From an uncultured Micrococcaceae bacterium (lineage in GTDB: Bacteria; Actinomycetota; Actinomycetes; Actinomycetales; Micrococcaceae): 64,000 nt of DNA. The DNA lies in the NCBI GenBank assembly GCA_947502645.1, contig CANNAD010000003.1, positions 304,622 to 368,621 on the forward strand. Direction: 5' to 3'. Within the stretch, counting starts at the first letter, position 1, and every line of letters starts with the position of its first letter. A program made the position numbers and the translations under genes. This document shows positions 1 to 64,000 of this stretch, one piece after another. Under the pieces are notes generated by a model, which worked only from the letters and a program-made list of their open reading frames with translations, did not search any database and was not told the origin of the DNA.

Positions 1-1
1 C

Positions 2-361
2 CAGGTGTTCCGCACGGAGGAGTCCCTGCGAGAGGCGCTGTCCGTTATTGCCTCGCTCGAAGAGCGGTACACCCGCATCAACGTGCAGGACAAGGGCAAG
101 AGGTTCAACCTCGACCTCCTGGAAGCCGTCGAACTCGGCTTCCTGCTGGACATGGCAAAGGTGATGACCGCAGCTGCGCTTCACCGTCAGGAGTCCCGCG
201 GCGGCCACTTCCGCGAGGACTTCCCGGATCGTGACGATGAGAACTTCATGGTCCACTCCATGTCATACCTTGACCCGGCAGCCACCGAGACTCTTGGAAT
301 CCGGATGGAAACAAAGCCGGTTATCTTTACCCGTTACCAGCCAATGGAGCGTAAGTACTAA
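2..361 (+). CDS. sdhA: Succinate dehydrogenase flavoprotein subunit, C-terminal part
   Basis: This is the last 119 codons of SdhA, cut by the left edge of the window. SdhA carries covalent FAD and oxidises succinate to fumarate in the TCA cycle and respiratory complex II. The visible part holds the typical C-terminal signature RGGHFREDFPDRDDENF followed by the strand that ends subunit A of this family. Its TAA stop overlaps the ATG of sdhB by one base (TAATG), so the two are translationally coupled. The start and the FAD and substrate-binding domains lie outside the window. Confidence 0.95.
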   Translation, partial: QVFRTEESLREALSVIASLEERYTRINVQDKGKRFNLDLLEAVELGFLLDMAKVMTAAALHRQESRGGHFREDFPDRDDENFMVHSMSYLDPAATETLGIRMETKPVIFTRYQPMERKY

Positions 362-1152
362 TGAGCACCCAAACTACGGAGACACCCGAGCCCGCCTCAA
401 AGGTAGAGCTTCCGGCCGGAGTTGGCGGCGGGGGCGAGATCCCCACGTTCGACATCACCTTGCGCGTACGCCGTTACAACCCGGAGGTCTCTGACGAGGT
501 CCGCTGGGACGACTTCTCGATGACCATGTACGGCACGGACCGCGTCCTTGACGCGCTGCACAAGACGAAGTGGGAACAGGACGGCAGCGTCTCCTTCCGC
601 CGTTCATGTGCCCACGGTGTGTGCGGTTCCGATGCCATGCGCATCAATGGCCGGAACCGGCTTGCCTGCAAGACCCTCCTGAAGGACCTGGACACCTCAA
701 AGCCAATCCTCGTGGAGCCCATCAAGGGTCTCCCGGTGGAGAAGGACCTGATCGTGGACATGGAGCCCTTCTTCCAGTCGTACCGTGAAATCATGCCGTT
801 CCTCGTCAGCAAGGGACACGAGCCCAGCCGTGAACGCCTGCAGTCCTCTGAAGAGCGCGAACGCTTCGACGACACCACCAAGTGCATCCTGTGTGCCGCC
901 TGCACCTCCTCCTGCCCCGTGTTCTGGACAGATGGTCAGTATTTCGGTCCGGCGGCCATCGTCAACGCGCATCGTTTCATCTTCGATTCACGCGACGACG
1001 CCGGTGATATGCGTCTGGAAATCCTCAACGACAAAGAAGGCGTGTGGCGCTGCCGCACAACCTTCAACTGCACCGAGGCATGCCCACGCGGCATCCAGGT
1101 CACCAAGGCAATCGCCGAGGTGAAGCAGGCAATCCTCGCCCGCAACGTCTAA
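361..1152 (+). CDS. sdhB: Succinate dehydrogenase iron-sulfur subunit
   Basis: SdhB passes electrons from SdhA to the quinone site of complex II through three iron-sulfur clusters. The 263-residue protein shows all three sites. The [2Fe-2S] site has Cys83, Cys88, Asp91 and Cys103 (CAHGVCGSDAM); Asp in the third position is also known from other SdhB proteins. The [4Fe-4S] motif CILCAACTSSCP has Cys175, 178, 181 and 185. Cys231, 237 and 241 (CRTTFNCTEACP) bind the next clusters. Length is normal. The start is fixed by the one-base overlap with sdhA. The first 25 or so residues are a variable, glycine-rich leader. Confidence 0.97.
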   Translation: MSTQTTETPEPASKVELPAGVGGGGEIPTFDITLRVRRYNPEVSDEVRWDDFSMTMYGTDRVLDALHKTKWEQDGSVSFRRSCAHGVCGSDAMRINGRNRLACKTLLKDLDTSKPILVEPIKGLPVEKDLIVDMEPFFQSYREIMPFLVSKGHEPSRERLQSSEERERFDDTTKCILCAACTSSCPVFWTDGQYFGPAAIVNAHRFIFDSRDDAGDMRLEILNDKEGVWRCRTTFNCTEACPRGIQVTKAIAEVKQAILARNV

Positions 1153-1174
1153 CTGATTAGGACCAGCAAACTCC

Positions 1175-1945
1175 GTGACCTCCTCAACGTCAGTATCGTT
1201 TCCAGGTGTCGGCGGAACCACGCTCTCCGGCGTCATCGATATGCCGGACGGAGAGGTGGAAGCCTGGGCGGTGTTCTGCCACGGGTTCACCCTCGGTAAG
1301 AACAGCCTTGCCGCCGCGAGAGTCAGCCGGGAACTGGCGCGTTTGGGTATCGGCGTCCTCCGATATGACGCGGCAGGACTAGGCGACTCGACCGGCAACT
1401 GGGAAGACGGAACGTTCAGCAGCAAGGTAGCTGACGTGCGAAGTGCAGCAGAGTTCATGCGCTCGGAAGGTAAAACCATTTCCGTGGCAATCGGCCATTC
1501 TCTGGGCGGCGCGGCAGTGCTCGCTGCTGTCAAGGAAATTCCTGAAGTAGATGCTGTAGCTACCATTGGTGCACCCTACGAGCCCAGCCACGTAGTGCAC
1601 CTGTTCGAAGCAGTCCAGGATGAGATCGAGAGCACCGGCCGCGCCACCGTGAAGCTCGGCGGCCGCCATCTCGAGATCCGCCGGGAACTGCTGCTTGACC
1701 TGGAGCGGACCGACATCAAAGAGTGCATCCGGACCCTCGATGTGCCCCTGCTCATCATGCACTCCCCCGTGGACAACGTTGTGGGCATCGAGAATGCCGG
1801 CGACATTTTCCGGACAGCACGTCACCCGAAATCGTTCTTCTCACTGGAGAAGAGCGACCACCTGCTGACGGGAAGAAAGCACGCCAAGCGCGCTGCAACC
1901 ATCATCGCTGCGTGGGCAGAACAGTATCTGGAGCTCGAGGACTGA
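1175..1945 (+). CDS. Alpha/beta hydrolase
   Basis: This 256-residue cytoplasmic protein has the alpha/beta hydrolase fold. The nucleophile elbow is GHSLGG at about residue 110. An oxyanion-type HG pair (CHGFTLGKN) lies near residue 33. A late Asp (SPVDNVVG) and His (KSDHLL) complete a plausible catalytic triad. Related actinobacterial proteins are often annotated as serine aminopeptidase-like or OsmC-associated hydrolases; the substrate cannot be told from sequence. The start is GTG at 1175, 22 bases after sdhB. It probably shares the sdh transcript, although no functional link is evident. Confidence 0.85.
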   Translation: MTSSTSVSFPGVGGTTLSGVIDMPDGEVEAWAVFCHGFTLGKNSLAAARVSRELARLGIGVLRYDAAGLGDSTGNWEDGTFSSKVADVRSAAEFMRSEGKTISVAIGHSLGGAAVLAAVKEIPEVDAVATIGAPYEPSHVVHLFEAVQDEIESTGRATVKLGGRHLEIRRELLLDLERTDIKECIRTLDVPLLIMHSPVDNVVGIENAGDIFRTARHPKSFFSLEKSDHLLTGRKHAKRAATIIAAWAEQYLELED

Positions 1946-1979
1946 AAATCCCGGCTCAGTGCCACGCATTGATGTGGAC

Positions 1980-3059
1980 TCAGTTGTCCTGATGCTGGCC
2001 AATCCGAGCCCGTTGGCGTAGCGACAGTCTTCGGAGACCGCGGCGTTCCCGCTGCCTGGCAGCCCGGTGATCGGCACACCCGACGGCGCCCCACGCGGTG
2101 GCGAGCAGGTATAGCTGGCTGAGCAGGAAGAACCACACGAACAGCCCGAGAATGACGGCAAAGGGCGCGAGCAACGGGTTGGTGTCCAGGGATTGCAGCA
2201 GCAGTGAGCTGAAAGTACGGAGCACGGTGCTTCCGGCGCCCGCGATGAGCGCCGACTGAAGCATGACGGACCGGGGCATGCGGATACCCGAAGCCAGCCG
2301 GAACAGCACCACCGCGACCGCCATATCCAGCAGCAGCATCACTACAACTCCGGTCAGCGCTGTCAGTGGCACGGCCAGAGCATTCTGAAAATTCAGCCAG
2401 TCCACAATAAATTTGACGGCAGTGTTGGTTATCGCGGCGATCACGGAAGTCGCGACCAGAGCAATACCCAACAGGATGAGCGTGCTTAGGTCCTTCAGCT
2501 TCTTCCACGCAGGGTTCTCACGGAGGACTGGCAGGTCAAACACGCCGCGCATCCCCTGGCGCAGCCCGTTGATCCACCCCAGAGACGTGAAGAGCATGGC
2601 TGCCGTGGAGATGGTCAACGCCCACCCAAATTCGTTGTTGGAGGCAAAAAGCTCCTCGGGTGTGGCCAGTCCACCATTGCCTGTGTCGATCAGACCGGGT
2701 GTGCTCTCATCAACAGCCGAAACGATCATCGACTGCAGGGCCGTATCTTCGGCGGCCACGAGCCCAAAAATGGAGAACCCGGCCACGAGAAGCGCAGCGA
2801 TGGAGAAAAACATTCTGTAGGCGGCACCAGCAGCCATCAACGGACCGTGCCGGAAAATATACAGCCGCACGGCGCGGACCGGCTTCCACGTGGAGACCCG
2901 AGCGAGATCGTAGGCCAGCGTATCTTTCGCCCTCTGCACGAGGGGAGCACCGTCCCTGACGTCCCGTGAGAGCGCGCGTTTGGTCTGGCTCACCCGGGCC
3001 TTGAGCTCGCCTCGATCCAGCGGATGCGGGTTAGCTGGATCTGCTCTTTCGGCGTCCAA
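1980..3059 (-). CDS. YihY/virulence factor BrkB family membrane protein
   Basis: The 359-residue protein has about six predicted membrane segments between residues 70 and 330. The N-terminal AAGAAYRMFFSIAALLVAGF and the central G-x-x-x-G-rich helices are typical of the YihY/BrkB family (formerly mis-assigned as RNase BN). The cellular role of the family is not settled. The N-terminus is charged and cytoplasmic, and the C-terminal tail is Arg-rich. Its start overlaps the end of the upstream 2'-5' RNA ligase-like gene by 29 bases, so the two are probably co-transcribed after trpS. Confidence 0.85.
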   Translation of the reverse strand: MDAERADPANPHPLDRGELKARVSQTKRALSRDVRDGAPLVQRAKDTLAYDLARVSTWKPVRAVRLYIFRHGPLMAAGAAYRMFFSIAALLVAGFSIFGLVAAEDTALQSMIVSAVDESTPGLIDTGNGGLATPEELFASNNEFGWALTISTAAMLFTSLGWINGLRQGMRGVFDLPVLRENPAWKKLKDLSTLILLGIALVATSVIAAITNTAVKFIVDWLNFQNALAVPLTALTGVVVMLLLDMAVAVVLFRLASGIRMPRSVMLQSALIAGAGSTVLRTFSSLLLQSLDTNPLLAPFAVILGLFVWFFLLSQLYLLATAWGAVGCADHRAARQRERRGLRRLSLRQRARIGQHQDN

Positions 3060-3621
3060 ACTTCAGCTCCTCCCGCAGCGTCCATACGCCGCTCTCCTCA
3101 TGTTCAAACAATCCCATCGACCTGACAGGGAAGCTAGCCTCGAAATTCTCGAGCCGCTGCAAGGCCGAGTCCATGCTCGCCTCGCTGACATCGTGGGCGA
3201 CAGTGACATGAGGGTGATAAGCAAACTCGAGGTTGCGTTCCAGCGGACCGCATTGGAGCATTTGGTGGAGGTTGACGCAGTCGTCGAAGCCTTCGGCCAC
3301 GTTGAGGTATACCACCGGCGACAGCGGACGGAACGTTCCCGTTCCGCGGAGGGTCACAGAGAACTCCTCCTGAGCGCTGACCGCTTCGCGAACGTGGGCC
3401 AACGCTGCCGCCCAGTCACAGGTGGGCGTGGTGGTAACGAGAGTGATGTGCGGCGGTACGACGGCGGCCATCGGATCTCCGAACGAAGCACGCCACTCCT
3501 CCAACTGCCCGGCCAGCGGGTCTGGGATGGAGATGACGATGCCTATACAACGCGTCGACGTGGCAAGGTTGCGGGTGCTGGTCGCACTCTCGACCGGAGC
3601 GGCGTCGTTGTTTACACACAT
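3031..3621 (-). CDS. 2'-5' RNA ligase superfamily protein (2H phosphoesterase)
   Basis: This 196-residue protein carries the two HxTx motifs that define the 2H phosphoesterase/LigT superfamily: PHITLV near residue 55 and PHVTVA near residue 140, about the usual distance apart. Members cleave or join 2'-5' or cyclic phosphodiester bonds; the bacterial physiological substrate is not known. I chose ATG at 3621 because it falls eight bases after the trpS stop. An in-frame start further upstream would lie within trpS. Confidence 0.8.
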   Translation of the reverse strand: MCVNNDAAPVESATSTRNLATSTRCIGIVISIPDPLAGQLEEWRASFGDPMAAVVPPHITLVTTTPTCDWAAALAHVREAVSAQEEFSVTLRGTGTFRPLSPVVYLNVAEGFDDCVNLHQMLQCGPLERNLEFAYHPHVTVAHDVSEASMDSALQRLENFEASFPVRSMGLFEHEESGVWTLREELKFGRRKSRSS

Positions 3622-3628
3622 GGTGGGG

Positions 3629-4666
3629 CTACGCCTGCCTTCTCGGAAGGAATCCCATCCGGTCATAGACCGTATCCAACGTGGTCCCGGCAATGCTGCG
3701 GGCCTTGTCCGCGCCGCGCGCCAACAGCCTGTCCAGCTCCGCGGGGTCCGCCAGCAGCTCGTTGGTGCGCTCCCGCAACGGTGTCACGAAGTCCACGAGC
3801 AGGTTTGCGAGGTCCACCTTGAGATGCCCGTACATGCGTCCGGCGTACTCGGCTTCCAGTTCTGCGACGGTTTTCCCGCTGATGACCGAGTAGATGGTCA
3901 GCAGGTTGGAGACGCCTGGTTTGTTCTCCGCATCGAAGCGGATCTCCGTGCCGTCATCGGTGACTGCCGATTTGATCCTTTTGGCCGTGATCTTCGGGTC
4001 ATCCAGCAACTGGATCGCGCCGTTGGGCGACTCCCCCGTCTTGGACATTTTTGCCGTGGGGTTCTGCAGATCGTAAATCTTGGCTGTCTCGCGAAGAATG
4101 GCCGGCTCCGGAACCGTGAAGGTCTCACCAAAGCGTGTGTTGAAGCGCTGTGCGAGGTTGCGGGTCAACTCGAGGTGCTGACGCTGATCCTCGCCCACGG
4201 GCACCAGATCAGCCTGATAGAGCAGGATGTCCGCCGCCATCAGCGTTGGATAGGCAAAGAGGCCCAGGGTGGTCGAATCCGAGCCCTGCTTGGCCGATTT
4301 GTCCTTGAACTGCGTCATCCGGGAAGCTTCACCGAAACCGGTGATGCAGTTGAGCGCCCACGCAAGCTCAGCGTGTTCGGGAACATGGGACTGGACAAAG
4401 AACGTGCACTTCTCGGGGTCTATCCCAGCGGCAATGTACTGGGCTGCAACGGTCCGGGTGCGATGCGCGAGTGTGGTCGGATCGAAATCCACGGTCACGG
4501 CATGCAGGTCCGGGATAAAGATGACTGCGTCGTAGCGGCTCTGCATCTCCGCCCAGTTACGGACCGCTCCGATGTAATTTCCGAGGTGGAGAGAATCCGC
4601 GGTGGGCTTGGCGCCGGACAGGATCCGCTGGACGCCGGCGGACCCTTCAGTTTCGGTGATCGTCAT
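3629..4666 (-). CDS. trpS: Tryptophan--tRNA ligase
   Basis: Class I aminoacyl-tRNA synthetase that charges tRNA-Trp. The 345-residue length is normal for the bacterial enzyme. The HIGH-type signature reads SLHLGNY near residue 25 and the KMSKS loop reads KMSKTGES near residue 208. [10 protein letters not shown] is the conserved tryptophan-binding region. The gene is followed closely by a 2'-5' RNA ligase-like gene and a YihY gene on the same strand and is preceded by xthA, a run of four genes with short gaps or overlaps. Confidence 0.97.
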
Positions 4667-4685
4667 GGGGCTACTTCCTGAGGAG

Positions 4686-5546
4686 TTAGAGCCGGTAGTC
4701 CACTACCAGCGGTGCGTGATCGGAGAAACGGGCGTCGTAGGACGCCGCCCGGTCAACGACAGCATTACCAGCGAGAGCGGCGAGTTCCGGAGTGGCCATG
4801 TGGTAATCGATGCGCCACCCGGTGTCGTTGTCGAAAGCCTGCCCTCGCCAGGACCACCAGGTATACGGCCCGTCTACCTCGCCGGCGATGCTTCGGTGGA
4901 CGTCCACCCAGCCGATCTCCTCACCGAAGAAACGATCAAAGTAGGCACGCTCGTCCGGCAGGAATCCTGACCGCTTGACGTTGCCTTTCCAGTTCTTGAT
5001 ATCCAGCGTGGTGTGCCCAACGTTCAGGTCACCGACGACCAACGCGTGGTCGCTCGCTTCGCGCAGCGCTGGCAGCCGCGAGCACATGACGTCCAGGAAT
5101 CTGTATTTGTCTACCTGCTTGGGTGTGTCCGCTTCACCGGAATGCACGTAAGCGCTGACAACGGTGAAGGTGGAGCCGTTGACTGCGAAGTCCGCCTCAA
5201 CCCAACGGCCCGACGTCTCGAAATACTCGTCCCCAATATGTTCACGCGTAGCCGATGGCTCGATCCGTGAAGCGATGGCAACTCCGGCCCGGCCCTTGGC
5301 CTGTGCTTCGGCGTGGACAATATGCCACGAATCTCCGAGGAGTTCCCTGACGATTGCGTCAGGCGCACGCACTTCCTGAAGGCAGAGGATATCGATGTCG
5401 CGGGCTGCCAGCCACTCGGCCATACCGCGCTTGTACGCTGCGCGAATACCGTTGACGTTGACGCTCGCCACCCGAACATGACCACTGACTGATTCGCTCA
5501 CTGCTTCCGTGACAGCTGACTCTGATACCGGACTCACACGCTCCAC
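4686..5546 (-). CDS. xthA: Exodeoxyribonuclease III / AP endonuclease
   Basis: Member of the endonuclease/exonuclease/phosphatase (EEP) family, acting on abasic sites and 3' ends in base-excision repair. After an 18-residue non-conserved N-terminus, the core opens with [12 protein letters not shown]. The metal ligand follows in CLQEVRA, the catalytic segment in GDLNVGHT and the C-terminal [28 protein letters not shown] is the typical ExoIII segment that positions DNA. Length (286) fits the family. A downstream start at the second Met is possible but would remove little. Confidence 0.93.
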
Positions 5547-5547
5547 C

Positions 5548-6057
5548 TTACTCGTTCACGACGGTGCCCTGGACCGGGCCGTCGTCGTCGGAATTCTTCA
5601 TCATTCCGCGTGCGTTGTGAGCGGTGATCTCGATGGTCTCGATGGCTCTGTCCACCATGCCCTGGTCCTTGCCCTGATAGTCACGGATGACCTTTGCCTG
5701 GACCTGGATGATCTTGAAACTGTGGTCAAGCTTTTCATCCCGCATGGCGGAGGATTCCGACGTCGGTCCGTTGACGTTCCGGCCGGCCGCACGGTTGAAG
5801 GAATCCTGCGCCTCCCCGAATTTGGCGGAGGCCTTCTTCGCCGCCGAACGGAGGCTGAACACGACAAAGCTGAAAACCAGGAGCCAGCCCAGGGACACGA
5901 TGACGACCAGCCAGCCGACGACGTCGTTCTCGTTGGCAGCAAAAACCAGGGCCACCAGGAAAATGACCAACATGATGGTCATTCCGATGGTTCCGGCTTT
6001 CAGGCTGACGCCGCGGTTGGCTTGATGGGCATTGTCCGGGGTACCGAGAGATCGCAT
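5548..6057 (-). CDS. Small membrane protein, unknown function
   Basis: I do not recognise a family. The 169-residue protein has two adjacent hydrophobic segments (about residues 22-42 and 46-68). A hydrophilic, partly helical cytoplasmic tail of roughly 100 residues follows, rich in Lys, Asp and Gln. Its stop lies one base before the start of xthA, so the two are probably co-transcribed, which does not by itself indicate shared function. The start at 6057 is the first Met in a hydrophilic leader. Confidence 0.7.
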   Translation of the reverse strand: MRSLGTPDNAHQANRGVSLKAGTIGMTIMLVIFLVALVFAANENDVVGWLVVIVSLGWLLVFSFVVFSLRSAAKKASAKFGEAQDSFNRAAGRNVNGPTSESSAMRDEKLDHSFKIIQVQAKVIRDYQGKDQGMVDRAIETIEITAHNARGMMKNSDDDGPVQGTVVNE

Positions 6058-6177
6058 GAGTAGATTCTCTCAAATTTTCCAAAATCGACCCATCCGTGAT
6101 TCACACCACGCCGAATGACAGATGTGAGCGGTTCGGACGGACCGCAGCAAAGCGTCATTTATGAGGAGGAATTCACG

Positions 6178-6954
6178 ATGAAGAAGTCACTTCGCTATCT
6201 TGCAGTACCTACGCTGGCCCTCGGTGCGGTCGCCATGGCAGGCTCGCCGGCCATGGCCGCGGACAGCTCCTACCAGGGCGCACTGAACGCCCTCAATGGC
6301 AGCAGCGCCACCGGCCAGGTCATGGTCGAGCTCAATGGCAATGAAGCCACCGTGACGCTCGACGTCTCCGGTCTGCCGGAAACATTCAACGACGCCGCCT
6401 ACCCCCACGTGCAGCACATTCACATCGCAGGCCAGGGTGTCTGCCCCACGCCTGATGCGGATGCGAACGGCGACGGCATTGTAGATACCGTTGAAGGCGG
6501 CCCTTCCTACGGTGAAATCGGAACCACGCTCTCCACCAGCGGTGCTACCGATGCAAGCACAGCCACGGACCTCAAGGCCGCCGGACAGGGCGGCGCTTAC
6601 ACATACGAGCGCACCTTCGAGATGAACCAGGCGACGATTGACTCGCTGAAGGCGGGAACAAGCGTTGTTGTGGTTCATGGTCTTGACCCCGCCACGCTGA
6701 GTGAAGAAGCTGCCAATGCCAAGTCCAACCTGGTACCGGAGCTGCCTTTGGCAGCAACGTCGCCGGCTGCCTGTGGTGTTCTGACCGCATCGCAGATGGG
6801 CGCCATGCCTGAGGGCGGCGCCGATACCGGTGTTGCCATGGAAAGCACCAGCGATTCCAACGCTCTGGGCATGATCGCCCTGGGCGGCGGCCTCGTTCTG
6901 GCAGCAGCCGCAGGCGGTACCTACGTTGTTCGTCGCCGCGGCGACAACGCATAA
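6178..6954 (+). CDS. Secreted CHRD-like cell-surface protein with C-terminal anchor
   Basis: The start is ATG at 6178 behind the strong ribosome site GAGGAGG; an in-frame ATG at 6115 lacks this. Residues 1-28 form a Sec signal peptide cut after AMAA. The mature part resembles CHRD (chordin-like) domains in its beta-rich repeats and in PHVQHIHIAG and VVVVHGLD, but the match is from memory of the family. The C-terminus has a hydrophobic segment (GMIALGGGLVLAAAAGG) and then RRRGDNA, the layout of a cell-wall sorting signal. No canonical LPXTG is present; GADTG about 20 residues before the membrane segment is a candidate variant. A class F sortase gene follows 15 bases later. Confidence 0.75.
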   Translation: MKKSLRYLAVPTLALGAVAMAGSPAMAADSSYQGALNALNGSSATGQVMVELNGNEATVTLDVSGLPETFNDAAYPHVQHIHIAGQGVCPTPDADANGDGIVDTVEGGPSYGEIGTTLSTSGATDASTATDLKAAGQGGAYTYERTFEMNQATIDSLKAGTSVVVVHGLDPATLSEEAANAKSNLVPELPLAATSPAACGVLTASQMGAMPEGGADTGVAMESTSDSNALGMIALGGGLVLAAAAGGTYVVRRRGDNA

Positions 6955-6969
6955 TCAGGATTCGCATCC

Positions 6970-7665
6970 ATGACGAATACTGATCGCAGCCGCCACGGAC
7001 GCCTCCGGGCCTCCGGGGCGGCTGCCCTCGTCGTCGTCGCAGCTCTGGGACTCCAGGGCTGCGGTGACGCCGCGACGCCTCCCCCAGCATCCAACGGCAC
7101 ACCCGCCAGCAGCACACCAGGCCCGACGGCGACGTCGGCCTCCCCCAGTGCCAGCCCCACAGCTACTCAGGCCGCGCCTGCTCCGGAGAAAAGCCCCGAA
7201 CTTCCGGTCCTGGAAGCCTCCAAGCCGACGTCGCTTGTTATTCCGACAGTCGGCGTCCAGTCAGAACTGGTGCACCTCGGGCAGCGGCCCGACGGCTCGC
7301 TGGAAGTACCCACCGAAGGCCCTGGATCCCCGGCCAGCTGGTACACGGAGTCGCCCACACCCGGCGAACGCGGCCCCTCTGTCATGCTGGGCCACGTCAA
7401 CGCCACGGGCGGCGGGCCCGGCGTCTTTGCGCGGCTCCGCGACCTCAAACCCGGCGACGAGATCAAGGTTCCCCGCGAGGACGGATCTACCGCGGTTTTC
7501 ATTGTCGAAAAGGGTGAGCAGTATGAGAAGGCAACCTTCCCCACTCTGGAGGTCTACGGCAATACCCCTGGCGCTGAACTGCGTCTGATCACCTGCGACG
7601 GTTATCAGGCGGCAACAGGCACCTGGGACTACAACTACGTGGTCTACGCGAAGCTCAAGGTCTAG
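6970..7665 (+). CDS. Class F sortase (lipoprotein-type N-terminus)
   Basis: This 231-residue transpeptidase probably anchors surface proteins to peptidoglycan. The N-terminus has a signal segment ending in the lipobox-like LQGC (Cys at about 35). A Pro/Ser/Thr-rich linker to about residue 75 and the sortase barrel follow. The catalytic His lies in MLGHVNA and the catalytic Cys in LITCDG near the C-terminus; a downstream Arg is not obvious in the short tail. It sits immediately after the gene for a secreted protein with a sorting-like tail, its likely substrate. Class F assignment rests on size, N-terminal architecture and the TCDG motif. Confidence 0.88.
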   Translation: MTNTDRSRHGRLRASGAAALVVVAALGLQGCGDAATPPPASNGTPASSTPGPTATSASPSASPTATQAAPAPEKSPELPVLEASKPTSLVIPTVGVQSELVHLGQRPDGSLEVPTEGPGSPASWYTESPTPGERGPSVMLGHVNATGGGPGVFARLRDLKPGDEIKVPREDGSTAVFIVEKGEQYEKATFPTLEVYGNTPGAELRLITCDGYQAATGTWDYNYVVYAKLKV

Positions 7666-7675
7666 GACCGCTCCG

Positions 7676-7689
7676 GCTGACCAATGGTC
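7676..7689. repeat. Palindrome between convergent genes, TGACC-AAT-GGTCA
   Basis: A perfect 5-3-5 inverted repeat lies between the sortase stop and the convergent ABC permease stop. The same core (CCAATGGTCAC) forms the arms of the larger hairpin at 13946-14007. It may be part of a weak terminator or a dispersed intergenic repeat. Confidence 0.5.
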
Positions 7690-7692
7690 ACA

Positions 7693-8523
7693 TCACTTGA
7701 GGAACAGCTTCCGTAGCCTGAAAGTTGTCAGCACTAGGCCCAAGAGGATCATGACCAGGAAATACACGATATGCAGCAGCGTGTCCGGCCCGAAAACCCC
7801 AACATTAAGCTGGCGCAGCAACTCCACACCGTGCCAGAGCGGCAACGCCTGGATGAACCACTGGATCGGCTCAGGGTAGACGCTCAGCGGGTAGAACGTG
7901 GCGGAGAACAGGAACATCGGCAGCATCACAAAGTTGATCCAGTCCATCTGCTGGAACGTTTTCATGTAGCTGGTGATCGCCATCCCGAAGGACGCAAAAC
8001 CGAAAGCGATGACCACAGAAGCGGGGATCATGAGCAGGGCCCACGGCGACGTGATCAAACCCATCACTCCCATGACCGCGGTGAAGCCCGTGGCGTACAT
8101 GGCCCCACGCAGGAGCGCCAGCAGGATTTCCCCGAGGGCGACGTCGAGCGGGCCGAGGGACGTGTAGAGCATCCCTTCGTAGAGCTTGGCGAAATTGAGC
8201 TTGAAGAACACGTTCCACGTGGAGTCATAGACCGCACCGTTCATTGCGGATACCGCAAGCAACGCGGGCGCGATATAAGCCGCGTAGGCTATCGGCTCAC
8301 CGCCCGGGCCGGCGATCTCCCCCACCAGGGAACCCAAACCGATCCCCATGGCAATCAGATACAGGACCGGTTCCACAAAACCGCTGACCATGATTGCCCA
8401 GTTTGTCCCCCACGTGGCCTTTACACCCCGGGAGAAGACTGCGCGAACATTCCCCGAGTACAAGGACCCGAGGAATCGGCGGGACGGCTCGATTGACATA
8501 TTCGAGGCAAGAACCTGCGTCAT
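7693..8523 (-). CDS. ABC-2 type transporter permease (second)
   Basis: 276-residue integral membrane protein with about six hydrophobic segments, of the ABC-2 permease family (DrrB/NodJ-like). The family signature region around FSATFYPLSVYPEPIQWFIQ before the last segments is typical. The start overlaps the stop of the preceding permease by 4 bases (ATGA). With that permease and the upstream ATPase it forms a probable three-part exporter with a heterodimeric membrane domain. Substrate unknown; drugs, lipids or polysaccharides are typical for such systems. Confidence 0.9.
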   Translation of the reverse strand: MTQVLASNMSIEPSRRFLGSLYSGNVRAVFSRGVKATWGTNWAIMVSGFVEPVLYLIAMGIGLGSLVGEIAGPGGEPIAYAAYIAPALLAVSAMNGAVYDSTWNVFFKLNFAKLYEGMLYTSLGPLDVALGEILLALLRGAMYATGFTAVMGVMGLITSPWALLMIPASVVIAFGFASFGMAITSYMKTFQQMDWINFVMLPMFLFSATFYPLSVYPEPIQWFIQALPLWHGVELLRQLNVGVFGPDTLLHIVYFLVMILLGLVLTTFRLRKLFLK

Positions 8524-9416
8524 TTACCCAACCTCCGCACATAATTACGACGCGCAAAATAGAGTCCGACCGCACAAAGCAACAGCAGATAGAGAACGTG
8601 AACCACCGTCAGAACTCCGGGTTCGCTGTACCCGTACGAGACGATGCGGCCCAGCTCAGTCGAGTGCCACAACGGGGAAATCCAGCCGATCCAGCGGACC
8701 GCCAACGGCATCGCATCGAGCGGGAAGAAGGTCCCCGAGAACAGGAAGAGCGGCATCACGACGAACCGCTGCACCATCGCGAACTGACCTTTGTCCTCCA
8801 CGATCGACGCCGCATACGCCATCAACGGAAGACCGAACGCCAGCCCCGCCAGCGCGGCGGAGAAAATCATGATCCAACCGGTACCCTCCTGAACCGCCCC
8901 GAACAGCAGCAGAAACAGGAAATAGATGCCAGTGGTCATCAGAAGTCTGACGGACACTCCCACAACATGCCCATTGACGAGCTGAGCGCTGGACAGAGGC
9001 GAGGCATTCGGACCGTAATATGTGCGGTGCCATTTGAAGCCGTCCATGACCGAGTACGTGTTCTCCTCGCTCGCCACCATGATCGCCGCCGTCGCAAGAA
9101 GCGCGGGAGCAACAAAGACGAGGTAGGAAACCGGCCCGGCGCTGCCGCCGTCGAGCGAGGCATTGCTGTTCGCATCAACCAGCGTGGCCAGGCCAACGCC
9201 CATGGCGAACAGGTAGACCAGCGGCGTGCCAACAGACGTCATGACGACCGTCCACCCGTAGCCCTTCAGCTTCCGCAGCCAGTGCTCCGCATAGTAGATT
9301 GACCCGAACTTCCGCGCTTTCGCCGCAGATTCGGCGGGCGTCAGGGGCGAACGAAGACCAAGAACAGGGTGACGATCCACGATCTTTGCCCCCGAGGGTG
9401 CGTGATGATCAGTCAA
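8520..9416 (-). CDS. ABC-2 type transporter permease (first)
   Basis: 298-residue permease, paralogous to the one immediately downstream. It has a hydrophilic N-terminal stretch of about 55 residues, about six membrane segments and the FSGTFFPLDAMPLAVRWI signature of ABC-2 exporters. It overlaps the ATPase gene by 8 bases at its start and the second permease by 4 at its end, so all three genes are translationally coupled. The two different permeases suggest a heterodimeric channel, as in nodulation-factor/daunorubicin-type exporters. Confidence 0.9.
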   Translation of the reverse strand: MTDHHAPSGAKIVDRHPVLGLRSPLTPAESAAKARKFGSIYYAEHWLRKLKGYGWTVVMTSVGTPLVYLFAMGVGLATLVDANSNASLDGGSAGPVSYLVFVAPALLATAAIMVASEENTYSVMDGFKWHRTYYGPNASPLSSAQLVNGHVVGVSVRLLMTTGIYFLFLLLFGAVQEGTGWIMIFSAALAGLAFGLPLMAYAASIVEDKGQFAMVQRFVVMPLFLFSGTFFPLDAMPLAVRWIGWISPLWHSTELGRIVSYGYSEPGVLTVVHVLYLLLLCAVGLYFARRNYVRRLGK

Positions 9417-10350
9417 CGAGACTCCTCCCGGTCAAACGAAGGAAAACGTCTTCCAGTGAGGACCGACGGACCAACGACGTGATGGGACGAAGTCCCCGTG
9501 CCGTGATCTGCTCCAGCGCGGCCTCGCCGTCGTGCGCGTAAATCAGGACCCGGTCCGGCAGGGTCTCCAGACGCTCACCGATGCCTTCCAGCTCGGCACC
9601 GACGGTCGCGTTGCGGTCTGAACCGAAGCGCAGCTCCAGCACCTCCCGGGTGGAATGCTCCCGGATGAGCGCCGCCGGTGACCCCTCGGCCATGATGCGG
9701 CCCTTGTCCACAACGATCAGACGGTCGCACAGCTGCTCCGCCTCATCCATGTAGTGCGTGGTTAGGATGAGGGTAACGCCCGCTTCCTTGAGGCGGAAGA
9801 GACGGTCCCAAAGGATGTGCCGGGCCTGTGGATCCAGGCCCGTCGTGGGCTCATCAAGGAGCAGGATCTTCGGATCGTTGATGAGCGAGCGCGCAATCGT
9901 CAGGCGGCGTTTCATCCCACCGGAGAGCGCGTCCACCCGAGCCTTGCCTTTATCGCTGAGCTGCGCGAATTCCAGCAGCTCGTCCGCCTTCGGCTGCAGA
10001 TAGCTCATGGGCAGACCAAAATAGCGGCCGTAAACCAGCAGGTTGTCCCGTACCTTGAGTTCCTCGTCCAGGTTGTCCTGCTGAGGGACGACGCCGAGAT
10101 GCGCCCGGACCTCCGGTCCATGCTGCTCCGGGTCCAGACCCATGATGGTGAGGTCGCCGCCGGTCCGTTGGGACACACCGCCGATCATTTTCATGGTCGT
10201 GGACTTACCGGCCCCGTTCGGGCCCAGAAGACCGAAGGCCTCCCCTGGCGGGACGTCGAAGGAGATACCGTCCACCGCAACGAAATCACCGTACTTCTTG
10301 GTGAGGTTGCTGGCGGAGATGACGAATTCAGGCGCTGTCGAGTTGTGCAC
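9409..10350 (-). CDS. ABC exporter ATP-binding protein (DrrA/NodI-like)
   Basis: This 313-residue ATPase energises the adjoining permease pair. Walker A is GPNGAGKST (about residue 43), the Q loop follows, the signature is LSGGMKRRL, and Walker B plus glutamate is ILLLDEPTTGLD. The DrrA-like C-terminal domain of about 80 residues ends with the conserved SLEDVFLRLTGRSL. The start appears to be GTG at 10350; no strong ribosome site is visible. An inverted repeat 20-45 bases upstream may be an operator. Confidence 0.93.
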   Translation of the reverse strand: MHNSTAPEFVISASNLTKKYGDFVAVDGISFDVPPGEAFGLLGPNGAGKSTTMKMIGGVSQRTGGDLTIMGLDPEQHGPEVRAHLGVVPQQDNLDEELKVRDNLLVYGRYFGLPMSYLQPKADELLEFAQLSDKGKARVDALSGGMKRRLTIARSLINDPKILLLDEPTTGLDPQARHILWDRLFRLKEAGVTLILTTHYMDEAEQLCDRLIVVDKGRIMAEGSPAALIREHSTREVLELRFGSDRNATVGAELEGIGERLETLPDRVLIYAHDGEAALEQITARGLRPITSLVRRSSLEDVFLRLTGRSLVD

Positions 10351-10370
10351 TCGCTAACAATAATTGACCA

Positions 10371-10396
10371 GACTGATTGTCACAAACCAATCGGTC
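10371..10396. promoter_or_regulatory. Inverted repeat upstream of ABC exporter operon
   Basis: GACTGATTG and CAATCGGTC form arms matching at 8 of 9 positions around an 8-base loop, just upstream of the ABC ATPase start. The placement suggests an operator for a TetR- or similar-type regulator. No such regulator gene lies next to it, so this is an inference from symmetry and position. Confidence 0.4.
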
Positions 10397-10439
10397 CGGG
10401 CCTTCGCTTACCCCTGCCCGCCGAGGCGGAAACGCACAG

Positions 10440-11396
10440 TCAGGAAACGACCGAACGCTCCGCAGCCTCGACAACATTGGACAGCAGCATGGCGCGGGTC
10501 ATCGGACCCACCCCGCCCGGATTGGGGGAAAGCCAGGACGCCACTTCGGCAGCCGCCTTTTCGACGTCGCCCATCAGGGTCACCTTGCCGGTATCCGGAT
10601 CCTCGGCCCTGGTCACGCCGACGTCGAGCACGACAGCCCCTGGCTTGAGGTCCGCAGCCTTGACCATGCCCGGGAAACCCGCAGCCGCAACGACTACATC
10701 AGCTTCGCGCAAGTGCTCCAGGAGATCCGTGGTGCCTGTATGAGCCAGAGTGACCGTGGCGTTGATAGGCCTGCGCGTGAGCAACAGCCCGAGCGGGCGC
10801 CCTACTGTGACTCCCCTGCCGATCACCAGAACGTTCTTGCCCGTCAGATACACTTCGTGACGGATCAGCAGCTCAACGATGCCCTGCGGTGTGCAGGGCA
10901 ACGGTGACTCCATGGGTTCACTCACATTGAGGACCAGGCGACCCAGGTTGATCGGATGCAGACCGTCGGCGTCCTTCTCCGGGTCCATCCGTTCCAGAAT
11001 CGCATTGGAATCAAGGTGCGGAGGCAACGGTAGCTGCACAATGTACCCGGTGCATTCCGGATTCTCATTCAGCTCGTCCACCACTGCTTCGAGCTCTTCC
11101 TGCGTCACGTCTGCCGGAAGATCGCGGCGGATCGAGCGGATGCCGACTTCCGCACAGTCCTTGTGCTTCCCACCAACGTAGGAGTGGCTCGCAGGATCGT
11201 CACCCACGAGGACCGTGGCCAGACCGGGCGTGATGCCGTGTTCCGACTTCAGCGCGCGCACCCTTTCAGCGAGCTCGTCCTTAATAGCACGTGCAGTTGC
11301 CTTGCCGTCCAGCACTTGGGCTGCCCGTGACGCACCCGCAGATACAGGCTCTTCAGTGGACTCGACAGAGCCCTCCATGTTGCTGCCCTGTTCCAT
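10440..11396 (-). CDS. folD: Methylenetetrahydrofolate dehydrogenase / methenyltetrahydrofolate cyclohydrolase
   Basis: Bifunctional cytoplasmic enzyme of one-carbon metabolism, interconverting 5,10-methylene-, methenyl- and 10-formyl-THF with NADP. Recognisable segments are [15 protein letters not shown] (catalytic Lys of the YxxxK motif), [22 protein letters not shown] and the dinucleotide-binding [16 protein letters not shown]. The family-end [14 protein letters not shown] is complete. The 318-residue form has about 25 extra N-terminal residues; a start at the second Met (about residue 7) is also possible. It lies 3 bases after glyA, which makes its substrate, so they form an operon. Confidence 0.95.
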
Positions 11397-11399
11397 GAT

Positions 11400-12683
11400 C
11401 TACCACTCCTCGTGGCCGGGGTACAGCGGGAAGTCTGCTGCGAGCTTGGCAACCCTGGCGCTCAGTGCTTCACGGTCCGCGCCGGGCTTCAGCGCACTGG
11501 CAATAACGTCTGCGACCTCGGTGAATTCTGCGGCACCAAATCCACGCGTGGCCAGTGCTGGCGTACCGATGCGCAGACCGGAGGTGACCATCGGAGGACG
11601 TGGGTCATTGGGGATAGCGTTGCGGTTCACGGTGATGCCTACTGAGTGCAGAACGTCCTCTGCCTGCTGACCATCGAGGGCAGAGTTACGCAGATCCACC
11701 AGAACCAGGTGAACATCCGTGCCGCCCGTAAGTACGGAGACTCCATGCTCGGCGACATCGCTTGCCGACAGGCGCTCAGCGATGATCGAAGCACCCTCGA
11801 GGACGCGCTGCTGGCGTTCCTTGAACTCGTCCGACCCAGCGATCTTGAACGCCGTGGCCTTCGCTGCGATGACGTGCATCAGTGGCCCGCCCTGCTGGCC
11901 TGGGAAAACATTCGAGTTCAGCTTCTTGGCCCACTCCTGCTTGGCGAGGATGAGACCGGACCGCGGTCCTGCCAGCGTCTTGTGAACAGTGGAGGTGACG
12001 ACGTCGGCGTGCGGCACCGGGTTGGGGTGCAGCCCTGCGGCAACAAGACCAGCGAAGTGCGCCATGTCCGTCCAGAACACAGCTCCAACCTCGTCGGCGA
12101 TCGAGCGGAATGCCGCGAAATCCAGCTGACGGGGGTACGCGGACCAGCCTGCGATGATGACCTGCGGCTTCTCCGCAATGGCCTGCTCGCGAACCCGATC
12201 CATATCAATCCGGTTGGTGTCTTCCTCTACCCCATAGGCTGCAACTTCGTACAGCTTCCCGGAGAAGTTCAGTTTCATGCCGTGGGTGAGGTGCCCGCCA
12301 TGCGCCAGGGACAGGCCCATGATCTTCTCACCGGGCTTGGCCATTGCGGCGAGCGCGGCAGCATTTGCCTGCGCACCCGAGTGGGGCTGCACGTTGGCGT
12401 ATTCGGCCCCGAACAGTGACTTGACCCGCTCGATCGCCAGGTTTTCCGCGACGTCAACATGCTCGCATCCGCCGTAGTAGCGGCGTCCCGGGTAGCCTTC
12501 AGCGTACTTGTTCGTCAGGACTGATCCCTGGGCTTCAAGGACTGCCCGTGGAGCGAAGTTCTCCGATGCGATCATTTCCAGCGTGTCCCGCTGTCGGCCG
12601 AGCTCTTTGTTGAGGACGTCCGCGATCTCCGGATCGATTTCCGAAAGGGGCGCGTTGGACACTGACTGGCTTGATGCGGTCAC
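11400..12683 (-). CDS. glyA: Serine hydroxymethyltransferase
   Basis: PLP enzyme converting serine and THF to glycine and 5,10-methylene-THF. The 427-residue protein has [12 protein letters not shown]-like [19 protein letters not shown], the PLP-lysine motif [13 protein letters not shown] (Lys at about 232) and the [14 protein letters not shown]-terminal signature. Length is normal. folD follows directly. A weak hairpin (GTGAGGGA / TCCTCTCAC) lies in the short leader upstream, but I could not assign it to a known riboswitch. Confidence 0.97.
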
Positions 12684-12778
12684 TCTAGACTCCTGGGTGA
12701 GGGAACAGACTTCCTCTCACAGGCTACCGCTTGATGCCTGTCCTCGCCCATTCTTTAACAACTTGAGGCAGAGGCTAC

Positions 12779-13318
12779 TCAGATCCCTACGTCCTCCCAG
12801 ACCACCGGAGTCGTGGTGCCGCTCTCCCAATCCGATCGGAGGATCGTGTACGCCACCGATGTGTAGTACGTTCCGTCGTCGGAAGGCCAGCCCTGCCGGT
12901 AGTGCGCTTCCTTGACGAAGCCGCAGCGCAGGAACGTTTTCCGCATGGCAATATTGTCCTCGCGCGTCTGGCCCTCGAACCGTCGGAAGTGCGGGAACTC
13001 GGTGAACACCATCTCGGTCAGGGCTTCCAGAACCGGAACGCCGAAACCCTCGCCGCGGCACTTCTCTGCCAGTCTCAGATCGAAGACCGGGTTCTCGTCC
13101 TCCAGATCTTCGAGCATCAACAGACCAAGCCGCTGGTTGTCGCCGTAGACCCAATACGTTCGGGTTTCGTCGCTGCGGAAGCCACCGGCCGCCATCTTTC
13201 GGCGCACTTGTTCCTCTGACGGGGCACTATTGACGTGGAACGGAAAAGGATTGGTGGTGAGGAACCTGACCAGTTCCTCGTCGTCCTGATCGGTCAGCGG
13301 GGCGAAGGTAACGTCCAT
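12779..13318 (-). CDS. GNAT-family N-acetyltransferase
   Basis: 179-residue acyltransferase-fold protein. The CoA-binding turn region reads EKCRGEGFGVPVLEAL (an R/Q-x-x-G-x-G/A-like motif near residue 95). The LRCGFVKEAHYRQGW segment is the typical C-terminal GNAT strand. The overall layout matches RimJ/RimL-type acetyltransferases, which modify protein N-termini or small molecules, but the substrate is unknown. I prefer ATG at 13318, which starts the conserved MDVTFAPLTDQD, over the one at 13342. Confidence 0.8.
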   Translation of the reverse strand: MDVTFAPLTDQDDEELVRFLTTNPFPFHVNSAPSEEQVRRKMAAGGFRSDETRTYWVYGDNQRLGLLMLEDLEDENPVFDLRLAEKCRGEGFGVPVLEALTEMVFTEFPHFRRFEGQTREDNIAMRKTFLRCGFVKEAHYRQGWPSDDGTYYTSVAYTILRSDWESGTTTPVVWEDVGI

Positions 13319-13417
13319 ACACCCAGAATAGCGGTCCTGCATTGTCGAGCGTCAGGTACTCCCTGACTGCAGACGAACCGTCCTGTTCAACTGATATTTC
13401 CCGCGTAGGCTGGGACC

Positions 13418-13936
13418 ATGGGCCACATCATCTCTCTCAACGGTAAAACCCCAACTATCCATCCCAGCACGTTCGTTGCGCCGACCGCCTCTATCATCGG
13501 AGACGCCTCGCTCGGCGCAGATTCAAGCGCGTTCTACGGTGTATCGGTACGCGGCGACACTGCGACGATCACGGTCGGTACCGGAACGAACCTGCAGGAC
13601 AACGTGGTGCTCCACGCAGACCCCGGTTTTCCGACGACGGTCGGCGACCGCGTGAGCGTGGGCCACTCCGCCGTAGTGCACGGCTGCACCATCGGCGATG
13701 ACTGCCTGATCGGGATGAGCGCCACGGTGATGAACGGTGCGGTGATCGGTACCGGCTCGCTGGTGGCCGCCGGCGCCGTCGTTCTTGAAGGCATGGAAGT
13801 GCCTCCGCGCTCCCTCGTTGCCGGCGTTCCCGCGAAGGTACGGCGTCCGCTCAGTGATGAGGAATTCGAATCCATCCGGGACAACGCCGCCCACTACCGC
13901 AAGCTGGCACAGGAGCACCGCGAGGCCCTGGCCTAG
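13418..13936 (+). CDS. Gamma-carbonic anhydrase family / left-handed beta-helix protein
   Basis: 172-residue protein made of hexapeptide repeats (for example SIIGDAS, GDRVSVGHSAVVHG) forming a left-handed beta-helix trimer, as in gamma-carbonic anhydrases and the YrdA/PaaY group. Zinc-ligand type histidines appear in VVLHAD and VGHSAVVHG. Many such proteins lack proven carbonic anhydrase activity, so the enzymatic role is uncertain. It is divergent from the GNAT gene and convergent with the protease genes; a large hairpin separates it from the latter. Confidence 0.85.
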   Translation: MGHIISLNGKTPTIHPSTFVAPTASIIGDASLGADSSAFYGVSVRGDTATITVGTGTNLQDNVVLHADPGFPTTVGDRVSVGHSAVVHGCTIGDDCLIGMSATVMNGAVIGTGSLVAAGAVVLEGMEVPPRSLVAGVPAKVRRPLSDEEFESIRDNAAHYRKLAQEHREALA

Positions 13937-13945
13937 ACGTTAAAA

Positions 13946-14007
13946 GACCAATGGTCACCCGTGGTTGCGCTCCCCAGCGAAGGGGCAACCTCAAGTGACC
14001 ATTGGCC
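13946..14007. terminator. Nested hairpin between convergent genes, likely bidirectional terminator
   Basis: The outer arms GACCAATGGTCAC and GTGACCATTGGCC pair at 12 of 13 positions. Inside them GGTTGC...CCCC and GGGGCAACC form a second stem around a short loop. The structure fills the gap between two convergent genes, so it could terminate both. Confidence 0.65.
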
Positions 14008-14016
14008 GGTCCTGGC

Positions 14017-14736
14017 TTAGGAGCCGCCGACTCCAGATACCGAGCTAATCCAGTTCAAACCGTGAGGAACCGATGAGTACCACGAGTACGCGCTCGTGTC
14101 GCTTCCACCGCTAGCACTTGTGGATGCAACACCGATGACCTTGCCGTTGATGACCAGAGGGCCACCTGAGTCGCCCTTCCATGCCTGGCCGTTCAAGCCG
14201 TAGTGGCGATACGCGGGACCGTTGTAGGCGTCCTTGGCCAAGCTATCCACATATACATTCGCGGTCTTCAATTGTGACGATGCTGGACCGTTGGGGGTAG
14301 TCCTGCCCCAGCCAAAGATGCTGCCGCTGGTGGTGTACTGCAGCGGATCCGCTTCGAGGCTGGCATAACTTCCATAGTGTGGGCTCCGCAACTTCAGGAG
14401 TGCGAGGTCACCACCGTTGTATGCGTAGGTGTTTGAAACACGCACATTGGTTCCGCCGCCAAGCCGGGCTGACCCGAGGTTGACCGACATGCTGCCACCG
14501 AGGCAGTGCTTTGCGGTCAGGACCCACTGCGAGGAGATCTGCGATGCAGAGCAGGTGAAGTTCCCGTTGGAGAACAGCTGCGCCGCATACGGTGCAGCAT
14601 TGATGCTGACTTCCTGACCGCCAACAATGTTTGGCGACGCCGTTTCGGGGCTGGGAGCAGCGTTCGCTGCGGCCGGACCCGTGAACGCCATCGCGGCAAC
14701 CGCAATGACGCCTGCTAGTTTCATGTTCTTTCTCAT
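14017..14736 (-). CDS. Secreted trypsin-like serine protease (S1 family), copy 2
   Basis: This 239-residue protein begins with a Sec signal peptide (about residues 1-27, ending in NAAP). The mature trypsin domain starts at NIVGG after a short propeptide. The catalytic triad is visible: His in LTAKHC, Asp in GGDLALLKL and Ser in KGDSGGPLV. Cysteines flanking the His and Ser suggest disulfides. It is a tandem paralogue of the gene just upstream, only 18 bases apart. The pair is probably a duplication and one transcript. Function is extracellular proteolysis with unknown target. Confidence 0.92.
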   Translation of the reverse strand: MRKNMKLAGVIAVAAMAFTGPAAANAAPSPETASPNIVGGQEVSINAAPYAAQLFSNGNFTCSASQISSQWVLTAKHCLGGSMSVNLGSARLGGGTNVRVSNTYAYNGGDLALLKLRSPHYGSYASLEADPLQYTTSGSIFGWGRTTPNGPASSQLKTANVYVDSLAKDAYNGPAYRHYGLNGQAWKGDSGGPLVINGKVIGVASTSASGGSDTSAYSWYSSVPHGLNWISSVSGVGGS

Positions 14737-14754
14737 GATCTGGTCTCCTGGTTC

Positions 14755-15480
14755 TTACTGTCCGCTGATTCCGGTGACTGAGCTGATCCACGGCATGGCG
14801 TGGTAAACGTACGCGTAGTTGGCGTACCGGTAGATGCTGTCGGGGTTGCCGCCGCCGGTGGAAAGTACGCCCACCTGCTCGCCGTTGACGATCAGCGGAC
14901 CACCGGAATCGCCCTTGTAGACCTGGCCGTCAACACCATAGGTTTCGACAGCGGGGCCGTTGTAGGCGTCATAGGATCCACCCGTGACCGTCACATCGGC
15001 GTGCTTGAGGTAGGACGACGCCGCACAGTTACCACAGGTGCGGCCCCAACCGTAGGCATCCGCAGCAGAATTTGCGTACGTGCGGTCGTTGTCGAGCGTC
15101 ACCGTGGCACCGTAGTACGGGCTGTTGAGCTTGAGCAGCCGCACATCGCCCCCTGACCATGCGTAGTCGGCGACCACGGTCCGCAGTGTTCCCTGGTTCA
15201 GGGCACTGGAGCCGAGTCGGACGGACTGTGTACCCTCGCAATGGCGCGCCGTCAGCACCCACTGTGAAGAGATGAGGGAACCGGAGCAGTTGAAAGCGTT
15301 TCCCGTGGAGTTCACATGGATCTGCACCATGTACGGCGCTGTGCTGATCGGGATCGTTTCGCCACCCACGATATTGGGGCTTGCCTGGTCCGGGCTCGGT
15401 GCGGCTGTTGACGCTCCGGCTGTTCCCATGAGGGCCAACGCAGCGATCGCTGCACCGCCCAACAGTTTCTTCCTGAACAT
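14755..15480 (-). CDS. Secreted trypsin-like serine protease (S1 family), copy 1
   Basis: 241-residue secreted protease with signal peptide MFRKKLLGGAAIAALALM and onward, a short pro-segment and mature start NIVGGE. His lies in LTARHCEG, Asp in GGDVRLLKL and Ser in KGDSGGPLI. An extra cysteine pair (TCGNCAA) near residue 165 is absent from the downstream paralogue, so the two have diverged. The zymogen layout, with a pro-segment ahead of IVGG, implies activation by cleavage. Confidence 0.92.
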   Translation of the reverse strand: MFRKKLLGGAAIAALALMGTAGASTAAPSPDQASPNIVGGETIPISTAPYMVQIHVNSTGNAFNCSGSLISSQWVLTARHCEGTQSVRLGSSALNQGTLRTVVADYAWSGGDVRLLKLNSPYYGATVTLDNDRTYANSAADAYGWGRTCGNCAASSYLKHADVTVTGGSYDAYNGPAVETYGVDGQVYKGDSGGPLIVNGEQVGVLSTGGGNPDSIYRYANYAYVYHAMPWISSVTGISGQ

Positions 15481-15706
15481 GATTTTCCTTCGTTATTCCG
15501 TCCACGTCCCGCACCGTTGCGGCAGATGGAGCTGTGATTGAGGCGGTTCGATCTCGGCAAACGATTCATTGCTCCGCTCGAACTGTCCCCAAGGTAGATA
15601 CATTTGGCAGCTTTCTGCCACCATTCAGGGAAAAGAATGAGAGTTTCCGCAAAGTTGGCTAGAAACGGCACACGTTTCGTTGACACCCGAATAGACGTGT
15701 GAGTAA

Positions 15707-16798
15707 ATGCGCATCATGAGTCTGGACAGCCGCCTTCCCATCCATCAGCCTGCCCTCGAAGAAAATGCCGATCCCAGAGCTTCTACCGGACCGGTTCTTC
15801 GCTGGGGTGTGGTGGCAACAGGGAAGATTGCCGCCACGGTGAGCGCGGACATTTCCCTACTCGAGGACGCGGTACTCCACGCGGTCAGTTCCCGCTCCGG
15901 CGCGCGATCCAGCGCTTTCAAGGGCCGGTTTGGCTTTGCCCGCGCGTATTCCGACACCGTTACGCACAGCGGATATCAGCTGCTCTGCCAGGACCCTGAC
16001 GTCGACGTCGTCTATGTTGCCGCGCCCCACGGGCAACACCACGACATTGTCCGCACTGCCCTCGAGGCGGGCAAGCATGTTCTCTGTGAAAAGTCGTTGA
16101 CGATCAACGCGCGAGAGGCGCGGGCGCTTATGGCTCTAGCCAGGCAGCAGGGTGTATTTCTTATGGAGGCAGTCTGGAGCCGCTTCCTACCATCGATCAA
16201 TCGTGCCTGGCAGATCATTCGCTCGGGTGAACTCGGGGACATCCGGTGGGTTCAGGCAGATCTTGGCTTCCGCGCCCCGATAGATCCGTCGAGCCGCATC
16301 TGGGCTCCGGCCGCTGGTGGCGGCGCACTCCTGGACCTCGCGGTGTATCCACTGACTTGGGCGCTTGGTACTCTGGGCTTCCCGGAGGCGGTGACCGCGA
16401 CGGGCTCTCTCAACGACGACGGCGTCGATGTCCAGAATGCACTGGCACTGTCCTACTCAAGCGGTGCCCACGCACAGCTGACGACGTCGCTGGTTGCCGC
16501 CTCACCGCGCACCGCGACAGTCGGCGGGGCACTGGGATGGCTCCAGACCAGCGCGCCTCTGCACAACCCTCTTGAACTCACCGTGGCCGTCACCGGTAAG
16601 GATCCACGTAAGGAACGATTCACGGTGGTGGGCAGCGGCTACACCTACGAACTACGGGAAGTAACCCGCTGCATTCAGAAAGGGCAGACCGAGAGCAAAA
16701 CAATGCCCCTTGAAGATTCGCTAGCCACCATGGAGCTGTTTGACGGCCTCAGGCAGCAGCTTGGGGTGTGCTATCCGAACGACGCCGCCGGGCGTTAA
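15707..16798 (+). CDS. Gfo/Idh/MocA-family oxidoreductase
   Basis: 363-residue NAD(P)-dependent dehydrogenase-like protein. The Rossmann segment RWGVVATGKIAATV starts at about residue 32. The conserved GKHVLCEKSLTINAREA (catalytic-type Lys in the EKP-like motif, here EKS) is near residue 125. The C-terminal alpha/beta domain contains GGGALLDLAVYPL. The family oxidises or reduces sugars, inositols or related polyols and biliverdin-type substrates; the specific substrate is unknown. The usual EKP is EKS here. The start may be the second ATG, three codons in. Confidence 0.85.
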   Translation: MRIMSLDSRLPIHQPALEENADPRASTGPVLRWGVVATGKIAATVSADISLLEDAVLHAVSSRSGARSSAFKGRFGFARAYSDTVTHSGYQLLCQDPDVDVVYVAAPHGQHHDIVRTALEAGKHVLCEKSLTINAREARALMALARQQGVFLMEAVWSRFLPSINRAWQIIRSGELGDIRWVQADLGFRAPIDPSSRIWAPAAGGGALLDLAVYPLTWALGTLGFPEAVTATGSLNDDGVDVQNALALSYSSGAHAQLTTSLVAASPRTATVGGALGWLQTSAPLHNPLELTVAVTGKDPRKERFTVVGSGYTYELREVTRCIQKGQTESKTMPLEDSLATMELFDGLRQQLGVCYPNDAAGR

Positions 16799-16804
16799 AG
16801 AAGT

Positions 16805-16841
16805 AGGTCACCCCGTCCCGCCAAGCGGGAGGGGGCGACCT
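16805..16841. terminator. Strong hairpin between convergent genes
   Basis: AGGTCACCCCGTCCCGC pairs with GCGGGAGGGGGCGACCT around a CAA loop, giving a stem of about 17 pairs with two or three mismatches. It lies between the oxidoreductase stop and the convergent icd stop, the position expected of a bidirectional terminator. Confidence 0.8.
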
Positions 16842-16861
16842 ATCTCGTGGATCGTTGTGCG

Positions 16862-18091
16862 CTACTTGGCCAGGCGCGCCGAGAGGTTCTCGTCCAGCGC
16901 GGCGAGGAACTCCTCGGTGGTCAGGTACGCTGCGTCCCCACCAACGAGCAGGGACAGATCCTTGGTCATCTTGCCCGACTCAACAGTCTTGACAACTACG
17001 TCCTCCAGCGTCTGCGCGAACTCGATGACGTCCGGGGTGTTGTCCAGCTTGCCACGGTGCATCAGGCCACGGGTCCACGCGAAGATTGAAGCAATCGGGT
17101 TGGTGGACGTGGGCTTGCCTTGCTGGTGCTGACGGTAGTGACGGGTCACCGTTCCGTGAGCTGCCTCAGCCTCGACCGTTTTGCCGTCCGGGGTCATCAG
17201 AACGGAGGTCATGAGTCCGAGCGAACCGAAGCCCTGGGCCACGGTGTCCGACTGGACGTCGCCATCGTAGTTCTTGCAGGCCCAGACGTAGCCGCCCTCC
17301 CACTTCATGGCAGAAGCAACCATGTCATCGATCAGACGGTGCTCATAGGTGAGACCCGCGGCATCGAACTGGTCCTTGAACTCGGCGTCGAAGACTTCCT
17401 GGAAGAGGTCCTTGAACTGACCGTCGTAGGCCTTCAGGATGGTGTTCTTGGTGGACAGGTACACCGGGTAGTTCCGCTGCAGGCCGTACGCGAAGGACGC
17501 ACGGGCGAAGTCGCGGATCGAGTCGTTGAAGTTGTACATACCCATGGCAACGCCGCCGTCTTCACCGTAGGTGACGACCTCCTGCTTGATCTCCTCACCG
17601 CCATCTTTCGGCGTGTAGGTGAGGGTCAGGGTGCCGGCACCGGGAACTTTGAAGTTCGTGGCCTTGTACTGGTCGCCATGTGCGTGGCGGCCAATGATGA
17701 TGGGCTTGTTCCAACCGGGAACCAGCCGCGGGATGTTGGAAATGATGATCGGCTCACGGAAGACCACGCCGCCCAGAATGTTGCGGATGGTGCCGTTGGG
17801 CGAAACCCACATCTTCTTCAGCCCGAACTCTTCAACGCGTGCCTCATCGGGAGTGATGGTGGCGCACTTGACGCCGACGCTGTGCTCCTTGATGGCGTTC
17901 GCCGCATCGATGGTCACCTGATCATCGGTGGCGTCGCGGTTCTGGATCGACAGATCGAAGTACTTCAGATCGACGTCCAGGTAGGGGTGAATCAGCCGGT
18001 CCTTGATGAACTGCCAGATGATGCGTGTCATCTCGTCGCCATCGAGCTCTACAACTGAACCCTGAACCTTGATCTTCTGTGTGTCAGCCAC
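16862..18091 (-). CDS. icd: Isocitrate dehydrogenase, NADP-dependent
   Basis: TCA-cycle enzyme converting isocitrate to 2-oxoglutarate with NADPH formation. The 409-residue size and segments such as [25 protein letters not shown] and the [13 protein letters not shown] cofactor region mark the homodimeric, eukaryote-like class rather than the E. coli type or the 80-kDa monomer. I chose GTG at 18091 because AAGGAG precedes it by five bases. An ATG at 18106 begins within that ribosome site. Confidence 0.95.
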
Positions 18092-18226
18092 ACGTTCTCC
18101 TTGCATCGTCAGGACCCTGTAGGCCCCTGTTATTTCCGGGTTGTGTCCTGACCCAACTATGCCATAAGGCCGAATACGCCTCGAAATGAGCTAGTGTTCG
18201 GCTGCACACCAAGTGGATCAGAAATG

Positions 18227-19840
18227 TCAGTGAAAAAAGTGCCGTGATCCGGTGAAGTACATCGTGATGCCGGCAGCCTTTGCAGCCGCTATGACTTCCT
18301 CGTCCCGGACGGAGCCGCCCGGCTGAACTACGGCGCGAACACCGGCGTCGAGCAGGATCTGCAGTCCGTCCGCGAACGGGAAGAATGCGTCCGACGCCGC
18401 GACCGCACCACGTGCACGCTCGTTGTCTTCGCCGCCAAGGGTGTTGGCCCGCTCAACGGCCAGCCGGCAGGAATCCAGGCGGTTGACCTGCCCCATGCCA
18501 ACGCCGACAGCTGCGCCGTCTTGCGCGAGAAGAATGGCATTCGATTTCGCGGCCCGGCAGGCCTTCCACGCGAAAGCGAGATCCGCCAGGGTCGCGTCAT
18601 CGGCAGCCTCACCTGAGGCGAGGGTCCAGCTCTCGGGCGAATCGCCGTCTGACTGGATGGTGTCCGCTACCTGAAGGAGCACGCCGCCAGAAACCTGGCG
18701 CACCTCCACGGAATTCCGACGGTACCCCTCAGGCAGGGTCAGGAGACGGATGTTCTTCTTGGTTTTCAGGATCTCAAGCGCAGCAGGCTCAAAGGAAGGC
18801 GCAATGACTACCTCAGTGAAAATGTCCTTGACGGCCTGTGCCATACCCTCGGTGACCGTACGGTTGGCCGCGATGACTCCCCCATAGGCAGAAACCGGGT
18901 CACAGGCATGTGCCTTGGCGTGCGCATCTGCCATGGGGTCGGTTGCGTCAGCCGAAGCCACGGCCACGCCGCAGGGGTTGGCATGCTTGACGACGGCGAC
19001 GGCCGGCTCATCGAAATCAAAAGCCGCACGCAGCGCCGCATCAGCATCCACGAAGTTGTTGTAGCTCATGGCCTTGCCATGGAGCTGATCTGCCTGGGCA
19101 ATGCCGGGAGTTGCACCCTGATCAACGTAAAGTGCCGCCGCCTGATGCGGGTTCTCTCCGTAGCGGAGCACCTCGGAACGTTCCAGCGACAGCCCGGCAT
19201 AGGCAGGGAACGACGACGTTTCGTCCTGGTCATTTCCGAATTGGCCGGCAGTCCAGGCCGCCACCGAATGGTCGTAGGCCGCAGTGTGGGCGAATGCCAG
19301 AGCGGCAAGACGTCGTCTTGCGGTGAGGTCAAAACCACCCTCGGATGCCGCGTTCACAACATCGGCGTACCGGGCCGGGTCCACGACCACGGCAACGGAA
19401 GGGTGATTCTTCGCAGCGGAGCGAACCATCGCGGGCCCGCCAATATCGATCTGCTCGACGACGTCGTCGGGCGCAGCACCGGACTTCACGGTTTCCACGA
19501 ACGGGTAAAGATTGACGATCACAAGGTCGAAAGCCTCGACGTCGAGCTCGCGCAGCTGATCGATGTGCTCCTGCCGGCGCCGGTCAGCCAGAATGCCGGC
19601 ATGAACGCGCGGATGAAGGGTTTTCACCCTGCCGTCAAGGCACTCCTGAAAACCCGTGACCTCGGAAACTTCGGTGACCGGCACTCCTGAAGCTGCAATT
19701 CGCTGAGCTGTGGAGCCTGTCGAGACGATGCTGACCCCGGCTTTGTCCAGCCCTGCGGCCAGCTCCTCAAGCCCGGTTTTGTCGTACACGGAAATCAGTG
19801 CTCGGCGAATGGGAACACGGTCAAGCTTCAGAAGACTCAC
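18227..19840 (-). CDS. purH: Bifunctional AICAR formyltransferase / IMP cyclohydrolase
   Basis: Catalyses the last two steps of de novo purine synthesis, AICAR to FAICAR to IMP. The N-terminal IMP cyclohydrolase (MGS-like) domain runs to about residue 200 and includes [12 protein letters not shown] and [17 protein letters not shown]. The C-terminal transformylase domain contains the catalytic [11 protein letters not shown] and [12 protein letters not shown]. The family-end segment [18 protein letters not shown] is complete. Length (537) is normal. It is separated from purN by a lipoprotein and corA on the same strand. Confidence 0.97.
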
Positions 19841-19895
19841 GCAGCTACTCCAGAAATTTTCAGATGGTTGTGTACAGCCAGCTTAGGGGCCGGGG

Positions 19896-20504
19896 TTACT
19901 CTTCGGGCAGCGCTACGTCCGGGGTCTCCACCAGCGAAGTCAGTCTCCACTCGCCGCCGCGGAAGATGAGCTTTGCGGTATGGATGGTGCCGTTCTTGTC
20001 CCATTCACGGGCGTCTGCCACGCTGCCATCTTTGTCGAACTCGGTGTATGCGGTGGGAATCGAGGGCAGCAGAACCGTGACCTCAACTCCTTCGCCGATC
20101 TTCTCTGCGGCGGGATCAACCACGAAAACGTTCTGGATGTTTTCCTTGCCCCCGAGCATCCACCCGCCGTCGGCGTAGACAGCGTTGATGTGCTCAGCCT
20201 CAGCCGTCGGTTCCGGCGCATTGTCAACGGAGTCCAGCATGGCCGTGGTGTCACCGGTGAGCTGGGCGTAGGACTCGAGCTCGAAGTAGTAGTAGAGGAA
20301 AGCTTTCGCGCCTTCCAGGGTGGGCTGACCGGCCAGTTCGTTGGTCTCGGGGCGCTCGACCTCGCTCGCGGGGGCAGTTGAGCTGGCTGGCTTCGGCCCG
20401 GTTTCGGCAGCGGCGGTTCCTGGCTCTGCAGCGTTACCGCAACCTGTCAGCGCCATCGCGGCAAGCGCGGTCACAGCCGCAATTTTGGCAAAAGTGTGAG
20501 TCAT
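19896..20504 (-). CDS. Putative lipoprotein, DUF6318-like
   Basis: 202-residue protein with a lipoprotein signal: basic start, hydrophobic stretch and the lipobox LTGC at about residues 19-22. An Ala/Pro/Glu-rich linker leads to a domain starting near residue 60 (TLEGAKAFLYYYFEL). This domain and the later GGWMLGG segment resemble DUF6318, a family I associate with Arthrobacter-type lipoproteins. That link is from memory and is tentative. It is probably anchored to the outer face of the membrane. Function unknown. Confidence 0.7.
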   Translation of the reverse strand: MTHTFAKIAAVTALAAMALTGCGNAAEPGTAAAETGPKPASSTAPASEVERPETNELAGQPTLEGAKAFLYYYFELESYAQLTGDTTAMLDSVDNAPEPTAEAEHINAVYADGGWMLGGKENIQNVFVVDPAAEKIGEGVEVTVLLPSIPTAYTEFDKDGSVADAREWDKNGTIHTAKLIFRGGEWRLTSLVETPDVALPEE

Positions 20505-20620
20505 ATTTTGTTCCCTGGGAGTCTGCGCACGTCAACGATTAATCAACCGCCTTCCTCCACCTTATCCGTCGACTACGATTGCCAAACACGGACCCCGGGT
20601 CCATGTGGCAGACATCACCC

Positions 20621-21637
20621 TCAGAGCCAGTCGTTTCGCTTGAATGTCCAGTACAGGCCCATCCCCATTCCAATCATCATGACTATGGCAAACGGGTAGC
20701 CCAGAGCCCAGTGCAACTCGGGCATGACATCAAAGTTCATACCGTAAATGGACGCGATAAGCGTGGGCGCAAAAAGGATGGCAGCCCAGGAGGAGATCCG
20801 CTTGACCTCTTCGTTCTGCTTCAGCGAAGTCTCGGTCATTCGCTGCATTTCAGCGTTCTGCCGCTGCGCAACCAGCGTGGAATGAACGGTCAGCGCATTT
20901 TGCAGCAATGCCCGAAACGTATTGACCCGGTCAACCACACGAATCACGTGATCCTGGACATCGCGGAGCCTGCGCCCCAATTCGTTGTCGATGGTGTATT
21001 GACTCCCGTCACCTTGAAGAGTCTCGATCATTCCCTGTAACGGCTGGGTTGCCCGCTGGAACTCGATCACTTCACGGTGAAGCCGATAAATGCGCCTGGC
21101 CACCCCCGGGTTACCACCGAAAAGGTCATTCTCAATCTCATCGATGTCATTTTCCAGCCCGTTGGCCACCGGCTCATAACCGTCCACCACCTCATCAAGA
21201 ATGGCGTAGAGCACCGCGTCCGGGCCCATGGCCAGCAGCTCAGGAGTTCCCTCGAGGCGGGTGCGTACCCGGCCCAGGTCAGGGGCTTCGGCGTGACGGA
21301 TCGTCAGAACAAAATCCGGCCCTACAAAAACATGGACTTCCCCGAACTCCACCCGTTCCTCACGGTCCAGATAGCGTGCGGGGCGCAGGACCACGAAAAG
21401 CGTGTCCTGATAGTGCTCCAGCTTGGCGCGCTGGTGGCCCTTTGAGGCATCCTCGACGCTGAGATGGTGCAGGCTGAACTCGCGCGCGATGGCCTGAATC
21501 TCTTCATCATCGGGCCGGTACATGCCAATCCAGGCCATGCCCTGCACCTGCCGCATCAGCTCGAACGTCTCATCGAGGCTGTCCGGTTCCAGCCGGCGTC
21601 GGCCGTCTACATAGACGGCGTTGTCAACGAGCGGCAT
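20621..21637 (-). CDS. corA: Magnesium/cobalt transport protein CorA
   Basis: 338-residue homopentameric metal-ion channel of the CorA family. A long cytoplasmic alpha/beta and helical domain is followed by two C-terminal membrane segments. The selectivity signature GMN is present in IYGMNFDVMPEL between them. The basic tail WTFKRNDWL is typical. I start it at ATG 21637, which overlaps the purN stop region by 14 bases; an ATG at 21673 would overlap purN by about 50. Its position between purine genes is probably accidental. Confidence 0.93.
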   Translation of the reverse strand: MPLVDNAVYVDGRRRLEPDSLDETFELMRQVQGMAWIGMYRPDDEEIQAIAREFSLHHLSVEDASKGHQRAKLEHYQDTLFVVLRPARYLDREERVEFGEVHVFVGPDFVLTIRHAEAPDLGRVRTRLEGTPELLAMGPDAVLYAILDEVVDGYEPVANGLENDIDEIENDLFGGNPGVARRIYRLHREVIEFQRATQPLQGMIETLQGDGSQYTIDNELGRRLRDVQDHVIRVVDRVNTFRALLQNALTVHSTLVAQRQNAEMQRMTETSLKQNEEVKRISSWAAILFAPTLIASIYGMNFDVMPELHWALGYPFAIVMMIGMGMGLYWTFKRNDWL

Positions 21638-22205
21638 GACCCGCGCCCTCAGCGAGCCGCGCCAGAGTGTCAATCAAAAGACGACGCTCCCTGACCTTGA
21701 TGCGTTCGTGCAGGCTCTCCTCGGTGTCATCATCGAGAACGTCCACCGCCTCCTGGGCGAGGATGGGCCCTGTGTCCACACCGGCGTCGGCGATCATGAC
21801 TGTGCATCCAGTGACCTTGACGCCGTAGGCCAGGGCATCCCGCACACCATGTGCGCCCGGGAATGCGGGCAACAGGGCGGGGTGGGTGTTGAGGTACCTG
21901 TTCGGGAATCGGTCCAGGAATTCCTCACCAACGATGCGCATGAAACCCGAGGACACCACATAGTCCGGTTCATACTCCGCCACAGCCTCGGTCAGCGCGG
22001 TATTCCAGTCTGCCCGGTTGGGGAAGTCCGCGAAGTTCACCACGAAAGTATCAATGCCGGCGTCCGCGGAACGCTGAACCCCACCCGTTCCGGGACGGTC
22101 CGCACCCACGGCCGCGATGTCCACCGGCAGCTCCCCGCTCTGGACAGCATCGATGAGGGCCTGCAGGTTGGATCCGGTGCCTGAAACAAGGACGACTATG
22201 CGCAT
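21624..22205 (-). CDS. purN: Phosphoribosylglycinamide formyltransferase
   Basis: Converts GAR to FGAR with 10-formyl-THF in purine synthesis. The N-terminal VVLVSGTGSNLQALIDA, the catalytic loop LNTHPALLPAFPGAHGVRDAL and GVKVTGCTVMIADAGVDTGPIL are classic PurN motifs (catalytic Asn, His and Asp all present). Length 193 is normal. It is divergent from a small membrane protein gene 39 bases away. folD and glyA in this window supply its folate cofactor pool. Confidence 0.97.
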   Translation of the reverse strand: MRIVVLVSGTGSNLQALIDAVQSGELPVDIAAVGADRPGTGGVQRSADAGIDTFVVNFADFPNRADWNTALTEAVAEYEPDYVVSSGFMRIVGEEFLDRFPNRYLNTHPALLPAFPGAHGVRDALAYGVKVTGCTVMIADAGVDTGPILAQEAVDVLDDDTEESLHERIKVRERRLLIDTLARLAEGAGHAAR

Positions 22206-22244
22206 GCGTCAACTTTAGGCGTGCGCACCCTCTAGGCTAAAACA

Positions 22245-22646
22245 ATGGATCAGAATGCATCGCCCTCACCCGAGCAGGAGAAGGCCATCAAGGGCAGGAG
22301 TCTCCTGCGGTGGTTTATGGTCTTCTTTGCGCTGATGCTCATCACCGGGACTTTCCCACTTCCGTGGAAGGTTCTGGGCCTGGTCACCGGCCTCACGGCC
22401 GTCGTTATGGGTATTTTGACGCTGGTTCATCTGTTTCGATTCAAGATGTCAGGCCTCCTGAAGGTGACCACGATTCTGGGCCTTGTCATCACGCTGTTCT
22501 CCACCGTGGGGACGACGGCCATGATCGCGCTCTGGCCCTTCACGGCCGACTATGAGCAGTGCATGGAGCTGGCGCTGACGCTTGAGACCAAAGCGGAGTG
22601 CCAGGAAAACTACCTCACTCTGAACGGGCTGCTTCCGAGCCCGTAG
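22245..22646 (+). CDS. Small membrane protein, unknown function
   Basis: 133-residue protein with three probable membrane segments (about residues 23-42, 46-65 and 75-98) and a C-terminal extracellular or periplasmic tail with two Cys residues (YEQCMEL and AECQENY) that could pair. No family recognised. It lies between divergent purN and a convergent DUF6350-like gene. Confidence 0.75.
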   Translation: MDQNASPSPEQEKAIKGRSLLRWFMVFFALMLITGTFPLPWKVLGLVTGLTAVVMGILTLVHLFRFKMSGLLKVTTILGLVITLFSTVGTTAMIALWPFTADYEQCMELALTLETKAECQENYLTLNGLLPSP

Positions 22647-22652
22647 CGCCTA

Positions 22653-23921
22653 TCAGGTGGTGGAACGTTCGCGCTCCAGCCAAGGCCCCAGCGCGTAGCC
22701 GACGACGACGCCGATGGCGATCTCCGGAGCGAGCCAAAGCGCTACCTCCAGCGGTGCGGGACCAATGTCCACGAAGCGCCCGATGCCGGCCGATCCGCGG
22801 GCGAGCCACGCAACAACGGCCCCGCCCAGACCGCTGACCACCCCGACAAACGCGGCGAGCACCAGGGTGGAAATGGTCGACGTCAGCCAGCGGATGTCAA
22901 TCTTGATGGCGAGCCACTCGTCGAAATGATTCTCGCCTTCGCGCAAAAACCACCAACCGGCGAGGACACCTGCGAGAACGGGAAGCATGAGGACAGCAAA
23001 CCCGTAGTCGAGGTTTCCAGTGGGAAGGGCTCCGAGAATGGGGATGGACGGGAGCGGCCCGACATTTGTGGCCAGCGGGCTGATGGAGCTTCCGGTTCCG
23101 AGCGCAAAGCCTGCGCCCGTGGACCAGGCAAGTGCCCATCCCGCGAAGTTGGGCAGCATGCCCAGCTGCGCGATGGTCAGGAAACTGCCGCCGACGATAC
23201 CGGGCTCCAGCCGTTCGTAGATGGTGACGATGTCGGCCCAGTGAAGTGCAAGGGTGCAGGCCAGCAGGAGCGAGGCAAGACCTGTAGCAGCGGTAATTCC
23301 CAGCAGCCCGGCGCGGATGGCGGCCCAGACGTAGGATCCGGCCCAGCGTGAGTGCTGACTGGTTTTGGCAATCCAGACAGCGAGATCCATTCCGATCAGT
23401 CTCGCCCAGGATCCGGCTTCACGGTATGCGCCGAAGAACAAACCTGCGCCGGCAGGGATCAGCGGGATGAGTGCGCCCGCGACGAGTGAGACCGATGCCT
23501 CCTGGGTGCTGCAGAGGTACGCCGTCATGAGCCCGAGGGCGGCATAGGTTCCGAGGGCCCCGATGAGCGCCTGCCACATCTGGTCCGTATAGGAGGCGCG
23601 CGCCAGCCGGCGTCCTGAGCGCCAGGCCAGGGCAAAAGGGATCAGCGTCAGACCGAGTGGAATCAGCGAGAGGACGCCTGAATCCTGCCCCACACTGTCC
23701 GGGAACTTCAGGGTCAGCGGGACGCCATGAATCAGCAGCCATGCCTGGCCGGCAAGCCGCGCCAGCGAGAAAAAGCTCCTGTCGTCGAAGCCGTTGGCGA
23801 ACCATACTCCGGTGAGCGGCAGCACGACGGCGAGGGCCGACAGCAGGGCGGCCTGTCCGAATTCGAAGACCCCTTGCAGCCAGAGCGGCATGGCAGGCAT
23901 TGTGCGCGTCGGAAGTTTCAT
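22653..23921 (-). CDS. Polytopic membrane protein, DUF6350-like
   Basis: 422-residue protein with about ten hydrophobic segments throughout, opening in QAALLSALAVVLPLTGVWF. Size, topology and genomic position beside purN match the DUF6350 family of actinobacteria, which has no assigned function. The identification rests on context and general resemblance. It ends six bases from the end of the convergent small membrane protein gene. Confidence 0.75.
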   Translation of the reverse strand: MKLPTRTMPAMPLWLQGVFEFGQAALLSALAVVLPLTGVWFANGFDDRSFFSLARLAGQAWLLIHGVPLTLKFPDSVGQDSGVLSLIPLGLTLIPFALAWRSGRRLARASYTDQMWQALIGALGTYAALGLMTAYLCSTQEASVSLVAGALIPLIPAGAGLFFGAYREAGSWARLIGMDLAVWIAKTSQHSRWAGSYVWAAIRAGLLGITAATGLASLLLACTLALHWADIVTIYERLEPGIVGGSFLTIAQLGMLPNFAGWALAWSTGAGFALGTGSSISPLATNVGPLPSIPILGALPTGNLDYGFAVLMLPVLAGVLAGWWFLREGENHFDEWLAIKIDIRWLTSTISTLVLAAFVGVVSGLGGAVVAWLARGSAGIGRFVDIGPAPLEVALWLAPEIAIGVVVGYALGPWLERERSTT

Positions 23922-24003
23922 CTGCTCTATCGTCCCACCACCGCTTGTGCTCTTCGACCAGCGACGCGACGGAAGGTTTCCTGCATCGCAGGTTCGGCCC
24001 TGC

Positions 24004-24756
24004 TCAGGCCAGGAGGTCTGCGAGACCCTTGCCGAAGGCCGTTGCAGCTCCGATGAAGGCTATGACGACGACGGCGATGCGGGCATGGTCATCGCGGACG
24101 TGTCGGGCGAGTTTTTCGCCGACGAAAATCCCGGCGCTGATTGCCAGTGCAATTCCTGCCCATGCCCAGATGGGGATCGGCGGTACCTGGTCCGGCGCGA
24201 GCGTGATTTTGGTGATGAGGGTAACGAGTCCTATGACGACGAAAAACGGTTGCAGCGTGGCCGCAAAGGGACGCTGCGGCCAGCGGGCAAGGAGTGCGTA
24301 GACACTGACCGCGGGTCCGCCGACCCCTGCCATGGAGTTGGTCAGCCCGGCTGCCATTCCTGCCACTGCTTTGGGGAGGTTTCCGGTCAGGACCATGGTG
24401 GAGCGTTGGAGCAGCAGGGAGATGGTGAGCGCGGCAAGAACGACGGCGCCGACCGTCACGGCAAGCGGTGCAGCCGGTAGGTAGACGGCCGCGAACGATC
24501 CGGGGATTGATCCAAGCACCGACGGTAGCGTCAACCATCGGAACATGCTCCAGTCGATGTCCTTCCAGACACGGACAGTGATGATGGCGGAGGACACGAC
24601 TCCGCAGATATTCACGAGCAGTACGCCTTCGTGGGGTCCGAGCATCAGGACCAGGAAGGGGACGATCAGCATGGCAAAGCCGATGCCCGCTATGCGTTGA
24701 GTTGTGGATCCCAGGAAGATGGCCGCGATGATGGCGATGAGCAGTCCTGTGGTCAC
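24004..24756 (-). CDS. TauE/SafE-family membrane exporter
   Basis: 250-residue protein with about eight membrane segments in two repeats. It resembles the sulfite/organosulfonate exporter (TauE/SafE) family; GIGFAMLIVPFLVLMLGP and GLTNSMAGVGGPAVSVYAL are the two conserved Gly/Pro-rich repeats. Family members move small sulfur or carboxylate anions. No sulfur metabolism genes lie next to it, so the substrate is open. Confidence 0.87.
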   Translation of the reverse strand: MTTGLLIAIIAAIFLGSTTQRIAGIGFAMLIVPFLVLMLGPHEGVLLVNICGVVSSAIITVRVWKDIDWSMFRWLTLPSVLGSIPGSFAAVYLPAAPLAVTVGAVVLAALTISLLLQRSTMVLTGNLPKAVAGMAAGLTNSMAGVGGPAVSVYALLARWPQRPFAATLQPFFVVIGLVTLITKITLAPDQVPPIPIWAWAGIALAISAGIFVGEKLARHVRDDHARIAVVVIAFIGAATAFGKGLADLLA

Positions 24757-24922
24757 CTGTTTAGCCTATCCCGTCCCCTTCTGCAGGGCTGAGAGGGCTG
24801 CCTCCCCGGGGCACCGAATGCCATGGCGGTAATTTACTAAGTTTGCTGTTCATTGGTGATTGATCGAGCTTATGCTGGGCACGTAACCATGCACGCTCCA
24901 GCACGGAATCAGGAGTAATAAA

Positions 24923-25474
24923 ATGATCACGAAGCAGAACATTGACGACATTCTCAACAGTGGCGGGCACGTGGTCGGGCCCGATGGTCACAAGATCGGC
25001 TCCATCGGCCAGTTTTACGTCGACGATGATTCCGGGCGCCCTACCTGGGTCACCACAAAAACAGGCCTCTTCGGCACCTCGGCATCCTTCGTCCCCCTGA
25101 CGGACGCGAGAGTGGAGGGGAACGACGTTCACGTCCCCTACGACAAGGACACCGTCAAGGACGCACCCCGCACCGAAGCTGATTCACAGCTCTCACCCGA
25201 AGAAGAAGACCGCCTTTACGAGCACTACCGCGTGGCCGACAGCACCGGAGCGGAAACGGAGACTGGAGCTGAAACGAAGACCGGCACACATACCGACGGC
25301 ACGTATTCGGGTGTAACCACGGGCACCGATGACATGCGCGGCGAACGGACCGGAACGCATCTGAGCGACGACGACTTCGGCGAGCGCAGCAGCATGGAAC
25401 GCCAGGAAGCCCCCGACCGTACCCGCCTGCGCAAGTATGTGGTGACGGACAGGGACCGCGACGACAGGATCTGA
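24923..25474 (+). CDS. PRC-barrel domain protein
   Basis: 183-residue soluble protein. Residues 1-75 form a PRC-barrel-like domain (GHVVGPDGHKIGSIGQFYVDD, then PTWVTTKTGLFGTSASFVPL). The rest is acidic and Thr/Glu-rich with TGAETETGAETKTG repeats and a charged tail, probably disordered. PRC-barrel proteins of this type are widespread in actinobacteria and often linked to stress, but the role here is unknown. A good ribosome site (CAGGAG) precedes ATG at 24923. Confidence 0.85.
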   Translation: MITKQNIDDILNSGGHVVGPDGHKIGSIGQFYVDDDSGRPTWVTTKTGLFGTSASFVPLTDARVEGNDVHVPYDKDTVKDAPRTEADSQLSPEEEDRLYEHYRVADSTGAETETGAETKTGTHTDGTYSGVTTGTDDMRGERTGTHLSDDDFGERSSMERQEAPDRTRLRKYVVTDRDRDDRI

Positions 25475-25556
25475 TCAGTTTCTGCACTTCCGCCGTGCGT
25501 TTGTGTAGTGGGCTTATCATGGGAAAAACACCCACCACACTTTTTCGGAGGCTTCG

Positions 25557-27152
25557 ATTACAAACTCAGTCGCGCAGCAGGACGCATACTTCGGAGCTCC
25601 GGAGCCGGGCCCCGAGCCCGAAGTTTTCGAAACAGTTTCCAGCGCGGCGGACCAGAGGTTCCGAAGTCGCAGCGACCTGACTCTGGTCAAGGGCCGCTTC
25701 GCCCTGATCAACCGTGACCTCACGCCGAACGACGCCATGGTTGAGGATCTGCTGTTCATCCGCAATGTCCTTGACGAAGCCGGAATCTCCTACCTGCTGG
25801 TCCGTGGTAACGACACCAGACCGGTCATCGCCGTCGACTTCCAGAATGCGGACGTGTTTCGTGACGCGCTGATGACCGCGTGTGCCAACGAACCTTTTTA
25901 TGTCCGAACAGTGGACACGAAGGGGCGTTCGACCCGCCTCGTGGCGGACGGGATCTTCTCCCGTAGCGGCATGGCACGGATTTTCCGGCTGTTCCGGCCG
26001 AGGATCGAGCCTTTCGGGGAATTGGTCTATGGCCCGTCCGCCGGAGTTCAGGTGGAGTTCTGGGAACGCGCTGGCGAATTGATGATCCTGCCCATGGAGA
26101 ATTCGCTGACACGGCGTTCCATCGACGCCGCGGAGATGGTGCGCGGAACCGTTGAAAGGCACGGGCTTACCTGGCCCACGATCGACAACATGTTTGCTGA
26201 CCACGCAACGGACATCGACTTCGATATCGACATGGTGTTTTCCTGGGTGGACGGGAGCTCCCCTGAATACCGGGCTGCCCGTGCGGCACGGATGAAGGAC
26301 GTGGTCGTTGGGGAGGGCGATGACCACGAAGCCCGATTCCGCCAGATCAATGAGCTCAAGTACGCGTTGCGATCCGTGTACATGTTTGCGCCGTGGGTCC
26401 GGCACATCTTCATTGCCACCGACTCGCCACGGCCCGAGTGGCTCGCCGACCACCATGCTGTCACGCTGGTGCCCTCGGAAGAGCACTTCGCTGATCCGTC
26501 GGTGCTGCCCACACATAACTCCCAGGCCGTCGAAAGCCAGTTGCAGCACATCAGGGGATTGTCCGAGCACTTCCTGTACTCCAACGACGACATGTTCTTT
26601 GGCCGTCCGGTGAGCCCTGGCATGTTTTTCTCCCCGGGCGGCATCACCAAGTTCATTCAGGCCGAAACGCGCATCGGCCTCGGAGACAATGACGCGGAGC
26701 GCAGCGGGTTCGAGAACGCGGCGCGGGTCAACCGCCGTCTGCTGCACGAACGGTTCGGCAGAATCACGACGCGTCACCTGGAGCATTGCGCTGCACCGCT
26801 GCGCAAGAGCGTGCTGTTGGAAATGGAAAAGGAATTTGCCGAGGAATTCGCTGCCACAGCAGCTTCCCGATTCCGTGCCAAGGACAATATCTCGGTCACG
26901 AACTCGCTATACCACTACTACGCGCTGCTCACCGGCAGGGCCGTCACCCAGGAATCAGCAAAAGTGACGTACGTGGACACCACCACCTACTCGGGTCTCA
27001 AGAATCTGCGCAAGCTCCTAGCCAAACGGCACCGCGACTGCTTCTGCCTCAATGACGGCAGTTTCCCGGAGGTCCCTGCCGAGGAACGGGCCCACTTGGT
27101 TACGGACTTCCTGGAGAAGTATTTCCCGTTCAAGGCACCGTGGGAAAAGTAG
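25557..27152 (+). CDS. Stealth-family sugar-phosphate transferase, apparent ATT start
   Basis: Stealth proteins transfer hexose-1-phosphates to make capsule-like or cell-wall phosphoglycans. Motifs visible are DIDMVFSWVDGSSPEY, FRQINELKYALRSVY, HIFIATDSPRPEWL and HFLYSNDDMFFGRPV, the family's conserved regions. The first in-frame ATG is at 25737, but the family-typical LVKGRFALINRDLTP lies upstream of it. Reading back, the only start-like codon after the stop at 25506 is ATT at 25557, five bases after a perfect GGAGG. I therefore place the start there (531 residues). ATT starts are rare but known, as in infC. Its stop is one base from the end of the convergent phosphatase gene. Confidence 0.8.
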   Translation: MTNSVAQQDAYFGAPEPGPEPEVFETVSSAADQRFRSRSDLTLVKGRFALINRDLTPNDAMVEDLLFIRNVLDEAGISYLLVRGNDTRPVIAVDFQNADVFRDALMTACANEPFYVRTVDTKGRSTRLVADGIFSRSGMARIFRLFRPRIEPFGELVYGPSAGVQVEFWERAGELMILPMENSLTRRSIDAAEMVRGTVERHGLTWPTIDNMFADHATDIDFDIDMVFSWVDGSSPEYRAARAARMKDVVVGEGDDHEARFRQINELKYALRSVYMFAPWVRHIFIATDSPRPEWLADHHAVTLVPSEEHFADPSVLPTHNSQAVESQLQHIRGLSEHFLYSNDDMFFGRPVSPGMFFSPGGITKFIQAETRIGLGDNDAERSGFENAARVNRRLLHERFGRITTRHLEHCAAPLRKSVLLEMEKEFAEEFAATAASRFRAKDNISVTNSLYHYYALLTGRAVTQESAKVTYVDTTTYSGLKNLRKLLAKRHRDCFCLNDGSFPEVPAEERAHLVTDFLEKYFPFKAPWEK

Positions 27153-27153
27153 C

Positions 27154-28056
27154 CTAAGCGGACGCCAGTACAGGCGCATCGGCAATGTGGACGCCATGCG
27201 CCGCGAGTCGCTTCTGCGTTTCGTCACGCCCCACTACTTCGCCCACCGAAGCGTACGTGCCGATGGGGACCACGGAATGGACGAGAGTTTCCGGGTAAAC
27301 GTGCACCAGGTTGTACGCCTGGGCGCCGTCCTGCCCGCGGGTGCCGCCGGCGTCGTGCATCAGGTCCTGTGTGTAACACGTGGCCGACGCCACCGATACG
27401 GGAATGCCCGCGAACGTGGCCGACGTCGAGTAATGGAGGTGGCCTGCCAGGATGCTTCGGACATCGGTTCCGCGCACGACGTCGGCCAGGCTGGCCTGAT
27501 CCCTCAGCTCGACGAGGACTGCCAGATCCTGAACGCTCGGCACGGGCGGGTGGTGCATGGCCAGAATGGTGCCCAGAGGCGCGGGCACGGCCAGCTCACC
27601 GGCCAGCCAGGACAGCTGAGCGCTGGATAGACGGCCGTAGTGGTGGCCGGGAACTGTGGAGTCCAGGGTGATGATGCGCAGTCCGCCGATCCAGTGCGTC
27701 ACGTCGACGGGATGTGTACCGGCGGGCTCTTCGAGCAGACCGGTCCGAAAGGCGCTGCGGTCGTCGTGATTTCCCATCGCCCAGATGACGCGCGCCCCGA
27801 GCCTCGCCGCCGCTGGGTCCACCAGGGCTCGAAGCTTTGCGTACGCGCCAGGTTCACCCTTGTCCGCGAGATCCCCCGTGAAGAGAATCGCTTCAGGCCG
27901 GGCCCCTGATGCTTCCAACTCCTGGAAGATCCGTTTCAGCCGGGCCTCGCTGTCCACATCCCCGTAGAGCGGTCCGGCTCCGGCGAGCAGGTGGGTATCG
28001 GACATGTGAAGAAGGAAGTGCTGCGGCCGTGGATGCTCGGCCGTCCGGTGTTCCAT
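27154..28056 (-). CDS. Metallophosphoesterase, CpdA/Icc-like
   Basis: 300-residue calcineurin-type phosphoesterase with a dinuclear metal site. The motifs run in order: MSDTHL (residue 18), FTGDLAD (about 59), AMGNHDDR (about 94), LAMHHPP (about 167) and AGHLHYS (about 205). This matches class III cyclic-nucleotide phosphodiesterases of the CpdA type, but substrates of actinobacterial members vary. It is convergent with the Stealth gene, with only one base between stops. Confidence 0.9.
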
Positions 28057-28245
28057 GGTGACCTTCTCGATAGTTGGTCTTCTGGGTACTCACGTCACAT
28101 ACAACCAGAGGAGAATGAATTTCCGGTGTACGACGTCCGGCAAGTCGGGAAACAACAGGTTGCAGGCTGCGTTCAGGCGCTGGACCAGGCACGTCCTTGA
28201 ACGTAGGCTCGAAAAGAAACCATCCTGACTAACGAAGGGAACACC

Positions 28246-28671
28246 ATGAAGCTCACCCATCTCCCCCTCCGCCTGGCCACAGGCGCATTCATTCTCAATT
28301 CGGGAATCTCCAAAATGAACCTCGACAAGGACACCGCGGGATACATGCAGGGTATGGCCGCCAAAGCCTTCCCGCAGGCCGGCGACATGGAACCGGAAAA
28401 GTTCGGTAAGATCCTGAGCGCTGCGGAGATTACTGTGGGCGCCATGCTGCTGGTGCCGTTCGTACCCAGCAAATTGGCTGGGCTCGCTCTGGCAGGTTTT
28501 TCCGGCGGCCTGCTCACCATGTACTTCAAGACACCCGAGATGACGGAAGAGGACGGCATCCGCCCCACACAGGACGGAACGGCAGTAGCGAAGGACTCCT
28601 GGATGGCGGCCATCGCTCTGGCCCTGATCCTGGACCGCAGCCACAAGAAGCACAAGAAAATCAAGAAGTAG
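28246..28671 (+). CDS. DoxX-like small membrane protein
   Basis: 141-residue protein with about four hydrophobic segments. The N-terminal PLRLATGAFILNSGISKM and the AAEITVGAMLLVPF segment resemble the DoxX/YphA-like group, whose members are linked to redox or thiosulfate chemistry in some organisms. The tail is strongly basic (HKKHKKIKK). A clear ribosome site (GAAGGGAA) precedes ATG. Function unknown. Confidence 0.75.
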   Translation: MKLTHLPLRLATGAFILNSGISKMNLDKDTAGYMQGMAAKAFPQAGDMEPEKFGKILSAAEITVGAMLLVPFVPSKLAGLALAGFSGGLLTMYFKTPEMTEEDGIRPTQDGTAVAKDSWMAAIALALILDRSHKKHKKIKK

Positions 28672-28812
28672 CCGCATGATCCTGCGCTCCGCATCAGTGA
28701 TGCTGGCCCTGTTGCCAGTTCTGGCATCGGGACCAGCCGCTGGTGCGGAGATCCGGCCCAACCAGGCTCCAAAATTCAAGGATTAGACCTGAACTCCGAA
28801 CTATCCGAGGCG

Positions 28813-29763
28813 ATGTCCGCCCCTGCCCTCCCCTATCACCGTGCAGCCAGATCATGGCAGGGCTACCGCTGGTGGAAGCCTCTACTTACCGCACTGCTAG
28901 CGACGACGTTCTTCCTGGTCTTCACTTTGCTGCTGGTCGGCGTGCTCCTTGCGGTGGCCTTCACCGCTGGTGACGGCCTGCCCATGCTGGAACGCATGGC
29001 GAACCTGGACCTGAGCGATCCGTTCACGTTCGGCTTCGCCATGATCTCCGTGATTCTCATGCTCCCGGCCATCATCCTGGCAACGCTCATTATGGGCCCG
29101 CGGCCGCTCGGCATGCTGTCCTCGGTGGCTGGCCGCCTCCGCTGGCGATGGTTGATGCAGTGCACGGGACTTGCCGTCGTCGTCTTCGCTGTGAGCTTTG
29201 GTGTGAGCCTGCTGCTGCCCGCAGGATCCGGAGAGGAATTGCCCGCACCGGACTTCACGGCCGCGACAGTGCTCCCGCTGGTGATCATGACGCTCCTCCT
29301 GGTGCCGGTGCAGGCGACCGCTGAGGAATATGTGTTCCGCGGCTATCTGATGCAGGCCATCGGCGGATGGCTCAAGCACCCGGCCTTCGCGATTCTGCTG
29401 CCGGTTCCCCTCTTTGTTCTGGGGCACGTGTACGAACCGCTTGGCCAGATCGACGTCGCTATTTTCGCGATCTTCGCCGGATGGATCACCTGGCGCACCG
29501 GAGGTCTGGAAGCCGCCATTGCCGCGCACGTGGTCAACAATGCCACGATCTTCCTGCTCGGCTCTGTGGGGCTCGTGGATGTCAATGCCACGAATGTTGA
29601 ACCGCTGGCTCTGCTCGTCACCATCCCGACTCTGGGCGTTTTCGCGTGGCTGGTTCTGCGACTGGCAGATCGGCACAACATCACACGCACTGTCCCTGCC
29701 CGTACCGTGGTGCACAATGCCGCAGGACCTGTTCAGATGGTTCCCACAACGCCTAATGTTTGA
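28813..29763 (+). CDS. CPBP-family intramembrane metalloprotease
   Basis: 316-residue membrane protein with about eight segments, of the CAAX protease / bacteriocin-processing (Abi, CPBP) family. The diagnostic motifs are present: EEYVFRGY (EExxxR, about residue 178), LFVLGHVYE (FxxxH, about 208) and AAHVVNNATIF (HxxxN/D, about 242). Members cleave prenylated or membrane substrates and sometimes confer bacteriocin immunity. The target here is unknown. The next gene starts four bases downstream. Confidence 0.9.
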   Translation: MSAPALPYHRAARSWQGYRWWKPLLTALLATTFFLVFTLLLVGVLLAVAFTAGDGLPMLERMANLDLSDPFTFGFAMISVILMLPAIILATLIMGPRPLGMLSSVAGRLRWRWLMQCTGLAVVVFAVSFGVSLLLPAGSGEELPAPDFTAATVLPLVIMTLLLVPVQATAEEYVFRGYLMQAIGGWLKHPAFAILLPVPLFVLGHVYEPLGQIDVAIFAIFAGWITWRTGGLEAAIAAHVVNNATIFLLGSVGLVDVNATNVEPLALLVTIPTLGVFAWLVLRLADRHNITRTVPARTVVHNAAGPVQMVPTTPNV

Positions 29764-29766
29764 TGC

Positions 29767-30219
29767 ATGACATCGATTCCTGAAGACGGACCGGATGCGG
29801 AGCACCTCCGCCCGCCGGAGGTGACGGACAAAACGGTCGAGGCCCTGGGCAAACTCTCTGAGGCCCTGGAAGTCGTGGAGCATGCGCGCGGCTACCTCTA
29901 CGGGTTCCACCGACTGACGGGTGCAGCGGACCTGGCACTCGGCGACGCCGTGGAACTGTTTCGCGACGCCGGGCACCAGGACATAGCCGACCAGTTGGAA
30001 CAGGACGTGGTGGGGCGGAACGTCATCCACGGCCGTTGGACGTTCCAGATCGTCGAGGATTACGACGACGGCTATTACGCGGACTTCAAGACCGCGGAGA
30101 GGGGTGCGCGGGACCAGCTCGTCAGCGGGAAACGGCACCTGTTCGAGGCTGAGATGAAGGAAGACCGTCGTACGCACGGTCGCCCTCACCACGAGGCGCT
30201 GCCACCGGAAGAGGGCTGA
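29767..30219 (+). CDS. Conserved-looking hypothetical protein
   Basis: 150-residue soluble, acidic protein of unknown family. Residues 20-85 look helical (VEALGKLSEALEVVEHARGYLY, then DAVELFRDAGHQDIADQLEQDV). GRWTFQIVEDYDDGYYADF follows, with a His/Glu-rich end. Codon use matches the neighbours. It starts four bases after the CPBP protease gene and is probably co-transcribed with it. Confidence 0.7.
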   Translation: MTSIPEDGPDAEHLRPPEVTDKTVEALGKLSEALEVVEHARGYLYGFHRLTGAADLALGDAVELFRDAGHQDIADQLEQDVVGRNVIHGRWTFQIVEDYDDGYYADFKTAERGARDQLVSGKRHLFEAEMKEDRRTHGRPHHEALPPEEG

Positions 30220-30238
30220 GCTGTTCCGGCGGCAGAGA

Positions 30239-30595
30239 TCAATCGGAGTTCGCGTTCGGCGCTTCAGTGCTTCCGCGGGGCTGGGACTCTGCGATCTCGC
30301 TGAGGGCCGCCAGATGACCGGACCACGCGCTTTCCCCCTCGGGCGTGGTTCGAATCCAGGTACGTGGACGTTTGCCCATGTACCCCTTTCGGATTTTGAC
30401 CAGAGAAGATGCCTCCAGGGCTGACGCCTGCTTGCTGAGCACGGAATCGCTGACCTGCAGATGATCCCGCAAGGTTTGAAAATCGGTTTCAGTTTGTGCC
30501 AGGGCGGCCATGATGGAAAACCGCACCGGGTGCATCAGGACGTCGTGGAGCTGATGCCGCGGATGAACGGGAACCGGCTCGACCTGCGGGCTCAT
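30239..30595 (-). CDS. Winged-helix transcriptional regulator (MarR/ArsR-like)
   Basis: 118-residue DNA-binding protein of the winged-helix type. MHPVRFSIMAAL is the first helix, LRDHLQVSDSVLSKQASALEASSLVKIRKG is the helix-turn-helix and recognition helix, and KRPRTWIRTTPEG is the wing. Its ATG at 30595 overlaps the stop of the upstream membrane protein gene by four bases (ATGA). This small membrane protein plus one-domain regulator arrangement is common in actinobacteria and usually autoregulatory. A perfect inverted repeat at 31070-31102 upstream of the pair is a candidate site. Confidence 0.85.
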   Translation of the reverse strand: MSPQVEPVPVHPRHQLHDVLMHPVRFSIMAALAQTETDFQTLRDHLQVSDSVLSKQASALEASSLVKIRKGYMGKRPRTWIRTTPEGESAWSGHLAALSEIAESQPRGSTEAPNANSD

Positions 30596-31026
30596 CGCCG
30601 GGCCTCGTACCAGGCGCAGGCCGTGGTCGTCACGGCGATCAGGGCGGCACAGAGGACGTAGAACCACATCTGATCCTCAAACACGAGCCCGCCAAGTAGC
30701 GTCCCCATTGTCCATAGCACTGCCCAGATCCCAATGTAGAGGCCCCAGCGGGCGCCGAAACCTTTCTTGACGCTCCGGCCGAAGTAGAGCCCTGTGCCCA
30801 TGAAGATGCCCAACCAGATCAGCATCGCGATCATGGGAACGGTCACTGAGGCATCCGGAATGCCGGCGACAAGGCCAAAGCTGATCAGGCTGAGCGAGGA
30901 AATAGCTCCGAGTCCCATCAGCATGGTGATCTGGGGCCACCCCGCCCCCGATCGCGTTGACATTCCCAGCTGGTTGGCCTCCTGAAGCATGCCCCTGGCC
31001 TGCTCAGCACTCATTGGTTCACTCAT
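30592..31026 (-). CDS. Small membrane protein paired with regulator
   Basis: 144-residue protein with a hydrophilic N-terminus (about 25 residues) and four membrane segments. No enzymatic motif is seen. It is translationally coupled by an ATGA overlap to the downstream winged-helix regulator, which suggests that the regulator controls this gene. Function unknown. Confidence 0.75.
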   Translation of the reverse strand: MSEPMSAEQARGMLQEANQLGMSTRSGAGWPQITMLMGLGAISSLSLISFGLVAGIPDASVTVPMIAMLIWLGIFMGTGLYFGRSVKKGFGARWGLYIGIWAVLWTMGTLLGGLVFEDQMWFYVLCAALIAVTTTACAWYEARR

Positions 31027-31069
31027 GACATTGCTCCTCGGTGTTGTTCAAACCTGATGTAACAACAAT

Positions 31070-31102
31070 AGAAAGTAGTTTCCAATCTGACAAGTACTTT
31101 CT
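31070..31102. promoter_or_regulatory. Perfect 8-bp inverted repeat, candidate operator
   Basis: AGAAAGTA and TACTTTCT are perfect inverted copies separated by 17 bases. They sit 44-76 bases upstream of the membrane protein/regulator pair and about 70 bases from the divergent gene at 31171. Symmetry and position suggest a binding site for the winged-helix regulator. Confidence 0.5.
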
Positions 31103-31170
31103 GAATGCAGTTAGCAGGATCAACCGTTCGATGGATCCCGCCCGCGCACTTTCCCTCCTAAGGTGGAGGT

Positions 31171-31587
31171 ATGGAAACAGTTATGAACATCCTTCACGTA
31201 GTCTCAGCCGTCTTTCTGATCGGCCCCATGGCCATCCTGCCGATGACGGCCATGCGCTCACTGCGCGCCGGTCAGCATGCCCAGGTGGCCTCCCTCGCCA
31301 AGTCAACGCAGATCTTCAGCTTGCTCTCACTGCTCGTGGTCGTCTTCGGATTCGGGCTTCAGGGCATGTACAGCATTCCGCTGACCACCCCGTGGATCCT
31401 CTACTCGATCATCGCCTACGTCATCGCACTGGCGTTGAACCTCTTCCTGGTGGTGCCTGCCATGCGGAAGGCCGCAGCCGACGCCGGGAACGGTGAAACC
31501 CGCAGCTACCCCCAAATCGCTGCCGGATCCGGCATCGTGGCGCTCCTACTGCTGGTCGTCGTCGTGCTGATGAGCTGGCAGCCCTAG
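31171..31587 (+). CDS. DUF2269-like membrane protein
   Basis: 138-residue protein with about four membrane segments and no charged residues in the first. The layout (ILHVVSAVFLIGPMAILPM, basic loop, further helices, mixed tail, final helix) resembles DUF2269-type small integral membrane proteins. ATG at 31183 is an alternative start giving a slightly shorter N-terminus. Function unknown. Confidence 0.7.
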   Translation: METVMNILHVVSAVFLIGPMAILPMTAMRSLRAGQHAQVASLAKSTQIFSLLSLLVVVFGFGLQGMYSIPLTTPWILYSIIAYVIALALNLFLVVPAMRKAAADAGNGETRSYPQIAAGSGIVALLLLVVVVLMSWQP

Positions 31588-31643
31588 GTCGAGCTGGGTA
31601 GGCATCACCCAAGCCCCCACTGGATTGTGCATTTGCCCAGGAA

Positions 31644-31659
31644 ATGAGTGGCGACTCAT
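31644..31659. promoter_or_regulatory. Inverted repeat upstream of MHS transporter operon
   Basis: ATGAGT-GGCG-ACTCAT is a perfect 6-4-6 inverted repeat about 100 bases upstream of the transporter start. With the palindrome at 31676-31689 it makes a likely control region for the transporter and amidohydrolase genes. Confidence 0.45.
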
Positions 31660-31675
31660 CCACTTTTCGTAGTGC

Positions 31676-31689
31676 GTGATGCGCATCAC
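31676..31689. promoter_or_regulatory. Perfect 14-bp palindrome upstream of MHS transporter operon
   Basis: GTGATGCGCATCAC is fully self-complementary and lies 72 bases before the transporter start. The regulator is unknown and no regulator gene is adjacent. Confidence 0.45.
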
Positions 31690-31760
31690 TTTGGCATGCT
31701 GGAGATACCCAAGGACTGGGTCATCATTCCAGCCCAGGCCAATCCTTCCGCGGAGGCACC

Positions 31761-33113
31761 ATGAGCGATCACGACGCAACAGTTCGGCCGCACCAGCACA
31801 GCGAGAATATCGAGGCAGGGACCACCCGCACCCTCACCGACAAGGAAGCCAGCAAGGTTGCCATCGGCGCCCTGGTTGGCACCGCAATGGAGTGGTATGA
31901 CTTCTTCCTGTTCAGCGCGGCAGCTGCCCTGATCTTCAACGTCCACTACTTCACCAATGACAACGCGACGGCGGCTGCCATGGCTTCGTTCGCAACGTTC
32001 GGCGTTGGTCTTGTGGCCCGCCCGATCGGCGGAATGTTCTTCGGCGTGATGGGCGACAAGATCGGCCGACGCAAGACCCTGTTGATCACCATTGTCGGGA
32101 TCGGTGCGGTCACGGGGTTGATCGGCCTCCTGCCTGACTATGGTGCGATCGGCATCGCCGCACCCATTCTGCTGGTGCTTCTGCGCATCTTCCAGGGACT
32201 CTTCGTGGGCGGTGAGTGGTCCGGCGCCATGACCATCGTCGTCGAAAACGCTCCGCTGAAACGTCGTGCCCGGTACGCTGCCCTTCCACAAATCGGCTCG
32301 CCGATCGGCACCATTCTGTCCTCGGGTGGGTTTTTTCTCATGACCCTGTACTTCTCGCAGGAGAACTTCAGTTCCTTCGGCTGGCGGATCCCGTTCCTCG
32401 CCGCGTTTCCCATGCTGCTCGTAGCCCTGTATATCCGGTCAAAGCTGGATGAGTCCCCCGTGTTCAAGGAACTCGTGGAGTCCGGGGAAACAGAGAAGAC
32501 TCCCATCCGGACCGTGCTGCGCGACAGCTGGAAACACATCATTATCGGTATGGCCGCCGCCCTGCTCGGCGTCGGCGGATTCTACCTGGTCACCGCATTT
32601 TTGGTGTACTACGGCACCAGGGTTCTGGACCACAGCGCCTCGCTCATGCTGCTGGGCACCCTGGTGGCCGCCGTCGTCGAAATCCCCATCCTCATCGCCG
32701 GCGGGCGGATTGCCGAACGCTTCGGTGCAAGCAAAGTCATCATCTATGGAGGACTGCTGTCAGCCGTCGTGGCTGTTCCTGCCTTCATGATGCTGGAGAG
32801 CAACAACCCGCTAGTGGTGGTGCTGGCCATGACACTCGCTGTTGGCGCGCTGTCCTTCCCCTACGCGGCCTCCGGCACGGTCCTCACCGGACTGTTCCCC
32901 GCATCCACCCGCTACACCGGCGTCGGTTTCGCGCAGAACGTTGCCGGCATGGTGAGTGGATTCGTTCCGCTTCTGGCCATCGCCCTGGTTGCTGCTGCAG
33001 GAAACCATTGGTGGCCGGCTGCGGCGATGCTGGTCTTCCTGTCACTGTTCACCGCTGTGGCCGGCGTCATAGCGCCGCGCATGAGTGTTGACCTGCCAGA
33101 CTTCAAACACTGA
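31761..33113 (+). CDS. MFS transporter, metabolite:H+ symporter (MHS) type
   Basis: 450-residue, 12-segment transporter. MEWYDFFLF in the first membrane segment, GDKIGRRKTL in the loop between segments 2 and 3, and QGLFVGGEWSGAMTIVVENAP are hallmarks of the MHS family (ShiA/ProP/citrate-type symporters). Substrates are usually organic acids or osmolytes. An amidohydrolase gene follows after 31 bases, so the transporter may import that enzyme's substrate. Confidence 0.93.
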   Translation: MSDHDATVRPHQHSENIEAGTTRTLTDKEASKVAIGALVGTAMEWYDFFLFSAAAALIFNVHYFTNDNATAAAMASFATFGVGLVARPIGGMFFGVMGDKIGRRKTLLITIVGIGAVTGLIGLLPDYGAIGIAAPILLVLLRIFQGLFVGGEWSGAMTIVVENAPLKRRARYAALPQIGSPIGTILSSGGFFLMTLYFSQENFSSFGWRIPFLAAFPMLLVALYIRSKLDESPVFKELVESGETEKTPIRTVLRDSWKHIIIGMAAALLGVGGFYLVTAFLVYYGTRVLDHSASLMLLGTLVAAVVEIPILIAGGRIAERFGASKVIIYGGLLSAVVAVPAFMMLESNNPLVVVLAMTLAVGALSFPYAASGTVLTGLFPASTRYTGVGFAQNVAGMVSGFVPLLAIALVAAAGNHWWPAAAMLVFLSLFTAVAGVIAPRMSVDLPDFKH

Positions 33114-33144
33114 TTCACCCAGCCAACAAGGAGTATCTCAGCGC

Positions 33145-34797
33145 GTGAAACTGGACCTGATCCTCACAGATGCCACCATCCTCACCATGGACCAGGAGCG
33201 CCCCACCGCCAGCAGTGTAGGAGTTCTCAACGGGCGGATTGTGGGCTTTGACCAGGATCTTGACGGTTGTTCAGCCACCCGCGTTGAGCACCTGCATGGG
33301 GCTACCGTAGTCCCGGGGTTCATTGACGCGCATTGCCACACCACGTGGTGGGGGTTGGGCCTCGGCGCTGTCGATCTCTCCAGCGCCCGTGGGCTTGAGG
33401 AACTCTATGACCTGCTGGCGGTCGAAGTTGACCGGCTCAAGGAGCCGGGCGCATGGATCAACGGGACCGGGTTCAATCACAAGAACCACGGCGGGGAGTT
33501 CCCAGATATTGACAGGCTCGATGCCATCACCGGCGACCATCCCCTGTATCTGCGCCACGTTTCCGGGCACCTGTCCATCACCAACACAGCAACCCTGCGT
33601 CTGGCTGGCGCCCTCGACCCCGGATTTGAGAACCCGGAAGGCGGGGCTGTGCTGCGCGATGCCTCCGGCAATCCCACCGGAATCATCGAAGAAGCCGCGC
33701 AGTCCCTAGTGCAGAATCTGCTGCTGCCGTACTCCACGGAGCAGATTGTCACAGCGCTCGACGACGCCACCACACGCTACGCGGCCGAAGGCATCACGAG
33801 TTTCACCGAAGCAGGGATCGGCGGCGGCTGGATAGGCCATAGCCCCCTCGAACTTCAGGCGTACCAGACGGCGCAGGCTTCCGGGCAGTTGCATTGCCGC
33901 GCGCAACTCATGCCAGCGCTCGACGCCCTGCGTCCCATCCAGGGGAACGACGATGACATGCACGGCCGTGGCGAGGGACTCGGGTTCGACCTCGGCCTGC
34001 CCAGCGGATTCGGCAACGAGTGGCTCTCGCTCGGCCCGGTCAAGGTCTTCCTCGACGGCTCCCTCCTCGGTGCCACAGCGGCGGTCACTGAAGACTACTG
34101 CGGGCACCGGCACAATACCGGATACCTGCTCGGCGATGCCCAGGACTTCCATGAGAAAGTGGATGCCGCCTATCGGGCAGGCTGGCCGATTGCGTTACAC
34201 GCCATCGGGGACGTTGCCATAGACCTCGCAACTGAGATCATCACCGCCTGCCAGGACCGCTACGGACAAAACGCCCTGCCGAACAGGATCGAGCACTTCG
34301 GCATCGCACGCCCGGACCAGTTGGAGCCGGTAGCGCGGGCGGGCATCGCCGTCACTCCGCAAGCGGCGTTCATCGGCCCCCTGGGTGACCAGTTCATGGA
34401 ACGGGTTGGACCTGATCGGGTGCCGTGGCTCTACCGAGGCCGCTCCCTGGTGGACGCCGGCATCACCGTCGCCGGCAGCTCCGACCTCCCTGTGGCCGAT
34501 AACAATGTCCGCCGCGCCCTGCAATCATGGGTAGATCGCACCACCGACGACGGCGCCACCATGGGTGCCAGCGAAGGGCTGACACCCGAAGATGCCCTGC
34601 GGACTTACACCGAATGGGCTGCCAGGGCCACCGGAACACTCGCTGACAAGGGCACACTGGAAACGGGGAAGCTGGCTGACTTCGCCATCCTGTCAGGCAA
34701 TCCCCTGACCGCACCGGACATTGCTGCCCTCGACGTCGTCGCCACCATCATGGGTGGTCGCTTCACCTATCAGGCCACCAACGGGTCATCAGCCTAA
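33145..34797 (+). CDS. Amidohydrolase, YtcJ-like
   Basis: 550-residue metal-dependent hydrolase of the amidohydrolase 3 family. The metal site begins with PGFIDAHCHT (about residue 60), and later metal-binding residues include ALHAIGDVAID and RIEHFGIA. The C-terminal TGTLADKGTLETGKLADF is the usual urease-type beta-sandwich end. Substrates in this group are diverse. I chose GTG at 33145 behind AAGGAG; upstream in-frame codons overlap the transporter gene. The TAA stop lies within the 5-bp target site of the adjoining IS1380 element, so the insertion left the protein intact. Confidence 0.9.
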   Translation: MKLDLILTDATILTMDQERPTASSVGVLNGRIVGFDQDLDGCSATRVEHLHGATVVPGFIDAHCHTTWWGLGLGAVDLSSARGLEELYDLLAVEVDRLKEPGAWINGTGFNHKNHGGEFPDIDRLDAITGDHPLYLRHVSGHLSITNTATLRLAGALDPGFENPEGGAVLRDASGNPTGIIEEAAQSLVQNLLLPYSTEQIVTALDDATTRYAAEGITSFTEAGIGGGWIGHSPLELQAYQTAQASGQLHCRAQLMPALDALRPIQGNDDDMHGRGEGLGFDLGLPSGFGNEWLSLGPVKVFLDGSLLGATAAVTEDYCGHRHNTGYLLGDAQDFHEKVDAAYRAGWPIALHAIGDVAIDLATEIITACQDRYGQNALPNRIEHFGIARPDQLEPVARAGIAVTPQAAFIGPLGDQFMERVGPDRVPWLYRGRSLVDAGITVAGSSDLPVADNNVRRALQSWVDRTTDDGATMGASEGLTPEDALRTYTEWAARATGTLADKGTLETGKLADFAILSGNPLTAPDIAALDVVATIMGGRFTYQATNGSSA

Positions 34798-34818
34798 GCC
34801 TTGATCTACCGATGATGG
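34794..34818 (+). repeat. Target duplication CTAAG and left inverted repeat of IS1380-type element
   Basis: CTAAG (34794-34798) is followed by the left end CCTTGATCTACCGATGATGG. The right end, read on the other strand, is CCTTGATCCACCGATCGTCG. The two ends match at 16 of 20 positions. Confidence 0.85.
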
Positions 34819-36251
34819 TTGAGGCGCCGACGGCGGTTTAAACCGGGAATGCCCGTCTTTCAAGGAAAACGGGGCTTATCTAGAGCACATTGACCACCGA
34901 AAAGAGAGGCATCTCGTAGATGCAAGTTTTCCATAAGCCGTTCGCGGTGTCAGTTTCTTTCGACGAGCCGAACCTCGTGTCGTCCGCCGGGCTGCTGCCG
35001 GTCATGACGCTAGCCCGCGATGCAGGATTACAGGAGCTCTCCGATGACTGGCTGACGGTGCCCACGGACAAGGGTGCCAACGCCGGGCTGAGAGTCGCGT
35101 CCCTAGTGGCCGAAATGGCCCGCGGCAAGTGACTTCGTGTTTGTTGATGTTGACGACACGATCATCGAGGTCCATGGCTACGCCAAACAGGGTTCCGGCT
35201 ACGGCTACTCCAGGATCCGCGGATTGGACGCGCTGCTGGCCACCGTGTCCACGAAAGACACCGCCCCGGTCATCGGTGCCCAGCGGCTGCGTAAGGGCGC
35301 GGCGAACTCGGCTCGCGGCGCGAAGCGTTTGATTACCGATGCCCTGTCCACGCTCAAACGTCTGCAGACCGGCGCGCGGGCGCTTTGCCGGTTCGATTCG
35401 GCCTACTACAGCCATGCTGCGATTTCCGCTGCCCATGGCCGGCGGGGCCGAGGTGTCCGTGACCGCCCGGATGGACCCAGACGTGAAACGGGCCATCGCC
35501 GGGATTCCTGACACGGCGTGGAAAACCATTGAATATACTGACGCTGTCTTCGACGAGACCACCAGCACTTGGGTCTCGAAGGCCGAAGTCGCGGAAACCG
35601 TGTTCACTGCGTTCAGCTCCCGTAAAAAGAATGAGCAGATCACGGGCCGCTTGGTGGTGCGCCGCATTCCGGAACTGAACCGAAAGCCGGCGGCGGGCAG
35701 GACACCTTGTTCCTCACGCACCGGCACCACGCGTTCTTCACCACCGTTGACGCCGCGGTTCTAGACACCTTCGTGGCGGACCAGACCCACCGCAAACACG
35801 CGCTTATTGAGCAGGTGAATGCCGACCTGAAGGACAGTGCACTGGCGCACATGCCCTCGGATGTTTTTGCGGCGAACTCGGCTTGGCTGGTTGCCGCGGT
35901 CATGGCCTACAACCTCACCCGCGCCGCCGGGCCCTTCGGCAAGGCACGGACCGGCACGATCCGCCGCAAACTCATCAACGTTCCCGCCCGCATCGCCACC
36001 AGCGCCCGAAAAACACGCCTTCACCTTCCCAAAGCCTGGCCCTGGCAAACACCATGGCAGGCCCTGTTCGAGATTCTCTACCCGCCGCCGCAACCTGCCT
36101 GAACCCCCTCAACCCAGCCACATGGCACAACCAGAACCACCAGTGGAACACCAATGGGCAGCAACGCCCAGCACTCGAGCATGCCCTCAACCCGCAAAAC
36201 CGCCGAAACCCGGATTCAGATCATCAGCCCACGACGATCGGTGGATCAAGG
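34799..36251 (+). mobile_element. IS1380-family insertion sequence, defective
   Basis: A 1453-bp element bounded by about 20-bp imperfect inverted repeats and flanked by CTAAG on both sides, a 5-bp duplication consistent with transposition. It holds one degraded transposase gene. IS1380-family members are usually around 1.65 kb, so roughly 200 bp is missing, matching an internal gap in the transposase near 35130. Both ends look intact, so it might still be moved by an active copy elsewhere. Confidence 0.9.
34920..36102 (+). pseudogene. IS1380-family transposase remnant
   Basis: Four pieces can be read. Residues from 34920 (FHKPFAVSVSFDEPNLVSSA) run to a stop at 35132. A second frame from about 35133 holds the DDE-core piece FVDVDDTIIEVHGYAKQGSG and CRFDSAYYSHA, to about 35440. 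A third frame begins GGAEVSVTARMDPDVKRAIA. A fourth, from about 35695, begins TLFLTHRHHAFFT and ends in LHLPKAWPWQTPWQALFEIL. The N-terminal and core pieces are separated by an apparent deletion of about 70 codons, and at least two later frameshifts follow. No functional protein is expected. Confidence 0.92.
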
Positions 36252-36256
36252 CTAAG
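36232..36256 (+). repeat. Right inverted repeat of IS1380-type element and target duplication CTAAG
   Basis: The right end closes with GATCAAGG at 36244-36251, followed by the second CTAAG copy at 36252-36256. It pairs with the left end at 34799. Confidence 0.85.
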
Positions 36257-36376
36257 AGATACAAGCCACAAAAGGGACGCCAGAGACGAGGACAGATGGA
36301 TAGGACCCGGCAAAGTAGTTCACCTGCAGACTACTCCCAATCGCATGTCGAGGATTGAACTGGAATGAACAGCTAC

Positions 36377-36841
36377 TCACTGTCCATTCGCGACATGATA
36401 CTCCGCACCCAATTCTTCTGCCAGCTTCTCAAGATCAAGGTCCCTCTCTGGAGTACTACCATGCTGTACTTCAGAGTAGTCAACTACAAACCAATTCTTG
36501 CCCTCAACGAAGTACACGGAACCCGCAGATCCAGCGGCAGAGGCCATCAACTCGTGCACGTTCTCTCGGGCCTCTTGATTCTCGAACCAAAGGACCTCAA
36601 CCGTGTTGGTACACATTTCCGACTCCCCCGTCGGACCTTGAGGAACCACCATTTTGGAGGGAGCTTCGGTACGAGACAGCGAGCACTCAACAACATCATC
36701 AACTGCTTGAAATGTGTCATCGAGGGACGCGAACTCAGGCAATTCCTGATTGTTGCTCCCATTCATCCCACAGCCCGCGACTAGGCTCAAGGAAATAAGA
36801 GCGGAAACGAGGACCGAAGCCTGTCTAGTTATTAGCTGCAT
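36377..36841 (-). CDS. Putative lipoprotein, unknown function
   Basis: 154-residue protein whose start at 36841 gives a lipoprotein signal, MQLITRQASVLVSALISL and then the lipobox LVAGC. An upstream in-frame ATG would put a hydrophilic leader before the signal. The mature part is acidic (DLDLEKLAEELGAEY) with two further cysteines. No family is recognised. Base composition is AT-richer than the core genes, and it adjoins the IS1380 element, which suggests acquired DNA. Its start side faces an AT-rich 260-bp stretch. Confidence 0.65.
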   Translation of the reverse strand: MQLITRQASVLVSALISLSLVAGCGMNGSNNQELPEFASLDDTFQAVDDVVECSLSRTEAPSKMVVPQGPTGESEMCTNTVEVLWFENQEARENVHELMASAAGSAGSVYFVEGKNWFVVDYSEVQHGSTPERDLDLEKLAEELGAEYHVANGQ

Positions 36842-37017
36842 ATCTGGTTCCAATCTACAAGTGTTTAGAGCATCATACACAGAATAATCATGCAAATAGA
36901 TGACTACGAGTTTATTCCAGTCAAAAAACACCTTTTAGCCACGGACCATAGACCGACAAGATCTACCATGCTGCGCTCTGACCATTATATTAGGACATAC
37001 CATCAAGGGGGAATGCC

Positions 37018-37098
37018 ATGTTGTTCAAAAAAGGCCTAACTATGCCTGTGGCGCTCGTTGCGTTATTTTCCATATCTCTGACCGCAATCCAGGGGTAG
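37018..37098 (+). CDS. 26-residue hydrophobic peptide, signal-peptide-like
   Basis: A 26-codon frame beginning MLFKKGLTMPVALVALFSIS behind the purine-rich AAGGGGGAA, with an AT-rich TATATT box about 25 bases further up. The peptide is a basic start plus hydrophobic core and ends where a signal peptide would be cleaved. It may be a short membrane peptide or the remnant of a secreted-protein gene. Real expression is uncertain. Confidence 0.3.
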   Translation: MLFKKGLTMPVALVALFSISLTAIQG

Positions 37099-37107
37099 TC
37101 TTTCGAC

Positions 37108-37352
37108 ATGAGGGTTTCCGAGCGTTTCCACGAGGCGGCTGCCAAGATCTTGGCTGGAGACGACTCCATTGTTGCCGCGCAAGCACTCGAAGGCGTTCTC
37201 CTCGATGAATACTTCGATGACGCGCGATCCGACGAGCTGCTATATACGTTTCGCTCTACTCCCCGGGCACGGGTGCGCCACACTCTGATGCCGAAGAACT
37301 TCGCAAGGTAATAATGGCGACGCTCGCACAACTCAGCGACCTGCCCCGCTAG
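37108..37352 (+). pseudogene. Small gene with a single-base frameshift
   Basis: From ATG at 37108 the frame reads as a helical soluble protein (VSERFHEAAAKILAGDDSI, then DDARSDELLYT) to about 37248. Beyond that it becomes unlike protein and stops at 37311. If one T of the TTT at 37249-37251 is removed, it continues as FALYSPGTGAPHSDAEELRK and onward to a TAG at 37352, giving an 81-residue product of consistent composition. This is either a true frameshift or a sequencing error. Family unknown; it may relate to small colicin-immunity-like helical proteins, but I cannot support that. Confidence 0.45.
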
Positions 37353-37545
37353 CCCTTCCTTTTCTAGGGCATTACGGCAATCTCGAATCAGGTTGTTTGC
37401 ACACTCATTCAACGCTTGCGGTCGCGGGGAAAGCTGCTCCACGCTAGGTCACCGCGATCAAGCGCATGTCCCTCCGTCAGGCGGACTTCGCTTCTCCGCT
37501 CGTGTGCCCGGCGGTCAGGAGGCTACAAGTCTTTTTGTTGTCCTG

Positions 37546-38037
37546 CTACGTGACCTGCAACGTTTTCTTCCGCGCCGTTGCCTTGTTCACCGCCGTCACC
37601 ATCATTGTAACGACAACAAGGAACGCGAGTCCGCTGACGATGTACAGGGGCGCCTCCAACGCGAATGCCGCCTCGGCGTTCCAATCAAAATAGGTATCGC
37701 CTACTGAGTTCAGGTTGGCGAACGACGTGAAGAAATATGCCGGCGCACCTAGGGTGACGATTCCGGCCCATAGTGACACGGCAGCCCAGTTCGGAATTGC
37801 GGATCGGCGGAAAAGCGTCGTCACACCCCAAGCAAGTGAGAGCAATATACCGATCACCGCGAAGACGAAGCCCGGAATGGTGGTGTATGTCTGACCCGCA
37901 GCATCCATGTCAGCGATCGTCGTTTCAAGCGGCATCTCGCTCGCGGCGATCACTGCCCAGTCGTTCATCAATGTTGCCCCAATGAAGGAGTAGACGATGA
38001 TCGCAGCGATTCCGAGGAGTGTGAGTAGTATCCGCAT
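37546..38037 (-). CDS. Membrane protein, unknown function
   Basis: 163-residue protein with four hydrophobic segments at about residues 3-24, 56-78, 88-109 and 132-153. It ends with a basic tail (KATARKKTLQVT). Nothing catalytic is visible. It lies within the AT-richer stretch after the IS element but has better-formed codon use than its surroundings. Function unknown. Confidence 0.7.
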   Translation of the reverse strand: MRILLTLLGIAAIIVYSFIGATLMNDWAVIAASEMPLETTIADMDAAGQTYTTIPGFVFAVIGILLSLAWGVTTLFRRSAIPNWAAVSLWAGIVTLGAPAYFFTSFANLNSVGDTYFDWNAEAAFALEAPLYIVSGLAFLVVVTMMVTAVNKATARKKTLQVT

Positions 38038-38446
38038 CGTGAAAGGCTAACAGCAGTATGCAATTGATTCCCCACTTTCCGGAACTCTCGCAACGGCATA
38101 TGGTCTCGGCAGAGCACTTCCCAGACTAGATGGATGAAAATACCGGTTTCGCATTCACACCCATGGACTGTTGGTGCGAGTAGCGCTGAGGGTTCCCCTT
38201 ACGGGCGCCTTCAGGCAGTGGACCATGCTGACGAGTTTCCTTCTATATGGCTTTCAATGGCCAACTCCCATTTTGGTCCAGCGGCCGCTCGGATGGCTCA
38301 GAAGCGACCTTGATGTGTCTCATAACCTAAATGCCTCAAAACCCATAGAATACGAGACCATGCTGGCAGCCACGCGGCCACCTCAGGTCCGCAATTGTGC
38401 AATCGACTTCGGAAGATAATAGTTGGGCCCGCCCCGCTCCAGACCA
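38038..38446. other. 409-bp stretch without a recognisable gene
   Basis: This gap between the membrane protein start and the end of the convergent-side MFS gene holds only short open frames of low protein-likeness on both strands. No hairpin or RNA gene was recognised. It may be decayed DNA belonging to the adjacent acquired region. Confidence 0.5.
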
Positions 38447-39694
38447 TCAGGATTCGACGTCGGCTTCGTCGATAGCCTTGTCGCTGACCATGGGCATCAG
38501 CCCAAGCAGTGCCAGGGTCAGCACGCCCATGATAGCGAACATGGCCGGTAGTCCCAGCCACTGCGCCAGAACGCCGCCGACGGCCGCACCCAACGGCATG
38601 GTGCCCCAGGCCAGCAGCCGGTAGACGCTGTTGACCCGTCCCAGAAGACCGATGGGCGCGATCCGCTGCCGTAGGGACACGGTAATGACGTTCCAGAGCA
38701 TGATGAACACGCCGCCAACGAACAGCGCTGCCCCCACGATGTAGGGGTTGTCGGTCACAGCTGGGATGCCCACAAAGATGGCGCCGCTGATGATCGCGAG
38801 GGCCAGCGATTTCGACCGCCCCAACGCAGCTTCCATCCGCTCGGCAACAAATGAACCGAGGAACGCACCCGCAGCACTGGTGGTCAGGAGCACGCCGAAA
38901 CCTACCTCTGTGAGGCCCATGGCCGACGTCGGGCCCACTGCGAACAGCACAAACACTGCGAAGGCGGCGCTGGTGGCGAAGTTGAATACGCCGGTCATCA
39001 CAGCGAGGGTCCGCAGGACCTTCTGGTTCCAGAGGAATTTGAGACCTTCGGCGATGTCGACGCGCAGGGTGGTCTTCTGCTCCCGCTCAATCCGGAATGA
39101 GCCCGGGACCAGGAACAGGGCGCCCACGGCCGCCAGCCACAGCGCCGCCGGAACGGCAAGGCCGGCAACAACGCCAGCTGCTACCAGAAGGCCGCCCAAC
39201 GGTGGTCCCACGAACTGGTTCATGGTGAGTTCGATGCCGTAGAGCCGGCCGTTGGCCCGCGACAACTGATCACGCTTCACCACCTGAGGCATGATCGACT
39301 GCGCAGAGGTGTCGTAGAGCGTTTCCGCGACGCCCACCAACAGCGCGACGACGTACAGGGCCCACAGGGAGCCGAGATCCAGCAGAATCACGGCCACCAG
39401 CGCGGCGGGCAGAAGCGCGCGGCTGAGGTTGGCCGCCAGCATCATCTTGCGCCGGTCCAGCCGGTCCGCCAGCGCGCCTGCCGTCAGGGCGAATAGCAGC
39501 CACGGCAAGGTGGCCACAAAGGAAAGCCCCGCAATGAGAGTGGGCGACTGCGTGAACTGGATGGCCAGCAGCGGCAAAGCGATTTTGAAAACGCCGTCGG
39601 CAAGGTTGGACAAGCCTGTGGCTGACCACAGTTTCCAGTAGGGAGCTCCAAGGGGCGCGCGAACCTGTGCTGCCTTCGCAGCGCTCGTAATCAT
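38447..39694 (-). CDS. MFS exporter
   Basis: 415-residue transporter of the major facilitator superfamily with about 11-12 membrane segments. GALADRLDRRKMMLAANLSRA is the segment 2-3 loop motif, and LYDTSAQSIMPQVVKRDQLSRAN is typical of the MDR-type subgroup related to enterobactin exporter EntS/macrolide efflux proteins. It is divergent from an ArsR-type regulator 74 bases away, the usual layout for a regulated drug exporter. Confidence 0.9.
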   Translation of the reverse strand: MITSAAKAAQVRAPLGAPYWKLWSATGLSNLADGVFKIALPLLAIQFTQSPTLIAGLSFVATLPWLLFALTAGALADRLDRRKMMLAANLSRALLPAALVAVILLDLGSLWALYVVALLVGVAETLYDTSAQSIMPQVVKRDQLSRANGRLYGIELTMNQFVGPPLGGLLVAAGVVAGLAVPAALWLAAVGALFLVPGSFRIEREQKTTLRVDIAEGLKFLWNQKVLRTLAVMTGVFNFATSAAFAVFVLFAVGPTSAMGLTEVGFGVLLTTSAAGAFLGSFVAERMEAALGRSKSLALAIISGAIFVGIPAVTDNPYIVGAALFVGGVFIMLWNVITVSLRQRIAPIGLLGRVNSVYRLLAWGTMPLGAAVGGVLAQWLGLPAMFAIMGVLTLALLGLMPMVSDKAIDEADVES

Positions 39695-39696
39695 GT

Positions 39697-39710
39697 GTGA
39701 ACGATTTCAC
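39697..39710. promoter_or_regulatory. Inverted repeat GTGAA-CGAT-TTCAC between MFS and regulator genes
   Basis: A perfect 5-4-5 repeat just upstream of the MFS start codon, in a position where a bound regulator would block the exporter. Confidence 0.45.
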
Positions 39711-39732
39711 ATTGATTGAGAAAGTTCAAGGC

Positions 39733-39750
39733 GATGTAATTCAGTACATC
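39733..39750. promoter_or_regulatory. Inverted repeat GATGTA-ATTCAG-TACATC, candidate ArsR-type operator
   Basis: A perfect 6-6-6 inverted repeat between the divergent MFS and regulator genes, 19 bases before the regulator start. Its placement suits autoregulation by the adjoining ArsR-type protein. Confidence 0.55.
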
Positions 39751-39768
39751 AATGCGTAGGCTTGGGTC

Positions 39769-40281
39769 ATGGCCAACCCCACCGCGACCGCCCAGGAGAT
39801 CAAAGCCCTCTCCCATCCACTACGGCTTCGGATACTCCGTCTGTGCGGTCTCCACGAGCTGACCAACAAGGAACTCTCCGACCGCCTGGGCCAGGACCCC
39901 GGCACCGTCCTCTACCACGTTAGGCAGCTACTCGCCGCTGGATTCATCGAACCAGCTGACATCCGTACCGGCGAGAGCGGAGCGCTGGAAAAGCCCTATC
40001 GGTCCACCGGACGGTCCTGGAATCTGGACAACGCACTGGAAAACGACGGCGACGGCGGCCCCTTCGCCCCGGTCGAAGCGTTCCGCCAGGAACTCGGTGA
40101 GGCCGGACCGGATGCACTCGCCAGCCTGTCACGCTTCGTCCTGCACCTCTCCGAGGAAAACCTCAAGGACGTCGTCGACCGCATTCATGAAGTGCTGAAC
40201 GAATACATCGCCACGGACGGTGACCGCCTCGATGAACCGGCCTACGGCGGGCTCTTTGTGCTGCACGGTTCCTCGGACTAG
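39769..40281 (+). CDS. ArsR-type winged-helix regulator
   Basis: 170-residue regulator. The N-terminal winged helix covers residues 8-75: KALSHPLRLRILRLC, then NKELSDRLGQDPGTVLYHVR and the short wing GALEKPYRST. A helical C-terminal domain, probably for dimerisation, follows. No metal-binding cysteine motif is seen, so it is likely not a metal sensor. It is divergent from the MFS exporter it may control. Its TAG stop shares CTAG with the stop of the convergent hydrolase gene. Confidence 0.88.
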   Translation: MANPTATAQEIKALSHPLRLRILRLCGLHELTNKELSDRLGQDPGTVLYHVRQLLAAGFIEPADIRTGESGALEKPYRSTGRSWNLDNALENDGDGGPFAPVEAFRQELGEAGPDALASLSRFVLHLSEENLKDVVDRIHEVLNEYIATDGDRLDEPAYGGLFVLHGSSD

Positions 40282-40871
40282 GTCTCTACAGGGGCTTCAT
40301 CCAGGCTGTCGAGAAATGCGATGACCCGCTGTTTCAGGAGATCGGAGGCTTCGACGTCGTAGGCGGAAAGGGAACTATCCGCGAAAAGGTGTCCGCTTCC
40401 GGGATACACAAACAGCTCGACGTTCTCTTCCGCCGCTGCCAGAGCCCGCGCCGCCTCGATATCGCCCTCTCCGGCGAAGAAGGGATCCGCATCCATGCCG
40501 TGAATCTGAGCAGGCAGTCCCGCTGGCCAGGCACCAAACTCGCTGGTTGGCGCACACGAGTGGAAGAGGAGCGCACCCCTGCAATGGCGTGTGGTTTGCG
40601 CCAGCTGCTGCGCAGGCATCACGCCCAGTGAAAAGCCGGCGTAGACGACGCCGGACGGCAAATCCGCGGCCATCCGAACGCCGCGCTCAACGGTTTCGGT
40701 GAACCCAAGGGTCCCCAGATATTCCTGTCCATCCTCGAGAGAGCTGAACGTATGCCCGCCAAACAGATCCGGCGTGAATACAGTGTGCCCCGCTGCCCGA
40801 AGGTCATCTGCAAACGCCACAACCCCCGCCGTCAGCCCCTGAATATGGTGAAAAAGTACTACGTCCGTCAT
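40278..40871 (-). CDS. Dienelactone hydrolase family protein
   Basis: 197-residue alpha/beta hydrolase of the dienelactone hydrolase type, starting at MTDVVLFHHIQGL. The nucleophile position reads GFSLGVM (Ser at about 86); in classical dienelactone hydrolase it is Cys. The late Asp (MDADPFF) and His (GSGHLF) complete a triad. I chose ATG at 40871 over an upstream in-frame ATG at 41003 that overlaps the divergent gene. Substrate unknown. Confidence 0.85.
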   Translation of the reverse strand: MTDVVLFHHIQGLTAGVVAFADDLRAAGHTVFTPDLFGGHTFSSLEDGQEYLGTLGFTETVERGVRMAADLPSGVVYAGFSLGVMPAQQLAQTTRHCRGALLFHSCAPTSEFGAWPAGLPAQIHGMDADPFFAGEGDIEAARALAAAEENVELFVYPGSGHLFADSSLSAYDVEASDLLKQRVIAFLDSLDEAPVET

Positions 40872-40982
40872 GATTGGTTCCGCCCTTTCCCTGATGACCG
40901 ACACTATAGAACGCGCGACTGACAAAGCCGTAGGCACTTCCCCGGGCAGCCGAGGCCAGCCAGGCCGGGGTAGTGTGAAGTA

Positions 40983-41588
40983 ATGTTCGCAACGAAGCCA
41001 CAATCCCTGGAATCAGAAGAAGAGCTGGCTCAACGCCGATCCATGCTCGAAACAGCACCCCATATACAGAGCCTGGAGGAGTGGCGGACAGAGTACGCAG
41101 CCACCCGCTCCACTCCGGTCCCCCATTTCGATCCGGCAGATGCAGGCAGCGAAGCCCGCGTCCTCTGGCTGATGGACCAGCCCTCCGCAAGCATCCTCGA
41201 ACCGGAAGGCACCGGATTCGTTTCCGTCGACAACCCTGACAGCGCGGCAGAGCGGTGCTGGAACGAACGGAACGAAGCCGGACTGCACGACGGCGTCCTC
41301 ATGTGGAACATGATCCCCTTCTTCGTCGAGGGGAAAGCCACCGCACCGGACAAAATGGCGGGAATCAAAGCCCTCGGCCCCGTACTTCGCCTGCTGCCGC
41401 GCCTCGACGTCGTCATCCTCAGCGGCTCGGAAGTACAACAGGCCTGGAAAACAAGCCACCTCGGCGGACGCGTACCCCGGGCCACCATCCTCGAAGCACC
41501 CGGAGTTGGAAAGCAGGCCATGTCCAGGCCAGCCATGCGCTCAAAACTGACCAACGCCGTCGACCGCGCCAAACGCATCATCGGCTGA
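40983..41588 (+). CDS. Uracil-DNA glycosylase superfamily-like protein
   Basis: 201-residue protein with features of the UDG superfamily: RVLWLMDQPSASI near residue 59, GFVSVDNPDSAAER near 79, MWNMIPFF near 108, and a helix with LLPRLDVVILSGSEVQQAW near 145. These match the general layout of UDG-like proteins found in actinobacteria. The catalytic residues of canonical UDG are not clearly present, so it may bind DNA or act on another substrate. Assignment is moderate. Confidence 0.6.
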   Translation: MFATKPQSLESEEELAQRRSMLETAPHIQSLEEWRTEYAATRSTPVPHFDPADAGSEARVLWLMDQPSASILEPEGTGFVSVDNPDSAAERCWNERNEAGLHDGVLMWNMIPFFVEGKATAPDKMAGIKALGPVLRLLPRLDVVILSGSEVQQAWKTSHLGGRVPRATILEAPGVGKQAMSRPAMRSKLTNAVDRAKRIIG

Positions 41589-41666
41589 TACCCCGTGCGC
41601 TTGCTGACCGGGAGTGCAAGACTGGGCTGAGAGCACCTCAGCAGAAACCGGTTAGGAGCCCCAGAC

Positions 41667-43415
41667 ATGGCCGCGGAACTTGCCACACAGCTGATCGAAC
41701 AATTGCAAAGCGCCGGCGTCCGCCGGATCTACGGCATTGTTGGTGACAGCCTGAACCCCATCGTTGATGCTGTTCGCCGCACGGGCGGATCCCGTAAGGG
41801 CGGCATCGACTGGGTTCACGTCCGGCATGAGGAAGCAGCAGCGTTCGCGGCCTCGGCAGAAGCTCAGCTCACCGGAGAACTCGCCGTCTGCGCGGGATCG
41901 TGCGGACCCGGGAACCTGCACCTGATCAACGGGCTCTATGACGCGAACCGATCCGGCGCGCCAGTCCTGGCCATCGCATCACATATCCCGAGCAAGCAGA
42001 TCGGCAGCGGATTCTTCCAGGAAACCCACCCAGACCGGCTCTTCAACGAATGCTCTGTCTACTCCGAACTGATCAGCACCGCCGAACAGTCACCACGCGT
42101 CGTCAACAGCGCCATGCGTCACGCTGTCGGACGACGCGGCGTCGCCGTCGTCACCCTGCCCGGAGACATCGCGAACCTCCAGGCAGCAGGCGAGGCACCC
42201 CTGTACTCCCCCGTTGTCCCAGGGAGTGTGGTGCCAGCGCAGGAGAGCGTCCAGGAACTCGCCGAGGCCATCAACGAAGCCCACAAAATCGCCATTTTTG
42301 CAGGCTACGGGGTCAAGGATGCGCACGATGAAGTGATCGCGTTCGCCGAAAAGCTATCGGCGCCCATTGGGCACTCGCTACGGGGCAAGGACTTCATCCA
42401 GTACGAGAATCCGTACGACATCGGCATGACCGGGCTCCTCGGTTACGGTGCAGCCGCGGAAGGAATCGAGGACGCCGACCTCCTGATCCTGCTCGGAACC
42501 GACTTCCCCTACGACCAGTTCCTGCCCGCCACACGGACGGCACAAGTGGACCGGGATCCCGCCGTCCTCGGCCGTCGAACGGATGTCGACGTCGCCGTCC
42601 ACGGAGACGTGCGGCCCACACTGGCCGCCCTGATGCCTTTGATCAAAGCAAAGAAGAGCACCAGATTCCTGGACCAGATGCTCAAAAAGCACGATCGGCT
42701 CATGAACAAGGCCGTGGGCGCCTATACGCGCAAAGTTGAGAAGATCACCCCGATCCACCCCGAATACGCCGCCTCCATCCTAGACCAGGTGGCGGATAAG
42801 GACGCCGTCTTCACCGCGGATACCGGCATGTGCAATGTGTGGACCGCACGCTATATCAACCCGTTGGGCACACGCAGACTGATCGGGTCCTACCTCCACG
42901 GTTCCATGGCGAACGCACTTCCGCAGGCCATCGGCGCCCAACTCGCCTACCCCAAGCGGCAGGTCATTTCTGTCTCCGGTGACGGCGGGCTATCCATGCT
43001 ACTCGGCGAGATGATCACCGCCGCCGCCTACAAACTGCCGCTCAACATCGTGGTCTTCAACAACTCCTCGCTCGGCATGGTCAAACTCGAAATGCTCGTC
43101 GATGGCCTCCCCGACTTTGCGGTAGACGTGCCCGACACCAACTACGCCGACATCGCCGCCGCAATGGGCTTCCACGCCGTACGGGTCACCGAGCCGAAGG
43201 ACATCGAGAAGGCCTACCGCAAGGCCTTTGCCCACAAGGGCCCTTCCCTGGTGGAACTCATCACCGACCCGAACGCACTGTCCATTCCACCGAAAATCTC
43301 CGGTGAACAGGTTCTCGGCTTCGCAACCGCAATGTCCAAAGTGGTGTTGAACCGGGGAGCCGGAGAGGCCGTGAGCATGGCCCGCAGCAACATCCGCAAC
43401 ATCCCGCGCGGGTAG
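41667..43415 (+). CDS. poxB: Pyruvate dehydrogenase (quinone) / pyruvate oxidase-type ThDP enzyme
   Basis: 582-residue thiamine-diphosphate enzyme of the acetolactate synthase-like superfamily. The Glu that activates ThDP lies in VRHEEAAAFAA. The central FAD-type domain follows, and the ThDP/Mg motif is GDGGLSMLLGE at about residue 438, ending in NNSSLGMV. The best match is PoxB, which oxidises pyruvate to acetate and CO2 and passes electrons to menaquinone at the membrane. Other members of the superfamily share these features. The C-terminal extension is short. Confidence 0.85.
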   Translation: MAAELATQLIEQLQSAGVRRIYGIVGDSLNPIVDAVRRTGGSRKGGIDWVHVRHEEAAAFAASAEAQLTGELAVCAGSCGPGNLHLINGLYDANRSGAPVLAIASHIPSKQIGSGFFQETHPDRLFNECSVYSELISTAEQSPRVVNSAMRHAVGRRGVAVVTLPGDIANLQAAGEAPLYSPVVPGSVVPAQESVQELAEAINEAHKIAIFAGYGVKDAHDEVIAFAEKLSAPIGHSLRGKDFIQYENPYDIGMTGLLGYGAAAEGIEDADLLILLGTDFPYDQFLPATRTAQVDRDPAVLGRRTDVDVAVHGDVRPTLAALMPLIKAKKSTRFLDQMLKKHDRLMNKAVGAYTRKVEKITPIHPEYAASILDQVADKDAVFTADTGMCNVWTARYINPLGTRRLIGSYLHGSMANALPQAIGAQLAYPKRQVISVSGDGGLSMLLGEMITAAAYKLPLNIVVFNNSSLGMVKLEMLVDGLPDFAVDVPDTNYADIAAAMGFHAVRVTEPKDIEKAYRKAFAHKGPSLVELITDPNALSIPPKISGEQVLGFATAMSKVVLNRGAGEAVSMARSNIRNIPRG

Positions 43416-43466
43416 GACTGACCGTCGTCCGGTCTCTGGCGTAGGCACAGGACTTAAACTGGTGCA

Positions 43467-45104
43467 ATGACTGCAACTCTCGTGGCCAAGGAACTCTCCG
43501 GCGGCCACGCCCACCGCACCCTCTTCGCCAACCTCAACCTGACTGTTGCCCCGGGCGACGTCGTCGGCGTCGTAGGTGCCAACGGTGCCGGAAAAACCAC
43601 CCTGCTCCGACTGCTCGCCGGCGTGGATGAACCACTCGCCGGCACAGTCATGGCCTCCCCCAGAGACGCCTTTGTGGGCTGGCTCCCGCAGGAACACGAG
43701 CGGATCGCCGAGGAGACGGTCAGCGCCTATATCGCCCGACGAACAGGGGCGACGGCGGCTACCGCAGCCATGGAGGCCACCGCCGAAGACCTCGCCTCCG
43801 GAACCAAAACAGCAGAAGACCGCTACGCAACAGCACTCGATCACTGGCTGACGTCCGGTGCCGCAGACCTGGAGGACCGCCTTCCAACGGTCTTGGCCGA
43901 CGTCGCGCCCGGGATTGATCCTGGCGCAGACGTGATCGGGCTTTCCGGCGGCCAACTGGCCCGCGTAGCCTTGGCTGCGCTCCTGCTGAGCCGGTTCGAC
44001 GTCGTCCTGCTGGATGAGCCCACCAACGATCTGGACCTTGATGGTCTGGCACGGCTGGAAGACTTCATGCGGAATCTGCGCGGCGGCGCTGTCCTGGTCT
44101 CGCACGACCGCGAATTCCTTTCCCGCTGCGTGAGCACGGTGGTGGAACTGGATCTGGCGCAGAACAATGTGGCGGTGTACGACGGCGGGTACGACGCCTT
44201 CCTGGAAGAGCGCGCGGTCGCGAAACGACACGCACGGGAGGCGTATGAGGAGTTCGCTGACAAGAAGCAGGATCTGGTGTCGCGGGCGAGGACGCAGCGC
44301 GAGTGGAGTTCGCAAGGCGTGCGGAATGCGATGAAGAAGAATCCGGACAATGACAAAATCCGCCGCAGAGCCAGTGCCGAATCGTCCGAGAAACAGGCGC
44401 AGAAAGTGCGTCAGATGGAGTCGCGGATTGCCCGGCTCGACGAAGTGGAGGAACCACGGAAGGAGTGGCAGTTGCAGTTCAGCATCGGCTCCGCGCCACG
44501 TTCCAGTTCTGTCGTCGCGACATTGAACGGCGCTGTTGCCCGGCAGGGTGAATTTACGCTCGGCCCGGTCACTGCGCAGGTCAATGCGGGCGAGCGCGTG
44601 GGCATCACTGGGCCCAACGGAGCCGGCAAGTCAACACTTCTGCGGCTTCTGCTGGGACATCAAGCGCCCGATGACGGCGCTGCAGCCCTTGGCGTCAATG
44701 TGGCCGTGGGTGAGATTGATCAGGCACGCGGCCAGCTCGCTGAGGACCTGGAACTTGCCTCGGCATTTGAAGCCGCGGTTCCGAACCTCGCGCAGGCTGA
44801 AGTGCGGACCTTGCTCGCGAAGTTTGGTTTAAAAGCCGACCAGGTTAAGTCTCTGGTGGGACGCCTCTCGCCCGGCGAGCGCACTCGTGCCGGGTTGGCG
44901 CTGCTGCAGGCCCGCGGCGTGAACCTGCTGGTGCTGGACGAACCCACGAACCATCTGGACCTGCCCGCGATCGAGCAGTTGGAGGAGGCCCTCGAGGAAT
45001 ACACGGGCACACTGCTGCTCGTCACGCACGATCGTCGTCTGCTCGAGAACGTGCGGTTGGACACCCGATGGGAAGTCGACGCCGGGCAGGTCACGGTGCG
45101 CTAG
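43467..45104 (+). CDS. ABC-F family ATPase
   Basis: 545-residue soluble protein with two ABC domains and a charged linker of about 90 residues between them (residues 250-340, many Lys/Arg/Glu, including RRRASAESSEKQAQKVRQME). Walker A motifs are GANGAGKTT and GPNGAGKST, signatures are LSGGQLARV and LSPGERTRA, and Walker B regions are VLLDEPTNDLD and LVLDEPTNHLD. ABC-F proteins act on ribosomes, some protecting against antibiotics and others aiding translation. The exact subgroup is not clear. Confidence 0.92.
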   Translation: MTATLVAKELSGGHAHRTLFANLNLTVAPGDVVGVVGANGAGKTTLLRLLAGVDEPLAGTVMASPRDAFVGWLPQEHERIAEETVSAYIARRTGATAATAAMEATAEDLASGTKTAEDRYATALDHWLTSGAADLEDRLPTVLADVAPGIDPGADVIGLSGGQLARVALAALLLSRFDVVLLDEPTNDLDLDGLARLEDFMRNLRGGAVLVSHDREFLSRCVSTVVELDLAQNNVAVYDGGYDAFLEERAVAKRHAREAYEEFADKKQDLVSRARTQREWSSQGVRNAMKKNPDNDKIRRRASAESSEKQAQKVRQMESRIARLDEVEEPRKEWQLQFSIGSAPRSSSVVATLNGAVARQGEFTLGPVTAQVNAGERVGITGPNGAGKSTLLRLLLGHQAPDDGAAALGVNVAVGEIDQARGQLAEDLELASAFEAAVPNLAQAEVRTLLAKFGLKADQVKSLVGRLSPGERTRAGLALLQARGVNLLVLDEPTNHLDLPAIEQLEEALEEYTGTLLLVTHDRRLLENVRLDTRWEVDAGQVTVR

Positions 45105-45120
45105 CCCGTGAGCACCTGGC

Positions 45121-45187
45121 CGAAGTCGGGGTTTGCCGCTGACGTCACCCCTGTAAGAGGTGATTTCGAGGGCAAACCCCGATCTCG
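45121..45187. repeat. 67-bp palindromic repeat, copy 1
   Basis: CGAAGTCGGGGTTTGCC and GGCAAACCCCGATCTCG pair at 15 of 17 positions. An inner stem (TCACC/GGTGA) lies between them. A very similar element stands at 46160-46227 on the other side of the aldo/keto reductase gene. Confidence 0.8.
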
Positions 45188-45246
45188 GGCAAAGGAAACG
45201 CTGGGAGTCACGGAATAAGTCTTTCGTGACCGGGGTTACGGCCTCC

Positions 45247-46110
45247 ATGAGCGAAAACACGAATGACAGCGTGCCCACCACTATCAATCTCAAGGATCTC
45301 GGCGAGGTTCACCGCCTCGGATTCGGCGCCATGCGCATAGTCGGCGAGGGAGTCTGGGGCGAGCCCAAGGACAGGGCGGGTGCCGTCAAGGTGCTCCGCC
45401 GCGCCGTCGAACTCGGTGTGGATTTCATTGATACCGCCGATTCCTACGGCCCCAATATCAGTGAGGAAATCATTGCGGAGGCGCTCCATCCTTACAAGCA
45501 CGGGCTGCGGATTGCCACGAAGGTCGGTTTCACCCGAACGGGCCCCGACGAGTGGGTTCCGGTAGGCCGTGCCGAGTATCTGCGGCAGCAGACCGAGCTC
45601 AGTCTGCGCAAGCTCAACGTTGATGCGTTGGATCTGCTTCAGCTTCACCGCATTGACCCGAAGGTCGACGCCGAGGAACAGTTCGCCGTCCTGCGTGACC
45701 TGCAGCAGGAAGGCAAGGTCAAGGCGCTCGGCCTGTCCGAAGTCAGCGTGGAGCAACTCAAGCACGCCGAGAAGTTCTTCACAGTGTCCACCGTCCAGAA
45801 CCGCTACAACCTGACCGACCGCAAATCCGAGGATGTGCTGGACTACGCCACCGAGAACGGAATCGGTTTCATCCCGTGGGCTCCGATTTCCGCAGGTGAG
45901 CTTGCTCAGCCGGGCGGCCCGGTTGACGACGCCGCGAAACGGCTCGGCGCGACGACGTCGCAGGTTGCCCTGGCCTGGCTGATGCGACGCTCCCCCGTCA
46001 TCATGCCGATCCCGGGAACCAGTTCCGTGAAACATCTGGAAGAGAACATGGGTGCGCTGGATCTCACGCTCGACGACGCAACCTACAAGGAGCTGGAAGC
46101 CGCAGGATAA
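45247..46110 (+). CDS. Aldo/keto reductase
   Basis: 287-residue NADPH-dependent oxidoreductase with the (alpha/beta)8 barrel. FIDTADSYG carries Asp and Tyr of the catalytic tetrad, IATKVGF the Lys. LLQLHRIDP has the catalytic-type His. [18 protein letters not shown] is the NADPH-binding end. I chose ATG at 45247; an ATG at 45160 lies inside the palindromic repeat. The gene is bracketed by two copies of that repeat. Substrate unknown. Confidence 0.88.
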
Positions 46111-46159
46111 GCGGCCCTCGAACCGCGGTTAGCCTGCGGTCTCCCGTGAAACCAGCGGC

Positions 46160-46227
46160 CGAGATCGGGGTTTGTCCGCGAGATCACCGGTTATAAGGGG
46201 TGATCTCGACGGCAAACCCCGATCTCG
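46160..46227. repeat. 68-bp palindromic repeat, copy 2
   Basis: A near-perfect palindrome with 29-base arms (26 matches) around GGTTATAAGG. The outer arms are CGAGATCGGGGTTTG and CAAACCCCGATCTCG. It lies between the convergent ends of the aldo/keto reductase and the long minus-strand operon and could terminate both. It shares most of its outer sequence with copy 1. Confidence 0.85.
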
Positions 46228-46239
46228 CGCACAGTGGGG

Positions 46240-47106
46240 CTAGGCGTTGACCGTTTGCAGGAACTCCGAGAGGGCTTCCAGGTATGCGTCCTTGTTCTCC
46301 TTGAACGCACCGAGATGGGTGCCTTCGAGCACCGTGACGTCCACGTTCGGGTAGTGATCTGCGAGCGCCTGGACTTCGGCGGGTTCAATGACGACGTCGG
46401 ACCGTCCGGAGATGAACAGCATCGGAATGGTGGACATCAGCCCGGCATCCTGCGGGGGCGGCCAGGTTGCTCCGAGCATTTTGACGGCGGCGACGGCCGT
46501 GGATTCCTTCAGCGCGGCCTCTGAGGACGGCTTGGTGAATCCGGGAATCCGGGGGAACTTGCCGGCTTTCATGAACCCCTGGAACAGTGATTCGAGCGTC
46601 AGCCCGGGCCCGCTGTCACAGACGACGGCGTCGATGTCCACCAGCCCGCGTGAGGCGGAGTAGACGCTGGGGAACGTGGAGAACGAGTATCCGAAGACCA
46701 CCATTTTGGCGTCTGGCTCGCCGGCGTTGGTGCGGAGCCAGGAGACGCAGGATTCGACGTCGAGCGTGAACCTGCGGGCCATGTCCATGGCGTTGAAGTC
46801 CATGGAGGATTCGCCGTGGTTGCGGTGGTCGAACATGAGGACCGTGAAGCCCTGCGAGTTGAGGTATGCGGCCTGCCCGAGCGAGGCTGACTTGGAGAGA
46901 CCGATTCCATGCCCGACGACGGCCAGGCGGCCGGGTTCACCGTGCAGCAGCCAGCAGCTGAGTTTCTTGCCGTCCGAAGTTGGGACGGTTTGCTTCTCCC
47001 ATGCTTCGACGGCGAAGTCCGAGGGGCTCCGGTGAGGTTTCCTCCGCTTGGGGTGCAGCAGGGAGTAGGCCAGGACGTTACCCGTAGCTCGGGCCAGTAG
47101 TTTCAT
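46240..47106 (-). CDS. Alpha/beta hydrolase
   Basis: 288-residue alpha/beta hydrolase. VGHGIGLSK (oxyanion region) lies near residue 66, VFGYSFST (nucleophile GYSFS) near 139, and Asp (GRSDVVIEPAE) and His (EGTHLGAF) late in the chain. It starts 27 bases after the thioredoxin-fold gene and is the last gene of the long minus-strand cluster. It shares the VCDSGPGLTLE-type segment with the cluster's other hydrolase at 52576 (VCDSGPERTTG), suggesting a common origin. A role in releasing or trimming the cluster's acyl product is possible but not shown. Confidence 0.82.
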   Translation of the reverse strand: MKLLARATGNVLAYSLLHPKRRKPHRSPSDFAVEAWEKQTVPTSDGKKLSCWLLHGEPGRLAVVGHGIGLSKSASLGQAAYLNSQGFTVLMFDHRNHGESSMDFNAMDMARRFTLDVESCVSWLRTNAGEPDAKMVVFGYSFSTFPSVYSASRGLVDIDAVVCDSGPGLTLESLFQGFMKAGKFPRIPGFTKPSSEAALKESTAVAAVKMLGATWPPPQDAGLMSTIPMLFISGRSDVVIEPAEVQALADHYPNVDVTVLEGTHLGAFKENKDAYLEALSEFLQTVNA

Positions 47107-47133
47107 GCTCGCTCCATCTCGTTCGTGTTCACG

Positions 47134-47838
47134 TCAGCCGCAGCCTCCGGGCTGATCATCCAAGGGCCTGGAGGCTCCTCCCGCCGCCGTTGGTGGGAGG
47201 GAAACTGCTGGCCGTGGTGTTGTCGTGGAGGCGTGCGCTTCTTCTGCCGGGGAGAGTCGCTCAAGTCCCCAGTATGGTTCTCGTCCAACTACAAGATACG
47301 GGACTCCGAAGACGCCGTCGCGGTCCAATTGCTTAAGCATGGAACGGCCGAGTTCCAGTCCTTTGTCTGTGCGGTGAAGGGATGCCAGGCCCCCGTCGAG
47401 TCCAAGGCTGGTGAGGCACTCGGCGACGGTGGATTCCTCGTGAACGTTCCTTCCCTCGAGCCATCGTGCGTTGGCCAGTGCGAGCGCCAACCGCTTGCCG
47501 TCGGCTTGGGATTCGGCGAGGACCTGGGCAAGGGCGACGGCGGATACCTCCCATGCGGGATTCTCGTCCACGGGCCAGGTGACGGTGAGTTCGCGTTGCC
47601 TGGCGAGCCGGGCGACGTCGCGCAGGATGTAGAGGTGTTTTGCCCTGCTCATGGGCGTGTAGTGGAACACCGCTGACTTTTCGGTGACGTTCCCGGCGAG
47701 GTCGCCGGTGGGTTCGAAGAAGACCCGCATCTCGCTGTCGGCAAGGAGCTGGGATCCGTATCCGTCGGCGTCCCGCAGTGCCAGCCACGAATATGGGCTG
47801 CGGACGGAGACGTACCAGCGGCTCGGCCTTGCGCTCAC
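47134..47838 (-). CDS. Thioredoxin-fold protein, HCCA isomerase / DsbA-like
   Basis: 234-residue soluble protein. The N-terminal VSVRSPYSWLALRD and the C-terminal GVFGVPYLVVGREPYWGLERL match the 2-hydroxychromene-2-carboxylate isomerase (kappa-GST/DsbA-like) group. There is no CxxC redox motif, so oxidoreductase activity is unlikely. Relatives isomerise double bonds using a thiol cofactor, so a bond-isomerising role in a polyene pathway is conceivable but speculative. The GTG start overlaps the fabG stop by four bases (GTGA). A Pro/Gly-rich tail of about 35 residues is unusual. Confidence 0.75.
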   Translation of the reverse strand: MSARPSRWYVSVRSPYSWLALRDADGYGSQLLADSEMRVFFEPTGDLAGNVTEKSAVFHYTPMSRAKHLYILRDVARLARQRELTVTWPVDENPAWEVSAVALAQVLAESQADGKRLALALANARWLEGRNVHEESTVAECLTSLGLDGGLASLHRTDKGLELGRSMLKQLDRDGVFGVPYLVVGREPYWGLERLSPAEEAHASTTTPRPAVSLPPTAAGGASRPLDDQPGGCG

Positions 47839-48581
47839 AGTGTCATGCCGCCGTTGACTCCGATGACCTGCCCATTGATGAAGGACGCCTTGTCCGAGAC
47901 GAGGAAGGACACCACGTCCGCGATTTCCGCGGCTTCACCGAAGCGGCCTGCGGGAATTTCCTTGATGGCCGCCGTCCGTACCTTGTCGGTGAGGGAGGCT
48001 GTCATGTCGGTCTCGATGAACCCGGGGGCTACGACGTTGACGGTGATTCCGCGGCTGCCGAGCTCCTTGGACAGGGCCATGCCGAGTCCCTGGATCCCGG
48101 CTTTGGATGCGGAGTAGTTGGACTGTGTGGCGTTTCCGTAGGCGCCGGCGACCGAGCCGAGGAGCACGATTTTTCCCTTGCGCTGCTTCATGTAGGTGAA
48201 GACGACGGCGCGGCAGAAGTTGTAGGCACCGGTGAGGTTGGTGTCCACGACGTCCTGCCAGTCCTCGTCCTTCATCATCAGCAGCGGGTTGTCGCGGGTG
48301 ATGCCGGCGCAGGTGACCAGCACTTCCGGGTCACCCAGTTCTGTTGCAGCTTTCTCCACGAAGGCGCGTACCTCGTCGGCGTTCCGGACATCGACGGCGG
48401 CGTGGAAGACCTGCGCTCCGTCCGGTAGCTGCTGGACGAGGGCTTCCGCCGCTGCGGAGTTGCTGGCGTAGCAGAACCCCACGCTGTAGCCGTCGGCGAT
48501 GAGCTGTTCGACGACGGCGCGGCCGATTCCCCGTGAGCCTCCGGTGACCAGTGCAACTGGTTTGCTGTTTTCTGCGTTCAT
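47835..48581 (-). CDS. 3-oxoacyl-ACP reductase (FabG-type)
   Basis: 248-residue short-chain dehydrogenase. The NADPH motif GGSRGIGRA lies near residue 15. The catalytic set is Ser in LLGSVAGAYG and Tyr/Lys in YSASKAG (about residue 155), and PGFIETDMTA is typical of FabG. It reduces beta-ketoacyl-ACP to hydroxyacyl-ACP and would supply the ketoreductase step of the surrounding ketosynthase cluster. It is coupled to the downstream thioredoxin-fold gene and lies 31 bases after the dehydratase. Confidence 0.92.
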   Translation of the reverse strand: MNAENSKPVALVTGGSRGIGRAVVEQLIADGYSVGFCYASNSAAAEALVQQLPDGAQVFHAAVDVRNADEVRAFVEKAATELGDPEVLVTCAGITRDNPLLMMKDEDWQDVVDTNLTGAYNFCRAVVFTYMKQRKGKIVLLGSVAGAYGNATQSNYSASKAGIQGLGMALSKELGSRGITVNVVAPGFIETDMTASLTDKVRTAAIKEIPAGRFGEAAEIADVVSFLVSDKASFINGQVIGVNGGMTL

Positions 48582-48612
48582 GGTGTTGCTTCCTCTTCGT
48601 GGGTTTCCCAGG

Positions 48613-49473
48613 TCACTGCCCGGTCAGCTCGGTGGCCGGGCGGCGGGCGAGGGTGATGTTGCCGACGGTCATTGCTGCGTCCCCGTTGATGAACGTCTGT
48701 CCAGTCATGACGGCGGTGCCGTCGACCATTCGTTCCACGCTCGCCTGGTGGGTGAGGACGTCTCCGGGGTAGGCCTGCCGGTGGAATTCGACGCCGCGCA
48801 TGCCGCCGAACAGCATGACGTCTCCGGTGAGGACATCCGGGTTGGGGTTTTCGGTGGAGACGAGCACCCCTGCGCTCTGGCACCAGGATTCCATCATCAG
48901 GCTCCAGGGGAAGGCCTGTGTGGTGGCCAGTTCCCGGTAGAAGGGTTCATTCGCGGAGACGGCTTTGCGTGCGAGGATCGATTCACCGGGTACCAGGCTG
49001 TCGACCCTGTCGACGAGCAGGATCGGCGACCGGTGCGGCAGGATCTTCTTGATATCCCCGACCTGCGCTCCCTGCCCTACCTCCAGGCCAGTAGAAGCCG
49101 CACCTGAGACGTAGATTTCCGAGTATGTCAGGGTGACGGTGCACGCCGGAATCCCCTCCGTGGTGACCGTGCATTTGTAGTCGACGTCGCCGTTTTCCCG
49201 GACCTTGTCTGTCACGGTGATGACGACGTCGGCTTCCGGACGCACCGGCGTGAGGAACCGTGCGCTGCGCACCCCAGCCCAGTGGCCGGGGAGCGCAAGA
49301 ACCCGTTCAACAGCTGCCGCGCAGGATTCGACGAGCAGCACCCCAGGCACAATGGGGAAGCCCGGGTAGTGTCCGTCGAATACTTCCAGCGACGCCGGGA
49401 ATGATCGGGTGAATATTCGCGAGCCCTGATCGGTGCCCTCGGTGATGGTGTCAGTGAGTGCTGTTGAAACCAT
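48613..49473 (-). CDS. Double-hotdog 3-hydroxyacyl-ACP dehydratase
   Basis: 286-residue fusion of two FabZ/FabA-type hotdog domains. Domain 1 (about residues 20-135) has FDGHYPGFPIVPGVLLVES, with the catalytic His and an acidic residue. Domain 2 (about 140-280) opens with LPHRSPILLVDRV as FabZ does, but where FabZ has the HFPGxPxxPG loop it reads FYRELATTQAFPWSLMMESW, so the His is missing while Glu remains. One active site per fused pair is therefore likely. It would dehydrate hydroxyacyl-ACP made by the neighbouring FabG. ACP lies 12 bases upstream. Confidence 0.85.
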   Translation of the reverse strand: MVSTALTDTITEGTDQGSRIFTRSFPASLEVFDGHYPGFPIVPGVLLVESCAAAVERVLALPGHWAGVRSARFLTPVRPEADVVITVTDKVRENGDVDYKCTVTTEGIPACTVTLTYSEIYVSGAASTGLEVGQGAQVGDIKKILPHRSPILLVDRVDSLVPGESILARKAVSANEPFYRELATTQAFPWSLMMESWCQSAGVLVSTENPNPDVLTGDVMLFGGMRGVEFHRQAYPGDVLTHQASVERMVDGTAVMTGQTFINGDAAMTVGNITLARRPATELTGQ

Positions 49474-49485
49474 GGTGGAACTACC

Positions 49486-49740
49486 TCAGCCTTTCTTCTC
49501 GAGGGCTTCGGTCAGCAGCCGGTGCGCGTTCTCGAGGGACGTGATTTCGGCGAGCCGTTTCTCATCGAGCTTGACGGCGTAGCGCCGTTCGAGGACGACC
49601 ATGACTTCCAGCGCCATCAGGGAGTCGACGTCGAGTTCGTTGACGAAGTCTGCGGTGTCGGTGACTTCAGCGACGTCGAGGTCCAGTGTTTCGGCGACGA
49701 GTGTGCGGAGGTCCTCGCGGTCAACGGTGGTGGTGTTCAT
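49486..49740 (-). CDS. Acyl carrier protein 2
   Basis: 84-residue ACP with the phosphopantetheine attachment Ser at about 40 in ELDVDSLMALEV. The four-helix layout is normal. It carries the growing acyl chain for the cluster enzymes. Its ATG overlaps the stop of the phosphopantetheinyl transferase gene by four bases, so the modifying enzyme and its target are coupled. Confidence 0.93.
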   Translation of the reverse strand: MNTTTVDREDLRTLVAETLDLDVAEVTDTADFVNELDVDSLMALEVMVVLERRYAVKLDEKRLAEITSLENAHRLLTEALEKKG

Positions 49741-50402
49741 GATGTGTGCCTTTCGTGGTTGGCGGGCGTGTAGCCCAGGTCGGAGTCATGGTGGATGACT
49801 ACGTTTGAGGTGGGTCGGGCGGCAACGCTCAGCAGGTAGCTGTCGTGCTGGTTCCTGCGGTGTGTGTGCAGCGTTGCGGTGTTCAGGTTCAGTGGCAGGT
49901 TCAGCCCGCGGAAGGTGATGTCGGGTTCTGCGTTGCCGGCGAATTCGGAGGGAACGAGGGCCCGGCCGACGCCGAGGGCTTTGACGGTTGCCTCGTACCG
50001 GGTCCATGCGCGGAGCACTTCGGCGTGCGCGTCGGGTTCTCGCGTGGCGTCGGCGTGACGGGGCAGGAACCCGGTGATGTGCGCGCGGACGCCGTCCACA
50101 TTGCGCACCTCCCGGACCCGCTCGATGTCGATTCCCGCAGGACGGTAGCTGGCGGTCGCCGCGGCCATCTGCGCCGAGTGCGATACCGACAGGTAGATGG
50201 TCCTGCCATCCAGCTGTGCCGTGGGCCGACGCCCGCGGGGTCGGCGGATGACGACGTCAGCCTCCCCTGCCCCGGTCAGCCGTTCCAGGCAGTTGAGCAG
50301 CAGCAGCGGTATTTCCGGTCCTCGATGGTCCTGGACTTCGCGGACCATGGCGACGACGGCCAACGCCTCGGCGCTGGCGCCGCTAGCCATCGTGGTCTGC
50401 AC
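49737..50402 (-). CDS. 4'-phosphopantetheinyl transferase superfamily protein
   Basis: 221-residue enzyme that would attach phosphopantetheine to the cluster's ACPs. The two family motifs are present: AGIDIERVREV (Asp92, Glu94) and RAWTRYEATVKALG (Trp133, Glu137, Lys141). LSVSHSAQ near residue 71 is the conserved substrate region. The start overlaps the preceding ketosynthase-like gene by 20 bases; the ATG at 50390 is an alternative. A dedicated transferase is common in secondary metabolite clusters. Confidence 0.88.
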   Translation of the reverse strand: MQTTMASGASAEALAVVAMVREVQDHRGPEIPLLLLNCLERLTGAGEADVVIRRPRGRRPTAQLDGRTIYLSVSHSAQMAAATASYRPAGIDIERVREVRNVDGVRAHITGFLPRHADATREPDAHAEVLRAWTRYEATVKALGVGRALVPSEFAGNAEPDITFRGLNLPLNLNTATLHTHRRNQHDSYLLSVAARPTSNVVIHHDSDLGYTPANHERHTS

Positions 50403-51483
50403 TGCGGCCCTTCACCCCGGCTCCTTCGAGGACGGCGATCCCCATGTAGCCGGTGGAGTCGACGCCCAGCACCCAGCCGGTAGCTGCTGCCCCGTATTTC
50501 CCCTGCCGAAGTGTTTCCGCGCAGACGGCGAGCGCGAAGGCCATGGATGCGGCGCCCGTGTGGCCGAGGACGGTTTTGATGTCGACGACGGCGGGGACGC
50601 TTCCGGTTTGCCGGGCGAGGGTCTGCAGGATGGCGTCCACTGCCGGGTCGTGGCCGGAGATGACGAGGACGGCCGGGCTGGTGCCGTTGGCGGAGAGGGC
50701 CAGGGCTCCTTCGGTGAGGTGGTCCAGTTGGGAGTCGTCGTCGGCGCCCTGGTCGCGGAAGCCGGTGACGACGCCGCGGGCCAGGGTCTCCCCTGAGGCG
50801 GGGGCTTCTGGTCCTGCTGGTCCGAGGAGGAGAACGGCGCTTCCTTCGCCCAGTCCAGAGTCGGCGTCGGGCCCTGCATCGTGAATCATTTGCCGTTCGT
50901 CGGTCAGCTCTTCGGTGGCGCCGATGATGACGTTGGCGGCCTGTCCGCCGCAGAGCATGCGGGCGGCGTAGCGGAGGGACGAAAGGCCCGTGATGTTACC
51001 GGCGATGATGGTTGCGTTGGGTCCCGTGAGATGGTGGCGGATCGCCGTCTGGCCGGCCGCGAAGTTCATGACCGTGTTGGGAAATTTTGCGGGGTTCACC
51101 AGGTAGGGGCGGGTGCCGGAGAGGCCGTCCTGGGTGAAGCGGATGGTGCTTGAGACGCTGCCCATGCTGGTACCCAGGATCAGTGCGGTGTTCTCCGTCT
51201 GGAAACCAGTGGGTGCGTCTTCCATCAGTTTGTCGACTGCGCTGAGCGCCAGCCCTGTGGCGCGGTCGAGGTTCCGGATTCCGGCGGGCCCGATCTCCTC
51301 TTTCATCACGAAGCCCTCGATCGGGACAGGACCCGAGGGGGCGTGTGCTGCCGCAGCTTCCAGCGCTTCGAGGACCGGGGCAATGCCCCTGCCAAAGGCG
51401 GAGCGCGCCGAGACGCCATGAACGATCATGGGCTGGGTTTGAACGGCCGTAGCCTGGCTCTGTTCCAGTTGTTCAGTTGACAC
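50383..51483 (-). CDS. Ketosynthase-fold protein lacking the active-site Cys (chain-length-factor-like)
   Basis: 366-residue protein with the thiolase/ketosynthase fold. His278 (SGHDP), Lys303 and His308 (IKTVLGHTGAAS) are kept. The nucleophile position reads TIIAGNITGLSS instead of the usual TISNACAAG, so by alignment Cys is replaced by Asn163. In type II polyketide systems such partners (KS-beta) pair with an active ketosynthase and set chain length. It may instead be a decarboxylase or scaffold. It lies 13 bases after a DsrF-like gene. Confidence 0.8.
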   Translation of the reverse strand: MSTEQLEQSQATAVQTQPMIVHGVSARSAFGRGIAPVLEALEAAAAHAPSGPVPIEGFVMKEEIGPAGIRNLDRATGLALSAVDKLMEDAPTGFQTENTALILGTSMGSVSSTIRFTQDGLSGTRPYLVNPAKFPNTVMNFAAGQTAIRHHLTGPNATIIAGNITGLSSLRYAARMLCGGQAANVIIGATEELTDERQMIHDAGPDADSGLGEGSAVLLLGPAGPEAPASGETLARGVVTGFRDQGADDDSQLDHLTEGALALSANGTSPAVLVISGHDPAVDAILQTLARQTGSVPAVVDIKTVLGHTGAASMAFALAVCAETLRQGKYGAAATGWVLGVDSTGYMGIAVLEGAGVKGRSADHDG

Positions 51484-51496
51484 GTTGTGAGTCCTT

Positions 51497-51871
51497 TCAG
51501 AAAAAGAGGATGCCTTCGTAGGTGGACCAGGTCGCTGCCATGTTGCGCCGGCTGATGGGTGTGACGCCGTCGAGCAGCCCGTCCTCTGTCCGTATGTGGG
51601 TCAGTGACTCTTCCTCCACGAACACCGGGGTGCCGTCGGAGATGATTGGGCCGATGCCTTCCAGGGGAATGTGACCCCACCACTTGTCGGGCACGGGTGC
51701 GCTCGGCTGCTGACGCACCAGGAGTGCTGCCTGCCCGCGGACGAGGACGTCCACAGCCCCTCGGAACTGGGCGCAGCACACTCTGGCCTGGTTGAGGCTG
51801 TCTGCGTAGGTGCGCTCAATGTCACCCCGGAAGGGGCGTTCGAGGATGATGAGCCAGCGTGGTTCGCTCAT
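51497..51871 (-). CDS. DsrF/TusC-like small protein
   Basis: 124-residue protein that reads like TusC/DsrF of the sulfur-relay hexamer: opening strand RWLIILERPFRGDIERTYAD, strand and Gln motif DVLVRGQAALLV, then the late GTPVFVEEESL segment, and the ending TYEGILFF (compare ...YDVILRF in TusC). The identification is by pattern from memory and needs a profile search. Start ATG 51871 overlaps the upstream gene by four bases. Confidence 0.6.
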   Translation of the reverse strand: MSEPRWLIILERPFRGDIERTYADSLNQARVCCAQFRGAVDVLVRGQAALLVRQQPSAPVPDKWWGHIPLEGIGPIISDGTPVFVEEESLTHIRTEDGLLDGVTPISRRNMAATWSTYEGILFF

Positions 51872-52080
51872 GTCAGGCCTACCGTCACTACTTTGGCGGA
51901 GCGCTTCGCGTGCTTGCCGATCTGCATGGCGAGCCGGGTGCGGACGCTGGGAATGTGATTGGTGAAGTTCCGCTCTTCGCTGCAATACCGGCAAGCGATC
52001 CAGGTCAGGGTTTCGCTGTAGGTATCGATCAGATCCGAGACGTGCTTTTGCGGCGAGGGATAATCCGCGTTCCAGTTCAT
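51868..52080 (-). CDS. DsrE/TusD-like C-terminal half (separate gene)
   Basis: 70-residue protein, coupled at both ends by ATGA overlaps. LTWIACRYCSEERNF aligns with the Cys-containing helix of DsrE/TusD (in TusD the catalytic Cys78 region is LNICVAAALRRG), and KRSAKVVTVG with the TusD end. It has a CxxC pair. Together with the 66-residue gene before it, the total of 136 residues equals one DsrE protein. The split is visible in the sequence; the family assignment is inferred. Confidence 0.5.
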   Translation of the reverse strand: MNWNADYPSPQKHVSDLIDTYSETLTWIACRYCSEERNFTNHIPSVRTRLAMQIGKHAKRSAKVVTVGLT

Positions 52081-52277
52081 GGCGTTACCCGGTTTCGTAT
52101 CCGATAACCGTCCTGGGTCAGCCAGGTGGAGAATCCGCAGCCCCAGACCAGGACTCGTCCGCCCAGCCCGGAGACGGTTTCGACATACCGGATAGCGGTG
52201 CTGATCGATTCGTCGCCAAAGGGGGCGCCGGAAAGGATGACCATCAGATCCCACGTGGGTGCTTCGCTCGTAGTCAT
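52077..52277 (-). CDS. DsrE/TusD-like N-terminal half (separate gene)
   Basis: 66-residue protein. LMVILSGAPFGDESISTAIR is close in pattern to the N-terminal strand and helix of TusD/DsrE (IVVTGPAYGTQQASSAFQF in E. coli as I recall it). It then ends just before the region carried by the next gene. The start at 52277 follows a 4-base overlap with the DsrH-like gene. Whether the two halves associate or arose by a frameshift is unknown. Confidence 0.5.
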   Translation of the reverse strand: MTTSEAPTWDLMVILSGAPFGDESISTAIRYVETVSGLGGRVLVWGCGFSTWLTQDGYRIRNRVTP

Positions 52278-52579
52278 CTCCACACCAGCTTCCAGTCTGG
52301 ATCCAGGAGCCGCTGAGCAACGTGCTCTGATTCCACGACCCTGCATTCGGCAGGCAGCGGCGGCTGCCCGCGCCGCCTGTGGGAGTGTCCATCCACGACA
52401 ATGCTGATGTTCGGCCCGGCCGGTAGCGGCATCCCGATCAACAGTTCGGCAACGCAGTCCCCGGCCACCAGAATTTCAACCTGCTCAGCACTCTGGGCAA
52501 GGACCTCGGCATCATCGAACAGTCCACGCGGGCCAGGCCCGGACTCCCTGACGGCGACGAGGAACCAGGAGACGGTCAT
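52274..52579 (-). CDS. DsrH/TusB-like small protein (tentative)
   Basis: 101-residue protein. VEILVAGDCVAELL and the end RVVESEHVAQRLL...WKLVW resemble the strand pattern and closing residues of TusB/DsrH, which typically end near EHDKVVSW. The middle is variable. Start ATG 52579 overlaps the hydrolase stop by four bases. The call is the weakest of the four; position next to DsrE- and DsrF-like genes supports it. Confidence 0.4.
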   Translation of the reverse strand: MTVSWFLVAVRESGPGPRGLFDDAEVLAQSAEQVEILVAGDCVAELLIGMPLPAGPNISIVVDGHSHRRRGQPPLPAECRVVESEHVAQRLLDPDWKLVWR

Positions 52580-53490
52580 GGCTTTGCCTCCTGCCCGGTG
52601 TTGACGTTGCTCGAAAGATGGGCGTTGAAATGTCCAAGGACCGTGGTGGTGTAAGCCTCCGGATCGACCTTGCACAGCTTCACGTGCGAGGCACGCCGGT
52701 GCACGTAGACATCCGCATCCGCATACAGCCCGGCCAGCGACTGCACTTCCTGCGCGTCGATGACCCTGTCTCGCTTGCCGGCGACAAGGAGCGTGGGAAC
52801 GGCCAGCGCAGGCGGCGGCCAGTTCCTCTCACCGATCATGCGCTCCGCCAGTTCGCTTGAGAGCCCGGCAATGTTCTTACGCTGCGCACTGATTGCTTCT
52901 GACTCCAGCATGCTTTTGGCGCCCACAATGTTCCCGAGCGCCCGTCCCGTGGTCCGCTCAGGACCCGAGTCACACACCAGTGCTGCGATCGGCCCCGTTT
53001 CACCGGTGACACAGGACCGCAACGCCGTCCACGTGGAGAAGGACATGGCCAGAAGCCCGATGTTCCCGGTGACACGCGCATCAGCGCGGACATGGTCAAC
53101 AACTGCCGTGAGGTCGGAAACGTAGCGTTCGCTCAGTTGGGTGACCGCTCGGTGCCTGGAGCTCTGTCCGTGCCCGCGCAGGTCGTACACCGCAACGTGG
53201 TAGCCGGCGCTTCGCAGCAGCTCTGCCTGAGCCTGAACGCCCAGGGCCGTTTCGCCGAGGCCATGGGAGACGACGACGGCGTCCGGACCGGTTCCCGGGA
53301 GGAACCATCCGGAGATGCTCATCTGGTCGCGCGATGACGTCACCCGGAAAGGCTCCGCCGCTCCGCCGGGCCACTGGCTGGCAGTGGGCTCGGCGGGGCT
53401 GTGCGGGTGGAAGATCCGCCACACGTTCTGCAGGGAAAACAGGGCCGCTTTCGGGCTCACCGAGGTCAGCAGACGCAAAATCCGGATCAT
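52576..53490 (-). CDS. Alpha/beta hydrolase
   Basis: 304-residue protein, probably membrane-associated at its start (a short hydrophobic N-terminus). The core has VVSHGLGETA (oxyanion region), LAMSFSTWTA (nucleophile AMSFST) and a late Asp and His (GKRDRVIDAQE, RASHVKLC). It is coupled by ATGA overlaps to the ketosynthase-like gene before it and the DsrH-like gene after it. It shares a VCDSGP segment with the hydrolase at 46240. A thioesterase or acyltransfer role on the cluster's product is possible. Confidence 0.82.
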   Translation of the reverse strand: MIRILRLLTSVSPKAALFSLQNVWRIFHPHSPAEPTASQWPGGAAEPFRVTSSRDQMSISGWFLPGTGPDAVVVSHGLGETALGVQAQAELLRSAGYHVAVYDLRGHGQSSRHRAVTQLSERYVSDLTAVVDHVRADARVTGNIGLLAMSFSTWTALRSCVTGETGPIAALVCDSGPERTTGRALGNIVGAKSMLESEAISAQRKNIAGLSSELAERMIGERNWPPPALAVPTLLVAGKRDRVIDAQEVQSLAGLYADADVYVHRRASHVKLCKVDPEAYTTTVLGHFNAHLSSNVNTGQEAKP

Positions 53491-54368
53491 GGTGTGCTGC
53501 CGGTGACTGGTTGTACCCGGATTCGCGCCCACTGGCCCGAGGCGCGGATCGTGAACAGGGTGGCTGCCTGTCGCTGCTCGATCAGTCGAGCCAGTTCAAT
53601 ACCCTGCTGCACCATATTCGGTCCGAGGCGGTGGACGCGGGCATGGATACCTTCCCCTTCGAGGTCCAGAACGCTATGAAGGCACGGGTCAGAGTGCGGA
53701 AGGTCAGTGAAGACCAACAGGTCGCGGTGCTCGCCGTCGAACGCGTGATCCTGCACCGTCTCCGGCGGCACGCACGCGGTGCCGCTGCCCGGAGCTGCGA
53801 AGCCCCGCAGAACTGAGAGCTGCATCCCCTCCGTGACGCCGTCCTGATCCAGCACGAAAGAGACGCAGCCGTCAGTAACCGGATCGCCGTCAGCAGGGGT
53901 AGGAACCTCTGTGCACGCCACCAATGCGCGGTCAACGCGGCCTGCCCTCAGAGCAGACTGTGCTGAAGCGAGCGCATCGGCGAGACCGGTTCCCGGCGTC
54001 GTGATGGTGGTGGCCATCCCGTGGCTCTGAACGTCCTTCGACAACCTGCTGGCCACGAGATTGACGGAGAAATACGGTGCCTGTGCTGGGCTGAGCCCGT
54101 CAGAGCCGTCGACGCGAATGATGTCATCCATCGTTTCGTGCATCTGCTCGGCAAAAGTGCTCGTGGCAACCCAGACGCCGCGCCGGTGTGCCGGAACTGA
54201 ATCCAGACCTGCGGGCAGCAAGGTTGCGCACGCAGCCGTCAGCTGCGCACCACGCGGCAAAAGCCGGGTGCCCCGCTTGCCCAGGAAATCCACCGGGCTG
54301 AACCAGTCCCCGACGCCGTCGGGCGTAGTTGTTCCCGTCAACGTGGCAACCGCACTGATGTTGGTCAT
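53487..54368 (-). CDS. Truncated ketosynthase-like protein without active-site Cys
   Basis: 293-residue protein similar in pattern to the N-terminal half of ketosynthases (LVASRLSKDVQSHGMATTITTPGT, then SALRAGRVDRALVACTE). The cysteine position reads TTPGTG (Gly126) and no downstream HGTGT or GHT motif is seen. It follows the active ketosynthase gene with a 4-base overlap, the classical KS-alpha/KS-beta order. It may be a structural partner of that enzyme. Confidence 0.68.
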   Translation of the reverse strand: MTNISAVATLTGTTTPDGVGDWFSPVDFLGKRGTRLLPRGAQLTAACATLLPAGLDSVPAHRRGVWVATSTFAEQMHETMDDIIRVDGSDGLSPAQAPYFSVNLVASRLSKDVQSHGMATTITTPGTGLADALASAQSALRAGRVDRALVACTEVPTPADGDPVTDGCVSFVLDQDGVTEGMQLSVLRGFAAPGSGTACVPPETVQDHAFDGEHRDLLVFTDLPHSDPCLHSVLDLEGEGIHARVHRLGPNMVQQGIELARLIEQRQAATLFTIRASGQWARIRVQPVTGSTP

Positions 54369-55492
54369 GGTCGTTCCTTTCCGAGCACCAACGTGGCGTT
54401 GTTCCCGCCGAAGGCGTACGCATTGACAGCGATAACGCCGCCGATGGCCCGTTCTGACAGGCCCACGCCTGCCGTGGCCTGAGGCATCAACGCACCGGAT
54501 TCGGGGTTTCCCGGCGTCTTGCCATAGGTGGCGATCAGGCAGGCAGCCACTACGGACAGCACCGCGGACGCTCCGCCCGTGTGACCCAGAAGTGCCTTCA
54601 GGTTGAACCAGGCCGCATCAGGGACCCGCGAGGAGAGAAGCTCCGCCTCGACGGCGTCATTGAGACGGGTGCCCGTACCGTGCGGAACCACAGCGTCAAC
54701 CGTGGAAACGCCCGCTTCAGTCACGGCCTCATCGAAGGTCCGCTGGATCTGGGCGGCCCCCTCCTCCGGCGCTGTCAGGTGCGCGGCGTCGCAACTGAAC
54801 GCTGAACCCAGAAGCCAGGCAACCGGCGTCGTGCAGCTGGAATCACGCTCCAGCAACACGGCGCCTCCGCCCTCACCGAACAACGTTCCCGCCCGCTCCT
54901 CCGTGAACGGTCGGCAGCCCTCACCATCAAGGGCGTTCATCCGGTTGAAACAGGCCACAGCCACCCGGGAGTAGGCTTCGGCACCGACCACCAGGACGGC
55001 GTCGGCCTCCCCCGCCCACAGCAGATCCGCAGCGTGCCCCATAGCGTAGGCCCCGGCAGCGCACGCGTTGCTGATGCTGACCACGGGGCCCGTGGCACCG
55101 ACGGCCGCGGCAATACGCTCAGCCGTGGTGAAGATGGAGCCGGAAACGTGACGCTCTCCCTGGCCGCGCCGGGCATCATGCCCGGCAGCTTCGCCCATTC
55201 CGGTACCGACGACGACGGCGAGCCGGCGTCCCTCCGCTTCGAACCCGCCGTCGGCTGCCTGTGACAACGCCTCCCGGGCAGCCGCGATGCCGAATTCGGC
55301 CGCGGAATGCTCCACGACCGGCACCGGGGCAGCCAGGAACATATCCAGCACAGGCGCCACAAGATCCTTGTCATCAACCACAGTCGTTGATGATGCGGAC
55401 GTGCACATGGCGTCCCACAGGTGAGCCGACGTATGACCCGCATTGCTCACTGCACCAATGCCCGTCACACGAAGCGGAGTCCGGTATGTCAT
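54365..55492 (-). CDS. Ketosynthase, active type (KAS II-like)
   Basis: 375-residue beta-ketoacyl-ACP synthase. The active site is complete: Cys144 (SISNACAAGAYA), His271 (VPHGTGTRLND), Lys299 and His304 (LKALLGHTGGAS), with AYAFGGNNATLVL at the end. It would condense malonyl-ACP with the growing chain. It is coupled by 4-base overlaps to the thioesterase-like gene before it and the degenerate ketosynthase-like gene after it, which suggests a heterodimer. Confidence 0.93.
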   Translation of the reverse strand: MTYRTPLRVTGIGAVSNAGHTSAHLWDAMCTSASSTTVVDDKDLVAPVLDMFLAAPVPVVEHSAAEFGIAAAREALSQAADGGFEAEGRRLAVVVGTGMGEAAGHDARRGQGERHVSGSIFTTAERIAAAVGATGPVVSISNACAAGAYAMGHAADLLWAGEADAVLVVGAEAYSRVAVACFNRMNALDGEGCRPFTEERAGTLFGEGGGAVLLERDSSCTTPVAWLLGSAFSCDAAHLTAPEEGAAQIQRTFDEAVTEAGVSTVDAVVPHGTGTRLNDAVEAELLSSRVPDAAWFNLKALLGHTGGASAVLSVVAACLIATYGKTPGNPESGALMPQATAGVGLSERAIGGVIAVNAYAFGGNNATLVLGKERP

Positions 55493-56475
55493 TTCACAGC
55501 CGCCATGAGCCTGTCGTCGAATTCGATGAGGGACCAGTCGGAGCGGCTGCCAATGTGGGCGTAACCGTGGGTGATCGTGCCCGTCGAGATGAGCACAAGT
55601 TCCTCTCCCCTGATCGCGTAAGTGTCCATACGGGCCGCGTAGGTGGACTGCTTGAACACGTGCTCCACCTCGAAGACCGTCAGGATCTCCTCTTCCATGA
55701 GAGCCTCGCCGAACATCGTGATGTGTGAGACCGGCACCACGGGGATCCAGTCCTGTTCGTCCAGCAGTGTGCGGATACTCGCGTTGTGCTCCTCAACGAA
55801 GAGGTCCACGATTTCTTCCATGTTGCGCAGCAGGCCGCTCATCTGGAGGCGGACCGTGTGGTGGCAGTAGAAGTAGGGGATGCGCCAGTGCCAGGCGAGG
55901 GCCTGACCGCCCTTGGTCAGCAAGGCCGGGTCGACGTCGCTGGTGACCTGATTGCGGCCGGCAATGGAGCCGCCCTTGAACGGAACGGTCTTCTGCTCGC
56001 CCCGATTGAGGGTATCGACGGCGAAGACCTGCAGCTCGGGGGGCAGGTCAGCAGCGGAACCGCCATGCCGGCTGTCGCGGCGGAGTACGACGCCGACCTT
56101 CGCGCTGACAGCCTTGACCTCCATGCCGTCGCGGTCCAGGAACAGGTAGACGCGGAACCAGCCGATTCCGTCCTTGTCAGCCAGCTGGATCACTTCGGCG
56201 CGGACAAGATCATCGATGTGCAGGGCGTGCAGGATGCGGGTTTTGATGTCAACGGTGTCGAAACCGACGCCGAACTCCTCGAACAACCGTCCCGCACCGA
56301 AACCAGCGGAACGGAAGTGGTTGAGGACGGCTTCCTCCACGAGGTAGTTGACATGCTTGAACCCGATCCAGGTGCAGATGTTGGTGCCCTCGAAGCTGGG
56401 CCGCAGCGTCGTTTCGCTTCTGGAATCCGGGGCCAGGTCCTGGATTGTCGAGGCTATGAGTTCAGTGGTGGTCAT
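55489..56475 (-). CDS. Double-hotdog thioesterase-like protein
   Basis: 328-residue protein in two probable hotdog repeats. Repeat 1 (about residues 40-140) has FKHVNYLVEEAVLNHFRSAG, and repeat 2 (about 190-320) has the acyl-CoA thioesterase-like pattern LVFVEEHN..., then PVSHITMFGEALMEEEILTVFEVE. It resembles acyl-ACP/acyl-CoA thioesterases (4HBT) that release chains, but activity is unproven. The start ATG at 56475 overlaps the upstream hydrolase stop by four bases; a further in-frame ATG at 56502 overlaps more. Confidence 0.7.
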   Translation of the reverse strand: MTTTELIASTIQDLAPDSRSETTLRPSFEGTNICTWIGFKHVNYLVEEAVLNHFRSAGFGAGRLFEEFGVGFDTVDIKTRILHALHIDDLVRAEVIQLADKDGIGWFRVYLFLDRDGMEVKAVSAKVGVVLRRDSRHGGSAADLPPELQVFAVDTLNRGEQKTVPFKGGSIAGRNQVTSDVDPALLTKGGQALAWHWRIPYFYCHHTVRLQMSGLLRNMEEIVDLFVEEHNASIRTLLDEQDWIPVVPVSHITMFGEALMEEEILTVFEVEHVFKQSTYAARMDTYAIRGEELVLISTGTITHGYAHIGSRSDWSLIEFDDRLMAAVK

Positions 56476-57224
56476 TGAAATGCTCCTTCTCTGGATGGGC
56501 ATGCGCCCGTCATTGACATTGGGTCCGGCATCACGGAGCGGATCGCCTCCATGACTGATCCGCTGGCCTCTTTCATGGGAAAGTGACCGATGCCGGCCAG
56601 GACATGTAGTTCCGCCGAATCACAGGCAATCGCCAGGTCGCGACTGTCCCGCACCGGCGCGGCAGAATCTTCCGCACCGTGAACGAGCGAAACCGGGCAT
56701 GAAACCGCATTCGGGGTGAGTTGTGGGGTCCGCAGGTATGCCGAATAGAACGCCATCCACCCATACGGGCCGATCTGTTCCCGCACGATCCTCGCCATAT
56801 CCCCTGCCCGTTCGGCGCCCAGCGTCCTGTTCGTGGAAGCGTGGATGCCGCTGGTCAGGATCTGGTCAAAGTGCGTGAGGAAATGCTCGATGTCTGCCCA
56901 TCGAAAATCGTTGGTGCTGGGCCGGTAAAAAGTGGACACAAGAACCGCTGCTCCCGGCAGCGGCTGCTGGTGAAGGGCACTGGTGGCCAGGTATTCCAGC
57001 AGCAGCGTCGCCGCGAAGGAATGCGCGACGACGACGTCCGCTCCATCGCACGAAGAAGCCAGGAATTCCTCCACCACCGCGGCGTTGTGCTGCCATTCCG
57101 AATGCCCAACAGACCATGGAACCTCAGGAACGGTCAGCTCGTAGTCGCCGCAGAGCTCTGCCAGCGGCTGCCACGCAGCAGCCGTTCCGGCCAGGCCGCT
57201 GAGGAAAACGATCCGTTGTTTCAC
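56472..57224 (-). CDS. Alpha/beta hydrolase, thioesterase-like
   Basis: 250-residue alpha/beta hydrolase. FLSGLAGTAAAWQPLA is the oxyanion loop, VVVAHSFAATLLLEYL the nucleophile elbow (AHSFAA), and Asp (LVHGAEDSAAPV) and His (AGIGHFPMKE) complete the triad. It matches small type II thioesterase-like or esterase proteins. GTG at 57224 is favoured, overlapping the preceding stop (GTGA); an in-frame ATG at 57299 is longer but overlaps the ketosynthase-like gene. Confidence 0.82.
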   Translation of the reverse strand: MKQRIVFLSGLAGTAAAWQPLAELCGDYELTVPEVPWSVGHSEWQHNAAVVEEFLASSCDGADVVVAHSFAATLLLEYLATSALHQQPLPGAAVLVSTFYRPSTNDFRWADIEHFLTHFDQILTSGIHASTNRTLGAERAGDMARIVREQIGPYGWMAFYSAYLRTPQLTPNAVSCPVSLVHGAEDSAAPVRDSRDLAIACDSAELHVLAGIGHFPMKEASGSVMEAIRSVMPDPMSMTGACPSREGAFQ

Positions 57225-57946
57225 AGAGGAACTGCCACTGAGGTCCGGACGGCCTGCAGCATCCCGGACAGCGATGCCAATTCCAGATCCGCAGCCCACT
57301 CCGGCAAGGGGTCCTCGGCTGCGGCGAGCAGATCGCCGTCGTCTGAGCGTTCCAGCAGCAACGCCGCAGCCCCAGTGATGAGGGGACGCCCGCCGCGCAA
57401 CAACTGCTCATACTCCGAGGGACACTCAGCGGTGACAGCAATGACCCGCTCGCACCGTCCCGACGCAAGCAGCCGTGACGCCCACCGAAGCACCGACCTG
57501 CCGCTGTGCAGGCCGTCGTCGAGCGTCAAACACACTCCCTTGACCCCGAAGCGGATCGCGATCTGGGAAGCCAGGATATTGGAACTCGCGTTGGGCAGAT
57601 CCATCGGGCTGACGCGGTTCACGCCGCCCTCGGTCAGCTGCTCCGCCACTGCGCACACAGCGGAATAGTTCCCGTACGCCGAGGCCGCAACCAGTCCGCA
57701 CCCCTCACCGGCGGCAGTATCTTCCAACAGCTCGGTCACCGCCGCCATCGCCAGGATTGTCGCCGTCGTGTTGTACCGGAGGCCCTTGCGACCCAGCCGC
57801 TCCTTGAAGTCGAGCTCAACACTCTCCCCCGTGCTATCAAGATCCATCGGCCCAAGAATTCCGAGCTCCGGCAACAGGACCGAAGCCCCCGCAACCCGAA
57901 CCCCTGACTGCGCCGGCATGGCTGCCAGCTCACGATCCCTCAACAT
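57221..57946 (-). CDS. Truncated ketosynthase-like protein without active-site Cys
   Basis: 241-residue protein matching the N-terminal half of a ketosynthase: GLRYNTTATILAMAAVTELL, LPNASSNILASQIAIRFGVKG, then the site region CLTLDDGLHSG, where Gly145 stands at the nucleophile position. The His motifs of the C-terminal half are absent. Its ATG overlaps the end of the upstream active ketosynthase gene by seven bases (ATGTTGA). This repeats the active-plus-dead gene pairing seen at 53487/54365. Confidence 0.7.
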   Translation of the reverse strand: MLRDRELAAMPAQSGVRVAGASVLLPELGILGPMDLDSTGESVELDFKERLGRKGLRYNTTATILAMAAVTELLEDTAAGEGCGLVAASAYGNYSAVCAVAEQLTEGGVNRVSPMDLPNASSNILASQIAIRFGVKGVCLTLDDGLHSGRSVLRWASRLLASGRCERVIAVTAECPSEYEQLLRGGRPLITGAAALLLERSDDGDLLAAAEDPLPEWAADLELASLSGMLQAVRTSVAVPL

Positions 57947-59121
57947 TGTGGCTCCCTGGAAATGATCGCGACGGCGTTCAAACCGCCAAACCCAAATGCA
58001 TTGACCTGCGCCACCCGACCCGCCGGGAGAACCCGCGGCGCGGTGACAAGATCAAGGCCGACGACGGCGTCGTCAGGTGTTTCCAGCCCCAGAATGGGCG
58101 GGATGATGCCTCTGCGCAGGCTCTCTGCCGCCACAAGCAGGCTGAACAGGCCCGACCCGCCAGAAGTGTGGCCCGTCGCGCCCTTCAGCGCGGCCACCGC
58201 CGGAGACGGCGCCGACGCACCGGATGCCCACAGGGTGGACAGGGCCTCGCCCTCCGCCTGGTCATTGAGGATCGTCCCCGTCCCGTGCGCTACGATCAGG
58301 TCGACGTCGTCGGGGGTCACCCCCGCCCCGCCATGCGCCTGCCGCATGCACGCCGCCATGCTCACCGGATCCGGTGCCGTGACGTGGAAAGCGTCGCAGC
58401 CCATGGCCACGGAATTGATGACAACGCCTTCGCCCGGCTCGCGGGAAATGATTACCGCCGCCGCACCTTCACCCATCAGCACGCCCTTGCGCCCCGCGTC
58501 GAAAGGAGTCAGCTGTTCTGGCGGTTCCGGATGAACCCGGTCCAACAGCCCGAACATGCTCGTCGAAATGATGTCCACACCCGCCACCACCACCATCTCC
58601 GCCTCACCGGCGTCGATGAGGTCCACGGCCATGGCCAGCGCATACAGCGACGCGGCACAGGCGTTGGAAATGGTGGTCACGTCCTCCACCGCGAACTCCC
58701 GGCGCACCGCCTCAGTGAGGGTCAGATATTCAGCGCCAACCTGCTCCTGGTTGATCCACGCCAGTTCAGCAGTGCGGCTCTCTCCCAATCCCGTCCCCAC
58801 CAGAACCGGAACGCCCGCCGGAATACCGTCAAGACCAGCATCCGACACCGCCTGCGCGATCGCAGTGCAGAGCAAAGCTCCCGCACGCCCATACTCCGGA
58901 GACTCAATGCCGCCGGGCATCTCATAAAAGTTCCTCGCATGGAACATCTGTGCGGCGCTATCCGCAATGGGAGTCAGACCAGAATGCCCCGCAAGAAGAT
59001 TCTCGAAGCACTCCGGGAGCGTATCTCCCACCGAAGTCACTGCACCCTGCCCCACAATCCGGGGGCCAGCAGATACATTCACAACATCATCCGTCCTGTG
59101 ACTCAGCACTTTTTCGGCCAT
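57940..59121 (-). CDS. Ketosynthase, active type
   Basis: 393-residue beta-ketoacyl synthase. Cys155 (TTISNACAASLY), His279 (VAHGTGTILND), Lys313 and His318 (LKGATGHTSGGS) and NAFGFGGLNAVAI give a complete site. The start at 59121 follows the stop of the previous ketosynthase gene by one base. A truncated Cys-less homologue overlaps its end, so the two may act as a pair. The substrate range cannot be read from sequence. Confidence 0.92.
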   Translation of the reverse strand: MAEKVLSHRTDDVVNVSAGPRIVGQGAVTSVGDTLPECFENLLAGHSGLTPIADSAAQMFHARNFYEMPGGIESPEYGRAGALLCTAIAQAVSDAGLDGIPAGVPVLVGTGLGESRTAELAWINQEQVGAEYLTLTEAVRREFAVEDVTTISNACAASLYALAMAVDLIDAGEAEMVVVAGVDIISTSMFGLLDRVHPEPPEQLTPFDAGRKGVLMGEGAAAVIISREPGEGVVINSVAMGCDAFHVTAPDPVSMAACMRQAHGGAGVTPDDVDLIVAHGTGTILNDQAEGEALSTLWASGASAPSPAVAALKGATGHTSGGSGLFSLLVAAESLRRGIIPPILGLETPDDAVVGLDLVTAPRVLPAGRVAQVNAFGFGGLNAVAIISREPQC

Positions 59122-59122
59122 C

Positions 59123-60319
59123 TCAATCCGCCCGTCGCATGACCAGGACGGCATTGTTCCCGCCAAAGGCAAGCCCGTTGTTCTGGACCACCTCAAGCTC
59201 CGCGTCCACCGCGGAATTGGGAACGCAGTCGATAGGACATTCCGGGTCAGTGCTCCGATGATTGATCGTCGGCGGTATGAACTGGTCGTGCAGCGCCAAC
59301 GCCGAGGCAATAGCCCCAATGGCGCTCGCAGCACCCATCGAGTGGCCGATCATCGATTTCACGGAAATGGTGCGGGGAAGTTCCTCTCCATACACGTGAG
59401 CCAGGGCCTGGCATTCGGCGACGTCGTTGGCCCGGGTGCCCGTACCATGGGCTGACACCAGATCGACATCCGCGGGTTCTACACCCGAGAGTGCCAGCGC
59501 CTTCTCGATACAGCCGGCAACGCCGTCAACATCAGGGGCCACCGGATGGGTCGCGTCGCAGTTCAGTCCGTAGCCGAGGACCTCCGCGTAGATCACTGCG
59601 CCCCGGGCGATGGCCTTGTCCATCGGTTCAAGAATGAGCATCCCGGAACCTTCACCGGTCAAAATGCCCTTCCTGTCCGCGTCAAACGGCCTGCAGACAT
59701 CCGGAGCGATCGTGCCAAGCCGGTAAAAACCGGTAAACGTTTTCCGGCACAGCGCGTCAGCCCCACCCACAATGGCCAGATCAGCCTCACCAAAGGCGAT
59801 GGCGTCGTGTCCGTAACCAATGGCGTAATTGCCGGCGCTGCACGCCGTCGCGATCGTGACCATGTCAGTCCTCGGTGCGCCCACCAGATCAGCAATCGCC
59901 ACGGCCAGATTGACCGGGTGGACACGGGAGGCCAACTCACCGACGATTGACTGGTCGTCATGTCGAAGGATCTCCGAAATGGCATCCAGATCCCGGGACT
60001 CGCCGTCCGTTGTTCCCACGGCGATCGTGATGGGCACGTCCCGCAATTGGGTGGGTGCGATACCTGCGTCCTGCAGCGCCAGATCAGCGGCCTGTCGGGC
60101 AAAAGAAGCGGCCCGTCCAAACGTGGGTTCGGACGGCGGGTCGGCCACCTCACAGCCCTGGGCGTAGGCGAACCCCTCAGTATTGAAGGACGAGATGGGC
60201 TTTGCCCCAGACCGTCCCAGACGGAGTCCATCACGGAATTCGGAAAGTCCGACGCCGATGGCCGTAACTGGCCCCAGCCCCGTGACTGCTACTCTTCGTG
60301 GCGCACCGGATGAAATCAT
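59123..60319 (-). CDS. Ketosynthase, active KAS II-type
   Basis: 398-residue enzyme closest in pattern to FabF. VAVTGLGPVTAIG is at the start, Cys160 in TIATACSAGNYA, His291 in SAHGTGTRAND, Lys321 and His326 in VKSMIGHSMGAAS, and LAFGGNNAVLVM at the end. It directly follows ACP1 by seven bases and is the first enzyme of the cluster. It may start or extend the chain. It differs from primary FabF by genomic context, not by visible residues. Confidence 0.93.
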   Translation of the reverse strand: MISSGAPRRVAVTGLGPVTAIGVGLSEFRDGLRLGRSGAKPISSFNTEGFAYAQGCEVADPPSEPTFGRAASFARQAADLALQDAGIAPTQLRDVPITIAVGTTDGESRDLDAISEILRHDDQSIVGELASRVHPVNLAVAIADLVGAPRTDMVTIATACSAGNYAIGYGHDAIAFGEADLAIVGGADALCRKTFTGFYRLGTIAPDVCRPFDADRKGILTGEGSGMLILEPMDKAIARGAVIYAEVLGYGLNCDATHPVAPDVDGVAGCIEKALALSGVEPADVDLVSAHGTGTRANDVAECQALAHVYGEELPRTISVKSMIGHSMGAASAIGAIASALALHDQFIPPTINHRSTDPECPIDCVPNSAVDAELEVVQNNGLAFGGNNAVLVMRRAD

Positions 60320-60326
60320 GGCTGAA

Positions 60327-60587
60327 TTACTTCGCAGCTACTGTCAGTGATTCCTGAACAACCTCGTAAATACCTTTGAGGTTCACCATGCGAGCCATCT
60401 CATTCTGCGGAATTTCAACATCGAAATTGCGTTCCAGCGAAGCAAGAATTTCGATAGCCCGCATTGAATCGGCTTGATGGTCTTCCTTGAAAAGAGATTC
60501 CTCGGTTACCTCATCAGGTTCGACTTCGAGGATGTCGCATACTTCCTCTTTGATTTCGTTCTTCTGGTCCGCAGTCAAGTCACTCAT
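60327..60587 (-). CDS. Acyl carrier protein 1
   Basis: 86-residue acidic protein of the acyl carrier family. The phosphopantetheine Ser41 is in DHQADSMRAIEI (the usual DSL is DSM). The helical pattern EVCDILEVEPDEVTEESLF is normal. It is the first gene of the minus-strand operon, and its promoter region is shared with the divergent regulator gene. It is clearly distinct from the second ACP at 49486, so the cluster uses two carriers. Confidence 0.92.
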   Translation of the reverse strand: MSDLTADQKNEIKEEVCDILEVEPDEVTEESLFKEDHQADSMRAIEILASLERNFDVEIPQNEMARMVNLKGIYEVVQESLTVAAK

Positions 60588-60651
60588 TCGGGATTCCTTC
60601 GTTTGGTGGTGATTCCTTGGTCAGCCTAGGTGCCCCGCAACCGCAGTCTCA

Positions 60652-60667
60652 ATGTGGAAAACCACAT
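60652..60667. promoter_or_regulatory. Palindrome ATGTGG-AAAA-CCACAT in divergent promoter region
   Basis: A perfect 6-4-6 inverted repeat 65 bases upstream of ACP1. A related half-site (CGTGGAAAACAC on the minus strand) lies at about 60700-60711. The symmetric site between the cluster and its regulator gene is a candidate binding site for the LuxR-type protein. Confidence 0.55.
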
Positions 60668-60857
60668 GATTCCCACATCGACCACCCCGTCGTCACCGTG
60701 TGTTTTCCACGTTCTCCCCTGCGGGACATCCACACCGTCCACACTGGACGTAAGTCGGCTGTATGGTTGGGCTCGGGATGCAGCACACAAAGATTCACCA
60801 GAGTTCAACAAATATGGTTTGACTTTCCAATATCGCGCTCGGGCAAAAGAGGAGAGG

Positions 60858-63512
60858 ATGAGGTACTTCGCACGCGGGCAAGAACTCGCACACATAAAGG
60901 AAGCGGTATCTTCGCATAAGAGTTCCGGACTCATAGTCCGTGGTCCCGCCGGCAGCGGAAAGTCAACCCTTATCAAAGCAGTTGCCAAGGATTCATCTAT
61001 TGAAGTAATACGCATCAAGGTCAATCGAGCCGAATGCCGCTGGCCGCTTTCCGGTCTCTCAGTACTTCTTAGTCACTTTGATGTGCACGAGATTCAGGAG
61101 ATGCTCAGCGGTCTCGGAACTCAGGAGTTAACTCCACACGACCTCTTTGGCCTCTCAAAGAACCTTTTGAAGTGGCTGGGTGACCTATCCGATAGGCGCG
61201 TCCTACTACTCATTGACGATGTGGACCGGATGGACGCCGCGAGCAAGGACGTCATCGGCTTCATTTTCCGCCGTCTGTCATCAACCAACGTCAGCGCGGT
61301 CATATCGCTGACTCATGTTGCACATGACTGCCCCTTCGAAGGGCTGCCATTCCTCGACCTCGAGCCACTGGACCAGAAGACCATCCAAGCCATGACCATG
61401 TCCGAGGTTGAGGCCGATTCAGACACCGGAATACACCGCATCATCGCCCGAGCGGCAGCAGGCATCCCCGGCCGTGCCATGGACATGCTTCGCGGGCTGA
61501 CTCCCGGGCAGATCACCGGGGTGGAAGCCGTGCAGCTGCCATTCCGTCTCAGTGATGTGCAGTCTTCCGCCCTACTTGGCGACCTTGACGGGATCAGTCC
61601 TGACGGACGCAAACTCCTCCAGCTCGCAGCCATGAGTACCACGGTCTCCCTGACAGCGGTTTCTGCGATCATCCCCCACCACACGCCCGCCCTTGATGAG
61701 TTGTACGCCAACGAATACCTGGTCCGGAAGCGAACCGGTATGGCACTCAGGTCGCCTGCCCTTAGATCAGCTCTGTACTGGTCCATGACCGGTGACGAAA
61801 GGCATCAACTCAGCGAAGCATTGGCCGCTGCCTGCACCGGATCTGAACGGGTCTGGCACGAGAGCTTCCTGTCGCAGGATCCCGAGACATCCGCGGAACT
61901 GTTCAAATCAGCGAGAGACCGGCTCCGGAAACAGGACGTCTGCGGGGGAATCGAAATGGCGGAGCGCGCGTGTGCACTCCAATTTCCGTGCCAGAACTAT
62001 TCGAGTGAGCTGGCAAGCCTCGCTGAATCATTTGCCCAGCAGGGAGAGCTCGTCTTCGGCCGGAGATATACCGAACTGGCCGGCCTGCGCCCAGCCAACA
62101 AGCGCGTCAAACAGAAGCTTGCACAGCTGAAGATCCTCTTCGAGTTTCTGGAAAACGGGACAGTTCCCGACTATCTCGCTACGGCAGCATCCCAGAAACA
62201 GGGTGGCTGCGAGGACGTCAGCGAACTACGCCTCCTCCTGGCCGTGCTGCACCTCGATCGATGGGAACTTGAACAGGCAAAAGTGCACCTGGAGACAGTG
62301 CGTTCCGCTTGCACCCGGAAGGGGCTGGCAGTGAGCCCAATGCATCAGGCAGCAAAGAATCTCTACTCCATGCTCACCGGAGAGGACACTGCAGAAACTC
62401 TGAAGCGGCTCGACGTGCCCCTTGACGACTACCTGACCTGGGAGCCAGGTGCCATCATCGTGCAGTCAGTGGCGATGACCTACGCCGAACGCTACGAAAC
62501 CGGCCGCAAGGTTCTGAATCTGCTGATATCACGAGCTGCAACCGTAGGTCCCCTCTGGGTCGATATGGCCAGACTTTACCAAGTAAAAAATGATCTCCGC
62601 GGCGGCAACACTTTAGCCGCGCTGACCTCGGCGAAGGCGATAGCGCATTCCAGCGAGGACATTCAGGTGCAGGTTCTTCCGAGGACCTATCTGAAGGCCT
62701 GGTATTGGTGTGAACAGGGCGACCATGACCGGACCACGGATGCATGCAATACAGCACTGGAACGCGCTGCCCAGCGTCACCACCCGAGATTGGCCGTCAT
62801 TGTCGATGGCCACTACGGCGCAATGCTCCTGCACCGGGGAGAAACAAATCAAGGGTTACGACGCCTGCTCCGAAGCTATGAGAGCCTGGGCCGGCATATT
62901 AGTCCGCAGGCGGCGAGAGTGGAACCGGACCTCGTGGAGGCGCTGGTCACCACCGGAGATATCGACAAAGCGAAAAAGGTTCTCGAAACCTTCCATGAAC
63001 GAGCCGCCAAGAATTTCAGCCGCTGGTGCCAGCTCGTATCAGCCCGAATGGAAGCCCTGGTGGCCTGCGGTGAGGAATCCTTGGCCCTCTTCGAAAAAGC
63101 CACCGCTATGTTTGAGGCCACCGACTCCAAATTCGAGGCAGCGAAAACGTTGAGCTCTTACGCAGACCGCCTCTCCGAAACCGGATACACGTCCCGCGCG
63201 AAGGAAACCTCTGCCGCAGCTGCCACCCTGTTCGACGAAATCGGCCTGAAAGTGTGGGCGCAGTCGCTGCGCGGACGGACGAAAGTTGCGGCGACGCCGT
63301 CGGGCAAACACCACGTCTTCGGACGGCTCACCGAATCCCAGCGGGAAGTAGCCGAACTTGTGGTGGCCGGCTATCGGAACAAGGAAATCGCCGCCACGCT
63401 CTTCACATCCGTACGCACCATCGAAGTGCGGCTCACTGGTATCTATCGGGAAATCGGTGTGAAGTCACGATCACAGCTGATCGCCGCCTCCACCGGCGGC
63501 TTGCCAAAGTAG
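60858..63512 (+). CDS. LuxR-family ATPase regulator (LAL type)
   Basis: 884-residue regulator. The N-terminal P-loop GPAGSGKST (residues 29-37) and Walker B LLLIDDVDRM (near 116) form a STAND/AAA-type ATPase. A long helical, TPR-like middle region follows (about 350-800). The C-terminal LuxR helix-turn-helix reads LTESQREVAELVVAGYRNKE and VRTIEVRLTGIYREIGV (about 830-875). I start it at ATG 60858 behind GAGGAGAGG, which begins MRYFARGQELAHIK; an upstream in-frame start at 60630 would run through the palindromic site. It is divergent from the ACP1-led operon and likely activates it. Confidence 0.9.
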   Translation: MRYFARGQELAHIKEAVSSHKSSGLIVRGPAGSGKSTLIKAVAKDSSIEVIRIKVNRAECRWPLSGLSVLLSHFDVHEIQEMLSGLGTQELTPHDLFGLSKNLLKWLGDLSDRRVLLLIDDVDRMDAASKDVIGFIFRRLSSTNVSAVISLTHVAHDCPFEGLPFLDLEPLDQKTIQAMTMSEVEADSDTGIHRIIARAAAGIPGRAMDMLRGLTPGQITGVEAVQLPFRLSDVQSSALLGDLDGISPDGRKLLQLAAMSTTVSLTAVSAIIPHHTPALDELYANEYLVRKRTGMALRSPALRSALYWSMTGDERHQLSEALAAACTGSERVWHESFLSQDPETSAELFKSARDRLRKQDVCGGIEMAERACALQFPCQNYSSELASLAESFAQQGELVFGRRYTELAGLRPANKRVKQKLAQLKILFEFLENGTVPDYLATAASQKQGGCEDVSELRLLLAVLHLDRWELEQAKVHLETVRSACTRKGLAVSPMHQAAKNLYSMLTGEDTAETLKRLDVPLDDYLTWEPGAIIVQSVAMTYAERYETGRKVLNLLISRAATVGPLWVDMARLYQVKNDLRGGNTLAALTSAKAIAHSSEDIQVQVLPRTYLKAWYWCEQGDHDRTTDACNTALERAAQRHHPRLAVIVDGHYGAMLLHRGETNQGLRRLLRSYESLGRHISPQAARVEPDLVEALVTTGDIDKAKKVLETFHERAAKNFSRWCQLVSARMEALVACGEESLALFEKATAMFEATDSKFEAAKTLSSYADRLSETGYTSRAKETSAAAATLFDEIGLKVWAQSLRGRTKVAATPSGKHHVFGRLTESQREVAELVVAGYRNKEIAATLFTSVRTIEVRLTGIYREIGVKSRSQLIAASTGGLPK

Positions 63513-63585
63513 CCCACCCCCTCCTCTCGCGCCCTCCGTCTTCAACCTGCACGTCGGCCGAAGTCGGGGGAACTAGACTCGGTGA

Positions 63586-64000
63586 ATGCTCTCCCCACAA
63601 GACCACTCCGCGGCCAAGGACGGTTTCGTCCAGGTCCGCGGCGCCCGCGAGAACAACCTGCGCGATGTCGACGTCGACGTTCCCCGCGACGCGATCGTCG
63701 CATTTACGGGAGTGTCGGGATCCGGGAAATCGTCGTTGGCGTTCGGCACCATTTTCGCGGAGGCACAGCGTCGTTTCCTGGAGTCGGTGGCCCCCTACGC
63801 ACGGCGTCTGATCCAGCAGGGGCACACGCCCAAGGTCGAATACGTGGGCGGCCTGCCTCCCGCCGTCGCGCTTCAACAGCGCCGGGGAACGCCGAGTTCC
63901 CGCTCCACTGTGGGGACGGTGACCACGTTGTCGAACTCGCTGCGCATGCTCTACTCGCGGGCCGGCACCTATCCGGCAGAAATGCCGCGGCTGGAGTCGG
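63586..64000 (+). CDS. UvrA-type excinuclease ATPase, N-terminal part
   Basis: First 138 codons of a UvrA-family protein, cut by the right edge. VRGARENNLRDVDVDV opens the first ABC domain, Walker A is GVSGSGKSS, and PYARRLIQ and VGGLPPAVALQQRR are characteristic of UvrA. The short ALQQRRGTPSSRSTVGTVTT segment suggests the secondary UvrA2-like branch, found in many actinobacteria and linked to DNA damage or drug tolerance, rather than the main UvrA. Confirmation needs the remaining gene. Confidence 0.88.
   Translation, partial: MLSPQDHSAAKDGFVQVRGARENNLRDVDVDVPRDAIVAFTGVSGSGKSSLAFGTIFAEAQRRFLESVAPYARRLIQQGHTPKVEYVGGLPPAVALQQRRGTPSSRSTVGTVTTLSNSLRMLYSRAGTYPAEMPRLES

Follow-up and report, generated by a model that had tools for sequence, protein, structure and literature searches.

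A conserved ATT/ATC start codon that probably limits expression of a Stealth (CpsY-type) gene in Micrococcaceae

Background

Apart from infC, only a small number of bacterial genes are known in which an AUN or GUC start codon has been retained, and the published cases considered here point to control by start-codon quality. infC itself starts with AUU in E. coli and with ATC in Streptomyces (PMC5472188). IF3 represses start codons outside the set AUG, GUG and UUG. This has been stated for E. coli and demonstrated in Streptomyces for sigR, which starts with GTC: extra IF3 lowers SigR, and IF3 fidelity mutants raise it (PMC5472188). The start of sigR had been misannotated in available genomes (PMC5472188). 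In S. aureus, cvfC1 (AUU) and ccpN (AUA) are expressed at about 10 % of the AUG level in poor medium; ccpN reaches up to 30 % of AUG in rich medium, and cvfC1 showed no medium-dependent effect (PMC13009471).

How readily such codons are used and acquired has been addressed in two further studies. Among leadered start codons selected in M. smegmatis behind a Shine-Dalgarno sequence (SD), ATG made up 20.5 %, GTG 22.2 %, TTG 28.7 %, ATT 9.8 % and ATC 0.2 % (PMC4633059), which supports the view that actinobacterial ribosomes are able to initiate at AUU when an SD is present. Across 36 genome groups, one switch from AUG to AUU was reconstructed among 61,358 ancestral starts and one from GUG to AUU among 5,080 (PMC5622118), which makes a family-wide AUU start unusual.

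Here we describe such a start in a gene for a Stealth (CpsY-type) sugar-phosphate transferase. Like infC, the gene has an AUU/AUC start behind an SD that is widely kept, and infC is present in the same genome; unlike infC, it encodes no initiation factor, so no autoregulatory loop is expected. It shares with sigR the actinobacterial setting, a conserved non-canonical start and an extensive ribosome binding site, while sigR uses GTC rather than ATT/ATC and encodes a sigma factor for which the balance with RsrA is important (PMC5472188). The dependence of sigR on IF3 is experimental, whereas that of the Stealth gene is deduced from its start codon. With ccpN and cvfC1 it shares a conserved non-canonical start and a strong SD, although these are Firmicutes genes for a transcriptional repressor and a 61-aa protein and not for a 531-aa enzyme (PMC13009471). 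E. coli pcnB is likewise limited by an inefficient AUU start (as described in PMC9410913), with another function in another phylum, and homology is not expected. Conserved weak starts are thus of a known kind (sigR, pcnB, ccpN, infC), of which Stealth is a further case, here with an AUY (ATT or ATC) codon in an enzyme gene and common to 130 distinct sequences. For Micrococcaceae, and for Stealth genes, our search of the open-access literature found no earlier report of an ATT or ATC start.

Results and discussion

The Stealth reading frame opens at an ATT codon

We refer to the whole stretch of 64,000 nucleotides that was analysed as the window. The features around the start of its Stealth gene are as follows:

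25506..25508, + strand: in-frame stop TAG, upstream limit of the frame
25515..25520, + strand: TATCAT, −10-like box of a putative promoter, 42 nt before the start codon
25547..25551, + strand: Shine-Dalgarno GGAGG, spacing 5 (CTTCG) to ATT
25557..25559, + strand: ATT start codon, conserved as ATT/ATC, boundary of coding-type divergence
25557..27152, + strand: Stealth (CpsY-type) sugar-phosphate transferase gene, 531 aa, stop included
25641..25736, + strand: codons 29-60, predicted ordered in the structure model and lost with an ATG start at 25737
25737..25739, + strand: first in-frame ATG, M61 (codon 61), rejected as start

Direct reading of the sequence places the ATT in frame with the Stealth ORF ending at 27152 and finds no ATG, GTG or TTG in any of the 16 codons between the TAG and the ATT. 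The first-pass annotation had called this ATT the only usable codon after the stop, with a perfect GGAGG five bases before it and the first in-frame ATG at 25737; our reading agrees on all three.

ATT and ATC are kept across the family

We searched 245 genomes for the family and found a match in 139. Start regions were taken from 116 orthologues and near paralogues of at least 60 % identity, relatives of 42 % identity or less being left out of the start reading, and from 80 named loci, 196 in all. A start was called in 191 of these 196, the exceptions being L103, L104, L112, L115 and L105, the last cut by a contig end. Removal of 24 sequences identical over the first 360 nt left 167 distinct sequences. 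For 20 loci (18 tabulated plus L085 and L086) we assigned the start manually or with a special rule; other ambiguous loci were given the codon aligned with query residue 1, and L075 was counted as ATG.

The 167 distinct sequences start with ATT (95), ATC (35), GTG (16), ATG (14), TTG (6) or CTG (1). AUY starts thus account for 130 and canonical starts or CTG for 37, compared with 154 AUY starts out of 191 before the duplicates were removed. The ATT/ATC rows carry ten genus labels (g1, g6, g8, g10, g19, g25, g28, g29, g31 and g32) with Arthrobacter, Pseudarthrobacter and Paenarthrobacter among their named members, and 56 of the 130 come from named records. Whether orthologues carry ATG or GTG at this codon had been raised in the first-pass annotation, and the answer is divided: the ten genus groups have ATT or ATC, and one subclade within the family has ATG or GTG, as do outgroups.

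This breadth bears directly on the possibility that the ATT is a sequencing or assembly error, either a misread ATG or a frameshift that hides a junction to the ATG at 25519. We found nothing in favour of this idea, which the recurrence of ATT/ATC in 130 distinct sequences, 56 of them from named records, refutes and renders scarcely credible. Independent genomes keep the codon, and the concern that a corrected read might restore ATG can be set aside.

Of the 130 AUY starts, 129 follow an SD of at least 4 nt at an aligned spacing of 4-7, and in 117 the spacing is 5 or 6. Among the 14 ATG orthologues, 8 have an SD that reaches this length, and SDs are shorter in this group (Mann-Whitney p 0.0017, from few independent lineages). 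This difference hints at compensation, whereby the total initiation strength would be held down whichever start codon is used.

A second type of Stealth copy (L106-L116), 60-64 % identical, occurs in one genus group, either alone or beside an AUY copy. Where its start can be called it is TTG, GTG or CTG behind AGGAG-like words. Every TTG or CTG row belongs to this type, as do two GTG rows (L111 and L113).

Coding sequence begins at the ATT/ATC codon

Between close relatives, codons 2-60 diverge by 0.095, 0.068 and 0.354 at codon positions 1, 2 and 3 (620 close, non-independent pairs). Over the upstream interval from −60 to −22 the corresponding values for the same 620 close, non-independent pairs are 0.60, 0.60 and 0.58, without codon periodicity. 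Divergence of the coding type therefore begins at the ATT/ATC codon. None of the 130 AUY genes has an in-frame stop in the 99 codons after the AUY codon, and 47 of them have one within 20 codons upstream.

It is conceivable that translation starts further downstream, at the ATG at 25737 or at a closer CTG, and that the preceding stretch is untranslated, 25737 being the first ATG in the frame. The evolution of codons 2-60 as coding DNA makes this reading highly unlikely, and the GTG/ATG orthologues begin near codon 1 and not near codon 61. The residues at stake also seem to be structured. The structure model, built from 37 sequences and modest overall (mean pLDDT 65.8, pTM 0.51), reaches pLDDT 81-91 in the ten-residue blocks between residues 31 and 70. 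It predicts two helices, at 29-36 and 57-75, with strands at 41-44 and 47-51 between them. According to this model, a start at M61 would lose the first helix and both strands and would cut into the second helix, and so into ordered structure. R47, L50 and T56, within the ordered residues 29-60, are invariant, in keeping with the earlier claim that the sequence before 25737 is conserved in the family. Divergence, predicted structure and orthologue starts together rule out a start at the ATG at 25737.

The start could instead lie upstream, at the ATG of a TATCATG box or another codon, leaving the ATT as an internal isoleucine. In some relatives (for example L053, L056 and L057) the ATG of TATCATG is indeed in frame and open, and 17 of the 130 AUY genes have a canonical codon with its own SD-like word within 24 codons upstream. 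An upstream in-frame stop is in view in 125 of the 130. Between it and the AUY codon, 68 of these 125 have at least one ATG, GTG or TTG; because such codons exist, another start could by sequence alone be envisaged in those genes. Against this, the other 57 of the 125 have no canonical codon in the interval (the stop lies within 10 codons in 32 of the 125), and in the window the TATCATG box has its ATG in another frame, while the stretch from the in-frame stop to the ATT holds no canonical codon. The upstream sequence lacks codon periodicity, and an ordinary internal isoleucine is encoded by ATC in 84 % of cases. An upstream start is refuted by sequence for the window and for the 57 AUY genes, and we consider it very improbable in general.

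The start site at the ATT is thus strongly supported by the sequence comparisons. The codon named in the first-pass annotation holds on three counts: codons 2-60 diverge as coding sequence, residues 29-60 are predicted to be ordered, and ATT or ATC is kept in relatives.

A box of the form TA[TC][CTA][AC]T lies within 70 nt upstream of the start in 85 of the 130 AUY-start genes, compared with 10 % in single-base shuffles. The TATCAT box of the window may belong to an extended −10 promoter, from which a leader of about 30 nt would result. Read by eye, the box in relatives often appears as TATCATGCA(A/G)GTA.

Codon choice and history of the weak start

ATT makes up 73 % of the AUY starts (95 of 130) and 14.5 % of the internal isoleucine codons of the same genes (310 of 2141; Fisher's test of ATT versus ATC, 4e-46). 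Isoleucine at codons 2-25 is encoded by ATT 44 times, ATC 79 times and ATA 5 times, that is, by ATT in 34 % of 128 cases, and the start codons still differ from this set (2e-9); both statistics ignore shared ancestry. Codon 2 is ACA in 79 of 122 genes with threonine there. Genes favour A/T-rich codons close to their start in any case, and context therefore explains part of the excess of ATT.

We followed the start codon on a quick protein tree of 126 rows, rooted on six rows of family f19. By parsimony, this tree requires a minimum of 12 exchanges between ATT and ATC among 102 AUY rows, and 4 changes between AUY and canonical starts. GTG or ATG is found in one whole subclade and in L069, a member of a mostly AUY genus, which implies that the low ceiling is dispensable. 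That ATT and ATC replaced each other repeatedly and seldom gave way to ATG may reflect selection against AUG.

Outgroup starts were read by eye for L251, L259-L270 and L287-L289, with L290-L302 left out. In the f19 outgroup the start is canonical in 10 of 12 loci by this reading, L262 and L264 having no start in the stretch read. The readable outgroup starts, from ten f19 loci and three loci of the same class, are ATG, GTG or TTG. The weak AUY start was therefore probably acquired early in the Stealth lineage of the family, close to its base, and one subclade probably moved later from AUY to GTG/ATG. The branch that sets the deepest AUY pair at the base has a support of 85 and is not starred. 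Natural AUG and GUG counterparts in the same family would make selection on start-codon strength measurable.

Rarity of such starts in this genome

To place the Stealth start among the other genes, we surveyed a 368.6-kb part of contig C3, equal to 14 % of the genome, in which 277 ORFs were scored as coding. Only in the Stealth gene (1 of 277) does an SD-preceded AT[TCA] codon stand ahead of the first canonical codon with a genuine coding signal in the stretch between; the signal amounts to 19.9 nats over 60 codons, the next best ORF reaching 1.9. The count is a floor, because the rule looks only before the first canonical codon and misses infC in the same stretch. infC of this genome starts with ATT at contig C3 position 23499, and in the 28 loci, out of 29, that were read by eye it starts with ATT (15) or ATC (13).

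A looser survey, in which any SD-preceded codon was allowed to compete, proposed, for 259 ORFs, 39 'starts' at AT[TCA] and 34 at CTG. Many of these lay deep within genes, and the survey was discarded as non-discriminating. Gene callers restricted to ATG, GTG and TTG will misplace the Stealth N-terminus.

A low ceiling on synthesis, probably sensitive to IF3

Taken as a whole, the best explanation is a Stealth gene started at AUU under a low, IF3-sensitive ceiling, with a weak start that probably dates from near the base of the gene lineage in the family; we give it a probability of roughly 0.8. Initiator fMet-tRNA would pair with the AUU imperfectly, mismatched at the third base, and the well-spaced SD would hold this complex at the codon. 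An AUU or AUC start would then set a low ceiling on synthesis of the CpsY-type transferase, and the Stealth level would be sensitive to IF3 activity, because IF3 represses initiation outside AUG, GUG and UUG. The weak start would have been kept through ten genus groups, with repeated exchange between ATT and ATC, and one subclade would have gone over to GTG/ATG. ATT probably outnumbers ATC because actinobacteria initiate more strongly at ATT, as the M. smegmatis selection would suggest (PMC4633059). The conservation of a weak start suggests that the protein is deliberately made at a low level. The tie to regulation that the first-pass annotation drew from infC would agree with these precedents.

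Alternatively the weak start may provide a constant low trickle, an expression ceiling as for pcnB, with no switching by IF3 in nature. This reading shares the start site with the IF3-sensitive one, differs from it in the IF3 step and fits all the sequence evidence equally well. The tendency of ATG orthologues to have weaker SDs is in its favour, as is the behaviour of cvfC1, whose AUU gives about a tenth of the AUG output in poor medium without responding to the medium (PMC13009471). Against it stand the IF3 dependence of sigR in Streptomyces and the rise of ccpN with its AUA start in rich medium, which lead us to expect some sensitivity at Stealth as well. We place the constant trickle a little short of even odds. 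On the analysis as a whole, we conclude that the Stealth start acts as a conserved expression limiter that is probably IF3-sensitive.

A more far-reaching idea, which we regard as speculative and rather unlikely, is that IF3 serves as a growth-linked dial for a cell-surface polymer of Micrococcaceae. Stealth would be sensed by IF3 beside infC, the output of sugar-phosphate polymer would follow the ratio of IF3 to free 30S subunits, and AUY would have been held by selection against AUG in most of the family.

Gene product and neighbourhood

The four Pfam Stealth regions occur in order and all above cut-off between residues 222 and 531:

26220..26297, + strand: Stealth_CR1, residues 222-247
26334..26648, + strand: Stealth_CR2, residues 260-364
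26784..26924, + strand: Stealth_CR3, residues 410-456
27012..27149, + strand: Stealth_CR4, residues 486-531

The same residues match the CpsY 201-520 construct of the solved phosphotransferase domain (8J2N chain A) with an E value of 7.7e-150, and CpsY of Mycobacterium tuberculosis (8J2N) belongs to the same protein family as the product of the window. NCBIfam gave no match for the Stealth protein. Three same-class homologues in family f22 start with ATG when read by eye; in two of these, the codon immediately before the ATG is TTG.

Upstream, a PRC-barrel gene in the same orientation ends at 25474, and a metallophosphoesterase gene lies downstream, convergent with the Stealth gene. Pfam scans of six neighbouring ORFs found no polysaccharide genes, and the Stealth gene looks like a single gene. 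Stealth enzymes are reported to make capsular or surface polymers by sugar-phosphate transfer (PMC10668966 and PMC5974469). The weak start may plausibly serve to keep such a polymer-building enzyme at a low dose tied to growth.

Stealth genes in records of other taxa

Three loci carry this type of gene under the name of another taxon. L251, from genome G378 of another family of the order, encodes a 69 % identical Stealth with ATC behind GCGGAGGAAGCC and has an in-frame ATG upstream of the ATC; it was included in the tree and kept outside the 167. It may represent horizontal transfer or a misassigned genome. L129 (WNZI01000035.1), titled Vibrio cholerae strain 35D, holds an Arthrobacter-type Stealth, 78 % identical and with an ATT start, and is probably assembly contamination. 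L181 (JABBNV010000033.1), a MAG titled Acidobacteria bacterium, has the same Stealth gene with an ATT start. Its row duplicates that of L061 (G029), a genome that the genome search puts in the family of the window, so the Acidobacteria title seems wrong.
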